Below, in pieces: positions 1-64,000 of a DNA stretch of 64,000 bases. Numbering within the stretch: the first letter of the stretch is position 1; each line of letters opens with the position of its first letter. The DNA is from Bacteroidota bacterium (lineage in GTDB: Bacteria > Bacteroidota > Rhodothermia > Rhodothermales > JANQRZ01), in NCBI GenBank assembly GCA_038746285.1, contig JBCDKT010000016.1, positions 1 through 64,000 of the forward strand, in the 5' to 3' direction. Under the pieces are notes generated by a model. The model was not told the DNA's origin and searched no databases. It saw nothing but the letters and a program-made list of their open reading frames with translations. Made by a program: the position numbers and the translations under genes.

Positions 1-228
1 GCAAGGAGCGTGAATGCAAAGCATCGGGGAGCGAAGCGACCCCACCAGGCGAACCGTGAGGTTCGGCGATGCAGCGCGACGCAGCCGGTCAGTTCCGCAG
101 CCGCTCGTGGCCCGCGATCACAAATCCGAACAGCTTCTGAGCCCCGAACTCTCCCAGGCGAGGCTGTGCGGCCTGCGGTATACTTACCGTCTGGGAAGAG
201 TTTAGCTCACGAAGTTAGTCCGTCTGAC
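1..228. other. Intergenic start of window with a dispersed repeat
   Basis: No gene is supported here. The reading frame of the next gene stays open back to position 10, but the segment looks non-coding and includes a 34-bp stretch (13-46) that recurs at 36303-36336 with 3 mismatches. A signal peptide begins only at 229, so the upstream open frame is probably leader DNA. Confidence 0.5.
13..46. repeat. 34-bp dispersed repeat, copy 1
   Basis: This segment (core GCATCGGGGAGCGAAGCGAC) matches 36303-36336 at 31 of 34 positions, without gaps and in the same orientation. Both copies lie outside genes: this one upstream of a sensor kinase gene, the other downstream of a hybrid kinase gene. Function unknown. 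Confidence 0.7.
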
Positions 229-3200
229 GTGTTGGTACGCTGGTTCGTCTTCATGATCCTCGCCTCGGCTGCGCAGGCGCAGCCCGAGGGGCCCCGGGCT
301 CCGGTCCGCTTCGAGCGAGCGACGGACGTGGAGGTGCACCTGCCGCAGTCGTCGGTCTACGACATGCTGGAGGACCGGCGCGGTTTCCTGTGGTTCGCCA
401 CGCGCGAGGGGCTCGGCCGCTGGGATGGCACCACGATGCGGACGTGGCGGCGCAACCCATTCGACCCCGCCTCGCTGCCGGGCAACCTCGTCCGCGAACT
501 AGCCGAGGACGGCGCGGGCGACCTGTGGGCAGTGGCGCAGGCGTCGGACCGGACCCCCGCCGGGATAGCCCGCCTCGTCGGGCCGGGGCACGGGGAGGTC
601 CGGCGCTACGACCGGCTCGACCCCTGCCTCTTCATCGGGCCCGACCGCGAGGCGTGGCTAGCGGGCGCGGACAGCCTGTACCGCTTCGACCGGGCGCGGG
701 ACCGCTTCGCCGGCGTTCGCGCTCGCCTCGGCACCGGGACGCCGATGCAGGGTCTCACCGCGCGCGACGGGACGGTGTGGGTCAGCACGCACCGGGACGT
801 GGAGCGGTACGCCGTCGGCGAGGTGCCGGAAGAGGACGGAGTCATCGCTGTACCGTGGACGCAGAGCGCCGAGTCCGAGTTCGGCGTAGCGCTCGCCGAG
901 GACGAGGCGGGTACACTCTGGGTGGCCGGCGTCGGCCTCGCCCGGGTGAGCAGCGGGGGTGTCGAGCCGGTGGCGGTCCCGCAGCCAGAGATTCCGGGCT
1001 ACGGGACGGGCCTCGGGGTGAACCGGATCGTCCCGGCGGGCGGCGTGCTCTGGCTCGGCACGCTCGGCGGGGTCTACCGCTACGCCGTCTCTGCGGGCAC
1101 CACCGAGCGCTTCTCGCTCCATCTCCCCGGCGGCATCCCGACGCAGAACTGGATCACCGGCTTCCACCGCGACCGGGCTGGGACGCTCTGGGCCGGGACC
1201 GTTTGGGGGCTCCACCGCGCCGTGCCAAACGCCGCCCCGTTTAGCCTCCTTGCGCACGACCCCGAAGACGCCAACAGCCTCGGGAGCGGGATCGTGCTCT
1301 CGGTCCACGAGGACACGCGGGGTGCGCTCTGGGTCGGCACGCTCGGCGGTGGACTGAACCGGATCGGGCCGGACGGGCGGGTGACGCGTTACCGCCACGA
1401 CCCGGCCGACCCGTCGAGCCTCGGCCACGACTGGGTCTGGTCCGTCCAGCAAGACGGCACCACGCTCTGGCTCGGCACCGGCGCGGGGCTGGACTGGATC
1501 GACCTCGACGCGCCGGACGCGGTCGAGCACGTCCGCGTTGACATCCCCCCTGGGCCGTGGGGGCCGAGTGCGTCGGGGCTGCACCTCGATGCCGAGGGCA
1601 CGCTCTGGTTCGGCCACGCCGGGCGGCTCTTTCGCCGGTTCACCGATGGTACCTATGCGTCTACGCCGGTGCCGCGCGGCGTGGGCGTGCAGGTCGTCCG
1701 GTCGGTCCCCGGCGGGGCGTGGGTGACCTCGTCCGCCGGCCTCCTCCGGTACGATGCCCAGACGGACAGCCTCCACAGCTACCTCCACGATCCCGCCGAC
1801 CCGTCGAGCCTCAGCGACAACGCCACGATGGCGCTCCACCTCGACCGGCGCGGGCGGCTCTGGGTCGGGACGCAGAGCGGGCTGGACCGCTACGACGCAT
1901 CCACGGGCCGCTTCGCGCACGTCTCCTCCGCCGACGGCCTGCCGAGCAGTGCCGTCTACGCGATCCTCGAAGACGACGACGGTCGCCTCTGGCTCTCCAC
2001 CAACCGGGGCCTCGCCCGCTTCGACCCGGACCGGCCGGCCGCAGGCTTCCGCACCTTCGCCTTCGCCGACGGCGTGGGGAACGTCGAGTTCAACCGCCAC
2101 GCCGCGTTCCGTGGGCGCGACGGCACGCTCTACTTCGGCGGCGACCGGGGCGTGACGGTCTTCCACCCGAGCGCCCTCCGCGACAACCCGTACCGCCCGC
2201 CGGTCGTCCTGACGGCGCTGCACCGCGCCGCGCGCGACACCACGACGACGACCGCCCACGTCGGCGAGACCGTCGAGATCGATCCAGGCGTGGCATCGTT
2301 CACCTTTGAGTTCGCTGCGCTCCAGTTTGCGAACGCCCACCGCACCCGCTACGCGGCGCGGCTGGAGGGCTTCGACGCTGGCTGGGTGGACCTCGGCCAG
2401 CAGCGCCGGGCGACGTACACCAACCTCCGGCCGGGCCGGTACACGTTCCGCGTCAAGGCCGCCAACGAGGACGGCCTGTGGAACGAGACGGGCGCGGCCG
2501 CGACGGTCATCGTGTGGCCTCGGTTTTTCCAGACGTGGTGGTTTCAGGTGCTGTTCGTCGGGCTCATCCTCACCCTCGTCGGGGCGGCCGTGTGGTCGGT
2601 CTCGCAGCGCCGCTACCGGCGCGAGTTGGCCCGCCTCGAAGCGCGGCAAGCCCTCGACGCCGAGCGCGCCCGCATCTCGCGCGACATGCACGACGAGGTT
2701 GGGGCCAGCCTCTCCGAGATCGCCATCCTCTCCGAACTCGCCCAGCGCGACCTCGACGGCGACCCCGGCTCGGCCTCCGGGGCAGGCTCCGCACCGAGCA
2801 CTGCACGCCTGAGCCGGATCGCCGACACGAGCCGCGCCATGCTCGACGCGATCGGCGAGATCATCTGGGCCATCAACCCGCAGCACGACCGCCTCGACCG
2901 ACTCACGGCCTACCTCCGCGAGCACGCCGCCCGCACGCTGGACGAGGCCGGGCTGCGCGTCCGGCTGGACTTCCCCGCCCAGGTGCCGCCGCTGACGGTC
3001 TCGGCCGAGTTCCGGCGCAACGTGTTCCTCGTGATGAAAGAGGCGCTCCACAACCTCGTCCGCCACGCTGGAGCCACGAACGCGACGGTGCGGCTAGAGG
3101 TGGACGAGGCCGCCCTCACACTCACCGTGCAGGACGACGGCTGCGGCCTGCCCGGCGGCGACGGAGCAGTGCCTCGACCGAGTGGGCGCGGCGGCAACGG

Positions 3201-3309
3201 CCTAGCCAACATGGCCCACCGCGCCGGTGAGATCGACGGCACGCTCGCCCTGGACGCCGGGCCGGACGGGGGGACGCGGCTCACGCTACGCGTGCCGCTG
3301 GGCGGGTGA
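229..3309 (+). CDS. Propeller-sensor histidine kinase (Reg_prop / Y_Y_Y / HisKA_3)
   Basis: Membrane sensor kinase of about 1026 residues. From the N-terminus: a signal peptide (LVRWFVFMILASAAQAQ); a long periplasmic double propeller with about a dozen blade motifs of the type LWVGTxxGLxR(Y/F)D; a Y_Y_Y domain; one membrane helix (WWFQVLFVGLILTLVGAAVW); and a cytoplasmic NarL-family kinase module. The phosphoacceptor is His821 in ISRDMHDEVGAS. The ATPase part shows KEALHNLVRHA and GGNGLANM. There is no fused receiver or AraC domain, so it differs from classical hybrid two-component systems. The GTG at 229 is preferred because it begins the signal peptide (TTG 232 is possible), although the frame is open to position 10. 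The partner is probably the regulator at 3595-4221. In Bacteroidota such sensors often detect glycans; the ligand here is unknown. Confidence 0.88.
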   Translation: MLVRWFVFMILASAAQAQPEGPRAPVRFERATDVEVHLPQSSVYDMLEDRRGFLWFATREGLGRWDGTTMRTWRRNPFDPASLPGNLVRELAEDGAGDLWAVAQASDRTPAGIARLVGPGHGEVRRYDRLDPCLFIGPDREAWLAGADSLYRFDRARDRFAGVRARLGTGTPMQGLTARDGTVWVSTHRDVERYAVGEVPEEDGVIAVPWTQSAESEFGVALAEDEAGTLWVAGVGLARVSSGGVEPVAVPQPEIPGYGTGLGVNRIVPAGGVLWLGTLGGVYRYAVSAGTTERFSLHLPGGIPTQNWITGFHRDRAGTLWAGTVWGLHRAVPNAAPFSLLAHDPEDANSLGSGIVLSVHEDTRGALWVGTLGGGLNRIGPDGRVTRYRHDPADPSSLGHDWVWSVQQDGTTLWLGTGAGLDWIDLDAPDAVEHVRVDIPPGPWGPSASGLHLDAEGTLWFGHAGRLFRRFTDGTYASTPVPRGVGVQVVRSVPGGAWVTSSAGLLRYDAQTDSLHSYLHDPADPSSLSDNATMALHLDRRGRLWVGTQSGLDRYDASTGRFAHVSSADGLPSSAVYAILEDDDGRLWLSTNRGLARFDPDRPAAGFRTFAFADGVGNVEFNRHAAFRGRDGTLYFGGDRGVTVFHPSALRDNPYRPPVVLTALHRAARDTTTTTAHVGETVEIDPGVASFTFEFAALQFANAHRTRYAARLEGFDAGWVDLGQQRRATYTNLRPGRYTFRVKAANEDGLWNETGAAATVIVWPRFFQTWWFQVLFVGLILTLVGAAVWSVSQRRYRRELARLEARQALDAERARISRDMHDEVGASLSEIAILSELAQRDLDGDPGSASGAGSAPSTARLSRIADTSRAMLDAIGEIIWAINPQHDRLDRLTAYLREHAARTLDEAGLRVRLDFPAQVPPLTVSAEFRRNVFLVMKEALHNLVRHAGATNATVRLEVDEAALTLTVQDDGCGLPGGDGAVPRPSGRGGNGLANMAHRAGEIDGTLALDAGPDGGTRLTLRVPLGG

Positions 3310-3510
3310 GTGGGAGGAGTGGGAGGAGTGGGAGGAGTGGGAGGAGTGGGAGGAGTGGGAGGAGTGGGAGGAGTGGGAGGAGTGGGAGGAGTGGGAGGAG
3401 TGGAAAGAAAAGCCGAGAAAATTACCGAGGCCGCCGCGCTCCGCGCCAACGTCCCTTCTTCCCATTCCCCCCGTTCTCCCCATTCCTCCCATTCTGCGCC
3501 GAAGGCGCAC
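3310..3510. repeat. Purine-arm repeat element A1 with 9-bp tandem array
   Basis: Ten perfect copies of GTGGGAGGA fill 3310-3399, starting directly after the kinase stop codon. Then come a short A-rich stretch, the core TACCGAGGCCGCCGCGC, a pyrimidine-rich arm (3453-3494) largely complementary to the purine arm, and a small hairpin GCGCC-GAA-GGCGC (3496-3508). The last 120 bp (3391-3510) match 18897-19016 at 116 positions. The array has no stop in any of six frames. It could form a long RNA hairpin or triplex DNA, and it separates the kinase gene from its regulator gene. Confidence 0.85.
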
Positions 3511-3594
3511 TCTCCAAATCACCTTTCCATGCGATTGACACGCGGCACCGCGTGCCCGATGTTGGGAGCCGCACACACCCACAGGAGGAGCGCC

Positions 3595-4221
3595 ATGATT
3601 CGAGTCGCCATCGTCGAGGACCGCGTCGAGGTCCGGCAGGGGCTGGGGTACCTGATCGATGCCTCGGAGGGGTTCGTCTGCGTCGGGACCTACGAGGATG
3701 CCGAGTCGGGCCTCGCCGTGCTGACGGGCGACAACGTGGACGTGGTGCTGATGGACATCGGGCTGCCGGGGATGCTCGGCACCGAGGCCGTCAAGCGCCT
3801 CCGCGCCGAGCACCCGCGCGTCCAGGTGATGATGCTGACCGTCTACGAGGACGACGACCACGTCTTCGCCTCGCTCCAGAACGGGGCCGCGGGCTACGTC
3901 CTCAAGACCACCCCGCCCGCCGAACTGCTCGGTGCCATCGCGCAGGTTCACACGGGCGGCTCGCCGATGTCGAGCGGGATCGCCCGCCGCGTCGTCGAGA
4001 CCTTCCACCGGCCCCCGCGCGCCGAGGCCGACGGGGAGCCGCTCACCGGGCGCGAGGAGGAGATCCTCGACCTGCTCGCGCAGGGCTACCGCTACCGCGA
4101 GATCGCCGAGCAGCTTTTCATTTCCATCGACACCGTGCGGACCCACATCCGGCACATCTACGAGAAGATGCACGTCCGCTCCCGCGCCGAAGCCACGCTG
4201 AAGTACCTCGGCAGGGCGTGA
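3595..4221 (+). CDS. NarL/LuxR-family response regulator
   Basis: DNA-binding response regulator of 208 residues. It has an N-terminal receiver domain (VAIVEDRVEVRQG; phosphoacceptor Asp in DVVLMDIGLPG; Lys in YVLKTTPPAE) and a C-terminal LuxR helix-turn-helix (LTGREEEILDLLAQGYRYREIAEQL onward, recognition helix near SIDTVRTHIRHIYEKM). The ATG at 3595 is preceded by AGGAGGAG with good spacing, although the frame is open upstream through the repeat. It follows a HisKA_3 kinase gene on the same strand, the usual partner type. The 285-bp repeat-bearing gap between them may uncouple their expression. Target genes cannot be named from the sequence. Confidence 0.9.
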   Translation: MIRVAIVEDRVEVRQGLGYLIDASEGFVCVGTYEDAESGLAVLTGDNVDVVLMDIGLPGMLGTEAVKRLRAEHPRVQVMMLTVYEDDDHVFASLQNGAAGYVLKTTPPAELLGAIAQVHTGGSPMSSGIARRVVETFHRPPRAEADGEPLTGREEEILDLLAQGYRYREIAEQLFISIDTVRTHIRHIYEKMHVRSRAEATLKYLGRA

Positions 4222-4229
4222 GCCTGCCG
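4209..4229 (+). terminator. Hairpin at the end of the response-regulator gene
   Basis: CGGCAGG (4209-4215) pairs with CCTGCCG (4223-4229), spanning the stop codon. No T-run follows, so it may protect or end the transcript only weakly. Confidence 0.35.
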
Positions 4230-4422
4230 CCAACGTTCCGCTCAAAATCACATCAATGGACGAGGGCAACGGTGGGACCACGGTACTACGTTAACCGGGC
4301 TGACCTGCCGCTGAGTAGTTTTCTCGTCTACGCTACAGAAGGCCGCGCTACAGAGTACGGTGCTACGCGCCGATGCCTCTATGTAGCACCTCGTTTGCTC
4401 CCGCAACCAACCCACACCTGAC

Positions 4423-4953
<531 letters not shown>

Positions 4954-4975
4954 CGTCCCCTCGGATTCAAACCTA

Positions 4976-5009
4976 CGCCCCCGCTTGCCCATTGCTGCAG
5001 GCGGGGGCG
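4976..5009. terminator. Bidirectional hairpin between convergent genes
   Basis: CGCCCCCGC (4976-4984) and GCGGGGGCG (5001-5009) form a perfect 9-bp stem between the lipoprotein gene and the aminotransferase gene, which converge. No strong T-run is visible on either side. Confidence 0.5.
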
Positions 5010-5015
5010 CTGCGT

Positions 5016-5921
5016 TCAGCCCTCGAAGATCGGCTCGCCCGTCGCCGCCGTCTCCTCGGCGTAGAGCGCCGAGAGCCGCTCGGTCATCGGGCCAACGGAC
5101 CCTGTTCCAACCCTCCGCCCGTCGATCTGGGTGACGGCGGCGAGTTCGCCCATCGTGCCGGTGCAGAACACCTCGTCGGCGCGGTAGGCCTCGGCGAGCG
5201 AGACGTTGCGCGCGGCGTGCGGGACAGCTTCGCGCGCGCACAGATCGAGGATGGTCTGCCGGGTGATGCCCTCGGGGCAAGCGTTGGTCGTGCTCGTGAG
5301 CACGGTGCCCCCCGCGACCAGAAAGACGTGCGTGCCGTTGCACTCGGCGATGAACCCGTGCCGGTCGAGCATCAGCGCGGCGTCGGCCCCGGCGTGGTTG
5401 GCCTCGATCTTGGCGAGGATGCTCTGGAGCAGGTTGTTGTGGTGGATCTTCGGGTCGAGGCAGTCGGGCGGGAAACGGCGGACGGAACTCGTGATGAGCG
5501 ACAGCCCGCGCTTGTCGTAGACCGGCGCTTTCCACTCGGCGAGGACGATCAGCGTCGGGCCGGCCTGGTTGAGGCGCGGGTCCATCCCGCTCGTGATCTT
5601 CGGCCCGCGCGTGAGCGTGAGGCGGACGTGGACGCCGTCGCGCATCCCGTTGGCCTCCAGCGTCCGGCGAATCTCCTCCCGGATCGCCTCGGGGCTCGGA
5701 ATCTCAGCGAAGGCGAGGGCGTGGGCCGAGTCGCGTAGCCGGTTGAGGTGCTCGGTGAGGCGGAAGATGCGCCCGTCGTAGAGCCGCAGCCCCTCCCACA
5801 CCCCGTCGCCGCCCTGCACGACCGAGTCGAAGGGCGAGACCCCCGCCTCGTCGCGGTGCACGAGGGTGCCGTTGATGTTGACGATCAGGTCGCGGTTGCG
5901 TTCGTCGAACTGCTGGAGCAT
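5016..5921 (-). CDS. Class-IV PLP aminotransferase (branched-chain / D-amino-acid type)
   Basis: Fold-type IV aminotransferase of 301 residues, the usual length for IlvE/Dat/PabC relatives. Family marks: SPFDSVVQGGDGVWEGLR near the N-terminus, the PLP-lysine region DPKIHHNNLLQSILAK, the glutamate region HGFIAECNGTHVFLV, and the phosphate-binding CPEGITRQTILDL. It should transfer amino groups between an amino acid and a 2-oxoacid; branched-chain versus D-amino acids cannot be separated by eye. It lies 42 bp downstream of a sulfotransferase-like gene on the same strand. The same two domains are, as I recall, fused in plant branched-chain-aminotransferase-like proteins, which suggests a joint role. 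Confidence 0.85.
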   Translation of the reverse strand: MLQQFDERNRDLIVNINGTLVHRDEAGVSPFDSVVQGGDGVWEGLRLYDGRIFRLTEHLNRLRDSAHALAFAEIPSPEAIREEIRRTLEANGMRDGVHVRLTLTRGPKITSGMDPRLNQAGPTLIVLAEWKAPVYDKRGLSLITSSVRRFPPDCLDPKIHHNNLLQSILAKIEANHAGADAALMLDRHGFIAECNGTHVFLVAGGTVLTSTTNACPEGITRQTILDLCAREAVPHAARNVSLAEAYRADEVFCTGTMGELAAVTQIDGRRVGTGSVGPMTERLSALYAEETAATGEPIFEG

Positions 5922-5963
5922 CGGTGGGGATGGGCGTGTGGGTGGGTGAGGGTATGAGGGAGA

Positions 5964-6701
5964 TCAGCGGAGGCGGTGGGGGTGCAGCTGCGCGTAGTAG
6001 CCCTTGCACTCCGCCAGTACCGACTGCAGCCGCTCCGGCACGGACTCGGTCTTCGGGCGGTACGGCTTGAACCCGGTCGAGGCTTCGACAGCGGCGTACC
6101 AGTGCGCGGCCCAGACGCCGTCGGTCGGGCGCGGGCCGGCCTCCCACGTCAGCATCGCAGGCTCGAACGGGACGCCGAGGGCCTCGCAGAGCAGCCGGAG
6201 CAGGCGCGGCGGGTCGGTCAGCACGTCCTCGGCGTCGATCACGGGCGGGACACGGCCCGCCTCGTCGCGGAGGCGCTCGACGAGCGCGACCTGCTGCGGC
6301 AGACCGGTGTCTTCAGGGCGCGGGTCGGGGAGCACCTTCGCGAGGGAGGTCAGCATCGCCGCCGGCTCGCGGAGGAGGAAGGCGTGGCGGAGGTCGCCCA
6401 GCCACGGGCCGACCATCCCGGGCAGGAGATGGTGGGCCATGTGCTTCTGGTAGAAGATGTCCTTGCCGCCCGGCGCGGGTCCGGTGAGCGCCGCCGCGAC
6501 CGTGCGCCAGTCGGTCGGCTGCGAGCCGAGGATGGCGGCGCGGCCGGGGTGGTCGAGGCCCGTCGCCCACAGGTAGTGCGCGTAGAACGGCTCGTCCACG
6601 ACTGCCGTGTCGGCGCGGCTGCCCCACGACCGCATCAGCGCCGTCGAGATGTTCCGGGGGCCGGACCAGCAGGCGATGCGGATGGGCGTGGGAGCGGGCA
6701 C
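5964..6701 (-). CDS. Sulfotransferase-like P-loop protein
   Basis: About 245 residues from a GTG at 6701. The N-terminus IRIACWSGPRNISTALM resembles a PAPS-type P-loop (usually W/S-x-PRS-x-S/T). Later marks are VVDEPFYAHYL, KHMAHHL, RHAFLLREPAAM (a typical 3'-phosphate-binding stretch) and a tail with WEAGPRPTDGVWA. That tail closely resembles the N-terminal domain of plant aminotransferase-like fusion proteins as I remember them. The frame is open to a GTG at 6755, which would add 18 residues and overlap the upstream gene; I prefer 6701 because conserved sequence begins there. Sulfotransferase activity is inferred; the substrate is unknown. It is probably co-transcribed with the aminotransferase. 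Confidence 0.75.
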   Translation of the reverse strand: MPAPTPIRIACWSGPRNISTALMRSWGSRADTAVVDEPFYAHYLWATGLDHPGRAAILGSQPTDWRTVAAALTGPAPGGKDIFYQKHMAHHLLPGMVGPWLGDLRHAFLLREPAAMLTSLAKVLPDPRPEDTGLPQQVALVERLRDEAGRVPPVIDAEDVLTDPPRLLRLLCEALGVPFEPAMLTWEAGPRPTDGVWAAHWYAAVEASTGFKPYRPKTESVPERLQSVLAECKGYYAQLHPHRLR

Positions 6702-6738
6702 GGGGCGACGGGTCGAGGGCGCGCCAAGATCGCGCCGC

Positions 6739-7398
6739 TCACCCCTCTGCCGCACGCACCGCCGAGGCTTTTCTGCGTTGCCGCCACGCGACGCCGTAGC
6801 ACACGGCAGCGGCGAGGACCATCGCCCCGAACACAGGCATCGCCCCGACGGGAGCCAGCCCGCGCATCTTGAGCATCGCCCCGACCAGCCCGCCCGCGAG
6901 CAGGAGGTAGGCCAGCGTCGCGGCCGCCCGGCCGGGGACCGCGTCGGGTCGCGCTGCCGAGGCGAACGGGAGGATCGGCTTGACGCGGTCGTAGTCCCAC
7001 GCCAGCAGCCACAGGCAGGCGAGCGTCATCAAGCCCGTGACGGCCCACGTCCCTCGGAAACCCATCGACCAGGTGATGACTGAGATCGTGGTGATGATCG
7101 GGAGGTAGAGCACAGCCCCGAGCGTGGCCGTACGCGGGACGAGGAGCAGCACGCCCGCCAGCACCTGCATCGCGCCGACGAACGCGTAGAACGCGCCCGC
7201 CTGAAAGAACGCGTCGAAGAAGTAGCCGATCGGCGTCTCGACGCTCATCTGCGTGAACCGGTGGCCGGCGAGCTTGGTGAGGCCCGGCGGAATGAACCCG
7301 GCCGCGAGGAGCACGCGCGTCCCGACCGTGAACCGCTGGAGCCAGACGCTCCGGTGGATGCGAGCGTGCGTACGGTCGAGGCGGGTTTCGAGCGACAT
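6739..7398 (-). CDS. DoxX-like membrane protein
   Basis: Integral membrane protein of 219 residues with about five hydrophobic helices and an N-terminal amphipathic stretch. The segments RVLLAAGFIPPGLTKLAGHRF and FVGAMQVLAGVLLLVPRTATLGA follow the DoxX / DoxD-like pattern. Such proteins occur beside redox or lipid functions, but their biochemical role is poorly defined. It lies directly upstream of the sulfotransferase/aminotransferase pair on the same strand and may share their transcript. Confidence 0.65.
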   Translation of the reverse strand: MSLETRLDRTHARIHRSVWLQRFTVGTRVLLAAGFIPPGLTKLAGHRFTQMSVETPIGYFFDAFFQAGAFYAFVGAMQVLAGVLLLVPRTATLGAVLYLPIITTISVITWSMGFRGTWAVTGLMTLACLWLLAWDYDRVKPILPFASAARPDAVPGRAAATLAYLLLAGGLVGAMLKMRGLAPVGAMPVFGAMVLAAAVCYGVAWRQRRKASAVRAAEG

Positions 7399-7452
7399 GG
7401 AGCCATCGAGTCAATGCCCCTTCCGCTACGCCTCGATCCCACGCAGGTTACG

Positions 7453-8298
7453 CTACCGGGCGAGCCAGTCGGCGTAGAGGTCCGGCCGCCGGTCGCGGAG
7501 GAAGAGGCGGCGCGCGTGCGAGCGCTCGACCTCGGCCAGGTCGAGGTCGGCGTAGAGGGTTTCTTCGGTGCCCTGCCCGGCGCGGGCGACGACCTCGCCG
7601 GCCGGGTTGCAGACGAACGACTCGCCCGCGAACGTCAGCTGCTCCTCCGGCCCGACCCGGTTGACGAGGGCGGTGAAGAACCCGTTCTGGAACGCGGTCA
7701 CCTGCATCTCGGCCTCGTACAGCCCCTCGGGCCACTCGCCGACCGCGCCTGCCTGCGGGACGACGACCACCTCCGCCCCTTGCAGCGCCAGCGCCCGCAT
7801 GTACTCCGGGTAGTGCCGGTCGTAGCAGATCGCCACGCCGACGCGCCCGGCGGCGGTGTCGTAGACCGGAGCCCCCTGGTCGCCGGGAGCGTAGTAGCCC
7901 TGCTCGTGGAACGCCTCGTAGTCGGTGATGTGGACCATCCGCGTCCGCCCGAGGAGGGTCCCGTCGGCGTCGATCACGGGCGACGTATCGAACGTCCGGT
8001 CACCGTCGCGCTCGAAGAGGTTGAGCACGAGGACGACGCCGAGTTCTTTCGCAAGGGCGGCGAACGCGTCGGTCGTTGGGCCGGGAATCGGCTCGGCGAG
8101 GGCGAGGGTCTCGGGCGTCGCGTGGCGCTGCGGGTAGAACGGCGTGAAGGCGAGTTCGGCGAAGGCGACGAGGTCGGCCCCAGCCTCGGCGGCGCGGCGG
8201 GCGGCGCTGAGGCCGCGCTGCACGTTGGTGCTGAGAGCCTGCCCCGGACTCGACCCGGGGTCTTCGGTGGCAGGTTGTTGGACGAGGGCGATGCGCAT
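7453..8298 (-). CDS. Nitrilase-superfamily amidase, active-site Lys replaced
   Basis: Carbon-nitrogen hydrolase of 281 residues, close in layout to N-carbamoylputrescine amidases. Catalytic Glu48 is in VAFAELAFTPF and nucleophile Cys158 in GVAICYDRHYPEY. The segment that normally reads RK(M/T)HIPD is here RMVHITD (residues 120-126), so the position of the catalytic Lys holds Met121. The rest of the core (QGYYAPGD, VVVPQAGAVGEWPEGLYEAEM, TFAGESFV) is well kept. The ATG at 8298 was chosen because the family N-terminus MRIALVQ begins there; the open frame continues upstream. It is transcribed divergently from the DUF1028 gene. It may belong to a subgroup using a neighbouring residue, or be inactive. 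Confidence 0.8.
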   Translation of the reverse strand: MRIALVQQPATEDPGSSPGQALSTNVQRGLSAARRAAEAGADLVAFAELAFTPFYPQRHATPETLALAEPIPGPTTDAFAALAKELGVVLVLNLFERDGDRTFDTSPVIDADGTLLGRTRMVHITDYEAFHEQGYYAPGDQGAPVYDTAAGRVGVAICYDRHYPEYMRALALQGAEVVVVPQAGAVGEWPEGLYEAEMQVTAFQNGFFTALVNRVGPEEQLTFAGESFVCNPAGEVVARAGQGTEETLYADLDLAEVERSHARRLFLRDRRPDLYADWLAR

Positions 8299-8350
8299 GA
8301 GGCGGTGCGGTAGATTGGCTGGCTCCCAAAGTATCCCATCCCGCCCTGCC

Positions 8351-9358
8351 ATGCGAACCCTCGCCTTTTGCCTCGCCCTGCTCACCGCTGCGCCCGCCCT
8401 CGCACAGGATTTTCCTGCCGACACGCCGCGCCGGCCCGTCGCCACCTACTCCATCGTCGCGCACGACGCCGAGACCGGGCAGCTCGGGGTGGCGGTGCAG
8501 AGCCACTGGTTCTCGGTCGGCGCGGTCGTGCCGTGGGCCGAGCCGGGCGTCGGGGCCGTCGCCACGCAGTCGTTCGTTGACCCGGCCTACGGGCCGCGCG
8601 GGCTGGAGTTGATGCGGACGGGCAGCTCGGCCGAGGAGGCGCTCGCGGCGCTCGTCTCGGCCGACGCGGGCCGGGCCGTCCGGCAGGTCGCGTTCGTCGA
8701 CGCCGAGGGTAGGGTCGCCGTCCACACCGGCAGCCGTGCCATCGCCGCGGCGGGCCACCGCACGGGCGACGGCTACGCGGTGCAGGCTAACCTGATGGAA
8801 AACGACACCGTCTGGGACGCGATGGCCGAGGCCTACGAAGCCTCCACCGGCGACCTCGCCGAGCGGCTCCTCGCGGCCCTCGAAGCCGCCCAGGCCGAGG
8901 GCGGCGATCTCCGGGGCCAGCAGTCGGCCGCGCTCCTCGTCACCCGCGCCGAGCCCACTGGCAAGCCGTGGGCGGACCGCCTGTTCGACCTCCGCGTCGA
9001 GGACCACCCGGCACCCGTCGCCGAACTGCAGCGGCTCGTCGGGCTGCAGCGGGCCTACCAGAAACTCAACGAGGGCGACGAGCACGTCACCGAGGGCGAC
9101 ATCGAGGCTGCGATGGCGAGCTACAGCGCGGCGATGGCCCTCGCCCCGGACGAGGCCAACAACGGCGAGTCGGCCTTCTGGGTCGGGATCACGCTGGCAG
9201 GCGTCGGGCGGGTCGACGAGGCCGTGCCGTACCTCGCCCGCGCCTACCGGCAGGACGTACGCTGGGCGATGCTCGTCCCGCGCCTCCCCGCCGCCGGGCT
9301 GCTCCCCGAGGCGCTCGCGCCGACGCTCGTCGTGCGGATGAAAGCGCCGGAAGAATAG
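8351..9358 (+). CDS. Secreted DUF1028 (Ntn-hydrolase-like) protein
   Basis: Protein of 335 residues with a cleavable signal peptide (MRTLAFCLALLTAAPALAQ). The DUF1028 domain (about residues 25-225) shows TYSIVAHDAETGQLGVAVQS, GVGAVATQSFVDPAYGPRG, GDGYAVQANLM and the tail WADRLFDLRVEDHP. The C-terminal 100 residues resemble one or two TPR-like helical pairs (AMASYSAAMALAPDEANN, AVPYLARAYRQ). DUF1028 proteins are thought to be Ntn-hydrolase-fold enzymes with unproven substrates. The stop codon is followed at once by the purine arm of an inverted repeat (9359-9433). Confidence 0.85.
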   Translation: MRTLAFCLALLTAAPALAQDFPADTPRRPVATYSIVAHDAETGQLGVAVQSHWFSVGAVVPWAEPGVGAVATQSFVDPAYGPRGLELMRTGSSAEEALAALVSADAGRAVRQVAFVDAEGRVAVHTGSRAIAAAGHRTGDGYAVQANLMENDTVWDAMAEAYEASTGDLAERLLAALEAAQAEGGDLRGQQSAALLVTRAEPTGKPWADRLFDLRVEDHPAPVAELQRLVGLQRAYQKLNEGDEHVTEGDIEAAMASYSAAMALAPDEANNGESAFWVGITLAGVGRVDEAVPYLARAYRQDVRWAMLVPRLPAAGLLPEALAPTLVVRMKAPEE

Positions 9359-9433
9359 GAGTGGAAGAGCGGAAGCGTGGAAGAACGACGCGGCGGTGCA
9401 CCTGCCATCCTCCGCTCCTCCTCTCTTCCAGTC
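9359..9433. repeat. Purine/pyrimidine inverted repeat B1 between convergent genes
   Basis: Left arm 9359-9387 (GAGTGGAAGAGCGGAAGCG...) is purine-rich; right arm 9406-9433 (...CCGCTCCTCCTCTCTTCC) is its imperfect reverse complement. It fills the gap between the convergent DUF1028 and TerB-like genes and probably acts as a bidirectional transcript end. Confidence 0.6.
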
Positions 9434-9805
9434 CTACACGTCCACCCGCCAGGCGGCGGCGACGTGGCGCAGCAGCGTCGACTCCATCGGGTGCAGCGTC
9501 TCGTCGGCCTCGGCGACAGCCTGGAGCGCAGCGTAGGCCTCGGCCCGCCCGTCCGCGCTGAGTGCGCCCGCGAGGCGGTAGACGACCGTCTCGGCACCCT
9601 CCACGCGGGTATCGAGGTACGCTCTCGCGCCGTCCTTGACAATCTCAGTCACGGCCTCCGGGCTGAGGTGCGGGGCGAGCCGGTGGAGGTGCTCGGCGAG
9701 CGTGTTCACCTCGCGCGGGTCGAGGTCGGCGTCGGCCCCGTGGGCGATCACGAGGGCGAGGAGCGTGAGGTCGGCGAGGGCGTCGTCGGTGAGCGGCTCA
9801 GGCAT
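9434..9805 (-). CDS. Small TerB-like helical protein
   Basis: Protein of 123 residues, all-helical and acidic. The pattern LALVIAHGADADLDPREVNTLAEHL followed by VAEADETLHPMESTLLRHVAAAW resembles the TerB / DjlA N-terminal fold, in which two acidic D-x-x-x-D/E segments lie near a possible metal site. No signal peptide. Assignment rests on pattern only; role unknown. Confidence 0.6.
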   Translation of the reverse strand: MPEPLTDDALADLTLLALVIAHGADADLDPREVNTLAEHLHRLAPHLSPEAVTEIVKDGARAYLDTRVEGAETVVYRLAGALSADGRAEAYAALQAVAEADETLHPMESTLLRHVAAAWRVDV

Positions 9806-9872
9806 GGCGCGGCGCGTCGGGTGGTGCGCTAACGATAGGCATCCCGGCTCACAACGGCAAGCCCGCCGTCGG

Positions 9873-10304
9873 CTATCGACCGATAGGCATGTGCTCGATC
9901 TCTTCGCCCGATATCCGCCGCGAAGCGAAGGGGTCCGTCGAAATGAGAGGCTCGTAGCCCCAGCAGTCGAGACAAGGACCGAAGATTTCGAAATAGTTCG
10001 TCATGCCAAGCTCGAAGCTCTGCTCAGTCGTGTATCCCGACGAAATCTGAATCGCCTCGACCGTATGGTGCTCGAAGCCCACAAACGACGCCGTCACGTC
10101 GTAGGTGCCGGCGGGGATGCCGATGACGAAGTAGTTGCCGTCGTCGTCGGCGGAAGCGCCGAGTCGGGTGCCCTCGATGATCACGTTGGCGCCCGGCAGC
10201 GGGTCGCCGAGGTCGTCCACGATGCGGCCGGAGAGCTTGCCCATCGGATGCTGCGCGAGGGCGACGGTGGAAGAGAGCAGGAAGAGCAAGAGGATGCGCG
10301 TCAT
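9873..10304 (-). CDS. CarboxypepD_reg-like protein; apparent N-terminal stub of a TonB receptor
   Basis: Secreted protein of 143 residues. After the signal peptide (MTRILLLFLLSSTVALAQ) comes a carboxypeptidase-regulatory-like domain (GKLSGRIVDDLGDPLPGANVIIEG...GIPAGTYDVTASFVGFE), the N-terminal extension of SusC/TonB-dependent receptors. The end, RRISGEEIEHMPIGR, resembles the start of a receptor plug (xxGEEIxxMPV) and then stops. No plug or barrel follows downstream on this strand. It may be the stub of a truncated receptor gene or a reused stand-alone domain. Confidence 0.7.
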   Translation of the reverse strand: MTRILLLFLLSSTVALAQHPMGKLSGRIVDDLGDPLPGANVIIEGTRLGASADDDGNYFVIGIPAGTYDVTASFVGFEHHTVEAIQISSGYTTEQSFELGMTNYFEIFGPCLDCWGYEPLISTDPFASRRISGEEIEHMPIGR

Positions 10305-10376
10305 CGGAGTATCCAGGTTGGTCTACCCCCAACATCAGTTCTGACATCCCCGGCGAAAGGCCAAAGCGCGTCCCCG

Positions 10377-11795
10377 TCAGAGCGTCGCGCCGATGACGGC
10401 GAAGCCGAAGGCGGCGACGGTGGCAGCGAGGCTGGCGTAGGGGAGTTGGGTGCGGACGTGCGCGATGTGGTCGGTCGCGGCGGCGAGGCTGGAGACGATC
10501 GTCGTGTCCGAGATCGGCGAGGCGTGGTCGCCGAAGATGCCGCCGGAGAGGGCGGCGGCGAGGAACGGCGCGGCGGGCAGCCCGAGCGCGGCGGCGGCGG
10601 GTACCGCAATCGGGATCATGATGGCGAAGGTGCCCCAACTCGTCCCAGTCGAGAAGGCGATGAAGGCACCGGTGCCGAAGACGAGCGGGAGCAGCACCGG
10701 CGGCGGGAGGACGCCCGCGACCGCCCCGGCGACGAACGCCCCGGTCCCGAGTTCGCGCGCCACGCCGCCGAGCGCGAGCGCAAGCAGGAGCACGAGCGCC
10801 ATGCCGAGCATTCCGCCCGCGCCGCGCAGCCCGGTCTTGGTGAGTTCGTCGATCTGAAGGCCGCCCTGGGCGAGTAGCAGCACCCATGCCGTCGCCAGTC
10901 CAGCGAGGACGGCCCAGAGCACGCTCGTCGAGCCGCTGCCCGCGAGGAGGTCGCCGTCGCCGGTGACCCAGAGCCCGAGCGGCATCGTCGCCACCATCAC
11001 CCCGAGCGGGAGCAGCATGTTGACCGTGCGCGGCGGGATCGCCGTGGTCGGCCTCGGGACGAGGGCTTCCTCGTCGAGCATCGGGGTGGCGTCGGCGTCG
11101 AACAGCTCGCCGTCCTCGGCGCGGCGCTCGGCGCGGCGCATCGGGCCGGCCGCCCAGCCCGTGACGGCGACGAACGCGGCGAGCGCGACGGCGGCGAGGG
11201 CGTAGAGGTTCATCGGGACCGAGGCGACGAAGACGCGGAGCGGCTCGGCGATGCCCTGGTCGGCGAGGAGCGCGAGGACGTAGGCCCCCCATGCGTTCAG
11301 CGGAATGAGCACGCAGACGGCCGCGCTCGTCGAGTCGATCAGGTAGGCCAGCATCTCGCGGCTGTGGCGGTGCCGGTCGAAGAGCGGCCGCGAGACGGCC
11401 CCGGCGACGAGGACGGTGATGTTGGACTCGATAAAGATGACGACCCCGACGAGGAAGGCCAGCACGCGGGCCCCGCGCCCGCCGGTGACGAGCCCGCGCC
11501 GCTCGACCCAGTCGACGAACCCGCGCACGCCGCCCCCGGCCTCGACCGTCGCGATGAGCGCGCCGATCACAATTGTAAACAGGATCACGCGGGCGTTGCC
11601 CGCGTCGCCGAGGACGCCGACGAGCGCGTCGATGCTCGCGCCGAGGCCCGCGAGCGGGTTCCAGCCGCTGAGCACCGTCCACCCGAGCCACACGCCGGCG
11701 GCGAGCGAGAGGTAGACCTGCCGCGTCCAGATCGCCAGCACGATGGCGAGCAGCGGCGGCAGAAGCGAAATCCAAGTCGGGTCGGGCATGGGCAC
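10377..11795 (-). CDS. NhaC-family Na+/H+ antiporter
   Basis: Inner-membrane transporter of 472 residues with about eleven hydrophobic segments. Marks of the NhaC-like family: an N-terminal pair (LLPPLLAIVLAIWTRQVYLSLAAGVWLGW), VVIFIESNITVLVAGAVSRPLFDRH, IDSTSAAVCVLIPLNAWGAY, and the C-terminal FSTGTSWGTFAIMIPIA and GGIFGDHASPISDTTIVSS. Expected role: exchange of Na+ for H+, or of organic substrates in some relatives, for pH and salt balance in a marine cell. Start could be ATG 11795 or ATG 11789. Confidence 0.85.
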   Translation of the reverse strand: MPMPDPTWISLLPPLLAIVLAIWTRQVYLSLAAGVWLGWTVLSGWNPLAGLGASIDALVGVLGDAGNARVILFTIVIGALIATVEAGGGVRGFVDWVERRGLVTGGRGARVLAFLVGVVIFIESNITVLVAGAVSRPLFDRHRHSREMLAYLIDSTSAAVCVLIPLNAWGAYVLALLADQGIAEPLRVFVASVPMNLYALAAVALAAFVAVTGWAAGPMRRAERRAEDGELFDADATPMLDEEALVPRPTTAIPPRTVNMLLPLGVMVATMPLGLWVTGDGDLLAGSGSTSVLWAVLAGLATAWVLLLAQGGLQIDELTKTGLRGAGGMLGMALVLLLALALGGVARELGTGAFVAGAVAGVLPPPVLLPLVFGTGAFIAFSTGTSWGTFAIMIPIAVPAAAALGLPAAPFLAAALSGGIFGDHASPISDTTIVSSLAAATDHIAHVRTQLPYASLAATVAAFGFAVIGATL

Positions 11796-11820
11796 AGGGT
11801 GAGGTCGTAGCGCAGGGTCG

Positions 11821-12002
11821 TAGGGGCGAGGCGGGCCTCGCCCGGTGGCGAGCGAAGGTTACGACCCGCGCCGGGTTCGCGTTATCCTCGCGTGAACACC
11901 GCGCGCACGGTTGGCAGGGCGTTTCGCCGAGGCGGATATTGCCGTTGCACCGGAACAGACGGCATGTTCGGCGAGGGCGACCACACGGGATCGCCCCTAC
12001 GG
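11821..12002. repeat. Paired palindromic repeat C1 with 9-bp inverted ends
   Basis: The ends TAGGGGCGA (11821-11829) and TCGCCCCTA (11991-11999) are perfect inverted repeats about 180 bp apart. Each belongs to its own palindrome: GGGCGAGGC-GG-GCCTCGCCC (11824-11843) and GGGCGA...TCGCCC (11975-11996). The layout is like a two-palindrome REP/BIME unit or a small non-autonomous element. Related palindromes occur at 39923, 50712 and 56983. It lies between the divergent nhaC-like and nucleotidase genes. Confidence 0.65.
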
Positions 12003-12044
12003 CATGCATGCGTCGCTCGTCCTTCGCCATTCGACCCTCCCCTC

Positions 12045-13445
12045 ATGGTTCGCGGCATCTACACCAACCGCACGCTCAACCTCCGCTCGATCAAGGCGGT
12101 GGGCTACGACATGGACTACACGCTCATCCACTACCACGAGCGGGCGTGGGAGGAGCGGGCCTACAGCTACATCAAGGAGCGCCTCCTCGGGCGCGGCTGG
12201 CCGGTCGAGGAGTTGAGGTTCCAGCCCGACCTCGTGATGCGCGGGCTGATCATCGACACCGCGCTCGGCAACGTCGTCAAGGCCAACCGCTTCGGCTACA
12301 TCAAGCGGGCCTCGCACGGCACGAAGCGGCTGGCGCGCGCCAAGCTGCGCGAATCCTACACCCGCACCCTCGTCGACCTCGACGAGCCGCGCTGGCTGTT
12401 CATGAACACGCTCTTCTCGCTCTCCGAGGCGAGCATGTACATGCAGCTCGTCGACCTCCTCGACGCCGACGTGATCGAGGCGAAGCTGAGCTACGCCGAC
12501 CTCTACGCGCTCGTCCGCGGCGCGCTCGACGAGGCCCACATGGAGGGCCGCCTCAAGGGCGAGATCGTCGAGGACCCGGCGCGCTTCGTCGCGCTCGACA
12601 AGGAGGTGCCGCTCGCGCTCCTCGACCAGAAGCGCGCCGGCAAGAAGGTGCTCCTCATCACCAACTCCGAGTGGGCCTACGCCGCCCCGATGCTCGCCTT
12701 CGCCTTCGACCCCTTCCTGCCGGGCGCGATGACGTGGCGCGACCTGTTCGACCTCGCGATCGTCGGGTCGCGCAAGCCGGCCTTCTTCACCGCCCGGATG
12801 CCGACCTTCGAGGTGATGAGCGACGACGGGCTGCTGCGCGAGCACGTCGGGATGCTGAAGCCGGGGCACGTCTACGTCGGCGCGAACGCGGGGCAGGTCG
12901 AGGCCAGCCTCGGGCTGCGGGGCGAGGACATCCTCTACGTCGGCGACCACCTCTTCACCGACGTCAACGTCTCGAAGAGCGTCCTCCGCTGGCGGACGGC
13001 GCTCATCCTCCGCGAGCTCGAAGACGAGCTGGCCGCCATCGGCGGGTTCCACGAGACGCAGCGGCAGCTCACCGAGATGATGGCGCGCAAGGTCGAGATG
13101 GAGGCCGAGTACTCGGCCTACCGCCTCGCGCTCCAGCGCGCCAAGGGCGGCTACGGCCCGGACCCGGCGCGCCCGCCGGCCGAGATCGAGGCCGAGATGG
13201 ACGCGCACCGCGCGCGGCTCCTCGCGCTCGACGCCGAGATCGCCCCGCTGGCCCGGGCCTCGGCGCGGCTCCACAACAAGCGGTGGGGCCTGATGATGCG
13301 CGCCGGCAACGACAAGAGCCACCTCGCCCGCCAGGTCGAGCGCTACGCCGACGTCTACACCGGGCGCGTCTCGAACTTCCTCCACGCCACGCCCTACGCC
13401 TACTTCCGCTCCCACCGCGGATCGCTCCCGCACGACGCGAGGTGA
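12045..13445 (+). CDS. HAD-type 5'-nucleotidase (HAD-IG / cN-II-like), rebuilt 3' end
   Basis: Cytosolic nucleotidase-like enzyme of 466 residues. HAD motif I is GYDMDYTLIHY (DxD), motif II KKVLLITNSEWAY, later motif DILYVGDHLFTDV; a coiled segment follows near residues 340-420. It should dephosphorylate nucleoside monophosphates. Start ATG 12045 gives MVRGIYTNRTLNL, the likely family N-terminus. The last 81 coding bases (13356-13436, encoding YTGRVSNFLHATPY...LPHD) recur at 15789-15869 with 5 mismatches. There they continue into TVLGDPAAYGVPEQ and stop, while here the frame ends with only Ala-Arg. I infer that a 2.35-kb insert separated the original tail and supplied a substitute end. Confidence 0.87.
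   Translation: MVRGIYTNRTLNLRSIKAVGYDMDYTLIHYHERAWEERAYSYIKERLLGRGWPVEELRFQPDLVMRGLIIDTALGNVVKANRFGYIKRASHGTKRLARAKLRESYTRTLVDLDEPRWLFMNTLFSLSEASMYMQLVDLLDADVIEAKLSYADLYALVRGALDEAHMEGRLKGEIVEDPARFVALDKEVPLALLDQKRAGKKVLLITNSEWAYAAPMLAFAFDPFLPGAMTWRDLFDLAIVGSRKPAFFTARMPTFEVMSDDGLLREHVGMLKPGHVYVGANAGQVEASLGLRGEDILYVGDHLFTDVNVSKSVLRWRTALILRELEDELAAIGGFHETQRQLTEMMARKVEMEAEYSAYRLALQRAKGGYGPDPARPPAEIEAEMDAHRARLLALDAEIAPLARASARLHNKRWGLMMRAGNDKSHLARQVERYADVYTGRVSNFLHATPYAYFRSHRGSLPHDAR
13356..13436 (+). repeat. 81-bp direct repeat, left copy (inside nucleotidase gene)
   Basis: This segment matches 15789-15869 at 76 of 81 positions with no gap. Four of the five differences cluster where this copy encodes Ser-Asn-Phe and the right copy would encode Leu-Asp-Ser. 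As this copy stays in frame in an intact gene, it seems the functional one. The pair brackets the insert 13437-15788. Confidence 0.9.
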
Positions 13446-13505
13446 ACCACGATGCCTGCACCTACTGCTGCGGCGAGCGAGACATTGAGGAAGCGAAACC
13501 CGACA

Positions 13506-14054
13506 TCATCTCCCCTCGAATGTGAGATCGAACGGAGCCGAGAGCGAGATGTCCGTGGGTGCCGGAGCGCCTCGGTAGAGGGAGTCCTCGTCGCCGGGTG
13601 TCAGGAAGAGGGTAGCGCCCACGCGGTACAACCCATCGACAGGGCCTTCCCCCTCCCACAGTGCTACTCCGTCGGGGCGAAGATCGAGGGTGAGGCCAAG
13701 CGTTCGTGACTCGCCCGGACGAATCCGTTCGTTCTCTCTGAGGATAGCCGGCGTGTACGGGCTGTACGCCAAGTAGAGAGAGGCAGGCGTTTGATCGCCG
13801 GTCGAGAACGGAGGTTCAGACTCGCGAAACAGTTCGAGATTAGGCCGACCGAGGTAAAGGTTCGACTCGGTAGTGTTAGTTACAGTGACGGTGAGAGAGA
13901 TGACCTCACCAAAGCGGAGGACGTCGGGCGCTTCGACTACAAAAGCAGCCGTCGACAGTTTGGCTGCCGCACTGGGGTCAGTACTGCTGGAATCGCAGGC
14001 CGATAGGCCAAGGAAGAGGAGAAGCATGGTCGCAACTCGGACTAGGTACGTCAT
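13506..14054 (-). CDS. Lipoprotein with BsuPI-like (protease-inhibitor-like) domain
   Basis: Lipoprotein of 182 residues with lipobox LSAC. The mature part has the immunoglobulin-like layout of BsuPI-type domains: ISLTVTVTNTTESNLYL early, ERIRPGESRTLGLTLDL in the middle, DGLYRVGATLFLTPG near the end. BsuPI is an intracellular protease inhibitor of Bacillus; most distant members are untested. It lies 89 bp downstream of an S1-type protease gene on the same strand within the inserted cassette. That suggests, but does not prove, an inhibitor or immunity partner for the protease. Start ATG 14054 gives a good signal peptide. Confidence 0.65.
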   Translation of the reverse strand: MTYLVRVATMLLLFLGLSACDSSSTDPSAAAKLSTAAFVVEAPDVLRFGEVISLTVTVTNTTESNLYLGRPNLELFRESEPPFSTGDQTPASLYLAYSPYTPAILRENERIRPGESRTLGLTLDLRPDGVALWEGEGPVDGLYRVGATLFLTPGDEDSLYRGAPAPTDISLSAPFDLTFEGR

Positions 14055-14103
14055 GGTTTAGGAGGCACGCGCGGCCTTATTTAGATCAGAATAGCACGAG
14101 GGC

Positions 14104-14135
14104 GGCCGCCACACCTCCTGAGAGGTATGGCGGCC
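14104..14135 (-). terminator. Stem-loop after the protease gene
   Basis: GGCCGCCACACCTC (14104-14117) pairs with GAGGTATGGCGGCC (14122-14135) with one C/A mismatch, just past the protease stop and upstream of the lipoprotein gene. No T-run follows. It may trim or attenuate the protease transcript before the lipoprotein gene. Confidence 0.5.
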
Positions 14136-14143
14136 GGGAACGA

Positions 14144-15607
14144 TCACGGCAGCGATTCTATACGTGTGGTGCCGCCAAAACGCGGACTACTGGGGTTGTG
14201 CGTGTAGAGATCACCGTTGCTGCCGCTGCGGCGGAGTTCTCTGTTGATGAGGTGAAAGGCGCTGTAGACGAAGAAGCGAGTCCCATTGCTCTCTGTTCGG
14301 CCGCCCCACAGAAGGCCCTGGAGGCGAGCTGTGTTACTACCGGTCGGGAAGAAAACGGGCGAGCCGCTGTCGCCGGCATCGGAGTAAGCCCGGACCTCGT
14401 ACTGGCAGCGGAGGTCTTTGCCCGCGTTTGAATTGGACGGGTTAGTGTTGTCGAGGGGGATGGTTACACACGACCTCGTAATGGGGCCTGTAGTCCAGCC
14501 TGACGTGCGCCCGACTCTGTCTACGACGGTACCAACAATGTGCTGATAGCTAGCGGCATCAGACTCAATTTGGAAAGCGGCTATCCTGTCGTGAGAGCCA
14601 GGGCTGTTGGTGCCCGCGTATCTGGTTTTAGCGATCTGGCCGAACAGCGTGTTGGTATTGTTCTGGCTCAGGTCGTAATCAACGAAGGTGGCGTCTGAGT
14701 ATCGCCACGGTCTGCCCCCGCCCCCACCAACAGGTGGTCCTTGTATAGCCGTAGCGCCAACTGGTCTCCCTAGTGTGTTAAAGGCAGGGTCCACGATCTC
14801 GACACCGAGGTAGCGGCCTGAGTTTCCATAAGAACCATTGCCCTGATAGAACTGCGCGCTGTTAACGCCACCCACAGCGCCACTGGCGTTCGTGCAATGT
14901 GAGTTGGTCACGAAACCGCCGATATCGCCTGACATGGAGCCACGGAAGGCCATGAAGCCGTGGGTGCAATGGCCCCACTGCATTGCAATAGCGTAGCCGG
15001 CCTCGAGGTATGGGCCGTAATTGCGGATGTCGATCTGAGCCTCGTACCTCGGCTCGACCCTCACTTCGAGGGCGTCGGACGGAATGCCGAGCGCAGCGGC
15101 GCTCTCACGAACGCGTCCGACCTCTTGTGAGGATGTAACCTCGACGTAGACGAGTCCCTTTCGCTCATCTGCGTCGTGGAGCGAGAGGCCAGGCGTCGTA
15201 AGGGCGAGAGCCTCCCGCCACGCGAGCACATCGGCGAAGCCGTAAAGCGCAGAAGCTGGGGTCGGAGCCGCTCTCTCGGCGAGAGGCGCGGAACCCCCTG
15301 GTGCTAGCTCATCGGCAACGGTGAGGGCTTCTGAGACGACCGCCGCGGGATCCTGCGCAGATCTGGCAACGGCGACCCGAAGCATACCGTTCTCCTCGAA
15401 CAAGCCCGCAAAGTCCGGCACCCGCTCCGAGATCGACAGGAGGTAGCCGTCGTGGGTGTCGCGGTCTACGGTGGCGAGAGCGTCTTGGTGGGAGAGGGAC
15501 GTACTCTGGGCGTCGGCCGACGAGAAGTCTGCGTCGTTTGTGGCATCGCAGCCGCCTAGCCAGGCAAGTGCGAAAGCAGCCAACAAGAGCAATGCAATGT
15601 GTTTCAT
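14144..15607 (-). CDS. S1-family (streptogrisin / alpha-lytic-like) pre-pro serine protease
   Basis: Exported protease of 487 residues from ATG 15607. The signal peptide ends LGGC (Cys20), a possible lipobox. A pro-region of about 170 residues contains the alpha-lytic-style stretch KGLVYVEVTSSQEVGRVRESA. The catalytic domain begins near residue 205. His237 is in GGFVTNSHCT, Asp305 in YSDATFVDY and Ser414 in GDSGSPVF; cysteines such as Cys214/Cys238 and Cys380/Cys401 fit S1E disulfides. The pro-region should act as folding chaperone and temporary inhibitor. The gene is in the direct-repeat-bounded insert with a BsuPI-like lipoprotein. Its upstream region is AT-rich and contains a palindrome (CCGTTGGGCCCGACGG). 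Confidence 0.87.
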   Translation of the reverse strand: MKHIALLLLAAFALAWLGGCDATNDADFSSADAQSTSLSHQDALATVDRDTHDGYLLSISERVPDFAGLFEENGMLRVAVARSAQDPAAVVSEALTVADELAPGGSAPLAERAAPTPASALYGFADVLAWREALALTTPGLSLHDADERKGLVYVEVTSSQEVGRVRESAAALGIPSDALEVRVEPRYEAQIDIRNYGPYLEAGYAIAMQWGHCTHGFMAFRGSMSGDIGGFVTNSHCTNASGAVGGVNSAQFYQGNGSYGNSGRYLGVEIVDPAFNTLGRPVGATAIQGPPVGGGGGRPWRYSDATFVDYDLSQNNTNTLFGQIAKTRYAGTNSPGSHDRIAAFQIESDAASYQHIVGTVVDRVGRTSGWTTGPITRSCVTIPLDNTNPSNSNAGKDLRCQYEVRAYSDAGDSGSPVFFPTGSNTARLQGLLWGGRTESNGTRFFVYSAFHLINRELRRSGSNGDLYTHNPSSPRFGGTTRIESLP

Positions 15608-15788
15608 GGTTCTATCCGGTTTGGGGTGGGCTGGTGATAGAACCGTCGGGCCCAACGGTACTCCATATGTAAAAAAAAAGGAAGGCAAGTCAAGTCATTT
15701 TTCCATCTTTATAATTTTTGTAGCGCAATGCTAGGAAACATATTTGTATATGCGAAGGCTCGGTGATTCGAGATATTGAGTCGGTGTA
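15608..15788. other. AT-rich upstream region of the protease gene
   Basis: This segment holds the protease leader and, on the plus strand, an A9 run followed by AAGTCATTTTTCCATCTTTATAATTTTTG-like AT-rich sequence, the lowest-GC DNA I see in the window. A promoter is likely, but no single Bacteroidota -33/-7 pair stands out. The palindrome CCGTTGGGCCCGACGG lies at about 15640-15655. Confidence 0.4.
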
Positions 15789-15914
15789 TACACCGGGCGC
15801 GTCTTAGACTCCCTCCACGCCACGCCCTACGCCTACTTCCGCTCCCACCGCGGCTCGCTCCCGCACGACACCGTGCTCGGAGACCCCGCCGCCTACGGCG
15901 TGCCGGAGCAATAG
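15789..15914 (+). pseudogene. Displaced 3' end of the HAD nucleotidase gene
   Basis: Reading from 15789, this frame gives YTGRVLDSLHATPYAYF then RSHRGSLPHDTVLGDPAAYGVPEQ and a stop at 15912-15914. Its first 81 bp duplicate the end of the intact gene at 13356-13436; the last 14 residues are probably its original tail. There is no start codon in frame and no upstream domain, so it is a fragment. It marks the right edge of the insert. Confidence 0.85.
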
Positions 15915-15966
15915 CGCAGCCCGGCGCCTCGTTTCTCCGGCAACCCCTCACCCGACCCCGGTTGCC

Positions 15967-16782
15967 ATGCTCCCTGCGCTACGAATCGCTGTGCTCTGCC
16001 TCGTCCTCGCCACGCCCGTCGCCGCCCAGGGCACGCTCGAAGTCGGGGGCGACGCCGCCGTGCTCGTCTTCCCTGCCGACAGCGTCCTCGTCTCCATCGG
16101 GGGCACCGAGGCGGCACGCGTCGAGGTCCGCTTCGGCCCAGACCGAGGGCCGGACCTCTACCCCGGCGACCTCGTCACCGCGCTCAACGGTACCCCCGTG
16201 GCCAACGGGCAAGAGGCCAGAGAGCTATACCGGGCGCTCGAGGCCGGCGACGAGGTGCGCCTCTCCGTCGAGCGCGACGGGACGGCGCGCGAGGTGGTCT
16301 TCGCCAAGCCCGCCCGGCCGGCGGGACAGCTTGCGATCTCGCCGACGCCGGAGCAGCTGGCCGCCGCCCGTGCCCGCCAGGGGTGGGGCGGCACGTCGCT
16401 CGCCACGGCCGAGTACGCCGACCGGTGGGTACCCACCAATGGAGCGGCTGCGACCCACGATGAGGCCAACGGAACGGTCCTGTTCAAAGGGACTGCGCCG
16501 GAGTCTGCGCTGCGCCTCGACGAGCCGCTCGACGTGCACCGCAGGGAGGGCCTGCGCGTCCGAGCCAAAGGAGACGGCGGGACCTACCGCGTTCGGCTGA
16601 CCGATGCCGGCGGTGCCTCAGCGTCGGTGCCGTTCGAGGCGAGCGAGCGGTGGGGCGTCTACGACCTCGCCTTCGTAGACTTCGAGGGCGACGCGCTCGA
16701 CCTCACCGCCCTCGCCGCCATCGAACTGGTCTCCGAGGCCGGCCCGTTCCAGGTCGAGCTCGACGCCGTCGAGCCGTACTAG
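15967..16782 (+). CDS. Secreted PDZ-like protein with CIA30-like C-terminal domain
   Basis: Exported protein of 271 residues with signal peptide MLPALRIAVLCLVLATPVAAQ. The segment LYPGDLVTALNGTPVANGQE...GDEVRLSVERDGTAREVVF has the ligand-groove pattern of a PDZ domain. The C-terminal half (residues about 145-271, ending FQVELDAVEPY) resembles the beta-sandwich of CIA30 / carbohydrate-binding-like domains (WVPTNGAA..., GLRVRAKGDGGTYRVRLTD, VDFEGDALDLTALAAIELV). No catalytic residues recognised. Probably a periplasmic or surface binding protein. Confidence 0.65.
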   Translation: MLPALRIAVLCLVLATPVAAQGTLEVGGDAAVLVFPADSVLVSIGGTEAARVEVRFGPDRGPDLYPGDLVTALNGTPVANGQEARELYRALEAGDEVRLSVERDGTAREVVFAKPARPAGQLAISPTPEQLAAARARQGWGGTSLATAEYADRWVPTNGAAATHDEANGTVLFKGTAPESALRLDEPLDVHRREGLRVRAKGDGGTYRVRLTDAGGASASVPFEASERWGVYDLAFVDFEGDALDLTALAAIELVSEAGPFQVELDAVEPY

Positions 16783-16842
16783 GCCCGCGGCGCCGCCGGC
16801 TGCTCGTCGTACCTTCGCGCTTCACCGACTTCCGCTTTGCCC

Positions 16843-18399
16843 ATGCTCCGCCTTGTTGTCCTCTTCCTCGTCCTCGCTCCGGCCACGGCTGCGATGCCCA
16901 CTGCGCCGGACTCGACCGACTACGACGCACTCGAGAGCCTGAGCTACGCGGCCTACGTGCAGCCGCTCCTCGCCGCGCGCGACGCGTTCGGGCTGGGCGA
17001 GGCCGAGGCCTACGCGTGGGACGCCCTCTTCGCGGGCAAGGCCGGGGCGGCCATCGTCCCGTTCGACGCCGCCGGGAGCGACGCCCTCCGCCTCGTCCTC
17101 GACACCGACGAAGCGACGGCAATTCCGTACCCCAACCTCCGCCAGATGGAGCCGGACGAGCTGCGCTACCTCGCGCGCTGGATCGAGGCCGGGGCACGGG
17201 ACGACGAGGGCACCGTGCCCTACGCCGACGCCGAGCACGTTCTCTTCGTCGCCGAGCAGGGGCAGAACGCGGTCGCGCTCGTGGACGCCGCCCGCCGCCG
17301 CGTGATCCGCCGCGTCTACCTCGACCACCACGGGCTGGAGAGCACGCCCTACGGCCCACACCACATGGTCTTCGAGCCGGACGAGAGCGCCTGGTACGCC
17401 TCGCTCATCAGCGCGGGCGTCGTCGCCAAGCTCTCGATGGACCTCACGCTCGACCCCTCGGCTCCGGCCTACCTCCTCGGCCACTCCGAGCCGGGCAGCT
17501 TCACGACGCCGGGGATGATGGCCCTCGACGCCGAGCGCGGCCGGCTCTACTCCGGCCGCTCGACGCTGTCCTCGGCCGGCACCTACGGCCTCGGCGCGTT
17601 CGACACCGAGACGATGGAGCTCGTCGAGGAGATGCCCCTCCCGGGCTACGACGTGCCGCACGCGCTCGCGCTCACGCCCGACGGGCGCTACCTCCTCACC
17701 GCCCCGCTCTCGGGCCGCGAGACGCTCGTCCTCGACGCCCGGACCGGCGACCTCGTCAGCCGCACGCCGCTCGGCGAGCGCAACCGCGAGCTGATCCACT
17801 TCAGCCTCCTCCCCGATGGCACGACGGCGACCCTCACCGCCAACGGCAACGGCGCGAGCGAGGTCCTCTTCTTCACCCTCGGCCCCGACGGCACGCTTAC
17901 CCCCGGCGGCACCGCCCCGACCGGCGCGCGCGCTTGGCACGGCCACCTCGACAGCGACGGCCGCTCGCTCCTCGTCCCCAACCGCGTCGGCCAGAGCGTG
18001 ACGGTGATCGACGTGCCGACCAAGACCGTCCGGCTGACCGCCGAGAACGACGCCCCCGACGGACCGATTGCGATGCCGCACTCGCCGGCCCCGACCTACG
18101 AGGGCAGCTTCTTCGTGACGAGCTCGAACCTCCAGGGGACCTGGGCACCGCCCGTCCGCTTCCTCGGCCCGCCCGATGCCGACGGCGCGCGCGCGCCGCT
18201 CCCGAACGACGCCTTCGGCAACCTGACGGTCCTGAACGCGGAGACCGGAGCCGTCGAGGCTGTGATCACGCTCGGGGCGTACCCCTCCGGCGTCGAGCAC
18301 CCGATGCACGGCATGCACCACGGCGGGATGGAGCACGGCGGCATGCACGAGGGCATGGACCACGGCGACGGGCAGAAGGGCAGCCACGGCGGCCACTGA
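16843..18399 (+). CDS. Secreted beta-propeller with haem-less cytochrome-like N-terminus and His/Met-rich tail
   Basis: Exported protein of 518 residues (ATG 16843; the TTG at 16837 is less likely). After the signal peptide, residues 25-120 (YAAYVQPLLAARDAFG...MEPDELRYLARWIEAGA) look like the cytochrome-c domain that precedes planctomycete-type propellers, but there is no CxxCH, so no haem. A YncE/lactonase-like seven-blade propeller follows (HVLFVAEQGQNAVALVDAARRRV, SLLVPNRVGQSVTVIDVPTKT). The last 33 residues hold repeated HGM/HHGGM/HGGMHEGM motifs, a likely copper- or nickel-binding tail. Role is unknown; metal storage or delivery at the cell surface is possible. Confidence 0.7.
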   Translation: MLRLVVLFLVLAPATAAMPTAPDSTDYDALESLSYAAYVQPLLAARDAFGLGEAEAYAWDALFAGKAGAAIVPFDAAGSDALRLVLDTDEATAIPYPNLRQMEPDELRYLARWIEAGARDDEGTVPYADAEHVLFVAEQGQNAVALVDAARRRVIRRVYLDHHGLESTPYGPHHMVFEPDESAWYASLISAGVVAKLSMDLTLDPSAPAYLLGHSEPGSFTTPGMMALDAERGRLYSGRSTLSSAGTYGLGAFDTETMELVEEMPLPGYDVPHALALTPDGRYLLTAPLSGRETLVLDARTGDLVSRTPLGERNRELIHFSLLPDGTTATLTANGNGASEVLFFTLGPDGTLTPGGTAPTGARAWHGHLDSDGRSLLVPNRVGQSVTVIDVPTKTVRLTAENDAPDGPIAMPHSPAPTYEGSFFVTSSNLQGTWAPPVRFLGPPDADGARAPLPNDAFGNLTVLNAETGAVEAVITLGAYPSGVEHPMHGMHHGGMEHGGMHEGMDHGDGQKGSHGGH

Positions 18400-18420
18400 C
18401 CGCGCGCGACGGCGCTGCGC

Positions 18421-18870
18421 TCACCCGCCTCGGGCGAAGCTCAGCAGCGCCTCCACGCGCGCGGCCGTCGGGTAGAAGACGGCCGCGAAGCCGAAGAACG
18501 GGACGACGAAGAGCAGGTTGACGGCCTCGCCGGTGAAGAACGCCGAGACCCCCGCTACGAGCGCCGAGCCTTCGAGGAACGCGAGCGACAGCACGCCCGA
18601 CGACCGGATCTCGGCGACGGCTTCGGCCGGCGTTCCCGTCGCCGGGAGCTTCGCATCGATGAGCCGCCGCTGCACAGCAAACGCCCCGAGGACGGCGGCG
18701 AAATTGATAGCCGCATTGACGTAGAAAAACGTGGCCGCGTTGCCGCCGACCACCTGGCCGTAGCCGATGGCTGTCAGGCCGCCGAGCACGACGGTCATCA
18801 GCGCTACGCCGCCGACGAGGGCTTTCCAGACGATCTGCAGAGCGCGGAGGTCCGCGGCGGGCGTTTCCAT
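18421..18870 (-). CDS. Four-helix membrane protein of unknown function
   Basis: Protein of 149 residues with four hydrophobic stretches (ALVGGVALMTVVLGGLTAIGYG; AATFFYVNAAINFAAVLGAFAV; GVLSLAFLEGSALVAGVSAFF; AVNLLFVVPFFGFAAVFYPT). The layout resembles the c-subunit-like two-hairpin fold, but I do not recognise a family. It converges with the propeller gene (21-bp gap), and its start lies next to repeat A2. Confidence 0.6.
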   Translation of the reverse strand: METPAADLRALQIVWKALVGGVALMTVVLGGLTAIGYGQVVGGNAATFFYVNAAINFAAVLGAFAVQRRLIDAKLPATGTPAEAVAEIRSSGVLSLAFLEGSALVAGVSAFFTGEAVNLLFVVPFFGFAAVFYPTAARVEALLSFARGG

Positions 18871-18890
18871 GCCGGAAGCTACGGGAGCGG

Positions 18891-19020
18891 GGAGGAGTGG
18901 GAGGAGTGGAAAGAAAAGCTGAGAAAATTACCGAGGCCGCCGCGCTCCGCGCCAACGTCCCTTCTTCCCATTCCGCCCGTTCTCCCCATTCCTCCCATTC
19001 CGCGCCGCAGGCGCACCGTC
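18891..19020. repeat. Purine-arm repeat element A2
   Basis: Second copy of the A family: short purine arm (GGGGAGGAGTGGGAGGAGTGG), core TACCGAGGCCGCCGCGC, pyrimidine arm (18961-19000) and terminal hairpin GCGCC-GCA-GGCGC (19002-19014). Positions 18897-19016 match 3391-3510 at 116 of 120 bases. It carries only about one and a half of the 9-bp units that number ten in A1. It lies between the start of a minus-strand gene and tRNA-Pro, so it is not simply a gene-end terminator. Confidence 0.85.
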
Positions 19021-19098
19021 CCGCCGGAGCGCCGTGCGAAAAGTCGGTGAGCCCGAGGGCAAGGGTGGGGGCGGTGTATATTTGGCGCAGCCACACCG

Positions 19099-19175
19099 CG
19101 GGGCGTGGCGCAGCCCGGTAGCGCGTCTGCTTTGGGAGCAGAAGGTCGTCGGTTCAAATCCGGCCGCCCCGACCA
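19099..19175 (+). tRNA. tRNA-Pro (TGG)
   Basis: The acceptor stem CGGGGCG pairs with CGCCCCG, the anticodon loop is CTTTGGGAG with anticodon TGG, the T-loop is GGTTCAAATCC, and CCA is encoded at 19173-19175. Length 77 nt. Confidence 0.95.
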
Positions 19176-19181
19176 GAATGA

Positions 19182-19535
19182 TCAGGCTGAGAGGGGGAAC
19201 ACGATGTGCCTCGCTCGGTGGCAGTTCGCGCAGAGGAGGACGCACTTCGCCAGCTCTGTTTGCCGGCGCTCTGCTGAGAACAGGCGGAGCTTCGTCCACT
19301 GGTATTCTTTCTCGGAAGGGTCGAGGTGATGGAAGTCATACAGGTCCGGGTGGAATCGCCCACCGCAGTCTGCGCATATCCCGCCCATCCGCTCGACCTC
19401 CTCGGCTTTAATTCTGCGCCACCGGTCGATGCAGTAGCGGTTGAAGCATGCCTTGCAGCGAGCCTGGATCTTCCGTCCACTCTTGTAGAAATCCCCCTCG
19501 GGCAGGGCGCGCTTGCATTCAGAGCAGGTTCGCAC
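19182..19535 (-). CDS. Small HNH endonuclease between tRNA genes
   Basis: Protein of 117 residues starting at GTG 19535. The N-terminal zinc ribbon has CSECKRALPEGDFYKSG then CKACFNRYC. A C-terminal HNH domain follows (ICADCGG, then YDFHHLDPSEK with the HH pair, and CVLLCANCHRARH with two zinc cysteines and the final His). It is a compact nuclease of the kind found in mobile DNA and phages. It is opposite in strand to the flanking tRNA-Pro and tRNA-Arg genes and may have been acquired at this tRNA site. No partner methylase is nearby. Confidence 0.8.
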   Translation of the reverse strand: MRTCSECKRALPEGDFYKSGRKIQARCKACFNRYCIDRWRRIKAEEVERMGGICADCGGRFHPDLYDFHHLDPSEKEYQWTKLRLFSAERRQTELAKCVLLCANCHRARHIVFPLSA

Positions 19536-19559
19536 AGGTACATTGCCTCCGAATCAACG

Positions 19560-19633
19560 GCCCCGATAGCTTAATTGGATAAAGCCACGGCCTTCTAAGC
19601 CGTTGAGTCCAGGTTCGAGTCCTGGTCGGGGCG
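19560..19633 (+). tRNA. tRNA-Arg (TCT)
   Basis: Acceptor stem GCCCCGA / TCGGGGC, anticodon stem ACGGC-CTTCTAA-GCCGT with anticodon TCT, T-arm GGTTCGAGTCC, discriminator G. CCA is not encoded. Length 74 nt. Confidence 0.95.
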
Positions 19634-19693
19634 CAGGGTGGAACGCGAGATTCGACGAAAGGTAGTATCTTATCCGGTCCGAAAGGACCATCC

Positions 19694-19764
19694 GGTGACG
19701 TGGCCGAGTGGCTAGGCAGAGGCCTGCAAAGCCTCGTACAGCGGTTCGAATCCGCTCGTCACCT
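19694..19764 (+). tRNA. tRNA-Cys (GCA)
   Basis: Acceptor stem GGTGACG / CGTCACC, anticodon stem AGGCC-TGCAAA-GCCT with anticodon GCA, T-arm CGGTTCGAATCCG and discriminator T, as usual for tRNA-Cys. CCA is not encoded. Length 71 nt. Confidence 0.95.
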
Positions 19765-19829
19765 CCGAAGCAAAGCCCTGTCGCTCAGGACGAGCGGTGG
19801 GGCTTTTCGCTTGGGTGTCTCGGTTCAAA

Positions 19830-21497
19830 CTAGAACGGTGCGTCGCCGGGCGGGTAGTCCTCGTAGCCGCCTTGTCCGTCCTGACGCCGAGGCACGTATG
19901 CGGGATCATCAGGATGCGAACCCGGGTGAATGTCTCCTGGATTGATCAGCGGTTGCCCTGCTCCTAGCTGGTGGGGTTGCGGAGCACCCCCAGGAGCACC
20001 GAAGGCGTAGCCGGGGTCCGAGCCGTAGTACGTCTGGAGGTTCTCGAACCGGGCGTACTGGTTGACGAAGGCGAGCTTGACGTTGCCGATCGGCCCGTTG
20101 CGCTGCTTGCCGATGATGATCTCGCCGACGCCGGCCGTCGAGTTGCCGTTCTCGTCCTGGGTGATGCCGTAGCGCTCGGCGCGGTAGATGAACGCGACCA
20201 CGTCGGCGTCTTGTTCGATGGATCCGCTTTCACGTAAATCACTGAGCATAGGTCGCTTATCACCGCCTCGCGTCTCGACCGCGCGAGAGAGCTGGGCGAG
20301 GGCGAGGACGGGCACATCGAGCTCTTTGGCGAGCGCCTTGAGGCTGCGGCTGATCTGGGCGATCTCCTGCTCGCGGTTGCCGTTGCGGTTGTCCTGTGTG
20401 CCGTGCATCAGCTGGAGGTAGTCCACGATCACGAGGCCGATGCCGTGCTCGGCCTTGAGGCGGCGGCACTTGGCGCGGAGCTCCAGGATCCCGAGGCCGG
20501 GCGTGTCGTCGACGAAGATCTGGGCCTCGCCGAGGCGGCCGGCGGCGCGGGCGAGCTTGGGCCAGTCCTCGTCCGAGAGCCGCCCCGTGCGCGCCTTCTG
20601 CGCGTCGATCCGCGCCTCCGAGGTCAGCATCCGCTGCGCGAGCTGGTTCGCGCTCATCTCGAGCGAGAAGATCGCCACCGGCACGCCGTACTTCGGGTGC
20701 GTCGCCGCATTCATGGTGACGGCCAAACTGAGAGCCGTTTTTCCCATGGAGGGCCGGGCCGCGATGATGATGAGGTCGGACTTCTGCCAGCCGCCGGTCA
20801 TGTCGTCGAGCGCGTGGAAGCCGCTCGGCACGCCGGTCAGGCCGCCCTCGCGCTGCCCGAGCGCTTCGAGCTGCTTGAAGGTGTCCATCACGACCTCACT
20901 CATCGCGCGGCTGCTCTTGCGGAGCTGGCTCTCGGAGATCTTGAAGATGTCCTGCTCGGCGCGGTCGAGGAGGTCGAAGGCGTCGGTCGTCGGGTCGTAG
21001 GCCTCGCCGACGGTCGTCGTCATCGTCTCGATCATCTGCCGCAGGAGCGACTTCTCTGCGATGATCCGGGCGTGGTACTCGACGTTGGCCGCGCTCGCCA
21101 CGCGCGTGGTGAGTTCGGAGAGGTAGTAGCCGCCGATGGGCTCGAACTCGCCGCGCCGCTTGAGCTCCTCGGTCAGCGTGATGAGGTCGACCGGGTTGGT
21201 GCGCTCGAAGAGGCCGAGCATGGCGGCGTAGATCCGCTGGTGGCGCACGTCGTAGAACGCCTCGGACGGCAGGATCTCGATCGCCTTCGGGATGGCCTCG
21301 CGCTCGATCAGCATCGCCCCGAGCACCGACTGCTCGACCTCGACGGCCTGCGGCGGGACGCGCCCGGCCTGCTCGTGGAGCGAGACGACGTTGGCCCGCT
21401 GGCGCCCGCCGCGCCGGCCGGTCAGCTTTTCGAGCGGGAAGGTGCCGCCTTCTTCGATGCGGAGGGGGCGCTGCTGAGGGCCGTCCTGGTCAGGCAT
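19830..21497 (-). CDS. dnaB: Replicative DNA helicase DnaB
   Basis: Hexameric replicative helicase of 555 residues. The N-terminal primase-interacting domain begins VPPQAVEVEQSVLGAMLIE; the RecA-like domain shows the linker start GVPSGFHALDDMTGGWQ, Walker A AARPSMGKTA, Walker B IGLVIVDYLQLM, and QLSRAVETRGGDKRPMLSDLRESGSIEQDAD with the arginine-finger region FIYRAERYG. The tail after about residue 495 is Pro/Gly/Asp-rich and probably disordered. It unwinds DNA at the fork using ATP. It is 13 bp from the UDG gene on the same strand. No intein is visible. Confidence 0.97.
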   Translation of the reverse strand: MPDQDGPQQRPLRIEEGGTFPLEKLTGRRGGRQRANVVSLHEQAGRVPPQAVEVEQSVLGAMLIEREAIPKAIEILPSEAFYDVRHQRIYAAMLGLFERTNPVDLITLTEELKRRGEFEPIGGYYLSELTTRVASAANVEYHARIIAEKSLLRQMIETMTTTVGEAYDPTTDAFDLLDRAEQDIFKISESQLRKSSRAMSEVVMDTFKQLEALGQREGGLTGVPSGFHALDDMTGGWQKSDLIIIAARPSMGKTALSLAVTMNAATHPKYGVPVAIFSLEMSANQLAQRMLTSEARIDAQKARTGRLSDEDWPKLARAAGRLGEAQIFVDDTPGLGILELRAKCRRLKAEHGIGLVIVDYLQLMHGTQDNRNGNREQEIAQISRSLKALAKELDVPVLALAQLSRAVETRGGDKRPMLSDLRESGSIEQDADVVAFIYRAERYGITQDENGNSTAGVGEIIIGKQRNGPIGNVKLAFVNQYARFENLQTYYGSDPGYAFGAPGGAPQPHQLGAGQPLINPGDIHPGSHPDDPAYVPRRQDGQGGYEDYPPGDAPF

Positions 21498-21510
21498 GCG
21501 GGTGGGAGAT

Positions 21511-22284
21511 TTAGGCCTGGACGAGTTGGTCGTAGCGCGTGCGCATCAGTTTCATGTCCTCCCACGTCGGGCGCTTCCACTGCGGGTTGCGAAGCAGCGC
21601 GGCCGGGTGATAGGTCACCATCATCGGCAGCCCGTAGAAGTCGTTGAACTTGCCCCGGAGCGAGGCCAGCGACGAGGTCTTCTTGAGCAGCCCATTGCCG
21701 GCCGACTTGCCGACGGCGAGCACTATCTTCGGGCGCACGAGCGCGATCTGCTTGTAGAGGATCGGGATGTGGGCCTCGACCTCGTCCGGGCGCGGGTCGC
21801 GGTTGCCGGGCGGGCGGCTCTTGAGGATGTTGGTGATGTAGACCTCCTCGCGCTGGAAGTTCACGGCTTCCAGAATCTTGTTGAGGAGCTGCCCGGCGCG
21901 TCCGACGAACGGCTCGCCGGTCTTGTCCTCGTCCGCCCCCGGTGCCTCGCCAATCACCATCAGGTCGGCGTCCTCCGGCCCGACCCCGAGCACGGGGTTG
22001 ATCCGGTTCTCGTCGATCGGGGTGAGGATAGTGTCCCCGAGCCAGTCGAAGATCTCGCCCAGCGAGCCCATCTCGCCGAGCGGCGAGTCCTCCGGGACGA
22101 GGGCTTCGATGCGGTCGTAGGGCGAGAGCGTGGCGTCCTGCGAGGGGTCAGGCAGGGCACCGAAGAGGTCGGGCGACATGGAATCGGGAGAGGCGGGAGG
22201 CGGGAGGGCGTCGGGCAGCCAGTCGCCGCCGAGGGTGCGCTGGAGGTCGAGCACGGAGCGGGCGTCGCGGAGAAGGTCCAGCAC
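21511..22284 (-). CDS. Family-4-like uracil-DNA glycosylase with no cysteines
   Basis: Protein of 257 residues whose C-terminal 165 residues match family-4 uracil-DNA glycosylases: GEAPGADEDKTGEPFVGRAG (catalytic motif 1), YITNILKSRPPGNRDPRPDE, and motif 2-type VTYHPAALLRNP. Family-4 enzymes normally bind a 4Fe-4S cluster through four cysteines; this protein has no cysteine at all. The LKC position is Ser156, the later one is His172, and the N-terminal CxxC is absent, replaced by an extended Pro/Asp-rich region. It should still remove uracil from DNA, as the catalytic loops are intact, but without the cluster. Directly upstream of dnaB on the same strand. Confidence 0.82.
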   Translation of the reverse strand: MLDLLRDARSVLDLQRTLGGDWLPDALPPPASPDSMSPDLFGALPDPSQDATLSPYDRIEALVPEDSPLGEMGSLGEIFDWLGDTILTPIDENRINPVLGVGPEDADLMVIGEAPGADEDKTGEPFVGRAGQLLNKILEAVNFQREEVYITNILKSRPPGNRDPRPDEVEAHIPILYKQIALVRPKIVLAVGKSAGNGLLKKTSSLASLRGKFNDFYGLPMMVTYHPAALLRNPQWKRPTWEDMKLMRTRYDQLVQA

Positions 22285-22422
22285 CCTGGGGTAACCGGTT
22301 ACTGTGGGATGCGTTGCGCCGAAAGAACCAGCGGCTCTGCCGGTGCGCGGGCGGGCTCGCCAATCTACCAGGTCCGGGCGAGACAGACAAGGCGAGGGCC
22401 GGTGAATTCGCGCCCGCGAGCC

Positions 22423-23067
22423 TCAGGCCGTGCCCAGCGACAGCTCCTCGTAGGCCCCTGCCACGACGAGCAGCCCGAAGGCTCCGGTGAAGAAGATGCC
22501 GACGACCAGGGCGAGCACGCCGAGGAGCAGGAGGACGAACAGCACCAGGCCGATCAGGAAAAGCTGGAGGCGGTAGCCGCTCGTCATCGCCCACGCCTCT
22601 TGCAGCGTATCCATCACCCCCCGGTCCCCATCCATTACCAGGAAGAGGCTCGGCCACAGCCCGACGCCGATGATGATACCCGGCACGACGAAAAGGAGCA
22701 GCCCGAGGACCGTCGCGAGTGCGCTCAGGGCGTACACCCCGAACGCTCGGCCAAACTCGTTGAACCCAATGAAGAGGTCGCCGAACGCGGGCCGCTCGCT
22801 GCGGTGCACTCTGAGCATCATCCAGTAGAGCCCTGCCGTGAGCGGCCCGGTGATGGCGAACCCGACGATGTTGAGGACGCCGCTTCCTACGCCGAAGTCA
22901 TCCAAGAACGGGTCCGACCCGATGCTGGCAACCACGATGTAGATCGCCGTAGCCCCGACCAGGACCCAGAGGTGTTCCTTGAACAGCGGCCAACTCCGGG
23001 CGAAGAGGTACCCGATGCCGAGGTTGGGGACGTACGGTTCGCTGTAGCGGTCGGGCGAGGGTTCCAT
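22423..23067 (-). CDS. Multi-pass membrane protein (YciC/DUF975-like layout)
   Basis: Protein of 214 residues with about five hydrophobic helices. Features: a soluble N-terminus (NLGIGYLFARSWPLFKEHLWVLVGATAIY), SDLF-type linkers, PGIIIGVGLWPSLFLVMDGDRGVMDTLQEAW and a C-terminal Leu/Val-rich pair. The segment VPGIIxxxxxxxxxFLVMD...A is common in DUF975 / YciC-like integral proteins of unknown role. No genetic partner is evident. Confidence 0.6.
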   Translation of the reverse strand: MEPSPDRYSEPYVPNLGIGYLFARSWPLFKEHLWVLVGATAIYIVVASIGSDPFLDDFGVGSGVLNIVGFAITGPLTAGLYWMMLRVHRSERPAFGDLFIGFNEFGRAFGVYALSALATVLGLLLFVVPGIIIGVGLWPSLFLVMDGDRGVMDTLQEAWAMTSGYRLQLFLIGLVLFVLLLLGVLALVVGIFFTGAFGLLVVAGAYEELSLGTA

Positions 23068-23152
23068 GCAAAGTTCGGTTGAGCGCGAGGGGCGGACGCG
23101 TCAAGGTAGCGAGGCGGCCAGCCACGGTGCCAACGGTCAGCCCCCTGCGGGC

Positions 23153-24742
23153 CTACTGCATCTCCATCGCGGCGTGTGCTCGTACTTCGGCGAGCGCCGG
23201 GTGGGCGTCGGCCGCGTGCCACGCAGCGGCGAGGTCGGCGTACGCCTCCCGGGCCATCTCGGTGCCGCCGGCCTCCATCGCGGCGCGGGCGAGGCCGAGA
23301 AGGGAGCGGGACCGGCGCGGGTAGCGAGCGAGGGCGTGCTCGAACTGCTGCCGGGCCTCGTCCGGCCGGTCGAGGTCCAGCAGCACCTCGCCGAAGAGTT
23401 CGTGCGCCGGCTTTATGGGCAGCGCCGGGCCGAAGTCGAGCGGCATCGCGTCCTCAAGCTCCGCTGCTTCCTGGAGAAACGCGAGGGCTTCGTCCGTCGC
23501 GCCCTCGTCGAGTGCCAGCAGCGCCTGTAGCTGAGCCTCAGGGACCCTGTCCTCGGGGTCCGGGTCGCCGTCCGTGTCGAGGCGTTCGCGGAGCGCGGCG
23601 GCGAAGGCCTCGGCGGCGGCCCGGTCGCCGCGCTCGAGCGCCGCCCAGCCGTCGGCGAACAGGCTCTGCGCCGAGACGGTCAGACTCTCGTCGGCCAAGT
23701 CGGGAGCCGTGTGAGCGAGGGGGCCGTCCCAGTCTTCGGTATTCACGAGGACGTGGGCGCGCAGGAGGACCGGTGCATAGCTGCGGCGCGCTTGTCCTTC
23801 GGCTAAGTCCTCCGAGAGCGCGAGCAGGCGGCTGGCTTCGTCGAAGCGTCCGCGCTGAAGCTCGGCATAGGCCAGCCACTGGAGCGCGTGCCAGCCGTGT
23901 CCGTTGAGCGGGTCGCCGCGCCGGTCGGCGCGGGCCTGCGCGGCCTCGTAGGAGCGGCGGTTCATCTCGGCCCCCTCGTCCCACATCCCGAGCGCGAAGT
24001 GGATGTGGCTCGGCATGTGGAGCGCGTGCGAGGCCGCGGGCGCGATCTCGGCGTAGACCCGGGCGGCGCGCAGCCCGAGCGGGGCGTGGACCGGGTCGTC
24101 GTAGGCGTGGATCAGGTAGTGCGCCGCGCCGGGGTGGTCCGGGTTGGCGTTGAACACCTCCTCCGCAATCGCGGCGGCGCGCATGTAGATCCCGAAGTCG
24201 CGCCCGTCGTGGGCGGTGCCGAGGACGGCGAGGGCGTGGAACGCCGCCGCGTCGAGGTCGCCGGGGTAGCGGTCGGCGAGGGTACCGAGGGCGTTGGCGT
24301 AGGCGAGGTCGCGCGCCTCTTTCGAGCCGTCGCCGTAGAGGACCCCCAGCGTGCGGAGGTAGTCGGCCTCACGCTCGGTCGCGCCCGGGAGCGGGGCGCC
24401 GCGCTCGATGGCCGTCCAGAGGTCGCCGAGCGCGGCAATCGCCGCGTCGCGGTCCTGCTGCTGCCAGATCGGGTGGTTGTGCGTCAGCGCCTCGCCCCAC
24501 GCCGCGAGGGCGAAGTCCGGGTCGACCCGCCGCGCCTCCTGGAAGGCCTCGCGGGCGTCCTCGTACTCGAAGCTGTGGAGCATCAGCAGGCCGCGCAGGA
24601 ACGGCCCCTGGGCCTCGTCCGACCCGGAGTTCTCGAACTCTGTCGCCCCGTAGGCGGCCGTGTCGTACTCGGTGAGGGTGACGGGCTGCGCCGCGAGCGG
24701 GGCGGCAGCCAGCAGGGCGAGGAGGACGAGGGGGCGTAGCAT
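23153..24742 (-). CDS. Secreted TPR-repeat protein
   Basis: Exported protein of 529 residues from ATG 24742 (the frame is open to 24769, but the signal peptide MLRPLVLLALLAAAPLAAQ begins here). Helical repeats run throughout: LLMLHSFEYEDAREAFQEARRVDPDFALAAWGEAL, AHYLIHAYDDPVHAPLGLRAARVYAEIAP, SHALHMPSHIHFALGMWDEGAEMN, with more near the end. The HMPSHIxxxLG(M)W stretch recurs in a widespread family of uncharacterised TPR proteins. Probably a periplasmic scaffold; function unknown. Confidence 0.75.
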   Translation of the reverse strand: MLRPLVLLALLAAAPLAAQPVTLTEYDTAAYGATEFENSGSDEAQGPFLRGLLMLHSFEYEDAREAFQEARRVDPDFALAAWGEALTHNHPIWQQQDRDAAIAALGDLWTAIERGAPLPGATEREADYLRTLGVLYGDGSKEARDLAYANALGTLADRYPGDLDAAAFHALAVLGTAHDGRDFGIYMRAAAIAEEVFNANPDHPGAAHYLIHAYDDPVHAPLGLRAARVYAEIAPAASHALHMPSHIHFALGMWDEGAEMNRRSYEAAQARADRRGDPLNGHGWHALQWLAYAELQRGRFDEASRLLALSEDLAEGQARRSYAPVLLRAHVLVNTEDWDGPLAHTAPDLADESLTVSAQSLFADGWAALERGDRAAAEAFAAALRERLDTDGDPDPEDRVPEAQLQALLALDEGATDEALAFLQEAAELEDAMPLDFGPALPIKPAHELFGEVLLDLDRPDEARQQFEHALARYPRRSRSLLGLARAAMEAGGTEMAREAYADLAAAWHAADAHPALAEVRAHAAMEMQ

Positions 24743-24778
24743 CAGAGGCGGGGTCGGTTGAGCCGCCAATCTACGGGT

Positions 24779-25942
24779 TCACGCCTGCTGCCTGCCCAGC
24801 ACCGCGTCGTAGACGGCCAGCAGCCGCTCGAACGTGCGGTCCCACGAGAAAGCGGCCTCGACGTGCGCCCGCGCCGCTGCGCCGAAGCGCTCGCGCTCGG
24901 CCGCGACCTCGGCGATGTTGCGGGCGAACGCACTGGCATCGCCAACCGGCCCGAGGCGGCCCGCGCGAGGCGGCACGCGGTCCACGAGCGCCCCCGCCGC
25001 CACGCCGACGACCGGCAGCCCCGACGCCTGCGCCTCGACGACCGACAGCCCGAAGGTCTCGTGCGGCCCCGCCGTCACGTACACGTCCGCCGAGGCGAGC
25101 AGCCGCGCGAGCGCCTCCTTGTCCCCGACGTACGGCAGCACGCGGAGCCGCTCGCCGGTCGCTGCCCGCGCTTCGAGGGCGGCCCGGTGCGGCCCCTGCC
25201 CGGCGAGCACGAGCGTGGGGCGGAGGCCGGCAGGGAGCAACTCCACGGCATCGGCCAGCACGGCCGGTTGCTTCTCCGAGTCGAGCCGGCCAGCGTAGAC
25301 GAGCAGCAGACCGTCTCCTGCAACTCCAAGCTGCTCGCGGAGCGCCGGATCCCGTTTCGCCGGGTGGAAGAGGCCCAGGTCCACGCCGAGCGGGACGGCG
25401 TCGAGCGGGGCCGCGACGCCCATCCGCCGGAGGCGCTGCACGAGGTCAGCCGAGACGGCGAAGCCTCGGTCGCAGCGGTCGAAGACGGTGCGGACGTAGG
25501 CCTCGGTCCAGCGCTCCGCGACGTCACCGGCGCGCTCACCGAGTAGCCTCGCCGCGGCAGGGCGGACGTAGGCCGAGGGCAGGTCGGTGTGGTAGAACGC
25601 GGTGACGGCCACGGGGTGCATCTTCCGGTACGAGAACGCAGCCCAGGGCGAGGTATAGAACGTGTGGAGCTCGACGAGGTCCGGCTGCACGGCGGCGAGC
25701 GCGGCGCGCACCTTGTCAGCCCGGAGGAAGAAGCGGTAGGGGTCCGCGCCGGGGATGACCGGCCCGGCGACGCGGATCGTGGTCGCCCGGCCGTCGCGCT
25801 CCACGCCGTCCTTGGGGCCCGGCGCGATCAGGACGTGCTCGTGGTCTGTGTGGCGGAGGAGGTAGCGGCGCTTGGCGTCGATCGTCGTGCGGATGCCGCC
25901 GCTCGTGTCGGTGTAGGCGTGCGTGAGGTCGCAGACCCGCAT
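24779..25942 (-). CDS. GT4-family glycosyltransferase
   Basis: GT-B fold glycosyltransferase of 387 residues. The N-terminal domain starts MRVCDLTHAYTDTSGGIRTTI; the donor-binding domain has LLVYAGRLDSEKQPAVLADA, RVLPYVGDKEALARLLASADVYVTAGPHETFGLSVVEAQASGLPVV with the E-x7-E signature. It should move a nucleotide-activated sugar onto a lipid or glycan acceptor. It follows another GT4 gene by 9 bp on the same strand, so the two likely act in turn on one glycolipid. Confidence 0.87.
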   Translation of the reverse strand: MRVCDLTHAYTDTSGGIRTTIDAKRRYLLRHTDHEHVLIAPGPKDGVERDGRATTIRVAGPVIPGADPYRFFLRADKVRAALAAVQPDLVELHTFYTSPWAAFSYRKMHPVAVTAFYHTDLPSAYVRPAAARLLGERAGDVAERWTEAYVRTVFDRCDRGFAVSADLVQRLRRMGVAAPLDAVPLGVDLGLFHPAKRDPALREQLGVAGDGLLLVYAGRLDSEKQPAVLADAVELLPAGLRPTLVLAGQGPHRAALEARAATGERLRVLPYVGDKEALARLLASADVYVTAGPHETFGLSVVEAQASGLPVVGVAAGALVDRVPPRAGRLGPVGDASAFARNIAEVAAERERFGAAARAHVEAAFSWDRTFERLLAVYDAVLGRQQA

Positions 25943-25951
25943 GCGGACACC

Positions 25952-27157
25952 TTATGCCGGGACCGAGGCCCTGTGGGGCGCGAGCACGTCTTCGTAGTAC
26001 GAGCGGAGCCGGGCCAGGACGGCGTCCCAGTCGTAGTGGTAGGCGCGCTCGATGGCGGCCTCGCCGAAGCAGGCGCGGCGCTCGGGGCTGCTCACGAGGC
26101 GGGCGACGGCATCGAGGAACGAGTCTGGGTCGCCGGGCGGGGCGAGGTAGCCGGTCGTGCTGTGCTGGACGAGTTCGCTCGCGCCGGTGGCGTCGGCGCA
26201 GACGGCGGGGACGCCGCTCGCCATCGCCTCCAGCGTCACGTTGCCGAAGGTCTCGGTGTCGGACGGGAACAGGAAGACGTCGGACGAGGCGTAGGCCTTC
26301 GGCAGGGCGTCGCCGCTGAGGTGGCCGGTGAAGACGGTGCCGGGGAGGCGGCGCTCCATGTCGGCGCGCGCCGGGCCGTTGCCGACCATCATGCTGCGGA
26401 CCCGAAGCCCGCGCGCGTGCAGCCCCTCGATCACGTCGGCGTAGATGCCGAGACCCTTCTCCAGCACCAGCCGGCCGACGAACGTGATGAGCACCTCGTC
26501 GTCCTCGATCCCGAAGCCGCGCCGCCAGCCGAGGTCGCGCTCCTGCGGCCCGAAGCGGCTCACGTCGACCCCGCGCTCCCACAGCCGGAGGCCGTCGGTG
26601 ATGCCGTGGACGCGCAGCACCGCAGCCACCGACAGCGAGGGCACGTAGACGTGCTCGCACTGCCCGTAGAACCACCGGCCTGCCTTCCACATGAACCCCT
26701 CCATCGACTGCACGCCGTAGTACTTCAGGTAGGCCGGGAAGTGCGTGTGGTACGAGGCGACGACCGGAACCGCTGCAGCCTGCGCCCAGCGGAGCGCCCT
26801 GAACCCGAGCACGTCCGGCGTGGCGATGTGGACGAGGTCGGGCGCGAACGCGTCGAGCCGGCGGCGGAGGCGGCGCGGCATGTGCGTCGTCAGGCGGTAC
26901 TCGGGGCGCCCCGGGATTGGCACGGAGGGGACGGAGACGAAGTCGCCTGCGTGGTCCATCGGCGGGTCGTCCACGGTCGGGCCGAAGACGAGCACTTCGT
27001 CGCCCCGGCCGAGCAGGTAGCGGACGAGGCGGTTGAGCGTCAGGCTGACGCCGTCCTGGACGTGGTTGTAGTTGCCGGTGAAGAGCGCGATGCGACGAGG
27101 CGGCGGGGCCTCACGAACGCTACGTGGTGGAGAAAGAACGGCGGTGGTGGACGGCAT
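25952..27157 (-). CDS. GT4-family glycosyltransferase (mannosyltransferase MgtA-like)
   Basis: GT-B glycosyltransferase of 401 residues from ATG 27157. Marks: IALFTGNYNHVQDGVSLTLNRLVRYL, DLVHIATPDVLGFRAL, VASYHTHFPAYLKYY, LITFVGRLVLEKGLG, FTGHLSGDALPKAYASSDVFLFPSDTETFGNVTLEAMASG. This set resembles GDP-mannose-dependent alpha-mannosyltransferases and sulfoquinovosyl/glucuronosyl diacylglycerol synthases. It is the first gene of the two-gene GT unit. Probable product: a glycosylated membrane lipid; the sugar is not determined. Confidence 0.85.
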   Translation of the reverse strand: MPSTTAVLSPPRSVREAPPPRRIALFTGNYNHVQDGVSLTLNRLVRYLLGRGDEVLVFGPTVDDPPMDHAGDFVSVPSVPIPGRPEYRLTTHMPRRLRRRLDAFAPDLVHIATPDVLGFRALRWAQAAAVPVVASYHTHFPAYLKYYGVQSMEGFMWKAGRWFYGQCEHVYVPSLSVAAVLRVHGITDGLRLWERGVDVSRFGPQERDLGWRRGFGIEDDEVLITFVGRLVLEKGLGIYADVIEGLHARGLRVRSMMVGNGPARADMERRLPGTVFTGHLSGDALPKAYASSDVFLFPSDTETFGNVTLEAMASGVPAVCADATGASELVQHSTTGYLAPPGDPDSFLDAVARLVSSPERRACFGEAAIERAYHYDWDAVLARLRSYYEDVLAPHRASVPA

Positions 27158-27329
27158 ACGCGCGAAGATGAGCTTGACGGCGGACGTACCTACGGCCCGG
27201 GGCCAAAGTTCGCTCAAACGCCGGACATAGACGAAGTGTTACGGCTGGGGGCTCGTTTTTCACCGCTTCTCACCAACCCGCGCCCGCGCTCGCTGCCCTC
27301 TGGAAGCCGTGACCCTGCCGCAAGAGAGG

Positions 27330-27734
27330 CTACGCCTCGACGAACGCTTCGAGCAGCACAGCGATGTCGGGGAAGCGCTCCGCCACCCGCCGGTCGCCCG
27401 TGACGAGCGGGACCTGCTCGGCCTCGGCGAGGGCCACGTACTCGCAGTCGTAGCTCGAATGCCCCGTGCGCTCGACGAGCTTCAGCACGTCCGCGCTGCG
27501 GACCTCGTACGCACGTCCCGACAGCATCGCCTCGGCCTTGTTCGCAACCCACACGGCGTCGGCGAAACTGAGCGACCCGTGCACGAGGTGCTGCCGTAGC
27601 ACGCTCCGAAACTCGGACTGCCAGAGCAGGGGGACGATCCAGTCAGTATCGCGTCGGCGCGCCCGAAGCACGGCCGCGGTTCGAGGCCCCTTTATCCAGA
27701 ACGAAGCGATCACATCGGCGTCGATCACGATCAC
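27330..27734 (-). CDS. PIN-domain toxin (VapC-like)
   Basis: PIN nuclease of 134 residues. The acidic metal site is visible: Asp5/Asp7 in VIDADVIASF, Glu in LLWQSEFRSVL, Asp in SSYDCEYVALAE and Asp in LVTGDRRVAE. It should cleave RNA when free of its antitoxin. Its start overlaps the end of the upstream antitoxin gene by 4 bp, the usual coupled arrangement. Confidence 0.88.
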   Translation of the reverse strand: MIVIDADVIASFWIKGPRTAAVLRARRRDTDWIVPLLWQSEFRSVLRQHLVHGSLSFADAVWVANKAEAMLSGRAYEVRSADVLKLVERTGHSSYDCEYVALAEAEQVPLVTGDRRVAERFPDIAVLLEAFVEA

Positions 27735-28000
27735 GGTGCGCCCTCGCCGGGAAGCGGGTCCTCGTACTTCCGGCCCGCTCGCTTGCCCTCTGCGGCCAGG
27801 TCAGGCAGCGGCTCGGGGAACTGAGCGTGAAACGACTCAGCCATGGCGATGAACGGGTCCGGCTCGACGCGCCGGGGCAGGAGCTGCTCTTCGAGGAGCG
27901 TGACGATCTCGTTGCTCATCGAGCGGCGGTTGCGCCCTGCGCGCTCCTTGAGGCGCTCGTAGACGCGGTCGGGGATGTTGCGGACGGTGAGGGCAGGCAT
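27731..28000 (-). CDS. Ribbon-helix-helix antitoxin (FitA/VapB-like)
   Basis: Protein of 89 residues. The N-terminal ribbon-helix-helix is LTVRNIPDRVYERLKERAG followed by RSMSNEIVTLLEEQL; the C-terminal part (PDPFIAMAESFHAQFPE onward) is the toxin-binding tail. The dimer should bind the promoter of the pair and neutralise the PIN toxin. First gene of the pair. Confidence 0.85.
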   Translation of the reverse strand: MPALTVRNIPDRVYERLKERAGRNRRSMSNEIVTLLEEQLLPRRVEPDPFIAMAESFHAQFPEPLPDLAAEGKRAGRKYEDPLPGEGAP

Positions 28001-28065
28001 GAGGCAGCACAGTCGTGTGATGCCTAGGTGACATCAGTCCGATGCCGCGGGTTCCGCCCGAGGCC

Positions 28066-31032
28066 TCACGCCGGCGCGATCCCCTCGTCCCGGAGGAAGC
28101 GCCCGGTGTGGCTCTCCTCGACCGACGCCACCTCCTCCGGCGTGCCGGCGGCCACGACGAACCCGCCGCGCCGCCCGCCCTCGGGCCCGAGGTCGATCAC
28201 GTAGTCCGAGGCCTTGATCACGTCGAGGTTGTGCTCGATGAGGATGACCGAGTGGCCCTCGGCGACGAGCGCGTTGAAGGCACGGAGCAGCTTCTCGATG
28301 TCGTCGAAGTGGAGGCCGGTCGTCGGCTCGTCGAAGAGGTAGAGCGTGTGCTCCGAGGCCGGGCGGCTGAGGTGGGCGGCGAGCTTGACCCGCTGCGCCT
28401 CGCCGCCGGAGAGCGTGTTCGACGCCTGCCCGAGCGTGAGGTAGCCCAGCCCGACGTCCTGGAGTACCGTCAGCTTGTTCGCCACACGCTTCTCGCCCGC
28501 GAAGAAGTCCACGGCCTCGTCGACCGTCATCGACAGGATGTCGTCCACGTTCTTGCCGTTCCAGCGGATCTCGAGTACGTCCTGCTTGAAGCGCTTGCCG
28601 CCGCACGCCTCGCACTCCAGAAAGAGGTCGGCCAGGAACTGCATCTCGACCCTCACCACGCCGTCGCCCTGGCAGACCTCGCACCGCCCGCCGGGGACGT
28701 TGAAGCTGAACGTGCCCGCCTTGTAGCCGCGCACCTTCGCCTGGTGGGTCCCGGCGAGGAGCGCCCGGACCGCGTCGAACGCCTTGATGTAGGTCACCGG
28801 GTTCGAGCGCGGGCTGCGGCCGATCGGACTCTGGTCCACGAGTTCGACCGAGTCGACGAGGTCGTGCCCGCGGACGGCGTCGTGCGCGCCGAGCTTGCCG
28901 CCGATCTCGTGGCCTTTGAGCCGGTGCAGCCCGCGGTAGAGCGTCTGGTTGACGAGCGTCGACTTGCCCGAGCCGGAGACGCCGGTGACGCAGACGATCA
29001 TCCCGAGCGGGAAAGCCACGTCGAGCCGCTTGAGGTTGTTCTGCCGCGCGTTCTCGACCGTGATGACGCGCTCGGGGTCAACCGCCCGCCGCGCCTCGGG
29101 AACGGGAATCGTCTTGCGCCCGGAGAGGTACTGGCCGGTCAGCGAGGCCTCGTCCGCGAGCATCGCCTCGATGTCGCCCTGGAAGACGACCGCCCCACCG
29201 TGCACACCCGAGCCGGGGCCGATGTCGACGATCTGGTCGGCGCGGCGCATCATCGCCTCGTCGTGCTCGACGACGAGGACGGTGTTGCCGATGTCGCGGA
29301 GGCCTTCGAGGATGCGGATCAGCCGCTCGTTGTCGCGCGGGTGCAGCCCGACCGTCGGCTCGTCGAGGACGTAGAGGCTCCCGACGAGCGAGGAGCCGAG
29401 GCTCGTGGCGAGGTTGATCCGCTGGCTCTCGCCGCCGGAAAGCGTCTGGCTGAGCCGGTCGAGTGTGAGGTAGTCGAGCCCGACCTCGACGAGGTAGCGG
29501 AGCCGCTTGCGGACCTCGTCCATCACGCGGCCTGCAACGGCCAGTTCGTATGCTGAAAGCTCGAGCTGGTCGAAGTGCTCCTTCGCGTCGGCGGTCGTGA
29601 GCTCGCAGACCTCGCCGATGTGGTAGGCCGGGACGCCGGTACCCTCGCCGCCGACCTGGACGTAGAGCGCCTCGGGGCGGAGGCGGTAGCCGTCGCAGTC
29701 GGGGCAGGGCGTGTAGCCCCGGAAGCGCGCCGAGAAGATGCGGTAGTGCATCTTGTACGCCTTCTTTTCGAGGTACCGGAAGAAGCCGCGCACCCCGGCG
29801 TAGCTGCCGGCCCCGTTCCACACCCATTGCCGCTGCTCTTCGGTGAGAAGGCTGTACGGCGTGTCGATGGGGAACTGGATTTTGGCCGCCTCGCGGACGA
29901 GGTCGCGGAGGTGCTTGCTCCACTGCTCGGTGCGGAACGGGGCGAGCGCGCCCTGCCGGATCGAGAGGTCGGGGTTGGGGACGACGAGGTCCTCATCGAC
30001 GCCGGGGACGCGGCCGAAGCCCTGGCACGTCGGGCACGCGCCGAGGGGCGAGTTGAAGCTGAAGAGCTGCGGCGTCGGATCCTCGAACGTCATCCCGTCG
30101 CGCTCGAAGAGCGCCGAGAAGTCGAGCGTCTCGAACGGGCTGTCTTTGGGCGCGGTCACGACCACGACGCGGTCGCCGCCCTCGCGGAACGCCTGCTCGA
30201 CGGAGTCCGCGATGCGGGCCGTCGTCGCCTCGTCACCCGCCCGGACGGCGAGCCGGTCGACGAGCACGAGGAGCCGCGTTTTCGGCGTCTTGACCTCGGC
30301 CGGGTCGGTCTCGTTGAGGTCGATCACCTCGGCGGGGTCGCCCTTCGCGCGCGCTTTGGCTGTCGGGAGGGCGAGGAGGCGGAAGAAGCCGCGCGCCCGG
30401 AGCGCCTCCAGCTCCTCGGCCTTCTTGCGGCCCTTGTGCTCGGGGAGCGGGAAGCAGAGGTAGAACCGGGTGCCGCCTGCGAGGTCGGCCTGCAGCGCCT
30501 CGGCGACGGAGCGGGGCGCGTCTTTGGTCACCGGCTCGCCGGAGACGGGCGAGACCGTCGTCCCGATGCGGGCGTAGAGGAGCCGGAGGTAGTCGTAGAG
30601 CTCGGTCTGCGTGGCGACGGTCGAGCGCGGGTTCTTGATGCCGGTCTGCTGCTCGATGGCGATCGCCGGGGCGAGGCCCGTGATGAGGTCCACGTCGGGC
30701 TTGTCCATCCGCTCGAGAAACTGCCGCGCGTAGGCGCTCAGGCTCTCGACGTAGCGCCGCTGCCCCTCGGCGTAGATCGTGTCGAAGACGAGGCTCGACT
30801 TGCCCGACCCCGACGGCCCGGTGAAGACGACGAGCTGCCGCTTGGGGATCGTGAGGTCGATGCCTTTGAGGTTGTGCTGCCGCGCGCCGCGCACGACGAG
30901 GTCACGTCCCGCGAAGCGGTCGCGGCGGCTGCGCCGTTGGCAGCGCGGCCGCCCGTGACCGTCTTCTTTTTCGCAGCGGCGGTTCTCTTTTTGGTCGGCA
31001 TCGGGACAGTCGTTGGCGGTGGACGGGGTCAA
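28066..31032 (-). CDS. uvrA: Excinuclease ABC subunit A; N-terminus in doubt
   Basis: Damage-recognition ATPase of nucleotide-excision repair, about 950-988 residues. Two ABC modules: Walker A FTGPSGSGKSSL with signature TLSGGESQR, and VTGVSGSGKSTL with TLSGGEAQR. Zinc-binding pairs are ACPTCQGFG, PCPDCDGYR, CEVCQGDG and CEACGGKRF. The first CxxC of the classical first finger is missing, as I recall for other Bacteroidota. Conserved sequence starts at FAGRDLVVRGARQHNLKG. The open frame can begin only at a TTG at 31032 with unconvincing sequence. An ATG at 31001 in the next frame gives a typical Lys/Ala-rich start (MPTKKRTAAAKKK) and would need a one-base shift near 30910-30930. Confidence 0.9.
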   Translation of the reverse strand: MTPSTANDCPDADQKENRRCEKEDGHGRPRCQRRSRRDRFAGRDLVVRGARQHNLKGIDLTIPKRQLVVFTGPSGSGKSSLVFDTIYAEGQRRYVESLSAYARQFLERMDKPDVDLITGLAPAIAIEQQTGIKNPRSTVATQTELYDYLRLLYARIGTTVSPVSGEPVTKDAPRSVAEALQADLAGGTRFYLCFPLPEHKGRKKAEELEALRARGFFRLLALPTAKARAKGDPAEVIDLNETDPAEVKTPKTRLLVLVDRLAVRAGDEATTARIADSVEQAFREGGDRVVVVTAPKDSPFETLDFSALFERDGMTFEDPTPQLFSFNSPLGACPTCQGFGRVPGVDEDLVVPNPDLSIRQGALAPFRTEQWSKHLRDLVREAAKIQFPIDTPYSLLTEEQRQWVWNGAGSYAGVRGFFRYLEKKAYKMHYRIFSARFRGYTPCPDCDGYRLRPEALYVQVGGEGTGVPAYHIGEVCELTTADAKEHFDQLELSAYELAVAGRVMDEVRKRLRYLVEVGLDYLTLDRLSQTLSGGESQRINLATSLGSSLVGSLYVLDEPTVGLHPRDNERLIRILEGLRDIGNTVLVVEHDEAMMRRADQIVDIGPGSGVHGGAVVFQGDIEAMLADEASLTGQYLSGRKTIPVPEARRAVDPERVITVENARQNNLKRLDVAFPLGMIVCVTGVSGSGKSTLVNQTLYRGLHRLKGHEIGGKLGAHDAVRGHDLVDSVELVDQSPIGRSPRSNPVTYIKAFDAVRALLAGTHQAKVRGYKAGTFSFNVPGGRCEVCQGDGVVRVEMQFLADLFLECEACGGKRFKQDVLEIRWNGKNVDDILSMTVDEAVDFFAGEKRVANKLTVLQDVGLGYLTLGQASNTLSGGEAQRVKLAAHLSRPASEHTLYLFDEPTTGLHFDDIEKLLRAFNALVAEGHSVILIEHNLDVIKASDYVIDLGPEGGRRGGFVVAAGTPEEVASVEESHTGRFLRDEGIAPA

Positions 31033-31231
31033 CGCCCCGGCACGCCTGGAAGATGCGGAAGCCCGCGTGAAACGTGAGGGGTCGCAGCCACGACGCGCGG
31101 TCTACACACCGCAGCGGGCGCTTGCCCGCCCCGGCGGGACGCTTAGCGCGGTCACCCTGACGCCGATAAACGGGTCCACCTCTCTTGACATTCCCATCGC
31201 CCGGCACTGCGCCCACCACGACGTCCTGCTT

Positions 31232-33232
31232 ATGCTTCGAAGGCTCGTACTCCTCTTCCTGGTCTGCTCGCTCGCTCCCCTCCGCGCGCAGGACGCGCCG
31301 TCAGACGAAGAAGAGCCGCTGGACGAACTCTCCGAACTGCTCGGCGAGGAAGTCGAGACGGCGGAGGCCTACATCCAGCAGGCTCGCGAGGCAGCGGCCT
31401 CGGTCACCGTCGTCACGAGCGAAGAGATCGCGCGCGCCGACTACCGCACGCTGGCCGACGTGCTGAACAACGTGCGCGGGTTCTTCCTCACCGACGACCG
31501 GCGCTACGCCTACGCCGGCGTGCGCGGCATCGGCCGGCCGAGCGGGACCAACAACCGCATCGCCGTGTTCGTCGACGGCGTCCCCTTGCGCAACGGCTTC
31601 AACGATGCCGCTCCGATCAGCCTCGTGCTCGGCGTCCCGCTCACGGCGGTGGACCGCATTGAGGTGCTCCGCGGCCCGGGCTCGGCGCGCTACGGCACCG
31701 GGGCGATGTTCGCCGTCGTCAACGTGATCCTGAAGGACACCCGGACGCTCGACGGGGCGCGGGCGTCGGCATCGGTCGGCGTGTACGGCAGCTACCACGG
31801 CGAGGCCGTCGTCTCGACCGACCTCCCCGGCGGCGTCGGGATCGCGCTGGCCGTGCACGGCCGCCGCGAGGACAACCCCGACGTGGTGTTCTCGGTCTCG
31901 GACTTCTATGCGGGTAGACCTACGGCGGGCGTGCCGAGTGCGGACTGGTCGGAGACCTACGGGGTCCTCGCCGCCGTGCAGCGCGGCCCGTTCCGGCTCG
32001 ACCTCCGCTACGGCGAGCGGACGCGGAGCATGCCGAGCGGCGCTTTCGCTACAGCATTCGGGCTGGACTCTGAGGTCCGCGACCGCTCGGCGACGGCGAC
32101 GCTCCGCGCCGAGCACGCGCTCTCGCCGCGCGTGACGCTCTCCGGCACCGGCGCGCTCGACCACTACAGCACGGCCTCGGACCTCGATGTCATCGTCGAG
32201 CCCGGGGTCTCCGAGCCGCTGGAGGCGCTCTACCTGACGGACGCGACCGTCGCCCGCGCTGGCACACAGATGCAGTGGGACGCGAACTCGGCCTACCGCC
32301 TCACAGCCGGAGCCGAGGTGCTCTCGCAGTTCCAGAGCGAAGGCCGGGCGTTCGCCGAGGCTAGCACGTTTTTCCCGGCGGTGGAATACTACGACGCGCG
32401 CGACCCGTTCACGGCTGGCGCGGTCTGGGCCGAAGGCGAAGTCACCGTTGCGCCAACGCTCCTCGCTACGGCCGGCACCCGCTTCGACGCCGTGCGTGGC
32501 AAGACCGCGCTCTCGCCGCGTGGCGCGCTCGTCTTCACGCCCGACCGCCGGACGAGCCTGAAGCTCGTCGCCGGGTCGGCGTTCCGCGCGCCGTCGTCGT
32601 ACGAGTTGAGCATTTTCCTCGAGGAGCTCGGGCAGGCGCAGGCTATCGACCTGGGGGCGGAGCGCGTCGTCTCGGTCGAGGCGATCGCCGCGCGCGAGGT
32701 GGTGCCCGGCCTCCGGCTCGAAGGCTCGCTCTTCACCACTTACGCCCGCGACTTCATCGATCTCGCCTACGACCCTGAGGACGACGTCAACCGGTTCGCC
32801 AACGTCGAGCGGGCCCGGTCCCAGGGGGCCGAGATCGAAGCCGAGGCCCTCGTAGCGAGGTGGCGTGCGCGCGCCAGCTACGGCTACCAGCGGACCTCGA
32901 ACCCCGACACCGACGCGGACGAGCAGCTCTCGAACTCGCCCGCGCACGTCGGCAAGCTGACGGCCTTCGGCCCGCTCGGGCGAGGCTTCTGGCTCTCCGT
33001 CGGCGGCCGCGCCGAGAGCCGCCGGACGACCTGGAACCCTGACACCGACGCCTTCGCCGTGCTCGACGCTGCGCTCTCGGCCGACGTGCTGGGCGACCTC
33101 GGCCGCCTCACCCTCGGCGTCCGCAACGCCTTCGACGCCGACTACGTCCTCCCGGCGCGTCCCGAGCACGACCAGGCGACAATCCCGCAGCGCCCTCGCA
33201 CCGTCTACCTCCGGCTGGACGTCCGCCTGTGA
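31232..33232 (+). CDS. TonB-dependent outer-membrane receptor
   Basis: Receptor of 666 residues from ATG 31232 with signal peptide MLRRLVLLFLVCSLAPLRAQ. The plug domain shows ASVTVVTSEEIARADYRTLADVLNNV, VFVDGVPLRNGF, VDRIEVLRGPGSARYGTGAMFAVVNVI. The barrel ends with TVYLRLDVRL, a proper terminal strand. There is no carboxypeptidase-like extension and no N-terminal signalling domain. It takes up or senses a large ligand using TonB energy. Its stop overlaps the start of the YfiR-like gene, which overlaps a hybrid kinase gene, so the three are probably one operon. In other bacteria, YfiR-like proteins next to receptors and kinases suggest surface sensing. Confidence 0.9.
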   Translation: MLRRLVLLFLVCSLAPLRAQDAPSDEEEPLDELSELLGEEVETAEAYIQQAREAAASVTVVTSEEIARADYRTLADVLNNVRGFFLTDDRRYAYAGVRGIGRPSGTNNRIAVFVDGVPLRNGFNDAAPISLVLGVPLTAVDRIEVLRGPGSARYGTGAMFAVVNVILKDTRTLDGARASASVGVYGSYHGEAVVSTDLPGGVGIALAVHGRREDNPDVVFSVSDFYAGRPTAGVPSADWSETYGVLAAVQRGPFRLDLRYGERTRSMPSGAFATAFGLDSEVRDRSATATLRAEHALSPRVTLSGTGALDHYSTASDLDVIVEPGVSEPLEALYLTDATVARAGTQMQWDANSAYRLTAGAEVLSQFQSEGRAFAEASTFFPAVEYYDARDPFTAGAVWAEGEVTVAPTLLATAGTRFDAVRGKTALSPRGALVFTPDRRTSLKLVAGSAFRAPSSYELSIFLEELGQAQAIDLGAERVVSVEAIAAREVVPGLRLEGSLFTTYARDFIDLAYDPEDDVNRFANVERARSQGAEIEAEALVARWRARASYGYQRTSNPDTDADEQLSNSPAHVGKLTAFGPLGRGFWLSVGGRAESRRTTWNPDTDAFAVLDAALSADVLGDLGRLTLGVRNAFDADYVLPARPEHDQATIPQRPRTVYLRLDVRL

Positions 33233-33836
33233 TGCGCCCTCCGCTCCCCCCGACTGCCCCTGCGCGGCCCCGACTCGCCGCGACGCTCCTCGCTGCGCTT
33301 GCCCTCGGCGTTACCTCGCCCGGCGCGGCTGGGCAGGGCGAGATGGAGGTACCCGTTGAGCGGCAGGTCCCACTCCTGACGCGCACGCTGGCCTTCGACC
33401 GCTCGCTCAAAGGCTCCGAGCCGCTCGTGCTGGCGGTGGTCTACCAGGACCGGAACCGGGCGTCGCTCCTTGTCCGCGACGCGTTCGTGCAGGCTCTCGA
33501 AGAGAGCCGCCCCATCATCCAGGGCCGCCCGGTCCGGGTCGTCCCTGTCTCCGCTGCCTCGCCCGGCGAAGTCGCCCGCGACCTACAACGGCTCGGGGCC
33601 GAGGTCGCCTACGTGACTCCGCTCCGCGGTGCCGACGTGTCCGCCCTCGCCCGTGCCCTCTGCGACGCCGAGGTGCTGGGCCTCACCGGGGTCCGCCGCT
33701 ACGTCACCGACGGGGTCGCCCTCGGCGTCGGGATGCGGGACGGCCGGCCGGAGATCCTGCTGAACCAGGACGCGGCCGACTCCGCCGGGGCTGACCTCAG
33801 CGCCCGCCTCCTCCAACTTGTCACCCTCGTCAGCCC

Positions 33837-33840
<4 letters not shown>
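33232..33840 (+). CDS. YfiR / DUF4154-like periplasmic protein
   Basis: Exported protein of 202 residues (ATG 33232 overlapping the receptor stop as ...TGATG). After the signal segment come features of YfiR-type proteins: [68 protein letters not shown], and the end [43 protein letters not shown]. YfiR proteins repress or tune a membrane signalling enzyme from the periplasm; here the obvious target is the kinase encoded next, whose start overlaps this stop by 4 bp. Confidence 0.8.
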
Positions 33841-36248
<2,408 letters not shown>

Positions 36249-36418
36249 AGCCCAGGCCGATAGCGGAGCCTGAGCGAACGGGAGCAGGGCACGGCACGCA
36301 AGAATGCGAAGCATCGGGAAGCGAAGCGACGCCACCTAGATGCCACATTACTGGGCGACGCGTGCAACACCGCCGCGCGCTCGTGCAGCCACACGAAGCC
36401 GAGGCGGCTTTGCGGCCC
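36249..36418. other. Convergent gap with 34-bp dispersed repeat copy 2
   Basis: Between the hybrid kinase and the KaiC-like gene there is no gene. The segment 36303-36336 repeats 13-46 (31 of 34 identical). No classical terminator is visible. Confidence 0.6.
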
Positions 36419-37849
36419 TCAGCCGTCGAAGGTCTGGGCGAGGAAGGCCTCGACGCTCTGGAACGGCTGCCCGCCCGGAAACAGCGCCGCCGACGTCTCC
36501 TCGAAGGTCAGGTCCGCCTCGGGCGTGACGTCGTAGAGGAACTGCTTGAGGTCCGAGAAGAGGTGCGCGCCCGACTCCGGGGTGTAGCCCGGCAGGAGGG
36601 CTGCGAGGCGAAGGCGGTCGAGGTCGGAGAGCAGCACGTAAGCGTCGCCGAGCACGGCCCGCATGCCGCGGACGACGAGCGGGAAGTTCTGTGCGGCGGG
36701 GCTCGCCGGGGCCATCCGCAGCGCGAGGACGAGAAACGGGTGCGCCGCTGTCTCGTAGAGCAGGGAGGATGCCCTGAACGCCTGAATGAACTGGCGGCGC
36801 GGCACAGAGTCGCCTGGCGCGTACTCGGCGGGCTGAGACAGAAACGTGGGCAGTGTGGAGAACAGCGCCGCGTCGGGCGGAGCCAGCGGTCCCGGCTGGA
36901 CCAGCGCGTACTCGAACGGGTCAGCTCCCGGCGGGAAGTCGGACGCGGCCGGCGTGTCAGGCGGCGGCGTGTCAGGCCGGCGCGGCCGGGGCGGGGCGGG
37001 GTCCTTCAGCGAAGGCGCGTCGCCGTCCTCGAAGTCGAAGAAGTAGATGCCGGGTAGGTCGTAGCCTGAGGGGTCAGGGGCGTCCATCGCGCCTGCCACC
37101 GCAAGCACGCGGGCAGCCTCGGTGCTCGGCAGCCACGTCGGGACGAGCGGCTCCGGGGAGAGAACGAGCGGTTCGCGCGCCGCGCTCGGCTGGGGACGGA
37201 CCGGGTCCCGGAAGTCCCAGTTCTGAGCGCGCGCGCCCTCCGCGTGGAACCGGCTGGGGCGAAGCACGAGCGTGCAGGCTCCGGGCGCGTCGGCCGGACC
37301 GGGCGCAAGCTCGATCACCCCCGTCATCTGGGCTTGCACGAACTCGGCGAGGTGCTCCGACGCCTGGTTCGGCCGCGCGTGCATCGCCAGGATCAGCGTG
37401 GACCCCGTCAGGCGGTCGAGCAGGGTGAAGAAGGCGTTCGCAAACCGCTCGAAGGCCTGGAAACGCGTGAACGGCTCGAAGTCGTCGATCACGAGCCGGC
37501 TCGGCGCGTAGTCGCGGATGAGCGAGGTTAGGTCCGTGAGCGCCTGTTCGAGCTCGTCGTCTGCGGGGTCGTCCGAGACCGGAGCGACATGGAGCAGGCG
37601 GAGCCGCTCGCCGTCCGGCTCCACGCGCAGGCCGAGGCGTGCGGCGCGGTCCGCCAGCACCTCAGGCGGGCTCGGCGAGACGAAGAGGCAGGTGTCCCCG
37701 GCCTCGACGGCGGCCCGCGCCAGCTGAAGGGCCAGCAGCCGGTTGCCACTCTGGGCACGTCCGTAGAGGAGGTACGCGCCGCCCCGGTACAGTCCACCCC
37801 AGGTCTCGTCGATGATGGGAAGGCCGGAGCGCGCTTTGGCAGGCAGCAT
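36419..37849 (-). CDS. KaiC-like pseudo-ATPase joined to a GGDEF-like domain
   Basis: Protein of 476 residues. Residues 1-205 follow the KaiC/RadA single-domain layout: SGLPIIDETWGGLYRGGAYLLYG, a P-loop-like stretch, and Walker-B-like SRLVIDDFEPF (residues 117-127). The P-loop is G30-R-A-Q-S-G35-N36-R37 with no Lys or Thr, and the catalytic glutamate pair of KaiC (FEES) is replaced by SPSP (58-61), so ATP hydrolysis is unlikely. A Pro-rich linker (about 270-320) leads to a C-terminal domain (about 345-475). Its order (RQFIQAFRASSLLYE, FLVLALRM, DLDRLRLAALLPGYTPESG, FEETSAALFPGG) resembles a GGDEF domain without the GGDEF motif. Both halves therefore look like binding rather than catalytic modules. 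I know no named family with this fusion. Confidence 0.65.
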   Translation of the reverse strand: MLPAKARSGLPIIDETWGGLYRGGAYLLYGRAQSGNRLLALQLARAAVEAGDTCLFVSPSPPEVLADRAARLGLRVEPDGERLRLLHVAPVSDDPADDELEQALTDLTSLIRDYAPSRLVIDDFEPFTRFQAFERFANAFFTLLDRLTGSTLILAMHARPNQASEHLAEFVQAQMTGVIELAPGPADAPGACTLVLRPSRFHAEGARAQNWDFRDPVRPQPSAAREPLVLSPEPLVPTWLPSTEAARVLAVAGAMDAPDPSGYDLPGIYFFDFEDGDAPSLKDPAPPRPRRPDTPPPDTPAASDFPPGADPFEYALVQPGPLAPPDAALFSTLPTFLSQPAEYAPGDSVPRRQFIQAFRASSLLYETAAHPFLVLALRMAPASPAAQNFPLVVRGMRAVLGDAYVLLSDLDRLRLAALLPGYTPESGAHLFSDLKQFLYDVTPEADLTFEETSAALFPGGQPFQSVEAFLAQTFDG

Positions 37850-38055
37850 GAGCGGAGAAAACGAGCGGCGCAGGTGGAGGCGCCGGAGAGGATATAGAGG
37901 TTAGATGGGCAGCGTCAGCGGGACGGGCTTGGACAACGCCCGTACCGCTGCGCTTTGAGAGAGAGCGATGGAAACTAGCGGTTCCCCGGACGGGGAGGTG
38001 AAGGCTGAAAAGCCGGCTGAGCAGGGCCGGGTCGTTGGAGGGGCATAACGCGTAT
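37850..38055. other. Non-coding upstream region
   Basis: This region lies upstream of both the KaiC-like gene (minus) and the candidate RNA/aldehyde dehydrogenase (plus). I see no gene. TATATTG-like sequence at 38053-38059 may be part of a promoter for the plus strand, but spacing to a TTG at 38035 is short (15 nt). Confidence 0.35.
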
Positions 38056-38420
38056 ATTGACAGCGCGCAAGGGGCTAGCGGGAAGTGACAAAGGTACCGG
38101 TCCAAAAGCGACATGCGCTAGGGAGGTATGGCGCAACAAAGAGGAGCGGTGTGGCGCATTCTCCTATGCGCATTCCCGAGACACTGATGGTATACTAGGG
38201 ACGGATCCTCCTGGCGCTGGCGCGGAGGGAAACAGAACCGAACGCTTTGCGAGCCTGAACCAACCCGCCCCGGGCTGGAACGTCGCTTGTCCTAGCGAGT
38301 CGTACCGCCTTCCGGGGCGACCATTTTGCACGACGAGCACGGGTGCCGATTTGGGCCGGCACCTGTGGTGGGGTGAGAGAGCCCTCTGCCTGTGGTGGGG
38401 CGGAGGGCTCTCCTTTTTTA
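38056..38420 (+). ncRNA. Candidate structured RNA ending at an intrinsic terminator
   Basis: About 360 bp without a convincing gene, ending in a strong intrinsic terminator (38377-38419). Within it lie a stem GGTGCCG / CGGCACC (38342-38363), two copies of CCTGTGGTGGGG (near 38361 and 38389) flanking the terminator 5' arm, and repeated CTAGCG / CGCTAG segments. It could be an independent small RNA or a leader that attenuates the aldehyde dehydrogenase gene at 38549. I looked for hallmarks of tmRNA, RNase P RNA, SRP RNA and common riboswitches and did not find them; a divergent 6S RNA is not excluded. The 5' end is a guess. Confidence 0.4.
38377..38419 (+). terminator. Intrinsic terminator upstream of the aldehyde dehydrogenase gene
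   Basis: GAGAGCCCTC (38377-38386) and GAGGGCTCTC (38403-38412) form a perfect 10-bp stem followed by C and six T (38414-38419). It ends 129 bp before the ATG at 38549, with no plus-strand gene before it for 2 kb, so it must end a non-coding transcript. Confidence 0.85.
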
Positions 38421-38548
38421 TACCAGGCATCCTGGGTCGAAGGGCCGGGAGCCAACGAGAGCCTGCCGGACTGCCGGGACGCTCACCGTCCCGCCGTCCA
38501 CCGCGACGTGGCCTATCTTGCCGGTCCCTCCGCCCGACGCCGACTTCC

Positions 38549-40162
38549 ATGGACGCCGACCTCCGCTCGGTTCAGCAGGCGCGCGACCTGCTCCGCCAAG
38601 CCCACCACGCGCAGAAGCGCTTCGCCACGTTCGGCCAGGACCAGGTGGACCGGATCGTCGGCGCGATGTGCGAGGCGGGTGCGGCCGAGGCGGCCCGGCT
38701 CGGGCAGGCGGCCCACGACGAGACCGGCTTCGGCCGGCCCGAGAGCAAGCGCGAGAAGAACCTCTTCGCCACGCGGACGCTCCACGAGCGGATGCAGGGG
38801 ATGCGCACGGCCGGCGTGATCGAAAAGAGCGCCGACGGGAGCGTGTGGAAGGTGGCGACCCCGATGGGCGTCGTCGCAGCTCTCGTGCCGAGTACCAATC
38901 CGACCGCGACGGCGATGTACAAGGCCATCATCGCGGCGAAGGCGCGGTGCGGGGCCGTGATGAGCCCGCACCCGCGGGCGACGGCCTGCACGGCTGAGGC
39001 GCTGCGCGTCGTCGCGGAGGCGGCCTACGGAGTCGGCGCGCCGGAGGGCCTGTTCGGCTGCATGACCGAGGTTTCGCTCGCCGGCACGAATGAACTGCTG
39101 GAGCACGAGCACACCGACGTGATCCTCGCCACCGGCGGCGGGGCGATGGTCCGGGCGGCCTACTCAAAAGGCAAGCCTGCCTACGGGGTCGGCTCAGGCA
39201 ACGTCCCGGCCTACGTGGACCGCTCGGCCCGCCTCGCCAAAGCCGCCGCCGACATCCTCGCGGGCACCGCCTTCGACTGGGGCACCCTCTGCTCGACCGA
39301 GCGCAGCGTCGTCGCGGACCTGCCCATCCGGGGCAAGCTGAAAGCCGAGCTGGAGCAGCGCGGCGGGTACTTCTGCTCGGAGGCCGAGCGCGAAGCGCTC
39401 CGCCGGACGGTCGCGCCGGACGGGCGGCACCTCAACGTGGACATCGTCGGGCAGAGCCCGGTGCGCATCGCCGAGATGGCGGGCTTCGCCGTGCCGGACA
39501 CGGCGACCGCGCTCATCGCCGAGGTAGACACCGTTGGCCCCGGCGAGCCGCTCTCGATGGAGACGCTCTCGCCCATCCTGTCCTTCTACACCGAAGACGG
39601 CTGGCAGGCGGGCTGCGCGCGCTGCACCGAGATCCTGGGCTTCGGCGGGATCGGCCACACCCTCGCCGTCCACGCCGAGAGCGAGCACGTCGTCGAGCGG
39701 TTCGCGCTCGAAAAGCCCTCGATGCGGATCGTCGTCAACACGGTCGCCGCGCTCGGGTCGGTCGGGATGACGACGGCGCTGTTCCCGGCGATGACGCTCG
39801 GCCCGGGCACGGTCGGCGGCTCGATCACGAGCGACAACATCTCGCCGGTGCACCTGCTCAACGTCAAGCGCGTCGCCTTCGAGACGGCACCGCTGAACAC
39901 CGCCGGTGGCGAGGCATCTGTCGGGCGAACGGCCGTTCGCCCCTACGGAGGCGGGACATCGGCAACGGTCGCGACCCCGCGCGAGGGCGACTGGATCGAG
40001 GAGATCGAACGCCGCCTCCGCGCCCGCGCCGGGAGCGCGCCGTCGGCCTCCACGCCTCCGGACGACGCCCGGACGGCCGACGCGACGCGCGACGCGGCAG
40101 CCTCGTCGCTGCCCGTCTCCGAGACCGACATCGACCGGCTCGTGCAGCGGTTCCGCAAGTAA
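38549..40162 (+). CDS. CoA-acylating aldehyde dehydrogenase (EutE/SauS-like)
   Basis: Enzyme of 537 residues from ATG 38549 (the frame is open upstream through the terminator, so the start was set by the family N-terminus). Marks: NAD region VATPMGVVAALVPSTNPTATAMYKAI, ARCGAVMSPHPRA, ILATGGGAMVRAAYSKGKPAYGVGSGNVPAYVD, and the catalytic Cys in FDWGTLCSTERSVV. It should oxidise a short aldehyde (acetaldehyde or sulfoacetaldehyde type) to an acyl-CoA with NAD(P). After the conserved end (near residue 455) a linker carries the in-frame palindrome C3 (39923-39942, encoding GRTAVRPYGG). A further helical tail (EGDWIEEIERRLRA ... DIDRLVQRFRK) follows, perhaps an assembly or targeting peptide. Confidence 0.85.
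   Translation: MDADLRSVQQARDLLRQAHHAQKRFATFGQDQVDRIVGAMCEAGAAEAARLGQAAHDETGFGRPESKREKNLFATRTLHERMQGMRTAGVIEKSADGSVWKVATPMGVVAALVPSTNPTATAMYKAIIAAKARCGAVMSPHPRATACTAEALRVVAEAAYGVGAPEGLFGCMTEVSLAGTNELLEHEHTDVILATGGGAMVRAAYSKGKPAYGVGSGNVPAYVDRSARLAKAAADILAGTAFDWGTLCSTERSVVADLPIRGKLKAELEQRGGYFCSEAEREALRRTVAPDGRHLNVDIVGQSPVRIAEMAGFAVPDTATALIAEVDTVGPGEPLSMETLSPILSFYTEDGWQAGCARCTEILGFGGIGHTLAVHAESEHVVERFALEKPSMRIVVNTVAALGSVGMTTALFPAMTLGPGTVGGSITSDNISPVHLLNVKRVAFETAPLNTAGGEASVGRTAVRPYGGGTSATVATPREGDWIEEIERRLRARAGSAPSASTPPDDARTADATRDAAASSLPVSETDIDRLVQRFRK
39923..39948. repeat. Palindrome C3 inside a coding region
   Basis: A perfect 20-bp palindrome (GGGCGAACGG / CCGTTCGCCC, 39923-39942) followed by CTACGG lies in frame in the aldehyde dehydrogenase gene. 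The same GCCC-CTACGG ending marks the intergenic palindromes C1 and C2. The repeat therefore seems to have entered a coding linker without breaking the frame. Confidence 0.65.
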
Positions 40163-40172
40163 CCCAGGCCTG

Positions 40173-40886
40173 ATGCCCCGCACCGAGGACGCGCCCGCCC
40201 TGCCCGTGCCCGTGCGCCCGGCGTGGGTGCTGCGCCGCCTCGTCGCGGTCGCCGCCGGCGTCGTCGCCGTGAGCCTCACCGTCGAGGTTCTCTACCACGG
40301 GGCCGGCGTGGCCGTCCCGGACTGGGTCCTCAACGCGCTCACCCTGGACCAAGAGCGCAACGTGCCGACCTTCTTTGCGACGGGCCTCCTGCTTGCGGCG
40401 TCGGCGCTGCTGCTGCTCGTCGCGGGCGTCGTCCGGCGGCGCGGCGGGCGCGACGCCGGGTACTGGAGCGTGCTCTCGGCTGGGTTTCTTTTCCTCGCCC
40501 TCGACGAGTTCGTCGGGTTCCACGAGCGGCTCAGCTACGCGCTGCGCACCGCGCTCGGCACCGAAGGGTGGCTGCACTACGCCTGGGTGATTCCCGGCCT
40601 GGCGGTCGCCCTCGGCGTGGCGGCGGCCTTCGTGCCCTTTCTGCGCCGCCTGGAGCCGTGGCTGCGGGGGCGCGTCCTCGTGGCAGGGGCGCTCTACCTC
40701 GGCGGCGCACTCGGGCTGGAGGTCGTGGGCGGCGCGTGGGCCTCGGCGGTGAGCGACTTCGACCTCGTCTACGCCCTCCTCACGACGGTCGAGGAGACGC
40801 TGGAGCTGGCCGGCGTGGTCGCGTTCATCTACGCGCTCCTGCTGTACCTGGAGCGCCGGGCGGCAGAGCCTGCCGGCCTGCGGTAG
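40173..40886 (+). CDS. Six-helix membrane protein of unknown function
   Basis: Protein of 237 residues from ATG 40173, 10 bp after the aldehyde dehydrogenase stop. About six hydrophobic helices: LRRLVAVAAGVVAVSLTVEVLY, FFATGLLLAASALLLLVAGVV, YWSVLSAGFLFLALDEFVGFHERL, the pair around WVIPGLAVALGVAAAFVPFL, VLVAGALYLGGALGLEVVGGAW and a final one. The acidic LFLALDEFVGFHE and VEETLELAGVVAFIYALLLYL segments are distinctive. I do not recognise a named family. Probably co-transcribed with the dehydrogenase. Confidence 0.65.
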   Translation: MPRTEDAPALPVPVRPAWVLRRLVAVAAGVVAVSLTVEVLYHGAGVAVPDWVLNALTLDQERNVPTFFATGLLLAASALLLLVAGVVRRRGGRDAGYWSVLSAGFLFLALDEFVGFHERLSYALRTALGTEGWLHYAWVIPGLAVALGVAAAFVPFLRRLEPWLRGRVLVAGALYLGGALGLEVVGGAWASAVSDFDLVYALLTTVEETLELAGVVAFIYALLLYLERRAAEPAGLR

Positions 40887-40968
40887 CCAGAGCCGATTCT
40901 CGCCGACTCCCGCACGGTGCCGCGCTTTGCCCGTAGATTCGGCGGCCCTAGCTCACCCCACAGCTGCT

Positions 40969-42222
40969 ATGCTCGAATACGACACCATTATCGTCGGAGC
41001 CGGCCCGGGCGGTGCGACCGCTGCCGCCTTCATGGCCCGCGCCGGCCTCCGTCCCCTCCTCCTCGACAAAGACACCTTCCCCCGCGACAAGATCTGCGGC
41101 GACGCCATCTCCGGCAAGAGCGTGGACGTGATGAAGCGACTCGGGATGATTGAGGCGATGGTCGAGGCCGAGGACCAGGACGAGACCGTCGGCAGTTGGG
41201 GCGTGACCTTCAGCGGCCCCTACGGCGACGAGGTGGCGATCCCGTTCACCAAGATGCTCGACCAGCCCGTCGCTCCGGGCTTCGTCATGGACCGGGTGCG
41301 CTTCGACCACCTGGTCTTCCAGCAGGCCGTCGAGGCCGGTGCCGAGATCTGGCAGAACGCGACCGTCAAGGGCCTCATCATGGAGGAGGCCGACGGGCCG
41401 GGGCCGGGCCGCGTGCTCGGCGTCGAGGTGCAGCACGAGGGCGAGACGAAGCACGTCCGCGCCCCGCTCACCGTCGGGGCCGACGGGCCGTACTCGGTCG
41501 TGCTCCGCGCGCTCGGGCTGGACCAGCTCGACGAGCGCCACTACTGCGCCGGGCTGCGGTCCTACTGGCGCGGCGTGACCGGCTTCCACCCGCGCAACCA
41601 CGTCGAGATCCACTTCGTGGACGAGGCCATCCCCGGCTACTTCTGGATCTTCCCGATGGCCGACGGGATGGCGAACGTCGGCGTCGGGATGCTCTCGAGC
41701 GTCATCAAGAAGAAAGACATCAAGCTCCGGCCGCTGCTCGAACTGCTCGTGGACCACCCCCGCTTCCGGCACCGCTTCACGGACGCCGAGCTGGTCGGCA
41801 AGGTGCGAGGCTGGGGCCTCCCGCTGGGCTCGAAGCCGCGCACGATGCACGGCGACGGCTGGCTCCTGGTCGGCGACGCGGCCAGCCTCATCGACCCGTT
41901 CACGGGCGAGGGGATCGGCAACGCGATGGTCTCCGGCGAGAAGGCCGCCGAGTGGGCCGGCTACGCGAAGTCGTTCGGCGACTACTCGGCGGCGCACCTC
42001 CGGGGCTACGAGGAGGCCGTGCTGGACTACCTCGGCGACGAGCTCAAGCTGAGCCACGCCATGCAGCGGCTCGGCAACTGGAAGTGGCTGCTCAACACGG
42101 TCGTCGCCAAGGCCAGCCGCTCGCCCGAGCTCGCCGACGCGATCTCGGCCATGTTCGACGACGAGAGCCAGCGCAAGAAGCTCATCTCGCCGCTGTTCTA
42201 CCTCCGCGTCCTCGCGGCGTAG
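40969..42222 (+). CDS. Geranylgeranyl-reductase-family FAD oxidoreductase
   Basis: Flavoprotein of 417 residues from ATG 40969. The FAD-binding Rossmann motif is TIIVGAGPGGATAAAFMARAG, followed by KDTFPRDKICGDAISGKSVD; the second FAD region is GDGWLLVGDAASLIDPFTGEGIGNAM. In between is the family stretch YFWIFPMADGMANVGVGM. Members reduce isoprenoid double bonds (archaeal-type lipids, chlorophyll, menaquinone side chains) or act as halogenase relatives. In a non-photosynthetic bacterium, saturation of a menaquinone or carotenoid-related isoprenoid is the best guess. Confidence 0.85.
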   Translation: MLEYDTIIVGAGPGGATAAAFMARAGLRPLLLDKDTFPRDKICGDAISGKSVDVMKRLGMIEAMVEAEDQDETVGSWGVTFSGPYGDEVAIPFTKMLDQPVAPGFVMDRVRFDHLVFQQAVEAGAEIWQNATVKGLIMEEADGPGPGRVLGVEVQHEGETKHVRAPLTVGADGPYSVVLRALGLDQLDERHYCAGLRSYWRGVTGFHPRNHVEIHFVDEAIPGYFWIFPMADGMANVGVGMLSSVIKKKDIKLRPLLELLVDHPRFRHRFTDAELVGKVRGWGLPLGSKPRTMHGDGWLLVGDAASLIDPFTGEGIGNAMVSGEKAAEWAGYAKSFGDYSAAHLRGYEEAVLDYLGDELKLSHAMQRLGNWKWLLNTVVAKASRSPELADAISAMFDDESQRKKLISPLFYLRVLAA

Positions 42223-42276
42223 ACGAGCTCTCGCTACCGATAGCGCGGAGCAGCCGCAAGGGGGATGCGTAATGCA

Positions 42277-42309
42277 TTTGACGTGAAGCGAGGTTGGGAA
42301 TTACTTTAG
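42277..42309 (+). promoter_or_regulatory. Bacteroidota-type promoter for the T9SS cargo gene
   Basis: TTTG (42277-42280) and TACTTTAG (42302-42309) are 21 bp apart. The consensus is TTTG / TTG and TAnnTTTG with spacing in the 17-23 range; the second box has one mismatch. The ATG at 42417 lies about 105 bp downstream, leaving a long leader. Confidence 0.45.
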
Positions 42310-42416
42310 CCCCGAGACACCGTGGCACATCGAGGATTCATCTCATGTCTTCCTCATTCTTGCTCCCGCCTCGTGCGTCTCGCTTCCGTTCTTCCATCAA
42401 CCTACTCCACCTTCCC

Positions 42417-43742
42417 ATGAATCGTTTTCTACTTCTGCTGACCCTCGGCGCTTTCGTAGTGGTCTCGGCACTGCCCGCCACCGCGCAGTCGCGCCCCGAG
42501 ATCGAGATGGCTACCGTCGCGCCTGATGGTCCTCGCGCTGCTTCACAGACGCCCATCGTGGAGGTCTCGCGCATCGACGAAGGCATTACCTACGGGATGC
42601 ACAACCGCAACGGTCCGGAGAATGACTGCTACGGTGCTATTGACCCCAACGATGACTTCACGGCGGCGTGCATCGAGAACTACCCCTCCGCGGCCTTCGC
42701 CGGCACTATCGTTACGACGGAAGCTGGCGAGGGGCTGTTCTACTACGTCGATGGCACCGGACCTGGGGCCGGCGGCGATCTGCAGGATTCGCTCGGCGTC
42801 TACAACTTCGACACGATGGAGGAGGGAGAACTACTCCCTGTGACCTACTTCGATGCCGATGGCAACGAGCTTCCGGCGGAACTCGCCCCACAGTGGGCGG
42901 ACGCTGGATACGACACGTCGACAGGCGAGATGATCCTTCTCGGGCGCTTCCAGGCCTGCTCGGCTGATGCCGGTGGACAACTCTGGAGCCTGAACATCCA
43001 GAGCCGCGAAGCCCGTCCGCTTCTGACGTTCACCGACCCGGACGCATGTCCGCTCTCGATGGCCTACGACAACGAGAACAACCGGGTCATCGGCATGGTG
43101 CCGGATGCAGGTTTCGAAGGGTTCTACCAGATAGACCTCACAACCGGCGAAACAGTCGCTGTGGCCCCGATTCCTCTGGAAGACCTCTCCGGGATGGTCG
43201 TTGCTCCCTTCATCCAGGGCGGTGCGACGAACTTCTTCGATAACGATGACCCGAGCGACAACGAAGCATGGATCTTCCTGTTCGAGGGACCGAACGGTGG
43301 ACCGGATCCCAATGCTTCCTCCTCGCATCTCATGACGTTCGATGAGAACGGCATCATCAATGGGTCGATGGAGACGGGCATCATCGACGCCAAAACGGAA
43401 TGGGTTGAAGTGCTCGCCACGGGCTTCAGGACTGTACCGTTCGTTATAGTGTCCAACGAGAGCGGTGTCGCAACGGGCGCACTCGAATTCATCGGTGTCT
43501 TCCCGAACCCGTTCCAGAGCTCGGCAGCAGTGATGCTCCGTGCGAACGAGCCGGTCGCGAACGCAACGGTCAAGGCGTACGATGTGCTTGGGCGCCAGGT
43601 AGCCACGCTGCACGACGGTCCGCTCGCCGCGACGCAGCACCAGTTCGGACTGCAGGCGCGGGACCTCCCCAGCGGGGTCTACTTCGTCTCTGTCCGCAGC
43701 GGTGACTCCTCGCAGACCAAAAAGGTAGTCCTTGTCGACTAA
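42417..43742 (+). CDS. Secreted protein with T9SS type-A sorting domain
   Basis: Protein of 441 residues. Signal peptide MNRFLLLLTLGAFVVVSALPATAQ from ATG 42417 (earlier in-frame ATGs lack a signal). The middle (about 60-345) has repeated beta-strand segments with GLFYYVDGTGPGAGGD, GQLWSLNIQSREARPL, DNENNRVIGMVPDAG and GFYQIDLTTGETV, suggesting a propeller-like fold. The C-terminal 80 residues are the sorting domain: GVFPNPFQSSAAVML, VKAYDVLGRQVATL, LPSGVYFVSVRSGD, KKVVLVD. The protein should cross the outer membrane by type IX secretion and be released or anchored after cleavage. Base composition is slightly less GC-rich than its neighbours. Function unknown. Confidence 0.85.
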   Translation: MNRFLLLLTLGAFVVVSALPATAQSRPEIEMATVAPDGPRAASQTPIVEVSRIDEGITYGMHNRNGPENDCYGAIDPNDDFTAACIENYPSAAFAGTIVTTEAGEGLFYYVDGTGPGAGGDLQDSLGVYNFDTMEEGELLPVTYFDADGNELPAELAPQWADAGYDTSTGEMILLGRFQACSADAGGQLWSLNIQSREARPLLTFTDPDACPLSMAYDNENNRVIGMVPDAGFEGFYQIDLTTGETVAVAPIPLEDLSGMVVAPFIQGGATNFFDNDDPSDNEAWIFLFEGPNGGPDPNASSSHLMTFDENGIINGSMETGIIDAKTEWVEVLATGFRTVPFVIVSNESGVATGALEFIGVFPNPFQSSAAVMLRANEPVANATVKAYDVLGRQVATLHDGPLAATQHQFGLQARDLPSGVYFVSVRSGDSSQTKKVVLVD

Positions 43743-43764
43743 ACCTTCCGCGTCTGCGACGCTT

Positions 43765-43804
43765 AGAGCCGGCCGTGCCCTCGGGCGCGGCCGGCTCTTT
43801 TCTT
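43765..43804. terminator. Intrinsic terminator between convergent genes
   Basis: AGAGCCGGCCG (43765-43775) and CGGCCGGCTCT (43788-43798) form an 11-bp stem; TTTTCTT follows on the plus strand. It ends the T9SS cargo transcript, and the same stem lies just past the rarA stop on the other strand. Confidence 0.85.
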
Positions 43805-45170
43805 ATGCATCCTCAGCGTAACGGCGGGCGCGCTTCTCGACGGACTCCTCGGCGTCGCGCGCGCGCCACGCGGCGAGGCGCTCGGCGACGGTGCGCTCGT
43901 AGCCGCTCTCGCGCGGAGCGTAGAAGTAGAGCCCCTGCATCTCGGCCGGGAGGTACTGCTCCGGCACGTAGCCGTCGCGGTAGGCGTGGGGGTACTTGTA
44001 GCCGGCCCCGTGCCCTAGCCCGGCCTTGTCGCGGCTGCCGTCCTTGAGCGGGTTCGGCACCTCGCCCGTCTGCTCGTCCTGGACGTGCCGCAGGGCGTCG
44101 AAGTAGGCGAAGACGCTGTTGGACTTCGGCGCCGTGGCGAGGTAGAGGCAGCACGCGGCGAGGTGAAACTGCCCCTCCGGCATCCCGACGACGTCGAACG
44201 CTACCGCGCACGCCGAGGCGACCTGCACGGCGCGGGGGTCGGCGAGGCCGACGTCTTCGGCGGCGAAGATGAGGAGGCGGCGGAGGATGAAGCGCGGGTC
44301 CTCGCCCGCGTAGACCATCCGCGCCAGCCAGTAGAGCGCCGCGTCGGGGTCGCTCCCGCGGAGGCTCTTGATGAACGCCGAGATCGTGTCGAAGTGCGCG
44401 TCGCCTTCCTTGTCGTAGAGCACGGCCCGGCGCTGGATCGAGTCCTCGGCCACGGCCAGGTCGACGCGGACGGTGCCCGCCTCGTCCGGCGGGGTGGTCT
44501 CGACCGCCAGTTCGAGCGCGCCGAGCAGGCTGCGGGCGTCGCCGTTGGCGGTGCTCACGAGGTGCGCCAGCGCGTCCTCGTCGAGCTGGACGGCCCGGTC
44601 GCCGTAGCCGCGCTCGGCGTCGGCGAGGGCCTGGCGGGCGACCTGCCGGAGGTCAGCCTCGGTCAGCGTTTTGAGTTCGAAGATGCGGCTCCGCGAGACG
44701 AGCGCCTTGTTGACCTCGAAGTAGGGATTCTCCGTCGTCGCCCCGATGAAGGTGACCGTGCCGTTCTCGACGTGGGGGAGGAGGGCGTCCTGCTGCGCCT
44801 TGTTGAAGCGGTGCACCTCGTCCACGAACAGGATCGTCCGCGCGCCGCGAAGCCGGAGGCGCTCCTCGGCCGCTGCGATCTCCTCGCGGATGTTCTTCAC
44901 CCCGGCGAGCACCGCGTTGAGCGTGGCGAAGTGGCTCTCGGTCGTGCCCGCGATGATGCGGGCCAGCGTCGTCTTGCCGGTCCCCGGGGGACCGAAGAAG
45001 AGCAGCGATGTGAGGCGGTCAGCCTCGATAGCCCGGCGCAGCAGCTTGCCGGGGCCGAGGATGTGCGGCTGCCCGGCGAAGTCGCCGAGCGTGCGCGGTC
45101 GCATCCGGTCGGCGAGGGGGGCCGCCGCGGCGCGGGCGTCGTCGGCGCGGGCCTGGAAGAGGTCGGGCAT
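43803..45170 (-). CDS. rarA: Replication-associated recombination protein A (MgsA/WRNIP1 family)
   Basis: AAA+ ATPase of 455 residues from ATG 45170. Marks: MRPRTLGDFAGQPHILGPG, Walker A FFGPPGTGKTTLARI, Walker B TILFVDEVHRFNKAQQD, sensor 1 TFIGATTENPYFEVNKAL, and the C-terminal tetramerisation region (DPDAALYWLARMVYAGEDPRFI, YKYPHAYRDGYVPEQYLP, YFYAPRESGYE). It acts at stalled replication forks with SSB and RecA. The frame stays open upstream through the 15-bp repeat array (encoding VLRPT-type pentapeptides), but MPDLFQ is the expected start. Confidence 0.93.
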   Translation of the reverse strand: MPDLFQARADDARAAAAPLADRMRPRTLGDFAGQPHILGPGKLLRRAIEADRLTSLLFFGPPGTGKTTLARIIAGTTESHFATLNAVLAGVKNIREEIAAAEERLRLRGARTILFVDEVHRFNKAQQDALLPHVENGTVTFIGATTENPYFEVNKALVSRSRIFELKTLTEADLRQVARQALADAERGYGDRAVQLDEDALAHLVSTANGDARSLLGALELAVETTPPDEAGTVRVDLAVAEDSIQRRAVLYDKEGDAHFDTISAFIKSLRGSDPDAALYWLARMVYAGEDPRFILRRLLIFAAEDVGLADPRAVQVASACAVAFDVVGMPEGQFHLAACCLYLATAPKSNSVFAYFDALRHVQDEQTGEVPNPLKDGSRDKAGLGHGAGYKYPHAYRDGYVPEQYLPAEMQGLYFYAPRESGYERTVAERLAAWRARDAEESVEKRARRYAEDA

Positions 45171-45181
45171 GGATGGTGGAC

Positions 45182-45297
45182 AGAGAACGGCGGGACGGAG
45201 GACGGTGAGACGGAGGACGGTGGGACGGAGAACGGCGGGACGGAGGACGGTGGGACGGAGGACGGTGAGACGTAGGACGGTGAGACGGAGGACGTGA
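45182..45297. repeat. 15-bp tandem array (purine arm of element A3)
   Basis: About 7.7 units of the type GGAGGACGGTGAGAC fill 45182-45297 with few differences between units. The array ends 11 bp before the rarA start codon on the other strand and could influence its expression. It takes the place of the 9-bp array of element A1. A weak relative (GACGGTGGACAG-like) lies at about 56935-56970, just upstream of another minus-strand start. Confidence 0.8.
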
Positions 45298-45440
45298 GCA
45301 AGGTACCGAGGCGGTCGCGCCTTGCGTCGGCGTGTGCTGCTCGCTTTCTCCCTCCTCACCCTCCCTGCCCTCCACGCCGGAAGACTCCCATTCCTCCACC
45401 CCACGCCAGAAGCGCACTGACTATGCGCCAGGGGCGCTTG
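45298..45440. repeat. Purine-arm repeat element A3 (core and pyrimidine arm)
   Basis: After the 15-bp array comes the family core TACCGAGGCGGTCGCGC (45304-45320), a pyrimidine-rich arm (45349-45405, e.g. CTCCCTCCTCACCCTCCC) and a final hairpin GCGCC-AGG-GGCGC (45425-45437). The sequence has diverged from A1/A2, but the order of parts is the same. It fills the divergent gap between rarA and the next secreted-protein gene. Confidence 0.65.
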
Positions 45441-45467
45441 CATTTTCTCGTTTTAGATAGTTTATTG
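45438..45467 (+). promoter_or_regulatory. Possible promoter of the second T9SS cargo gene
   Basis: TTG (45438-45440) is followed after 17 bp by TAGTTTATTG (45458-45467) in a short AT-rich stretch, a fair match to TTG / TAnnTTTG. The ATG is at 45514. Confidence 0.35.
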
Positions 45468-45513
45468 TAAGCGCTTTCATCGCACCATCCTTCATCCCTA
45501 GCCCCTTTCTGCC

Positions 45514-47031
45514 ATGATGCGCTCTCTCCTGACCGCCCTCGCGGTCCTCCTCTTGCTGGCCCCGGCCTCGCTCGCGCAGCCCGTCATCGACGGCGACCTG
45601 TCCGACGGCGACTACCGGACCCTCGCCTCCAAGCTCAACGCCAACGCCGGATTCGGCCCGGACATCGACGTGACGGATATCCGCTACTTCGCCGACTTCG
45701 ACAACGAGGTGCTCTACCTCGGCGTCCAGGGCAAGGTCAATCCGTTCTCGAGCGACGGGTTCGGCCTCTACCTCAACTTCGACGACCCCGTGGGGGCCTC
45801 GGCCGGGACGCTCCTCGGCGACGTGGCTGGGGCAGAGTTCAACTACCTCGGCGCGGCCGACTCGGCCTTCACGGCGGACTTCGAGGTGGACTACGCCTTC
45901 TGGGCCAGCCCTGGCGGCACCAGCACGAGCGTCTTCTTCGACGCCGTGACCTACGTGGACTCGACGCGCTCCGACTTCCTCGGCACTGCCGACCAGACGG
46001 GGACCGCCATCTCGGGGCCGGCCGACGACAGCACCAACACGGGCGGTCCGGTGTTCTTCAACGAGATCACGTTCGCATTCGACAACAGCGCCTCGGGCAG
46101 CACCGGGCTGGAGTTCTCGATCCCCTTCGCCGACCTCGGCATCGACGCCGCCCAGGCCGGGGCCATCCACGCCTTCGCCTTCGTCGTCTCCTCGACGTCG
46201 TACTTCTCGGACGTCACCGTGCCGGGCGACGTGACCGCCGGCAACCTCGGCTTCGACGTGGACTTCAACGCCAACCTGACCGACGCCGACTGCGCGTGCC
46301 CGAACCCGAGTTCGTCCATCGGCAACGGCCCGTACAACGCCTCGGCTCCGCTCATGCCGCCGACCGGCCCGAACTTCGACCTGACGGCCTCCGGCGTTCC
46401 GTCCTCGGTCCTGCCCGGCGGCTCGTTCCAGGTCGACTTCACGGTGACCAACAACACGGGCAACCCGGTGACCGGCGACCTGTTCTACACGGCCTCGCCC
46501 GGCGGGATACAGTTCAACGTCTTCAACGACCAGACGGTGGCAGCAGGCGCGACGCGGTCGGGCTTCTACACCCAGAACGTGCCAGGCAACGCCGTCCCAG
46601 GCATCTATACCTACACGGTGCGGATCGGCAACTTCCCGAACGCAACGGTCGACTCCGAGGTCTTCACGATCGTCGTCAGCGCGTCGGCTCCGGCCGCCGG
46701 TGGGACTGCTGAGTGGAGCGCCTCGGACGCCGTCTGGGGCGGCGAAGAGGTCATCGCGGCGGCCGGCCTTGCGACGGCTTCGGTGGGGGCCTACCCGAAC
46801 CCGTTCGCGTCGGAGACGACGATCCAGTTCGAGACGGCCAAGACGGCCAGCGTCCGCCTCGCGGTGTACGACGTGACGGGCCGCGAGGTCGCGGTGCTCG
46901 TCGACGGAACCGTCGCGGCGGGTACGCACCAGGCGACGTTCGACGCGCGGGGCCTCGCCAGCGGGCTCTACGTTTGGCACCTCGAAGCGGGGGGCCGCGC
47001 CGAGACCGGGCGGATCACGCTCGTGCGCTAG
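45514..47031 (+). CDS. Secreted protein with T9SS type-A sorting domain
   Basis: Protein of 505 residues with signal peptide ending APASLAQ. The N-terminal domain (DGDLSDGDYRTLASKLNANAG, YLGVQGKVNPFSSDGFGLYL) resembles the domain of secreted sugar-binding and CBM9-like proteins that begin IDGxxxD. An immunoglobulin-like segment follows (PGGSFQVDFTVTNNTGNPVTGDLFY...VPGIYTYTVRIGNFP). The C-terminal sorting domain is VGAYPNPFASETTIQFE, RLAVYDVTGREVAVLVDG, GLASGLYVWHLEAGG, TGRITLVR. Expected to reach the cell surface or medium by type IX secretion. Ligand unknown. Confidence 0.85.
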   Translation: MMRSLLTALAVLLLLAPASLAQPVIDGDLSDGDYRTLASKLNANAGFGPDIDVTDIRYFADFDNEVLYLGVQGKVNPFSSDGFGLYLNFDDPVGASAGTLLGDVAGAEFNYLGAADSAFTADFEVDYAFWASPGGTSTSVFFDAVTYVDSTRSDFLGTADQTGTAISGPADDSTNTGGPVFFNEITFAFDNSASGSTGLEFSIPFADLGIDAAQAGAIHAFAFVVSSTSYFSDVTVPGDVTAGNLGFDVDFNANLTDADCACPNPSSSIGNGPYNASAPLMPPTGPNFDLTASGVPSSVLPGGSFQVDFTVTNNTGNPVTGDLFYTASPGGIQFNVFNDQTVAAGATRSGFYTQNVPGNAVPGIYTYTVRIGNFPNATVDSEVFTIVVSASAPAAGGTAEWSASDAVWGGEEVIAAAGLATASVGAYPNPFASETTIQFETAKTASVRLAVYDVTGREVAVLVDGTVAAGTHQATFDARGLASGLYVWHLEAGGRAETGRITLVR

Positions 47032-47054
47032 GCCGCCGACCGGCACGAACCCAC

Positions 47055-47094
47055 AGCGCCGCCCGGGCTCCGGCTCGGGCGGCGCTGCCGTTTT
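47055..47094. terminator. Intrinsic terminator between convergent genes
   Basis: AGCGCCGCCCG (47055-47065) and CGGGCGGCGCT (47076-47086) form an 11-bp stem, followed by GCCG and TTTT on the plus strand. It lies between the T9SS cargo gene and the SDR gene. Confidence 0.8.
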
Positions 47095-47111
47095 GCGATG
47101 CGTTGCCTCTT

Positions 47112-47810
47112 TCAGATGTCGCCCCGCTGGGGTCGGAGGATGATCTCCTCTGCGACGGTGCGGCCGGTGAGTTTGTGGAGGTCCACGAGCGCGTGGGCGA
47201 TGTCCTCGGGCGGCATGAAGCGCGCCGGGGGCAGGTCCGTGCCCTCCCAGCTCGCAGTCAGCGTGGCCCCGGGAAGGAGCGTGGTTACGCGCAGGCCGGT
47301 GCCTTTGGTCTCCTCGCGGACGGCCCGGGCGAGGCCGAGCAGCCCGTGCTTGGCCGCGCAGTAGGCCGCCCCGCCGGGGTAGCCTCGGATCGCCGCGACG
47401 GAAGCCATGAAGAACAGGTCGCCGCGCCCGCGCTCCAGCATGGCTGGGAGGAAGGCCCGCGTGACGAGGTAGGCACTCGTGAGGTTGACGTCGACTTGGG
47501 CGCGGAAGTCGGCGGGGTCGAGGTCGAGCAGGCCGCCGGGCAGGAACGCGCCGGCGTTGTTGACGAGGACATCCGGCGTGCCGAGACGCAGGTTCACGTC
47601 GTCGGCCATCGCCGCGACGGCCTCGTCGTCGGTCACGTCGCACGGAAAGACGGCCGCCTCGGCCCCGAGCCGCCGGCACTCGGCGGCGACGGCGTCGAGC
47701 TTGGCTTCGGTGCGAGCGACGAGGGCGAGGCGTGTTCCGTCCTCGGCAGCAAACGCCTCGGCTACGGCCGCGCCGATGCCCTGGCTCGCGCCGGTGATAA
47801 CAATCGTCAT
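47112..47810 (-). CDS. Short-chain dehydrogenase (possible sepiapterin-reductase-like)
   Basis: SDR of 232 residues. NADP-binding TGASQGIGAAVAEAF, Arg in ALVARTEAKL (NADP preference), NNAG in VLVNNAGAFLPGG, Ser in FFMASVAAIRG, and catalytic YCAAK. It is the last gene of a minus-strand run with a PTPS-like gene, folE and a 113-residue protein gene. Sepiapterin reductases are SDRs of this size that follow GTP cyclohydrolase I and PTPS in tetrahydrobiopterin synthesis. Context therefore suggests that role, but SDR specificity cannot be read from sequence by eye. Confidence 0.75.
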   Translation of the reverse strand: MTIVITGASQGIGAAVAEAFAAEDGTRLALVARTEAKLDAVAAECRRLGAEAAVFPCDVTDDEAVAAMADDVNLRLGTPDVLVNNAGAFLPGGLLDLDPADFRAQVDVNLTSAYLVTRAFLPAMLERGRGDLFFMASVAAIRGYPGGAAYCAAKHGLLGLARAVREETKGTGLRVTTLLPGATLTASWEGTDLPPARFMPPEDIAHALVDLHKLTGRTVAEEIILRPQRGDI

Positions 47811-47811
47811 G

Positions 47812-48153
47812 TCAGCGTGTCTCTTCGAGTGTGGAGGTGCCTTCGGACCGGTCGCCGCTCGTCCAGCGCCAGCGCTCGTGGAGCCGGAGCCGCCCGTCGG
47901 GCAGCACCTCCGGCGTCGTCTCGCAGGAGCCCGTCATCAGGCGGCCGGCCATGTTGACGTGCTGGTAGCGCATGTCGAGCCTGCCCTCGGCATCGGCCGT
48001 GGCGACGAGTGACCCGAACGCGACGCGGCCGCCGCGGTAGGTGGCCCACACGACGCACCCCTCCTGGTGGTACTCGAAGACGGTCGCCTCGCCGGCCTCG
48101 CCACCGGCTGAGTTCTCGGCGGCTCGGAAGCGCCGTCCGTCGTAGTCGACCAT
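47812..48153 (-). CDS. Small conserved protein of the pterin cluster
   Basis: Protein of 113 residues from ATG 48153, which overlaps the folE stop (TGATG). Features: VDYDGRRFRAAENSAGGEAGEATVFEYHQEGCVVWATYRGGRVAFGSL, DMRYQHVNMAGRLMTGSC, and the end LHERWRWTSGDRSEGTSTLEE. Short proteins with this pattern occur in many bacteria and are sometimes labelled N-acetylglutamate synthase, for which I see no basis. Translational coupling suggests a role linked to folE or the SDR. Function unknown. Confidence 0.75.
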   Translation of the reverse strand: MVDYDGRRFRAAENSAGGEAGEATVFEYHQEGCVVWATYRGGRVAFGSLVATADAEGRLDMRYQHVNMAGRLMTGSCETTPEVLPDGRLRLHERWRWTSGDRSEGTSTLEETR

Positions 48154-48788
48154 CAGTGCCGGTTGATGAGCCGCATGAACTCGGCGCGGGTGTGGATGTT
48201 GTTGAGGAACTCGCCCGAGACCGCGCTGGTGGTCGTGACCGAGTTCTGCTTCTCCGCCCCGCGCATCATCATGCACAGGTGCTGCGCCTCGATCACGACG
48301 GCCACGCCCTGCGGGTCGAGCACACGCTGGACGGCGTCGCGGACCTGGATCGTCAGGCGCTCCTGCACCTGGAGCCGCCGAGCGAACACGTCGACTACGC
48401 GCGGGATCTTGCTCAGTCCCACGATCCGCCCGTTCGGGATATAGGCCACGTGGGCCTTGCCAAAAAATGGGAGCATATGGTGTTCACATAACGAATACAC
48501 CTCGATGTCCTTGACGAGGATCATCTGCGAGTAGTCCTCCTCGAACAGCGCCGAGCGGAGGATGGCGTCGGGGTCGAGCTGGTAGCCGTGCGTCAGGAAC
48601 TGGTACGCCTTCGCCACGCGCTCGGGCGTCTTGACGAGCCCCTCGCGCTCCGGGTCCTCGCCGACGAGCGAAAGGACGCGGCGCGTGTGCTCGGCGAGGC
48701 GTTCGGTCGTCGGCGGGTGGTAAACGTCGCGCCGCTCGTAGAGGTGTGGAGCGGCGAAGTCGGTGCCGTCAGGTTCGTGGTCGGGCAT
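48153..48788 (-). CDS. folE: GTP cyclohydrolase I
   Basis: Enzyme of 211 residues. Zinc ligands Cys/His in [22 protein letters not shown] and Cys in [10 protein letters not shown]; the conserved [35 protein letters not shown] and [14 protein letters not shown] are all present. It converts GTP to 7,8-dihydroneopterin triphosphate, the entry step to folate, tetrahydrobiopterin and queuosine. It lies between the PTPS-like gene (94 bp upstream) and the 113-residue protein gene. Confidence 0.96.
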
Positions 48789-48881
48789 CGGGGGGAGGGG
48801 GCGAGCGGAAGCAAGAGAGAGGAGAAGATAGGGAGGCGGTGCGTCCGAGACCCCCTGCGTTTCTCCGGTCTCGCTCCTGGA

Positions 48882-49295
48882 TTACTCGCCGCGGTATTCG
48901 GCCACGTTGTGCTGCGTCTCGGCGAGGCGGACGCTGTGCAGACGCCCGCTCGGCAGCGCGTCCGCGATCTGATTCCAGATGGCGATGGCGACGTTCTCGG
49001 TCGAGGGCATCACGCCGTCGAGGAAGTCCACGTCGAGGTTCAGGTTGCGGTGGTCCAGCTTGTCCACCACCCGCTCGTTCAGGACGCGCTTGAGCACCCC
49101 GAGGTCGATGACGTAGCCCGTCAGCGGGTCGGGCTCACCGGCCACGGTCACTTCGAGCGTGTAGTTGTGCCCGTGCCAGTTCGGGCTGTTGCACTTGCCG
49201 AACGTCTCCCGATTCCAGTCGTCCGACTGAGCCGGGTTGTGGAGCCGGTGGGCTGCGTTGAAGCGGACGGTGCGGGTGACGTAAACAAGGGGCAT
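48882..49295 (-). CDS. 6-pyruvoyl-tetrahydropterin synthase-like (PTPS / QueD family)
   Basis: Enzyme of 137 residues. Zinc histidines in FNAAHRLHNP and WHGHNYTLEV; catalytic Cys in GKCNSPNWHGHNY; DLGVLKRVLN; LDHRNLNLD; and the C-terminal Glu region VRLAETQHN. The GKCN-PN-HGHNY form is like animal PTPS rather than the CGRLHGHSF form of E. coli QueD as I remember them. With folE and an SDR downstream, tetrahydrobiopterin synthesis is more likely than queuosine, though tgt is also in this window (52207). First gene of the cluster. Confidence 0.85.
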   Translation of the reverse strand: MPLVYVTRTVRFNAAHRLHNPAQSDDWNRETFGKCNSPNWHGHNYTLEVTVAGEPDPLTGYVIDLGVLKRVLNERVVDKLDHRNLNLDVDFLDGVMPSTENVAIAIWNQIADALPSGRLHSVRLAETQHNVAEYRGE

Positions 49296-49498
49296 GGGCT
49301 GGGCAAAGTCGGATGCTCCGTCTGAACCCGCCCTTGCCAGGCTTCGTTCCTGCGGATAATAGGCGTAGGTTACGTTAGGGTACCGGGACGCTGTGTTCTG
49401 ATTATTTGACGCCGCCAGGGTCTCGCATTTGGTTTGCTTTCGGCCTACCTTGTCTCTCTGCCTTTCCTTGTGCTTTTTCCTGCTCTCCTCTCAAGCCC

Positions 49499-49837
49499 GT
49501 GACTAAGACGCTCTTTCAGCAGATCGCCGACGGTGACATCCCGTCGCAACTCCTCTACGAGGATGACCGCGCCATCGCCTTCCGCGACATCGACCCGCAA
49601 GCCCCGGTGCATGTGCTCATCGTGCCCCGTAAGCCCATCCCCCGCGCCGACGAGATCCAGGTAGAAGACGAGGCACTCATTGGGCACCTATTTGTCATCG
49701 CCCGCCAGGTCGCGGAGCAGCAAGGCCTGAAGAATTATCGCCTTGTGATGAACAACGGCGAAGGGGCCGGGCAGACAGTGTTTCACGTCCACCTGCACCT
49801 CCTCGGCGGGCGTTCGATGCAGTGGCCTCCAGGGTGA
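49499..49837 (+). CDS. HIT-family nucleotide hydrolase (HinT-like)
   Basis: Protein of 112 residues from GTG 49499. Marks: TLFQQIADGDIPSQLLYEDD, AFRDIDPQAPVHVLIVPRKPI, and the histidine triad HVHLHLLGG. It hydrolyses purine nucleotide phosphoramidates. An in-frame ATG at 49406 would add a non-conserved stretch. The stop codon lies inside the left arm of the inverted repeat B6. Confidence 0.93.
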   Translation: MTKTLFQQIADGDIPSQLLYEDDRAIAFRDIDPQAPVHVLIVPRKPIPRADEIQVEDEALIGHLFVIARQVAEQQGLKNYRLVMNNGEGAGQTVFHVHLHLLGGRSMQWPPG

Positions 49838-49908
49838 TTTTGGATGTGGGATTCTAGACGTGTCTCACAGGCACCGAGTCCAAAATCCCTGATCTAAAAT
49901 CCAAAACC
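49836..49908. repeat. Inverted repeat B6 between HIT and ABC genes
   Basis: GATTTTGGAT (49836-49845) and ATCCAAAACC (49899-49908) pair at 9 of 10 positions, with further AAAATC/GATTTT blocks inside (e.g. CCAAAATCCC near 49880). It contains the HIT stop codon and ends 2 bp before the ABC-gene ATG. It is AT-richer than the other B elements. Confidence 0.55.
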
Positions 49909-49910
49909 GA

Positions 49911-50693
49911 ATGATTGACGTCCAGGATGTCCACGTCACCCTCGGCGGCGCGCCGGTGCTGCGCGACGTGTCGTTCTACGTGGCGACGGGACAGATCGCA
50001 GGCTACGTCGGTCCCAACGGGGCGGGTAAGACAACGACGATGCGCCTCCTGACCGGGACGCTCGCCCCGGACCACGGGCGGGTCGTCGTGGCCGGCGTGG
50101 ACGTGGGGACGCACCCGCTCGACGCCAAGCGGCGCTACGGCTTCGTGCCGGAGCACGGGCACATCTACGAGAGCTTCACGCCCGAAGAGTACCTCCTCTT
50201 CGTCGGGCGGATGTACGGGCTGGACGAGGCGCTCGTCCGCACGCGCCTAGCCGCGCTCCTGCAGTACTGGCGCCTCGGCGACGAGGCCCAGCGCAAGATG
50301 GTGGGGTTCTCGAAGGGGATGAAGCAGAAAGTCCTCCTCAGCGCCGCGCTCCTGCACGCCCCGCCGGTCCTCCTGCTCGACGAGCCGCTCTCCGGCCTCG
50401 ACGCCGAGGCCGTGCTCCTGGCCCGCGCCCTGTTTCGGACCTGGGCCGACGCCGGGCACACGGTGCTCTACTCGTCGCACCTCCTGGACGCCGTCGAGCG
50501 GATCGCCGACTGGGTGATCGTGATCCGCGAGGGCCAGATCATCGGCGAGGGGTCGCCGGAGGCGCTGAAGACCGAGACGGCAGCGGCCTCGCTCGAACTC
50601 GCCTTCAGCCAGCTCACCGCCACCGAGGACGTGAGCGCCCGGACGGCGCAGCTGATGGCGGACGGCTTCGGCGGGGCCGGCTCCGGGCCGTAG
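49911..50693 (+). CDS. ABC transporter ATP-binding protein
   Basis: ATPase of 260 residues. Walker A GYVGPNGAGKTTTM, Q-loop region GFVPEHGHIYESFTPEEYL, signature GFSKGMKQKVLLSAAL, Walker B VLLLDEPLSGLDAE, H-loop YSSHLLDAVER. Sequence type is that of Nat/Ccm/Yhi-like exporter ATPases. No permease gene is adjacent, so its membrane partner is elsewhere. Confidence 0.9.
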   Translation: MIDVQDVHVTLGGAPVLRDVSFYVATGQIAGYVGPNGAGKTTTMRLLTGTLAPDHGRVVVAGVDVGTHPLDAKRRYGFVPEHGHIYESFTPEEYLLFVGRMYGLDEALVRTRLAALLQYWRLGDEAQRKMVGFSKGMKQKVLLSAALLHAPPVLLLDEPLSGLDAEAVLLARALFRTWADAGHTVLYSSHLLDAVERIADWVIVIREGQIIGEGSPEALKTETAAASLELAFSQLTATEDVSARTAQLMADGFGGAGSGP

Positions 50694-50708
50694 CTAAAAA
50701 CAGGAGCG

Positions 50709-50784
50709 CAGGGGCACGGCGGTGCCGTGCCCGGAGGTCGGTGGTGGGTTCGAACACGGCGTAGCAGTGCTACGCCCCTACGGG
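50709..50784. repeat. Paired palindromic repeat C2
   Basis: Two palindromes, GGGCACGGC-GGT-GCCGTGCCC (50712-50732) and GGCGTAGCA-G-TGCTACGCC (50758-50776), face each other with outer sequence AGGGGC... and ...GCCCCTACGGG. The arrangement matches C1 with different stem sequences. It lies between the ABC ATPase and coaE genes. Confidence 0.65.
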
Positions 50785-50856
50785 TGTCTGTGACGGGCTG
50801 TACCTGATTCTCTATCTTTCGCTCGCCCCCGCTCCTGCTCACCCCTGCCTCGCATC

Positions 50857-51465
50857 ATGAAAACCCTCGGCGTCACCGGTGGCATCGGCAGCGGCAAGTC
50901 GGCGGTGTGCCGGGTGCTGGGCGACCTCGGGGCGCGCGTGGTCTACGCCGACGCGGTGGCGAAGCGGCTGATGCACGAAGACGCCACGCTCCGGTCGGAG
51001 ATCGCGGCCGCCTTCGGAGCCGGGAGCTACGACGCGGGCGGCGCGCTGAACCGGGCGCACCTCGCGGCCCGCGTGTTCGGGGACGAGGCCCAGGTCGCCC
51101 GCCTGAACGCGATCGTGCACCCGCGCGTCCGCGCGGAGATGCTGCGGCTGATCGACGCCGCCCGCGCCGATGGGGTCGCGCTCCTCGTCTACGAGGCCGC
51201 CCTGATTTTCGAGACGGGGGCCGACGCCCTGCTCGACGCGGTTGCGGTCGTCGACGCGCCGGTGGAGACGCGGGTCGCCCGCGTGATGGCTCGCGACGGG
51301 GCGACGCGCGAGGCCGTGCTCGCCCGGATGGGGCACCAGCTTCCGCCCGCTGACCTCCGCGCCCGCGCCGATTTCGTCATCGAGAACGGCGGAGGCCTGG
51401 CCGCGCTCCGGTCGCAGGTCGAGGCCCTGTACGTAGACCTCGCGCCTGGCGACGCCGGCGCGTAG
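50857..51465 (+). CDS. coaE: Dephospho-CoA kinase
   Basis: P-loop kinase of 202 residues. Walker A VTGGIGSGKSAVCR, YADAVAKRLM, LNAIVHPRVRAEM, LLVYEAALIFETG, and RMGHQLPPADLRARADFVIENGG. It phosphorylates dephospho-CoA in the final step of coenzyme A synthesis. Confidence 0.95.
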   Translation: MKTLGVTGGIGSGKSAVCRVLGDLGARVVYADAVAKRLMHEDATLRSEIAAAFGAGSYDAGGALNRAHLAARVFGDEAQVARLNAIVHPRVRAEMLRLIDAARADGVALLVYEAALIFETGADALLDAVAVVDAPVETRVARVMARDGATREAVLARMGHQLPPADLRARADFVIENGGGLAALRSQVEALYVDLAPGDAGA

Positions 51466-51545
51466 CCGTGCGGAAGTAACACTTTTATAACGCGGCCCCC
51501 GCATGAGGCCGGGCGCTGTATTTTCCTAGTACCCCCTACCGCGCT

Positions 51546-52133
51546 GTGTCTGTGCCACGTCGCCTGACGATTCCCCGAGCCTTCCATCCGCCGGCCGCTC
51601 TTCTCGGTCGCTGGGTGCGGCGACGGGCAAAGGACGCGCGGCACGCCGAGAGCCTCACGATCATCGCCGTCGCGCTCGTGTTCACGGCGGCGACGCTCGC
51701 CAGCCAGTGGAGCTGGATTCTGCTAGGGGACGCGGCACCGGGCAACGCGCTCTCGCTGTGGGTCTTCGCGGCACATGTCGTCGGCGGGGCGCTGTTGGGG
51801 TGGACGTGCCTGTGGGGGTGGAAGCCCCCGGTCGTCGTGGAAGCCGGGCCGGAGGAAATCGTCGTCTCGCAAGGCGAGGAGACGCTGAAGCTCGGCTACG
51901 AGGACATCGAGACCACCGAGCGCGTCACGGCCGATGCCTACCACCGGCACTGGCGGCGCTACGCGGCCACGCGCGCCTTCGTAAACCGGCTGCCCGGCGA
52001 GTCGCTGCTGCTCCGAACGGCGTCGGGACCCGTCGTCCTCGGCCTGTCCTCGGAAGACCTCGCCGACCTCGAGGCGTACGTGACCGCTGCGCTCGGCATG
52101 GAGACGGTGGAGCCGATGGTGCGAGCAGCCTAG
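51546..52133 (+). CDS. Membrane protein with PH-like C-terminal domain
   Basis: Protein of 195 residues (GTG 51546). Two hydrophobic helices (ESLTIIAVALVFTAATLASQW; LSLWVFAAHVVGGALLGWTCLWGW) are followed by a soluble part VVVEAGPEEIVVSQGEETLKLGYEDIETTERV that resembles bacterial PH-like domains. No family recognised with confidence. Confidence 0.6.
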   Translation: MSVPRRLTIPRAFHPPAALLGRWVRRRAKDARHAESLTIIAVALVFTAATLASQWSWILLGDAAPGNALSLWVFAAHVVGGALLGWTCLWGWKPPVVVEAGPEEIVVSQGEETLKLGYEDIETTERVTADAYHRHWRRYAATRAFVNRLPGESLLLRTASGPVVLGLSSEDLADLEAYVTAALGMETVEPMVRAA

Positions 52134-52206
52134 CCGCGCGCAGAATCCGGCGCGCTTTCGGTGTGCGCAGCGCGTAGTTTCGCGCCTCTCACCGGCCACC
52201 CTGCTC

Positions 52207-53337
52207 GTGCCTTTTACGCTCCTCCACGAAGACGCTGACACCGACGCCCGCCTCGGCCGACTCGACACGGACCACGGGGTGGTCGAGACGCCGGTGTTCA
52301 TGCCGGTCGGGACGCTGGGCAGCGTCAAGGCGGTCGAGCAGCGCGAACTCGCTGCGGACGTGCGGGCGCAGATCATCCTCGGCAACACCTACCACCTCTG
52401 CCTCCGCCCCGGCACCGAGGTCCTCGAAGCGGCCGGTGGCCTCCACCGGTTCATCGGGTGGGACCGACCCCTCCTGACCGACTCCGGCGGCTACCAGGTC
52501 TTCTCGCTCGCCGACCGCCGGACGCTCTCCGAGGAGGGCGTCCGCTTCCAGAGCCACCTCGACGGCTCGGCCCACCTCTTCACGCCGGAGTCGGTCGTGG
52601 ACACGCAGCGCAGTATCGGCTCGGACGTGATGATGGTGCTCGACGAGTGCCCGGCAGCGGACGTAGACGAAGCTTACGCCCGGACCTCGAACGACCTGAC
52701 CGTCCGCTGGGCGAAGCGCTGCCAGGACCGGCACCGCGAAACCGGCGGGCTGTACGGTCACCACCAGATGCTCTTTGCGATTGTCCAGGGCGTGACCTAC
52801 CCCGCCGTCCGGCGCGAATCGGCCCGGCAACTCGTCGAGCTAGATTTCGAGGGGTACGCCATCGGCGGGCTGTCGGTCGGCGAGGCGGCCCCGGTGATGT
52901 ACGAGATGGTCGAGGTCGTGACCGCGCTGCTGCCGCGCCAGAAGCCGCGCTACCTGATGGGGGTCGGGACGCCGGCCAACCTGCTCGAGAACATCGCGCG
53001 CGGGGTCGACATGTTCGACTGCGTGATGCCGACGCGCAACGGCCGCAACGGCACGCTCTTCACCACCGAGGGCGTCGTCAACATCAAGAACGCGCAGTGG
53101 AAGACGCACTTCGCGCCCGTCGACCCCGGCCTCGACGGCTACGCGAGCCAGGCGTTCACGAAGGCGTACCTCCGCCACCTGATCCTGTCGGGCGAAGTCC
53201 TCGGGCTCCAGATCGCAAGCCTCCAAAACCTGTCACTCTACACCTGGCTGATGCGCGGTGCCCGCACGGCGATCCGCGACGGGCGGTTCGCCGCGTGGAA
53301 GGCCGAGGTGCTGCCCCGCGTCAGCCGCCGGATATGA
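52207..53337 (+). CDS. tgt: tRNA-guanine transglycosylase, zinc ligands absent
   Basis: Enzyme of 376 residues (GTG 52207). TIM-barrel marks: VETPVFMPVGTLGSVKAV, TDSGGYQVFSLADRRTL (catalytic Asp), QRSIGSDVMMVLDECP, IGGLSVGE, MGVGTPANLLENIARGVDMFDCVMPTRNGRNG (nucleophile Asp). It exchanges G34 of target tRNAs for a queuosine precursor. The structural zinc site normally reads CxCxxC plus a later His; here the positions are Leu309, Gly311, Ser314 and Gln340, with the usual spacing of 26 from the last Cys to His kept. I recall Bacteroidota enzymes lacking the cysteines, but the His change looks additional. Confidence 0.9.
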   Translation: MPFTLLHEDADTDARLGRLDTDHGVVETPVFMPVGTLGSVKAVEQRELAADVRAQIILGNTYHLCLRPGTEVLEAAGGLHRFIGWDRPLLTDSGGYQVFSLADRRTLSEEGVRFQSHLDGSAHLFTPESVVDTQRSIGSDVMMVLDECPAADVDEAYARTSNDLTVRWAKRCQDRHRETGGLYGHHQMLFAIVQGVTYPAVRRESARQLVELDFEGYAIGGLSVGEAAPVMYEMVEVVTALLPRQKPRYLMGVGTPANLLENIARGVDMFDCVMPTRNGRNGTLFTTEGVVNIKNAQWKTHFAPVDPGLDGYASQAFTKAYLRHLILSGEVLGLQIASLQNLSLYTWLMRGARTAIRDGRFAAWKAEVLPRVSRRI

Positions 53338-53339
53338 CA

Positions 53340-53445
53340 GCGTGGAGGGCAAAGAGAGAAGAGAGGGCGGGGAGGGCGTCGTCCTTCCTTCGTTACGCTG
53401 ACGGTCCAGGTTGAAATCCCTCCCGGCCCTCCGTGCTCTCCACGC
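53340..53445. repeat. Purine/pyrimidine inverted repeat B5 between convergent genes
   Basis: Left arm 53340-53377 (GCGTGGAGGGCAAAGAGAG...) and right arm 53418-53445 (CCCTCCCGGCCCTCC...TCCACGC) are imperfect reverse complements with matching ends GCGTGGAG / CTCCACGC. It separates the convergent tgt and HmuY-like genes. Confidence 0.65.
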
Positions 53446-53457
53446 CCAAGAAGAACC

Positions 53458-54057
53458 TCATCCCTCCAGCCGCCGCGATCCGTCGGGCTGAAAGAGGACG
53501 CGGAAGGTGTAGTACCGGAAGTTCTTGGACGGGTCGAGGTCAGCGAGCGCAGGTGCGCCGAGGTAGTAGCTCTGGATCTCGACCTTCGCGTAGCGCCCGT
53601 CGGCGGTGCGGACGGCGAGCACGACGGGGCGCGGGGACACGATGCCCGAGACGAAGTCGTAGTCGTACCACCCGTTCCCCGCACCGCCCGGAATGGCGGT
53701 CTCGGTTCGGTCGGTCCCCGTGTCCGCGGCGAACGCCTCGTCGGCGGGTGCTTCGGTGACGGCGGCGAAGTTCGTGTCTTCGAGCACGACGGCCCCGCCC
53801 ATTCCTGGCCCCGAGGTCCCGCCGTTGACGAGGACGGTCGTCGAGCGGAACGCAAGGTCCCACGCCGTCGAGGCCGAGTCGGCAACCGGGACGAGCCGGT
53901 TCTCGCGCAGGCTGAAGAACGCAAAGTGTCCGCCCACGCCCCGAGCGTCGATGTCGGCGACGGTGTAGGTCAGCGGCTCGGACGAGGTCGCGGCGCGCTG
54001 CCCGGCGCAGGCCGTAAGCGCGAGCGGAAGCAGCAGGAGCAGAACGAGACGGGGCAT
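53458..54057 (-). CDS. HmuY-like lipoprotein
   Basis: Lipoprotein of 199 residues with lipobox LTAC. The mature part follows the HmuY layout: FAFFSLRENRLV, STAWDLAFRSTTVLVNGGTSGPG, VVLEDTNFAAVTEAP, WYDYDF, VVLAVRTADGRYAKVEIQSYY, and the end FRYYTFRVLFQPDG. HmuY proteins bind haem at the cell surface, but many relatives are untested and the haem histidines of Porphyromonas HmuY cannot be placed here. No receptor gene is next to it. Confidence 0.75.
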   Translation of the reverse strand: MPRLVLLLLLPLALTACAGQRAATSSEPLTYTVADIDARGVGGHFAFFSLRENRLVPVADSASTAWDLAFRSTTVLVNGGTSGPGMGGAVVLEDTNFAAVTEAPADEAFAADTGTDRTETAIPGGAGNGWYDYDFVSGIVSPRPVVLAVRTADGRYAKVEIQSYYLGAPALADLDPSKNFRYYTFRVLFQPDGSRRLEG

Positions 54058-54195
54058 GAGGCGGGCGTGTTAAATCGGCGGGGAGGCGTCTACGAGCGGA
54101 ACCTCGCTCCGGTCGCAGGGTGCCGGTGAATTTCGTATAGTCTACGATGGCACGAAACCTGCCGCCGCTACGGTTCTCCTGTAAAGAGGCACGAC

Positions 54196-54939
54196 ATGTC
54201 TTTGCTCGCCGTCTCCTCAGACCGCGTCTCTGTGAGCCGCATCACTGCCCGAAACCGTCGGATCCGCACCCGTGCGCGCCGGGCCGTCGTGCGTACGCAG
54301 GCGGAGGTCGCGGCCGAGCGGCGGCTGCGCGAGGAGATCGCAAACGTGGTGACACACGGGGCGGGCCTGCTCATGGCCATCGCTGCGGTGCCGGTCCTGG
54401 TCGTGCTGGGGGCGCTGCGCGGCGACGCGCTTCACGTCGCGAGCTTCGCCGTCTACGGTGCCACGCTCATCCTCGTCTACCTCTCCTCGACGCTCTACCA
54501 CGCGTTCAAGGAGCCGAAGATGCGGCGCGTCTTCCGTATCCTCGACCACGCCGCCATCTACCTGATGATCGCGGGGACGTACACCCCGTTCATGCTCATC
54601 AGCCTCAACGAACCCTGGGGCTGGACGATCCTCGCCCTCGTCTGGACGCTGGCTGCGGTCGGCTGCGCGGCCAAGATCCTAGAGATCGAGGGGTTCAAGA
54701 AGTACTCGACCGCCTTCTACCTCGCGATGGGCTGGCTCGTGGTGATTGCGCTGGAGCCTGTCCTGGCGGCGGTGCCGCTGGCCGGCCTCGTGTGGCTGGC
54801 CGTCGGCGGGGTGCTCTACACGGGAGGCGTGATCTTTTTTCTCTGGGAGACGCTCCCGTTCAACCACGCCATCTGGCATCTCTTCGTGATCGCAGGCAGC
54901 GTCTGCCACTACATCGCGATCCTGCTCTACGTCTGGTGA
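54196..54939 (+). CDS. Hemolysin III / TrhA family membrane protein
   Basis: Protein of 247 residues with seven membrane helices and an N-terminal basic region. Marks: EEIANVVTHGAGLLMAIAAV, YLSSTLYHAFKEPKMRRVFRILDHAAIYLMIAGTYTPFML, and the C-terminal HAIWHLFVIAGSVCHYIAILLYVW. These hold the S/H/D/H-x3-H zinc-type residues of the PAQR superfamily (CREST motif). In Escherichia coli TrhA affects membrane fluidity. Start ATG 54196. Confidence 0.92.
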   Translation: MSLLAVSSDRVSVSRITARNRRIRTRARRAVVRTQAEVAAERRLREEIANVVTHGAGLLMAIAAVPVLVVLGALRGDALHVASFAVYGATLILVYLSSTLYHAFKEPKMRRVFRILDHAAIYLMIAGTYTPFMLISLNEPWGWTILALVWTLAAVGCAAKILEIEGFKKYSTAFYLAMGWLVVIALEPVLAAVPLAGLVWLAVGGVLYTGGVIFFLWETLPFNHAIWHLFVIAGSVCHYIAILLYVW

Positions 54940-54951
54940 ACTGCGAAGAAT

Positions 54952-55092
54952 AGAGTGGGAGGAAAGGGAGGAATGGGGAGGGCAGGAAAAAAGCTGGGGA
55001 ATCTAGCGAGGCCATCGCGCAGAGCATCAGCGTCTCCTTCTCCCATTCCCTCCACTCCTCCCACGCCATCATAGCTCCTCGCCGAAGGCGCT
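54952..55092. repeat. Purine-arm repeat element A4
   Basis: Purine arm 54953-54979 (GAGTGGGAGGAAAGGGAGGAATGG...), core TAGCGAGGCCATCGCGC (55004-55020), pyrimidine arm 55037-55063 and ending GCC-GAA-GGC (55081-55089). It is the most divergent copy but keeps the order and the core. It fills the gap between the convergent hemolysin III and GT2 genes. Confidence 0.65.
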
Positions 55093-56197
55093 ACAGCTTG
55101 CGGTCCTTCCAGTTGATCCGGGGGAAGAGCAGCAGCACGGTCGGCAGCGTGGCGAGGTAGAAGAACAGGTAGGCCTCCCACAGCGGGAATACGCGCACGA
55201 GGCCGCGCCGCGTGCCGAGCGTGGCCCACAGTGCGGCGAAGTCCGCGCCGACCTTCAGGCCGAGCACGGCGAGCGTCGGTCCGGGGAGGACGAACAGCGC
55301 GATGAGTGGGAGGAAGTGGGCGAGGTGGGTGACGGTGTACAGGCCGTGTACCCAGAGCTTCGACTGTGTCCCGCCGCGTGCCCAGCGCCGTCGTTGCTGG
55401 TAGACGTCGACGAGCCGGCCGAGCGGAAGCGTGTAATTGCGCAGCGCCGGGTCGGCCGGGTAGCGGAGGCGGTAGGCGGTCTGCTCGTAGACGGCCCGGA
55501 AGAGCATGTAGTCCTCGGTGACCGAGAACGGCAGCGCCGGGTAGCCGCCGACGGCCTCGTAGGCGGCGCGCCGGAAGGCCATGTTGTTGCCCATCGCCGT
55601 GACGGGCCGGCCGGTCTCCACGAGCGCCGAGCAGATCGCGAGCAGGTAGCTCCAGTCGAGCGCCTGCAGCTCGGTCAGCCAGTCGCCCCGGTGCTCGACG
55701 TAGGTGTGGCCACAGACCATCCCGGTCTCCGGTTCGTCGAAGTAGGCGACGAGGCTGCGCGCCCATCCCGGCGGCGGGGCGCAGTCGGCGTCGGTGACGA
55801 GGAGGAGGCCGTGGTCGCTGGCCTCGAAGGCGGCGTGGATGGCGAGCGCCTTGCCGCGCAGGTGCCCGCTCGGCTCGGGCACCGCGACGGCGTGGACGGC
55901 CGGCCGGTTCGCCTCGTTCTGCGCACGGTAGCGCTCGATGACGGCCGCCGTGTCATCGGTCGAGTGGTCGTTGGCGACGAAGAGGTCGAGCCGGTCGGCG
56001 GGGTAGTCCTGGGCCAGGAGCGCGTCGAGGCAGCGCGGCAGCCGCGCCTCCTCGTTGCGGGCCGCCACGAGCACGGCGATGCGCGGCAGCGGGGGAGTGG
56101 GCTCTCGGTCCCGGTACCTCGCCCGCGCCATCACCACGGCCACGCCCAGCACGAAGACGGCATAGGCCAGGGTGGGGGCGAGCAGCAGAAACCACAT
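55091..56197 (-). CDS. GT2-family membrane glycosyltransferase
   Basis: Protein of 368 residues from ATG 56197: an N-terminal helix (MWFLLLAPTLAYAVFVLGVAVV), GT-A domain (IAVLVAARNEEARLPRCLDAL, VANDHSTDDT, LLLVTDADCAPPPGWARSL with DxD, GNNMAFRRAAYEAVGGYP, TEDYMLF, QQRRRWARGG) and C-terminal helices. Processive-type GT2 layout. Last gene of a four-gene minus-strand run with a deacetylase, a second GT2 and a UPF0104 protein, so it likely adds a sugar to an envelope lipid or polysaccharide. Confidence 0.88.
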   Translation of the reverse strand: MWFLLLAPTLAYAVFVLGVAVVMARARYRDREPTPPLPRIAVLVAARNEEARLPRCLDALLAQDYPADRLDLFVANDHSTDDTAAVIERYRAQNEANRPAVHAVAVPEPSGHLRGKALAIHAAFEASDHGLLLVTDADCAPPPGWARSLVAYFDEPETGMVCGHTYVEHRGDWLTELQALDWSYLLAICSALVETGRPVTAMGNNMAFRRAAYEAVGGYPALPFSVTEDYMLFRAVYEQTAYRLRYPADPALRNYTLPLGRLVDVYQQRRRWARGGTQSKLWVHGLYTVTHLAHFLPLIALFVLPGPTLAVLGLKVGADFAALWATLGTRRGLVRVFPLWEAYLFFYLATLPTVLLLFPRINWKDRKL

Positions 56198-56290
56198 GCG
56201 GGCGGGGCGGAGGCGGGAGGTCGGCGCAGGATGATACGCGACGCGTCCGGCACGCGGGGTGAACTTCACCCCAACGCCGCGCACCCAGCT

Positions 56291-56929
56291 TCAGAGCGCG
56301 GCGAAGCGGTAGCCGTCGGCCAGCAGGAGGGGGAGCGCGAGCGCGAGCGCGGGGGGCGTCACGCGCCGGGCGTGCCCGCCCTCGTGCAGCACGATGACCG
56401 AGCCGGGCCGCGCCAGGTCGACCGTCCGGTTCAGCACGGCGTCCGGCGTGGCCGAGGCCAGGAAGTCGCCCGGCATCACGTCCCACATGGCGATCCGCTG
56501 GCCGTGCTGCCGGCACCAGCGCCGCATCGCCGTCGTGAAGTAGCCGTAGGGGGGGCGCATCCAGCGCACCGCCTCACCGGTGAGGTCTTCGAGCGTCGCC
56601 GTGGCGCGCGCCATCTCGGTCTCTACCACATCGGCCGGCGTCTTCCACGCATTCGCGTGCGTGTCCGTGTGCTGCCCGACCGTGTGCCCGGCCGCGTGCA
56701 GGGCGCGGACGCACTCGGGCCACCGCCGCATCTGCTCGCCGACGAGGAAGAACGAGGCCGGCACTTCGTAGCGGTCGAGGAGCTCGAGCAGGGCAGGCGT
56801 CGTCTCGTCCGGGCCGTCGTCGAAGGTGAGGTAGAGCGTGCGCGTACCATCGGTCCGGCGCCAGAGCAGGTCGGGGAAGAGCCGCGAGGCGGCCCGGGGG
56901 ACGTGGTTGCCGAGGAGCGAGACGAGCAC
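56291..56929 (-). CDS. Polysaccharide deacetylase (NodB-type)
   Basis: Enzyme of 212 residues. Motif 1 LYLTFDDGPDE, motif 2 HTVGQHTDTHANAW (metal His pair), motif 3 MRPPYGYFTTAM, and late motifs IAMWDVMPGDF and GSVIVLHEGG. It should remove acetyl groups from an N-acetyl sugar. There is no obvious signal peptide, so a cytoplasmic lipid-linked substrate is possible. Its upstream DNA carries a degenerate relative of the 15-bp repeat. Confidence 0.9.
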   Translation of the reverse strand: MLVSLLGNHVPRAASRLFPDLLWRRTDGTRTLYLTFDDGPDETTPALLELLDRYEVPASFFLVGEQMRRWPECVRALHAAGHTVGQHTDTHANAWKTPADVVETEMARATATLEDLTGEAVRWMRPPYGYFTTAMRRWCRQHGQRIAMWDVMPGDFLASATPDAVLNRTVDLARPGSVIVLHEGGHARRVTPPALALALPLLLADGYRFAAL

Positions 56930-57071
56930 GGGTCGGAGGACGGTAGAGACAGAAGACGGTGGACAGGAAGCGGCGCTGTGGGCACCCGTAGTAGCGCTGC
57001 TACGCCCTAGCTAGGCATGCTGCGGCGCTTCGCGTATGCATCCGCCGTGCCATTTGCGCGCCCCGCCTCTA
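56930..57071. repeat. Gap with degenerate array and palindrome C4
   Basis: 56935-56970 contains GACGGTAGAGACAGAAGACGGTGGAC-like sequence related to the 15-bp array at 45182. 56983-57008 (CACCCGTAGTAGCG-CTGCTACGCCC) is related to the right palindrome of C2 in inverse orientation. Confidence 0.45.
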
Positions 57072-58277
57072 TTATCTCGAAATGCGCCGTCCCTTCCAGG
57101 TGTAGCCGCCGAGAGTGCCCGCCGCACCCATGAGCACGACGTAGGGTATGTGCAGCAGTTGGGCGGGTAGGAAATAGGCCATCAGCCACCCGCGTCCGAC
57201 GTGGCGGCACGCCGGGCCCAGCAGCGCAGCCTCCGGCAGCACCTTCAGCGCAGCCGCTGCTGCGAGCGGCCCAGCAAGCGCAGGTGCGAACGGCAGCGCG
57301 AGTAGGCCGCCGAGGAGGGCGAGGTAGAACGCGTAGACGGTGCCTACGACCGCCAGCACGGCCGGGTGCTCGTAGTGCGCCCCCTTCGACGCCCAGCGGC
57401 GGCGCTGCTCGAAGAACGCGCTCGTGTTCTCCGGCGCATCGGTCAGCACGGCTGCGCCGGGGTCCGGGCAGAAGCGGACCTCCCAGTCGGTCGTGTAGGC
57501 GATCTTCTGCATCAGCAGCTCGTCGTCGCCCGAGGTCAGGTGGTCGATCCCCGAGAAGCCGCCGAGGGCGTCGAAGACCGCCTTGCGGTAGGCCACGTTC
57601 GCCCCGTTGCAGAGGTTCGGGCGCCCGACCCCAACCGCCCCGGCCCCGACGGCGACGAGGCCGAGGAACTCCAGCGCCGTCACGTTCGCCGCGTGCCCGC
57701 CCGTCGGGTAGAGCACCGGCCCGGAGACGAGCGCCGTGCGGTCGCCGAACGTCGCGGCCATCGACCCGATCCAGCCCGGCGGAACGGTGCAGTCGGCGTC
57801 GGTCGTGAGGATGACCGTGCCGCGCGCGTGGGCAATGCCTTTTTCGATGGCCCGCTTCTTATGGGCCTGCGCCCGGTCCAGGTTTTCCGGCATCGACAGA
57901 AGGTGGAGGCGCGTCGGTGCTTCGCGGTCCTCGTCCAGCCCGGCAGGTACCATCGCCCGGTTCACGCGCTCCATCACGCGGCGCACGAGCGCGGGCGTCG
58001 CGTCCTGCGAGAGGTCGTCCACGACGAGCACCTCGAACCGGTCTTCGGGGTAGTCGCCGGCGAAGACGGCGTCGAGGCAGCGTTCGATGACCGCCTCCTC
58101 GTCGCGCGCCGGAATGATGACAGTGACGAAGGGGTGCGACGGCGCGAGCGGGTCGGAGGGCAGGCGAGGCGCCCGGTCCCGCTTTACGACACGCTGGAAA
58201 CCGAGGGCGAAGCTGACGATGGCGAGGGCATAGAGCATGCCCGACCCTATCAGCGCCGCTGCGAACACCGTCGTCAC
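57072..58277 (-). CDS. GT2-family membrane glycosyltransferase
   Basis: Protein of 401 residues from GTG 58277, which overlaps the UPF0104 stop by 4 bp. N-terminal helix, then VTVIIPARDEEAVIERCLDAV, VLVVDDLSQDAT, AHKKRAIEKGIAHARGTVILTTDADCTVPPGWI (DxD), LCNGANVAYRKAVFDALGGF, SGDDELLMQKI, FFEQRRRWASKG, and three C-terminal helices. This type resembles ceramide- or lipid-glucosylating GT2 enzymes as well as polysaccharide synthases. Second gene of the envelope run. Confidence 0.88.
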   Translation of the reverse strand: MTTVFAAALIGSGMLYALAIVSFALGFQRVVKRDRAPRLPSDPLAPSHPFVTVIIPARDEEAVIERCLDAVFAGDYPEDRFEVLVVDDLSQDATPALVRRVMERVNRAMVPAGLDEDREAPTRLHLLSMPENLDRAQAHKKRAIEKGIAHARGTVILTTDADCTVPPGWIGSMAATFGDRTALVSGPVLYPTGGHAANVTALEFLGLVAVGAGAVGVGRPNLCNGANVAYRKAVFDALGGFSGIDHLTSGDDELLMQKIAYTTDWEVRFCPDPGAAVLTDAPENTSAFFEQRRRWASKGAHYEHPAVLAVVGTVYAFYLALLGGLLALPFAPALAGPLAAAAALKVLPEAALLGPACRHVGRGWLMAYFLPAQLLHIPYVVLMGAAGTLGGYTWKGRRISR

Positions 58278-59233
58278 GCCCGCACCTCCACTGGTTCCGG
58301 GGCGGGCTCCGGCGCGAGGCGCAGGCGCAGCACGAACGGCATCCCGACGAGCGACGGCACGAGGAGGTTGACGCAGAACAGCAGGAACGCCGCGTTGAAC
58401 GCCGCCGCCGCCCCGATCCCGAGCGCCCCCAGGAAGTAGACCGCCGCCCCTTCGCGGATGCCGAGGTCGGCGAGCGTAAACGAGGGGACCGCGCTCTTGG
58501 CGAAGAAGACGAGCACCACGCCGACGGCCGTTTGGAACCACGCCGCGCCGGGCGCGAACGCGAAGACGAGGACCACGAACTGCGCCGAGAAGATGGCGTA
58601 GCGCAGCGCCGAGAGGCCGAGCAGGCTGCGCGCGTCGTGCTGGTCGAAGGCGTCTAGCACCTCCAGGCGCGGCGCGAAGCGCTCAGGGAGGACGGCCGCG
58701 AAGAGCCGCTTCGCTGCCTGCGGGTGGAGCAGGAGGTAGACGAACACCCCGGTGGCGACGCCGCCGACGCCGCACACCGTCGCCCAGGCAAGCACCGGGA
58801 GGCCCGTCTGCGTCATCAGGAACGGCACGAGCGACGCGAGGCCGACGGCGAGGGTGCAGCCGAGCGTCGCCATGCGCTCGGCGAAGGTGAGCGCGGCGAG
58901 GTCCCACGCCGGCGCGTGGCGCAGGTAGAACGACCGCCCGGCGTAGTCGCCGAGCCGGCCGGGCGTAACGAGGCCGAGGGGGTAGCCGCTCAGGACCGCC
59001 CCCAGCGTCTGGCGAAACCGCACCTCGGGCGCGAGCCGCCGCACCAGCCGGTGCCAGCGGTAGGCCTCTAGCCCGACGTTCGCCGGCAGCAGCGCGAGCG
59101 CGAGCGCGATCCACCCCAGGTGCGCCGTCCGGCTCGCCTCCGCGATGGCGTCCCACTCGACGACGTGCCCGACGTAGGCCACCGTCGCGGCGGCGAGGCC
59201 GAGCTTGAGCACTAAGAAGCCGAGGGTGCGCAC
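58274..59233 (-). CDS. UPF0104 / LPG-synthase-TM-like flippase-type protein
   Basis: Membrane protein of 319 residues with about eight helices. Marks of the lysylphosphatidylglycerol-synthase transmembrane family: ALALLPANVGLEAYRWHRLVRRL, LSGYPLGLVTPGRLGDYAGRSFYLR (the GRxGD motif), FAERMATLG, and KSAVPSFTLADLGIREGAAVYF. Members move or protect lipid-linked sugars. First gene of the envelope run, upstream of GT2, deacetylase and GT2. Confidence 0.82.
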   Translation of the reverse strand: MRTLGFLVLKLGLAAATVAYVGHVVEWDAIAEASRTAHLGWIALALALLPANVGLEAYRWHRLVRRLAPEVRFRQTLGAVLSGYPLGLVTPGRLGDYAGRSFYLRHAPAWDLAALTFAERMATLGCTLAVGLASLVPFLMTQTGLPVLAWATVCGVGGVATGVFVYLLLHPQAAKRLFAAVLPERFAPRLEVLDAFDQHDARSLLGLSALRYAIFSAQFVVLVFAFAPGAAWFQTAVGVVLVFFAKSAVPSFTLADLGIREGAAVYFLGALGIGAAAAFNAAFLLFCVNLLVPSLVGMPFVLRLRLAPEPAPEPVEVRA

Positions 59234-59404
59234 GAGGTGATAGGCGGGAGGGAGAGAAAGATAGCGGCGACTAGGATATCGGCTGGCCGAGGAGAGAAGA
59301 AAGAGGAGAAGGGTGAGAAAGAGGAGCGCGCGTCTTCACCCTGCCTCTCTCTGCTGTCGTCTTTCTCTTCTGTCTCCTCCCCCTTTTCTCTCCGTCTCTC
59401 AAAC
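59234..59404. repeat. Purine/pyrimidine inverted repeat B4
   Basis: A purine tract (59290-59326, GAGGAGAGAAGAAAGAGGAG...) is followed by a pyrimidine tract (59341-59400, CTGCCTCTCTCTGC...TTCTCTCCGTCTCTC), imperfectly complementary. It separates the barrel gene from the UPF0104 gene; both are on the minus strand. Confidence 0.55.
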
Positions 59405-60634
59405 TCACCGCACCAGCGGCCGCACGTCGCGGATGCCGTACACGACCCGCAGCGACCCGAACTTGTAGCCCTCGGGGTCGATCCCGACCTGCCCGCCGAT
59501 GATCACGCGGTCCTCGTCGAGGTCCACGATCCGCAGGCCGACTGAGAGCGCGGGGCGCAGCGGGACGCGCCGGCCCTCGTCGCTCAGGTCGCTGCTGAAC
59601 GAGAGCCCCGGCTCGAACTGGTCGAAGAGGTTGTTGTAGGCGTTCGCCGCGCTCACCTGCACGTTCGCGTCGAAGGCGAACCAGTCGAGGAACGTGTAGA
59701 CCGGGAACCGCCAGCCGAGGGTGAGCGCCAGGAGGTCATTGCCGTTGAAGCGGTAGCGCGTGTACGCCCCGAGGAGTTGGTCGTCGAGGAGGGGGAGGGC
59801 GTAGAAGGGGAGGGGCTCGTCGCCGATTCGCCGCGTCAGCGCGACGACGGTGCGCGTAAATAGGATGTGCCGGTGCATCGGCAGCGGGATGAAGCCGTAG
59901 ACGCTCGCCGTCCCCGACCAGTAGTTGAACCGCCGCCCCCCGATGCCGTCGTAGCGCCGGGCGGTCAGGATCCCGAGCACGCCCCGCGAGCTGTAGAAGA
60001 GCCGGTCCCGCCGGTCCACGGCGATTTCGAGGCCGTAGGTTACGCCCGTCGAGGGGCGCTCGACGGCGCTGAAGAGCGAGCGCTGCGAGGCCGGGTCGAG
60101 CCGCTGGAACGCGCCGTCGTCGCGGTTGCGGAACGAGCGGACCTCTGCGTGGAGAAGCCGGACGGCAGGCTGGACCAGCACCCGCCCCGCCCCGAAGGGG
60201 TACCACCCGACCCGGAACCCGGCCTCGATCTCTTTCAGGCTGGCGAAGACCTGGTTGTCGCGGCTCGAACTCGGCCCGACGCCGTAGAACCCCCGGACCT
60301 GGTTGACCGTCCACTCGCCGCTCACGCCGGCGTAGACCGGGACCGCGAACGGGTCGCCGGAGAAGAACGACGCCCGGTAGCGCCCGAAGCGCTGCGCCGG
60401 CTCGGCCGAGACCCGCAGTTCGGTCCCCGCCGTGCCGATGTTGCTCACAATCGCCTCCACGCCCACGCCGAAGCCCTTCGACGAAGAGACGAACGAGTTG
60501 AGCAGCGCCCGGTAGTTGACCTCGATCCCGCTCCCGACCTGCTTCGACCGGACCGAGACGCCGGCCTCGGGGGGGGCCTCCGTCGTGTCGGGCGACGTGA
60601 GTTGGAAGAGGGCAAGTACGAGCGCGAGAACCAT
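59405..60634 (-). CDS. Omp85/BamA-like outer-membrane barrel protein
   Basis: Protein of 409 residues from ATG 60634 with a short signal peptide. It is rich in alternating strands: GIEVNYRALLNSFV, YRASFFSGDPFAVPVYAGVSGEW, TGVTYGLEIAVDRRDRLFYSSRGVLGILTARRYDG (the surface-antigen/BamA C-terminal pattern), ILFTRTVVALTRRIGD, LGAYTRYRFNGNDLLALTLGWRFPV. No POTRA domains are seen, so it is a barrel-only member, perhaps a patatin-barrel-like or TamA-like remnant. The final strand ends VYGIRDVRPLVR without a terminal aromatic. Confidence 0.7.
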   Translation of the reverse strand: MVLALVLALFQLTSPDTTEAPPEAGVSVRSKQVGSGIEVNYRALLNSFVSSSKGFGVGVEAIVSNIGTAGTELRVSAEPAQRFGRYRASFFSGDPFAVPVYAGVSGEWTVNQVRGFYGVGPSSSRDNQVFASLKEIEAGFRVGWYPFGAGRVLVQPAVRLLHAEVRSFRNRDDGAFQRLDPASQRSLFSAVERPSTGVTYGLEIAVDRRDRLFYSSRGVLGILTARRYDGIGGRRFNYWSGTASVYGFIPLPMHRHILFTRTVVALTRRIGDEPLPFYALPLLDDQLLGAYTRYRFNGNDLLALTLGWRFPVYTFLDWFAFDANVQVSAANAYNNLFDQFEPGLSFSSDLSDEGRRVPLRPALSVGLRIVDLDEDRVIIGGQVGIDPEGYKFGSLRVVYGIRDVRPLVR

Positions 60635-60779
60635 CGCGTGCGGCGTGAGAGGCAGAGGGGAACGTGCGTCCAGATAGAGGATCGGAATATAGGCGGCAAT
60701 ATCAAGTCGGGCTAGGCTATTTGTGGACCCCCGTCGGGCGCGCCTGCTATCTTCCAGCCCCTCCATCGCCCGCCTGCCC

Positions 60780-62102
60780 ATGAACATCCTCGTCGTCGGC
60801 GGCGGGGGCCGCGAGCACGCGCTCTGCCACGCCCTCGCCCAAAGCACCCGCCGCCCCACGCTCTTCTGCGCCCCCGGCAACCCCGGCACCGCCGCGCTCG
60901 CCGAGAGCGTCCCCCTCGCTGCGAGCGACCTCGACGGCCTCCTCGCCTTTGCCGAAGAGCACGCTGTCGACCTGACGATTGTCGGGCCGGAGGCCCCGCT
61001 CGTGGCCGGGATCGTGGACCGGTTCGAGGCCGCCGGTCTCGCCGTCGTCGGGCCGACCGCGGCGGCGGCGCAGCTCGAGGGCAGCAAGCAGTTCGCCAAG
61101 GCGTTCATGGCCCGCCACGATATCCCGACCGCCGCCTCGCGCACGTTCGAGGCCGCGCAGTTCGACGAGGCGGTGGCGTACGTCGAAGCCGGGACCTTCC
61201 CGGTCGTGCTGAAGGCCGACGGCCTTGCCGCGGGCAAGGGCGTCCATATCTGCCCCGACGCTGAGGCGGCCCGCGCTTCGCTCCGCGAGATGCTGCGCGA
61301 TGCGGCCTACGGCGAGGCCGGGGCGACGGTCGTCGTCGAGGACTTCATGCGCGGCGAGGAGGCCAGCGTCTTCGCCCTCACCGACGGCACCGACTACGTC
61401 CTCCTCGCGCCGGCGCAGGACCACAAGCGGATCGGCGAGGGCGACACCGGCCCCAACACGGGTGGGATGGGAGCCTACGCGCCCGCGCCGGTCGTGACGC
61501 CCGAAGTGCTCGCCGCCGTCGAGGAGCGGATCGTCCGCCCGACGATCGCGGGAATGGCATCGGAGGGCACGCCGTACCGGGGCGTCCTCTACGTCGGGCT
61601 GATGATAGGAGTCGAGACCCGTAACGAAGCAGGTGCGCCGCGCGTGGTCGAGTACAACTGCCGCTTCGGCGATCCCGAGGCCCAAGTCGTCCTCCCGCTG
61701 CTCGACGCCGATGCGGTCGACCTGTTCGAAGCCGTCGCGCACCGCCGGGTGGGCGAGGTTAGCGTAGCGCTCCGCGACAGCGCCGCCGCGTGTGTCGTCC
61801 TCGCCTCGGCGGGCTACCCGGCCTCGTCCACGAAGGGCGTCCCGGTCCACGGCCTCGGCGACGTGCCGGACGACGTGACCGTCTTTCACGCAGGCACCGC
61901 CGAGCAGAATGGCGCGACCGTCACCGCCGGCGGCCGCGTCCTCGGCGTCACCGGCTTCGGCTCCGGTTTACAGGCTGCCCTCGACCGTGCCTACGCCGGC
62001 GTTGACGCGGTCTCGTTCGACGGCATGCAGGTCCGCCGCGACATCGGGCAGAAGGGACTTTTAAGAGCGGAAGCGGGGACGAGCGGAAGCGGGGAAGATT
62101 GA
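60780..62102 (+). CDS. purD: Phosphoribosylamine--glycine ligase (GARS)
   Basis: ATP-grasp enzyme of 440 residues from ATG 60780. MNILVVGGGGREHALCHAL, VGPEAPLVAGIVDRFEA, GSKQFAKAFMARHDIPTA, VLKADGLAAGKGV, AQDHKRIGEGDTGPNTGGMGAY, VEYNCRFGDPEAQVVLPLL. It joins glycine to phosphoribosylamine in purine synthesis. The conserved end is MQVRRDIGQKG; the last 15 or so residues (LRAEAGTSGSGED) are encoded by the purine arm of repeat B2, which carries the stop codon, so the C-terminus has been extended by the repeat. Confidence 0.95.
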   Translation: MNILVVGGGGREHALCHALAQSTRRPTLFCAPGNPGTAALAESVPLAASDLDGLLAFAEEHAVDLTIVGPEAPLVAGIVDRFEAAGLAVVGPTAAAAQLEGSKQFAKAFMARHDIPTAASRTFEAAQFDEAVAYVEAGTFPVVLKADGLAAGKGVHICPDAEAARASLREMLRDAAYGEAGATVVVEDFMRGEEASVFALTDGTDYVLLAPAQDHKRIGEGDTGPNTGGMGAYAPAPVVTPEVLAAVEERIVRPTIAGMASEGTPYRGVLYVGLMIGVETRNEAGAPRVVEYNCRFGDPEAQVVLPLLDADAVDLFEAVAHRRVGEVSVALRDSAAACVVLASAGYPASSTKGVPVHGLGDVPDDVTVFHAGTAEQNGATVTAGGRVLGVTGFGSGLQAALDRAYAGVDAVSFDGMQVRRDIGQKGLLRAEAGTSGSGED

Positions 62103-62158
62103 CCGGGCGATGTACCCTAAAATCTTCCGTTCTTCCTTTCCTCCGCTCTTCCGCTCCT
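62068..62158. repeat. Purine/pyrimidine inverted repeat B2 overlapping the purD end
   Basis: Left arm 62066-62100 (AGAGCGGAAGCGGGGACGAGC...GAAGATT) and right arm 62122-62158 (AATCTTCCGTTC...CTCTTCCGCTCC) pair imperfectly over about 35 bp. The left arm is inside the purD frame; the right arm touches the end of the convergent recombinase gene. Confidence 0.7.
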
Positions 62159-63104
62159 AAGCGCGCTCTTCGATGCTCCGCTTGAGGAGGCCCTGCTTCT
62201 TGAAGTAGATCATCGTCGTGTCGAGCGTGCCGTGGCGCATGCGCTGGCGGACCTCGTCGAGGCTCATCCCGTCGTTGAGCCAGATGAGGGCGGCGGTGTG
62301 GGTGAGCGAGTGCGGCGTCACGCCGGGGCGCTTGAGGCCCGTCGCCTTGAGGAGGCCGTTGATGCGGCTGCGGATGCTCCGCGTGTTGAGGCGCTCGCCG
62401 TCGGAGCGGTGCCCGTGCGAGACGAACAGCGGGTCCTCGGGGCGGACGGGCCCGCGCGCGTCGAGGTAGAGCCGGATCGCGTCCATCACCGGCGGGTCGA
62501 CCGGCACCTGCTGGTCCTTGACCGTCCGGCCCTTGCCCTGCACGCGGAGGTACCACCCGAGCAGCGTCTGCTCCAGGTCCCGGAGGTCGGCGCGGACGAT
62601 CTCGATCTCGCTCAGGCCCGCGTAGAGCATGAGGTAGACGATCGCCCGGTCGCGCTTCTCGATGGGGGCGCTCGTGCGGAGGCCGCCGAGGAGCTGCTCG
62701 ATCTCGCGCTCGGTAAAAACCTTGCGGCTGTGCTCGCTCGGGCGGCGGTTGCCCTTCACGGCCCGCGCCGGGTTCTCCTCCAGCAGGCCGATGTCGACGA
62801 GGTACTGGCAGAACCGGCGGAGCGCGGTGAGGTAGGTCGAGACCGAGACCTGGCTGAGGCCGCGGTCCTCCATCAGGTAGGCCTTGTAGCGCTCCACGTC
62901 CTCGGTGCGGAAGCGGAAGCCCCTCGAAGGAGACCCCTTCGCGGCGTGGCGCTCGGTGGCGAACCAGCGCTCGAACTCGTTGAGCGAGCGGCGGTACGTC
63001 CCCGCCGTCTCCGGGCTCTTCTCCTTGAGATACTCCGTCACGAACCCGTCGAGGCGGGCGTCGAGTTCGGTGAGCGAGAGGGTGAGGCCGGGGGCGTCGG
63101 GCAT
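62157..63104 (-). CDS. XerC/D-like tyrosine recombinase lacking both catalytic arginines
   Basis: Protein of 315 residues with the two-domain Xer layout: SAM-like N-terminal domain (TEYLKEKSPETAGTYRRSLNEFERWF, SVSTYLTALRRFCQYLVD) and catalytic domain from about residue 128. Expected active site is R-K-H-R-H/W-Y. Present are Lys191 (RVQGKGRTVKDQQVPV), His265 (TPHSLTHTAA), His291 and Tyr300 (MRHGTLDTTMIYF). The first Arg (in GLRxSE) is Ser165 (YAGLSEIEIV) and the second (HxLRH) is Thr268. Both losses are plain in the DNA (AGC, ACC). Strand cleavage should be severely impaired. It may be a DNA-binding paralogue or a partner of an active recombinase. The frame is otherwise intact. Confidence 0.85.
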   Translation of the reverse strand: MPDAPGLTLSLTELDARLDGFVTEYLKEKSPETAGTYRRSLNEFERWFATERHAAKGSPSRGFRFRTEDVERYKAYLMEDRGLSQVSVSTYLTALRRFCQYLVDIGLLEENPARAVKGNRRPSEHSRKVFTEREIEQLLGGLRTSAPIEKRDRAIVYLMLYAGLSEIEIVRADLRDLEQTLLGWYLRVQGKGRTVKDQQVPVDPPVMDAIRLYLDARGPVRPEDPLFVSHGHRSDGERLNTRSIRSRINGLLKATGLKRPGVTPHSLTHTAALIWLNDGMSLDEVRQRMRHGTLDTTMIYFKKQGLLKRSIEERA

Positions 63105-63159
63105 GGGAGGATAACGGCTATTGGGTACCGCAATCTAGCCCGTTGTGCTCCGGTATGCA

Positions 63160-63255
63160 AGAGAGAAAGAGCGGAGGGGTGGAAGAGCGGAAGGGTTCGA
63201 GGGTCACCGCTGCGCCCCTCTTCCGCTCTTCCCTACGTCCGCTCTTCCGCTCCTA
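63160..63255. repeat. Purine/pyrimidine inverted repeat B3
   Basis: Left arm 63161-63198 (GAGAGAAAGAGCGGAGGGGTGGAAGAGCGGAAGGG) and right arm 63216-63254 (CCCCTCTTCCGCTCTTCCC...GCTCTTCCGCTCC) are close reverse complements. The right arm runs into the stop codon of the E2 gene; the left lies upstream of the recombinase gene start. Confidence 0.7.
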
Positions 63256-64000
63256 GATCGCCTCGTCCGGGTCGATGCCTTCCAGGGCCTCCTTGAAGGC
63301 GTGGAGGTAGGACGCGCCCATCGCGCCGTCGATGACGCGGTGGTCGTAGCTCAGCGAGACGTACATCATCTGCCGGACCGCGATGATGTCGCCGAGGTCC
63401 GGGTGCTCGACCACGACGGGCCGCTTGCGAATCATCCCCGGCGAGAGGATGGCGACCTGCGGCTGGTTGATGATCGGGGTCCCCATGAGCGAGCCGAGGC
63501 TGCCGACGTTTGTGACGGTGAACGTCCCGCCCTGGAGCTCGTCCGGCATGAGCTGCTTCGAGCGCGCGCGCTCGGCCAGGTCGGCGACGGCGTGCGTCAG
63601 GCCGGTGAGGTTCTTCTGTCCCGCGTCGCGGACGACCGGGACGAGGAGGCCCTTCGTGCCGATCGCGACGGCGATGCCGACGTGGTAGTCCTTCTTGACC
63701 ACGACCCGTTTGCCCTCGACCGAGGCGTTCAGGAGGGGGTGCGTCTTGAGCGCCTCGACGGCGGCGCGGACGAAGAACGGCGTGTAGGTCAGCTTGACCC
63801 CTTCGCGCTGCTGGAACGCCGCCTTGTGCCGCTCGCGGGCCTCGACGAGCCGCGTGACGTCGACCTCGTTGAAGCTCGTGACGTGCGCGCTCGTGTCGAC
63901 CGAGCGCCGCATGTGCTCGGAGATCATCTGCCGCATCCGGTCCATCTCGATGATCTCGACCCGGTCGCCGGGCTGGGTCATCGGCTGCTGCGGAGCCGGG
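63253..64000 (-). CDS. 2-oxoacid dehydrogenase E2 (dihydrolipoyl acyltransferase), 3' part
   Basis: C-terminal catalytic domain of an E2 component; the gene runs off the window and its frame is still open at 64000 in a Pro/Ala-rich linker. Visible: MRQMISEHMRRSVDTSAHVTSF, TYTPFFVRAAVEALKTHPLLNAS, GTFTVTNVGSLGSLMGTPIINQPQVAIL, and the active-site SLSYDHRVIDGAMG (HxxxDG). It transfers an acyl group from lipoyl to CoA in the branched-chain, pyruvate or 2-oxoglutarate complex; which one cannot be told from this part. The lipoyl domain lies outside the window. Confidence 0.92.
   Translation of the reverse strand, partial: PAPQQPMTQPGDRVEIIEMDRMRQMISEHMRRSVDTSAHVTSFNEVDVTRLVEARERHKAAFQQREGVKLTYTPFFVRAAVEALKTHPLLNASVEGKRVVVKKDYHVGIAVAIGTKGLLVPVVRDAGQKNLTGLTHAVADLAERARSKQLMPDELQGGTFTVTNVGSLGSLMGTPIINQPQVAILSPGMIRKRPVVVEHPDLGDIIAVRQMMYVSLSYDHRVIDGAMGASYLHAFKEALEGIDPDEAI

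Follow-up and report, generated by a model that had tools for sequence, protein, structure and literature searches.

Protease cassettes between long direct repeats of host gene ends point to gene capture with target duplication in Rhodothermia

The stretch of DNA analysed here (the window, 64,000 nucleotides from a Rhodothermia contig) contains a segment of about 2.3 kb that was probably captured as foreign DNA near the 3' end of a nucleotidase gene, with 84 bp of the target duplicated in the act and with no recombinase of its own. Similar protease cassettes are inserted likewise in at least four further genera, next to genes unrelated to the nucleotidase and to one another. The features of the window locus are as follows.

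12045..13445, plus strand: HAD-family 5'-nucleotidase, the target gene (Pfam 5_nucleotid, E 9e-138)
13353..13436, plus strand: left copy of the probable target duplication, attached and functional, with 1 private silent change relative to G001 and G002
13437..15785, no strand: putative inserted foreign segment, 2349 bp, GC 59.3%
13506..14054, minus strand: small lipoprotein, 182 aa, beta-rich, putative protease partner or inhibitor, downstream of the protease and in the same direction
14144..15607, minus strand: predicted S1-type (trypsin-like) lipoprotein protease with a long N-terminal pro-region, 487 aa, catalytic His237/Asp305/Ser414
15786..15869, plus strand: right copy of the probable target duplication, detached and decaying, followed by 15870-15914

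The repeat is the last stretch of the nucleotidase gene, of which the final 84 nt before the insert form the left copy. Positions 13353-13436 match positions 15786-15869 at 78 of 84 sites (92.9%, E ~6e-29), with a spacing of 2433 nt. The first-pass annotation, made from the letters of the window, had counted 76 of 81 identical bases over 13356-13436, which is correct, and the match runs 3 nt further in the 5' direction. A search of the whole 4.08 Mb genome found no third copy, the repeat being present in two places in total. The nucleotidase now ends in codons derived from the insert (..PHDAR), with the stop two codons into it. The same annotation held that the downstream copy continues into a longer tail, and the detached copy indeed reads on in frame (...SLPHDTVLGDPAAYGVPEQ, then a stop codon) to a native-looking end. 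The segment 15870-15914 (..TVLGDPAAYGVPEQ, then a stop codon) is probably the original end of the nucleotidase gene.

For the ancestry of the two copies, we used one relative from the same genus (G001) and one from the same family (G002), whose nucleotidases are 90% and 83% identical to that in the window, respectively. The attached copy has a single private change relative to these genomes, which is silent. Of the five private changes in the detached copy, four are non-silent and affect three amino acids. The two copies also have one derived change in common (Leu to Phe) that is absent from G001 and G002. The shared derived change and the decay of the detached copy suggest that the duplication was made locally, and a sister relationship of the copies, arising within the host lineage, is the best interpretation. 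The weak point of this reading is that the mismatches are concentrated in the first 29 nt, at the 5' edge, a clustering that random decay would not predict.

The insert has a GC content of 59.3%. Segments of equal length across this genome have a median of 69.2%, and 0.2% of them are as low, so that the earlier impression of less GC-rich DNA is borne out. Two genes on the opposite strand and the absence of an integrase had also been pointed out, and the insert does hold two co-directional minus-strand genes, 89 bp apart, and no recombinase domain. There are no restriction-modification genes in the insert, the cargo being the protease and the lipoprotein alone. No inverted repeat joining the two ends of the insert was found, and neither terminal inverted repeats nor flanking IS elements were seen at this site.

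The larger gene is predicted to encode a trypsin-like S1 protease, in agreement with the first reading. The catalytic residues His237, Asp305, and Ser414 are invariant in the family, the protein resembles the S1 proteases (PF00089) in its catalytic triad and GDSGSP motif, and it barely passes the Pfam Trypsin model (20.8 bits against a cut-off of 20.6). Its similarity to any solved protease is very weak. The smaller gene encodes a lipoprotein with a lipobox, recognised by eye. Its previous label, BsuPI-like, is not supported: the protein has no Pfam match, to PF12690 or otherwise. The AlphaFold model of the protein, a single-sequence model of low confidence (pLDDT 53), consists of beta strands, and a fold comparison of this model gave no significant match.

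When 245 genomes of the class were searched with a profile, homologs of the protease were identified in 25 of them, and none was found outside the Rhodothermia in the sample of the phylum that was searched. Carriage of the protease by phages or plasmids was considered and rejected; there is no relative among viral contigs, and the plasmid relatives amount to one distant match in Deinococcus (25%). The proposed pairing of the protease with a lipoprotein recurs: in five cassettes (window, G034, G167, G145, and G185), the protease gene is followed by a co-directional gene for a small lipoprotein (~150-185 aa). The partner lipoproteins do not all belong to one family. The one in G167 matches the BsuPI-type inhibitors (PF12690) above the cut-off (23.8 versus 22.9 bits), and another falls just below the cut-off for an Ig-like domain, while the one in the window matches no family and shows no BLAST similarity to the partners in G034 and G167. 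It is plausible, if weakly supported, that the lipoprotein may restrain its protease, or shield against it, at the cell surface. In other genomes, the protease adjoins genes for SusD-like and beta-sandwich lipoproteins without repeats. In families f16 and f17 (L112-L119), the protease homolog has genes for a SusD-like protein and a beta-sandwich lipoprotein as neighbors in such a repeat-free arrangement, which is apparently its stable chromosomal setting.

The first-pass annotation predicted that strains without the insert would have a nucleotidase ending in ...LPHDTVLGDPAAYGVPEQ, followed directly by the gene at 15967. Such a site was not found: the proteins of the nearest relatives end in ...SLPHDEV and ...SLPHDEA before the stop, and other genes lie downstream. 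No relative, G001 and G002 included, holds an empty site of the window locus, a point against the capture reading, and the right flank of the cassette is not conserved in relatives. The nucleotidase end is present in one copy in G001 and in one copy in G002, perhaps with a degenerate second copy. More generally, the stretch after the nucleotidase (window 13446-18400) differs in all three family members. It contains the protease cassette and a PDZ gene in the window, an Lrp gene and a methionine gamma-lyase-like gene in G001, and a secreted gene, an antiporter, and a TonB receptor in G002. The possible second nucleotidase end in G002 (L009, 15103-15164) is 74% identical over 62 nt (E 2e-5), with a local score of 35 versus at most 30 in 300 shuffles, and sits past a different secreted gene on the opposite strand. 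A separate insertion into this gene end could account for it.

Five other protease loci in the class are bracketed by long direct repeats, each of which is a piece of the local gene.

G034: 93 nt, 97% identity, start of an S41 peptidase gene
G055: 80 nt, 84% identity, overlapping 3' ends of convergent flavin reductase and TIGR02757 genes
G145: 246 nt, 85% identity, PhoH-like gene end together with repetitive sequence
G167: ~228 nt, 67% identity, end of YifB
G007: 275 nt, 94% identity, convergent gene ends (glycogen phosphorylase), enclosing a truncated protease as well as a YWTD-repeat protein

The six cassettes, including that of the window, thus have six different repeats with no sequence in common, and repeats of 80-275 bp without a common sequence do not represent one att site. 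In the convergent-gene cases, each of the two genes is completed by a different copy of the repeat, which is the pattern expected from target duplication. The gene names at these loci come from reading the translations, with family libraries run for selected proteins. A repetitive intergenic element ending in ..CCGCGGGATGAC is present in several copies in G145 (L111, 7975-8076 and 10331-14315); the 246-nt repeat overlaps with this element in its right half.

These observations bear on the mode of entry put forward in the first-pass annotation, namely site-specific integration with a copy of the gene end carried by the element. On this view, a recombinase would act in trans on an element-borne att site that mimics the 3' end of the gene. 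What stands of that proposal is a foreign two-gene unit inserted at a gene end; the entry by site-specific integration is not supported. Many integrative elements use the 3' ends of genes as their targets, the right copy in the window keeps its native tail, and the possible degenerate nucleotidase end past a different gene in G002 points weakly in the same direction. However, no recombinase is found inside, the targets and the repeat sequences differ in every case, the repeats are up to 275 bp long, one case duplicates the start of a gene, and two duplicate both ends of convergent genes. Considering also the single-copy empty sites described below and the probable local origin of the window copies, integration in trans is very unlikely and largely refuted. 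An att site carried by the element was rejected on the diverse targets and the empty sites.

To find empty sites, the joined flanks of the cassettes were searched across the class. The G007 site is uninterrupted and without gaps in G013, G006, and G004, and the G055 site in G056, each with one copy of the repeat. The G167 site is contiguous in G159, also with one repeat copy, the alignment having 4 small gap positions per side. The flanks of the cassettes in G145 and G034 are not conserved in relatives. As judged from these alignments, insertion of foreign DNA with a target duplication of 80-275 bp is shown for the cassettes with empty sites, and it is the best reading of the window locus. In G007, the left and right copies are 93.8% alike and each is 85-91% identical to the relatives; the copies are closer to each other than to the relatives, which suggests that the duplication postdates the split from them. 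In G055, the copies are no more alike (83.8%) than either is to the empty site (85-86%), as would be expected of an old duplication but also of an imported copy.

An earlier tandem duplication of the gene end, later broken by an ordinary insertion, would give the same final map, and such an order of events has been proposed for transposed genes in Arabidopsis (PMC2869330). It is nevertheless highly improbable here, as each of the six genomes would have had to undergo two unconnected events at a single position, and the empty sites of the relatives are single-copy, with no tandem copies. Debris of a transposon or IS element, or an artefact of assembly, can be given hardly any credence. The protease loci L061 and L062 are IS-associated, but no IS or terminal inverted repeats occur at the window insert, and the repeat-bracketed pattern is also present in G034, a genome that consists of a single contig. 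Moreover, the window copies differ by 6 bases and are therefore no assembler copy.

With a repeat of at least 60 nt and at least 75% identity within 1.5 kb on either side as the rule, 4 of 21 testable protease loci are flanked by repeats, compared with 5 of 468 control ORFs (Fisher p = 0.0003). Two further protease cases, in G167 and G007, are not counted under this rule, owing to a short contig or a truncated gene. The same pattern surrounds other low-GC cargo. In G034, an 84-nt repeat brackets a secreted SnoaL-like protein and a 97-nt repeat a cytochrome-like protein. In the genome of the window itself (G000:C2, 46080-51012), the 3' end of hppA is duplicated (94 nt, 88%) around genes for secreted proteins of low GC content (62% versus 69%); G001 likewise has an extra stretch here, of about 4 kb, and thus provides no empty site. 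Six of the ten target duplications found are 80-97 bp long. Other long repeats were dismissed as unrelated, including a terminator pair (L073), internal repeats (L076), a CRISPR array, minisatellites, REP-like intergenic repeats, tandem paralogs, and IS-derived repeats (L061).

Two loci have more than two copies of a gene end. The end of a multicopper oxidase gene is present four times in G021 (L062, 3752-13099), with an IS-interrupted protease homolog among the cargo between the copies, which looks like serial insertion at one gene end. In G034 (C1, about 1761900-1781400, L235-L236), five copies of a 71-nt gene end are separated by stretches of low GC content (53-57%), where no integrase was recognised by eye. 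Both look more like repeated integration at one address, which counts against the capture reading.

Such nearby copies, suggesting that one address is used repeatedly, can also be accounted for by homology-driven import. The donor, circular or linear, would already have had the cassette next to part of that gene, as a circle excised from a repeat-bearing strain would, and a crossover, single or one-sided, would then make the repeat. At 80-275 bp, the repeats have sufficient length for homologous recombination, and merodiploids of this kind arise in natural transformation (PMC3784515). However, every repeat-flanked protease cassette seen adjoins a different gene, and the GC content of the cargo is far from that of the host in the window and in G034, whereas the repeat is host-like. 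Furthermore, the attached copy is as close to the relatives of the host as the detached copy, or closer, and an imported gene end predicts the opposite. We therefore regard import as an unlikely origin of the cassettes, with a modest chance of being correct, and it may spread an existing insertion between strains even where capture came first.

Under the preferred reading, capture with target duplication, about 2.3 kb of foreign DNA with an operon-like pair of genes, for a surface protease and a small lipoprotein, would have entered near the 3' end of the nucleotidase gene. Because 84 bp of the target would have been duplicated in the act, the nucleotidase gene kept a usable end. The capture may have been the repair of a staggered or collapsed break, without Ku, in which single-stranded ends of 80-275 nt would be filled in, or copied by template switching, around the incoming DNA. 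Either process, the fill-in of a long stagger or a replication template switch, would yield the repeats, and homologous recombination of donor molecules could spread the insertion once it was made. The Ku protein was not found in any of the 14 genomes checked, which makes classical end joining unlikely, and capture by non-homologous end joining was rejected on this basis. That the insertions are seen at the ends and starts of genes would be a matter of survival, since a duplication anywhere else would not spare the host gene. A more far-reaching idea, which we consider distinctly improbable, is that Rhodothermia have their own unrecognised machinery for capture or insertion with preferred duplication sizes, for which the protease-lipoprotein cassette would be a favoured, possibly self-retaining cargo.

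The description of insertion with long target duplication reportedly dates back about 25 years and drew on two H. pylori genomes, and we know of no enzyme or mechanism established for it. In the accounts of it given in later articles, the H. pylori insertions involve mainly restriction-modification genes (Nobusato, Uchiyama, Ohashi, Kobayashi 2000, via PMC3031569, PMC1643837, PMC2869330), and their target duplications are long and variable (PMC3031569, PMC1643837). As far as these accounts go, the Rhodothermia cassettes are similar in that foreign genes lie between long variable repeats that are single-copy at the related empty site, with no known enzyme. They differ in their cargo, which is a surface protease with small lipoproteins, or other secreted proteins, rather than mainly restriction-modification genes. 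Restriction-modification cargo is frequent, not defining, for this type of insertion. The defining anatomy is seen in the window as direct repeats from the target (84 nt, nucleotidase 3' end) and in the cassettes of G007, G055, and G167 as a single-copy empty site.

Transposed genes in Arabidopsis also lie between repeats of mostly genic sequence, which are longer than 30 bp and occur once at the orthologous empty site in 13 of 18 cases (PMC2869330). These genes moved within a eukaryotic genome, while the cassettes in this study are foreign DNA in bacteria for which the search for Ku was negative. Integrative elements and genomic islands at gene 3' ends likewise duplicate the gene end and keep the gene intact, but here there is no integrase, the targets are many and unrelated and include a gene start, and the long repeats share nothing.

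No prior report of insertion with long target duplication in Rhodothermia was found in the open-licence literature, and the class is a new setting for a rarely reported way of gene capture. A foreign cassette flanked by repeats at a gene end is not proof of a site-specific integrase. The natural insertions, which are of graded age (67-97% repeat identity), could serve to measure size preference, target choice, and junction rules. With a different cargo, an unrelated class, empty sites, and no Ku, they shift this type of insertion from something peculiar to restriction-modification genes closer to a general way of capturing genes.
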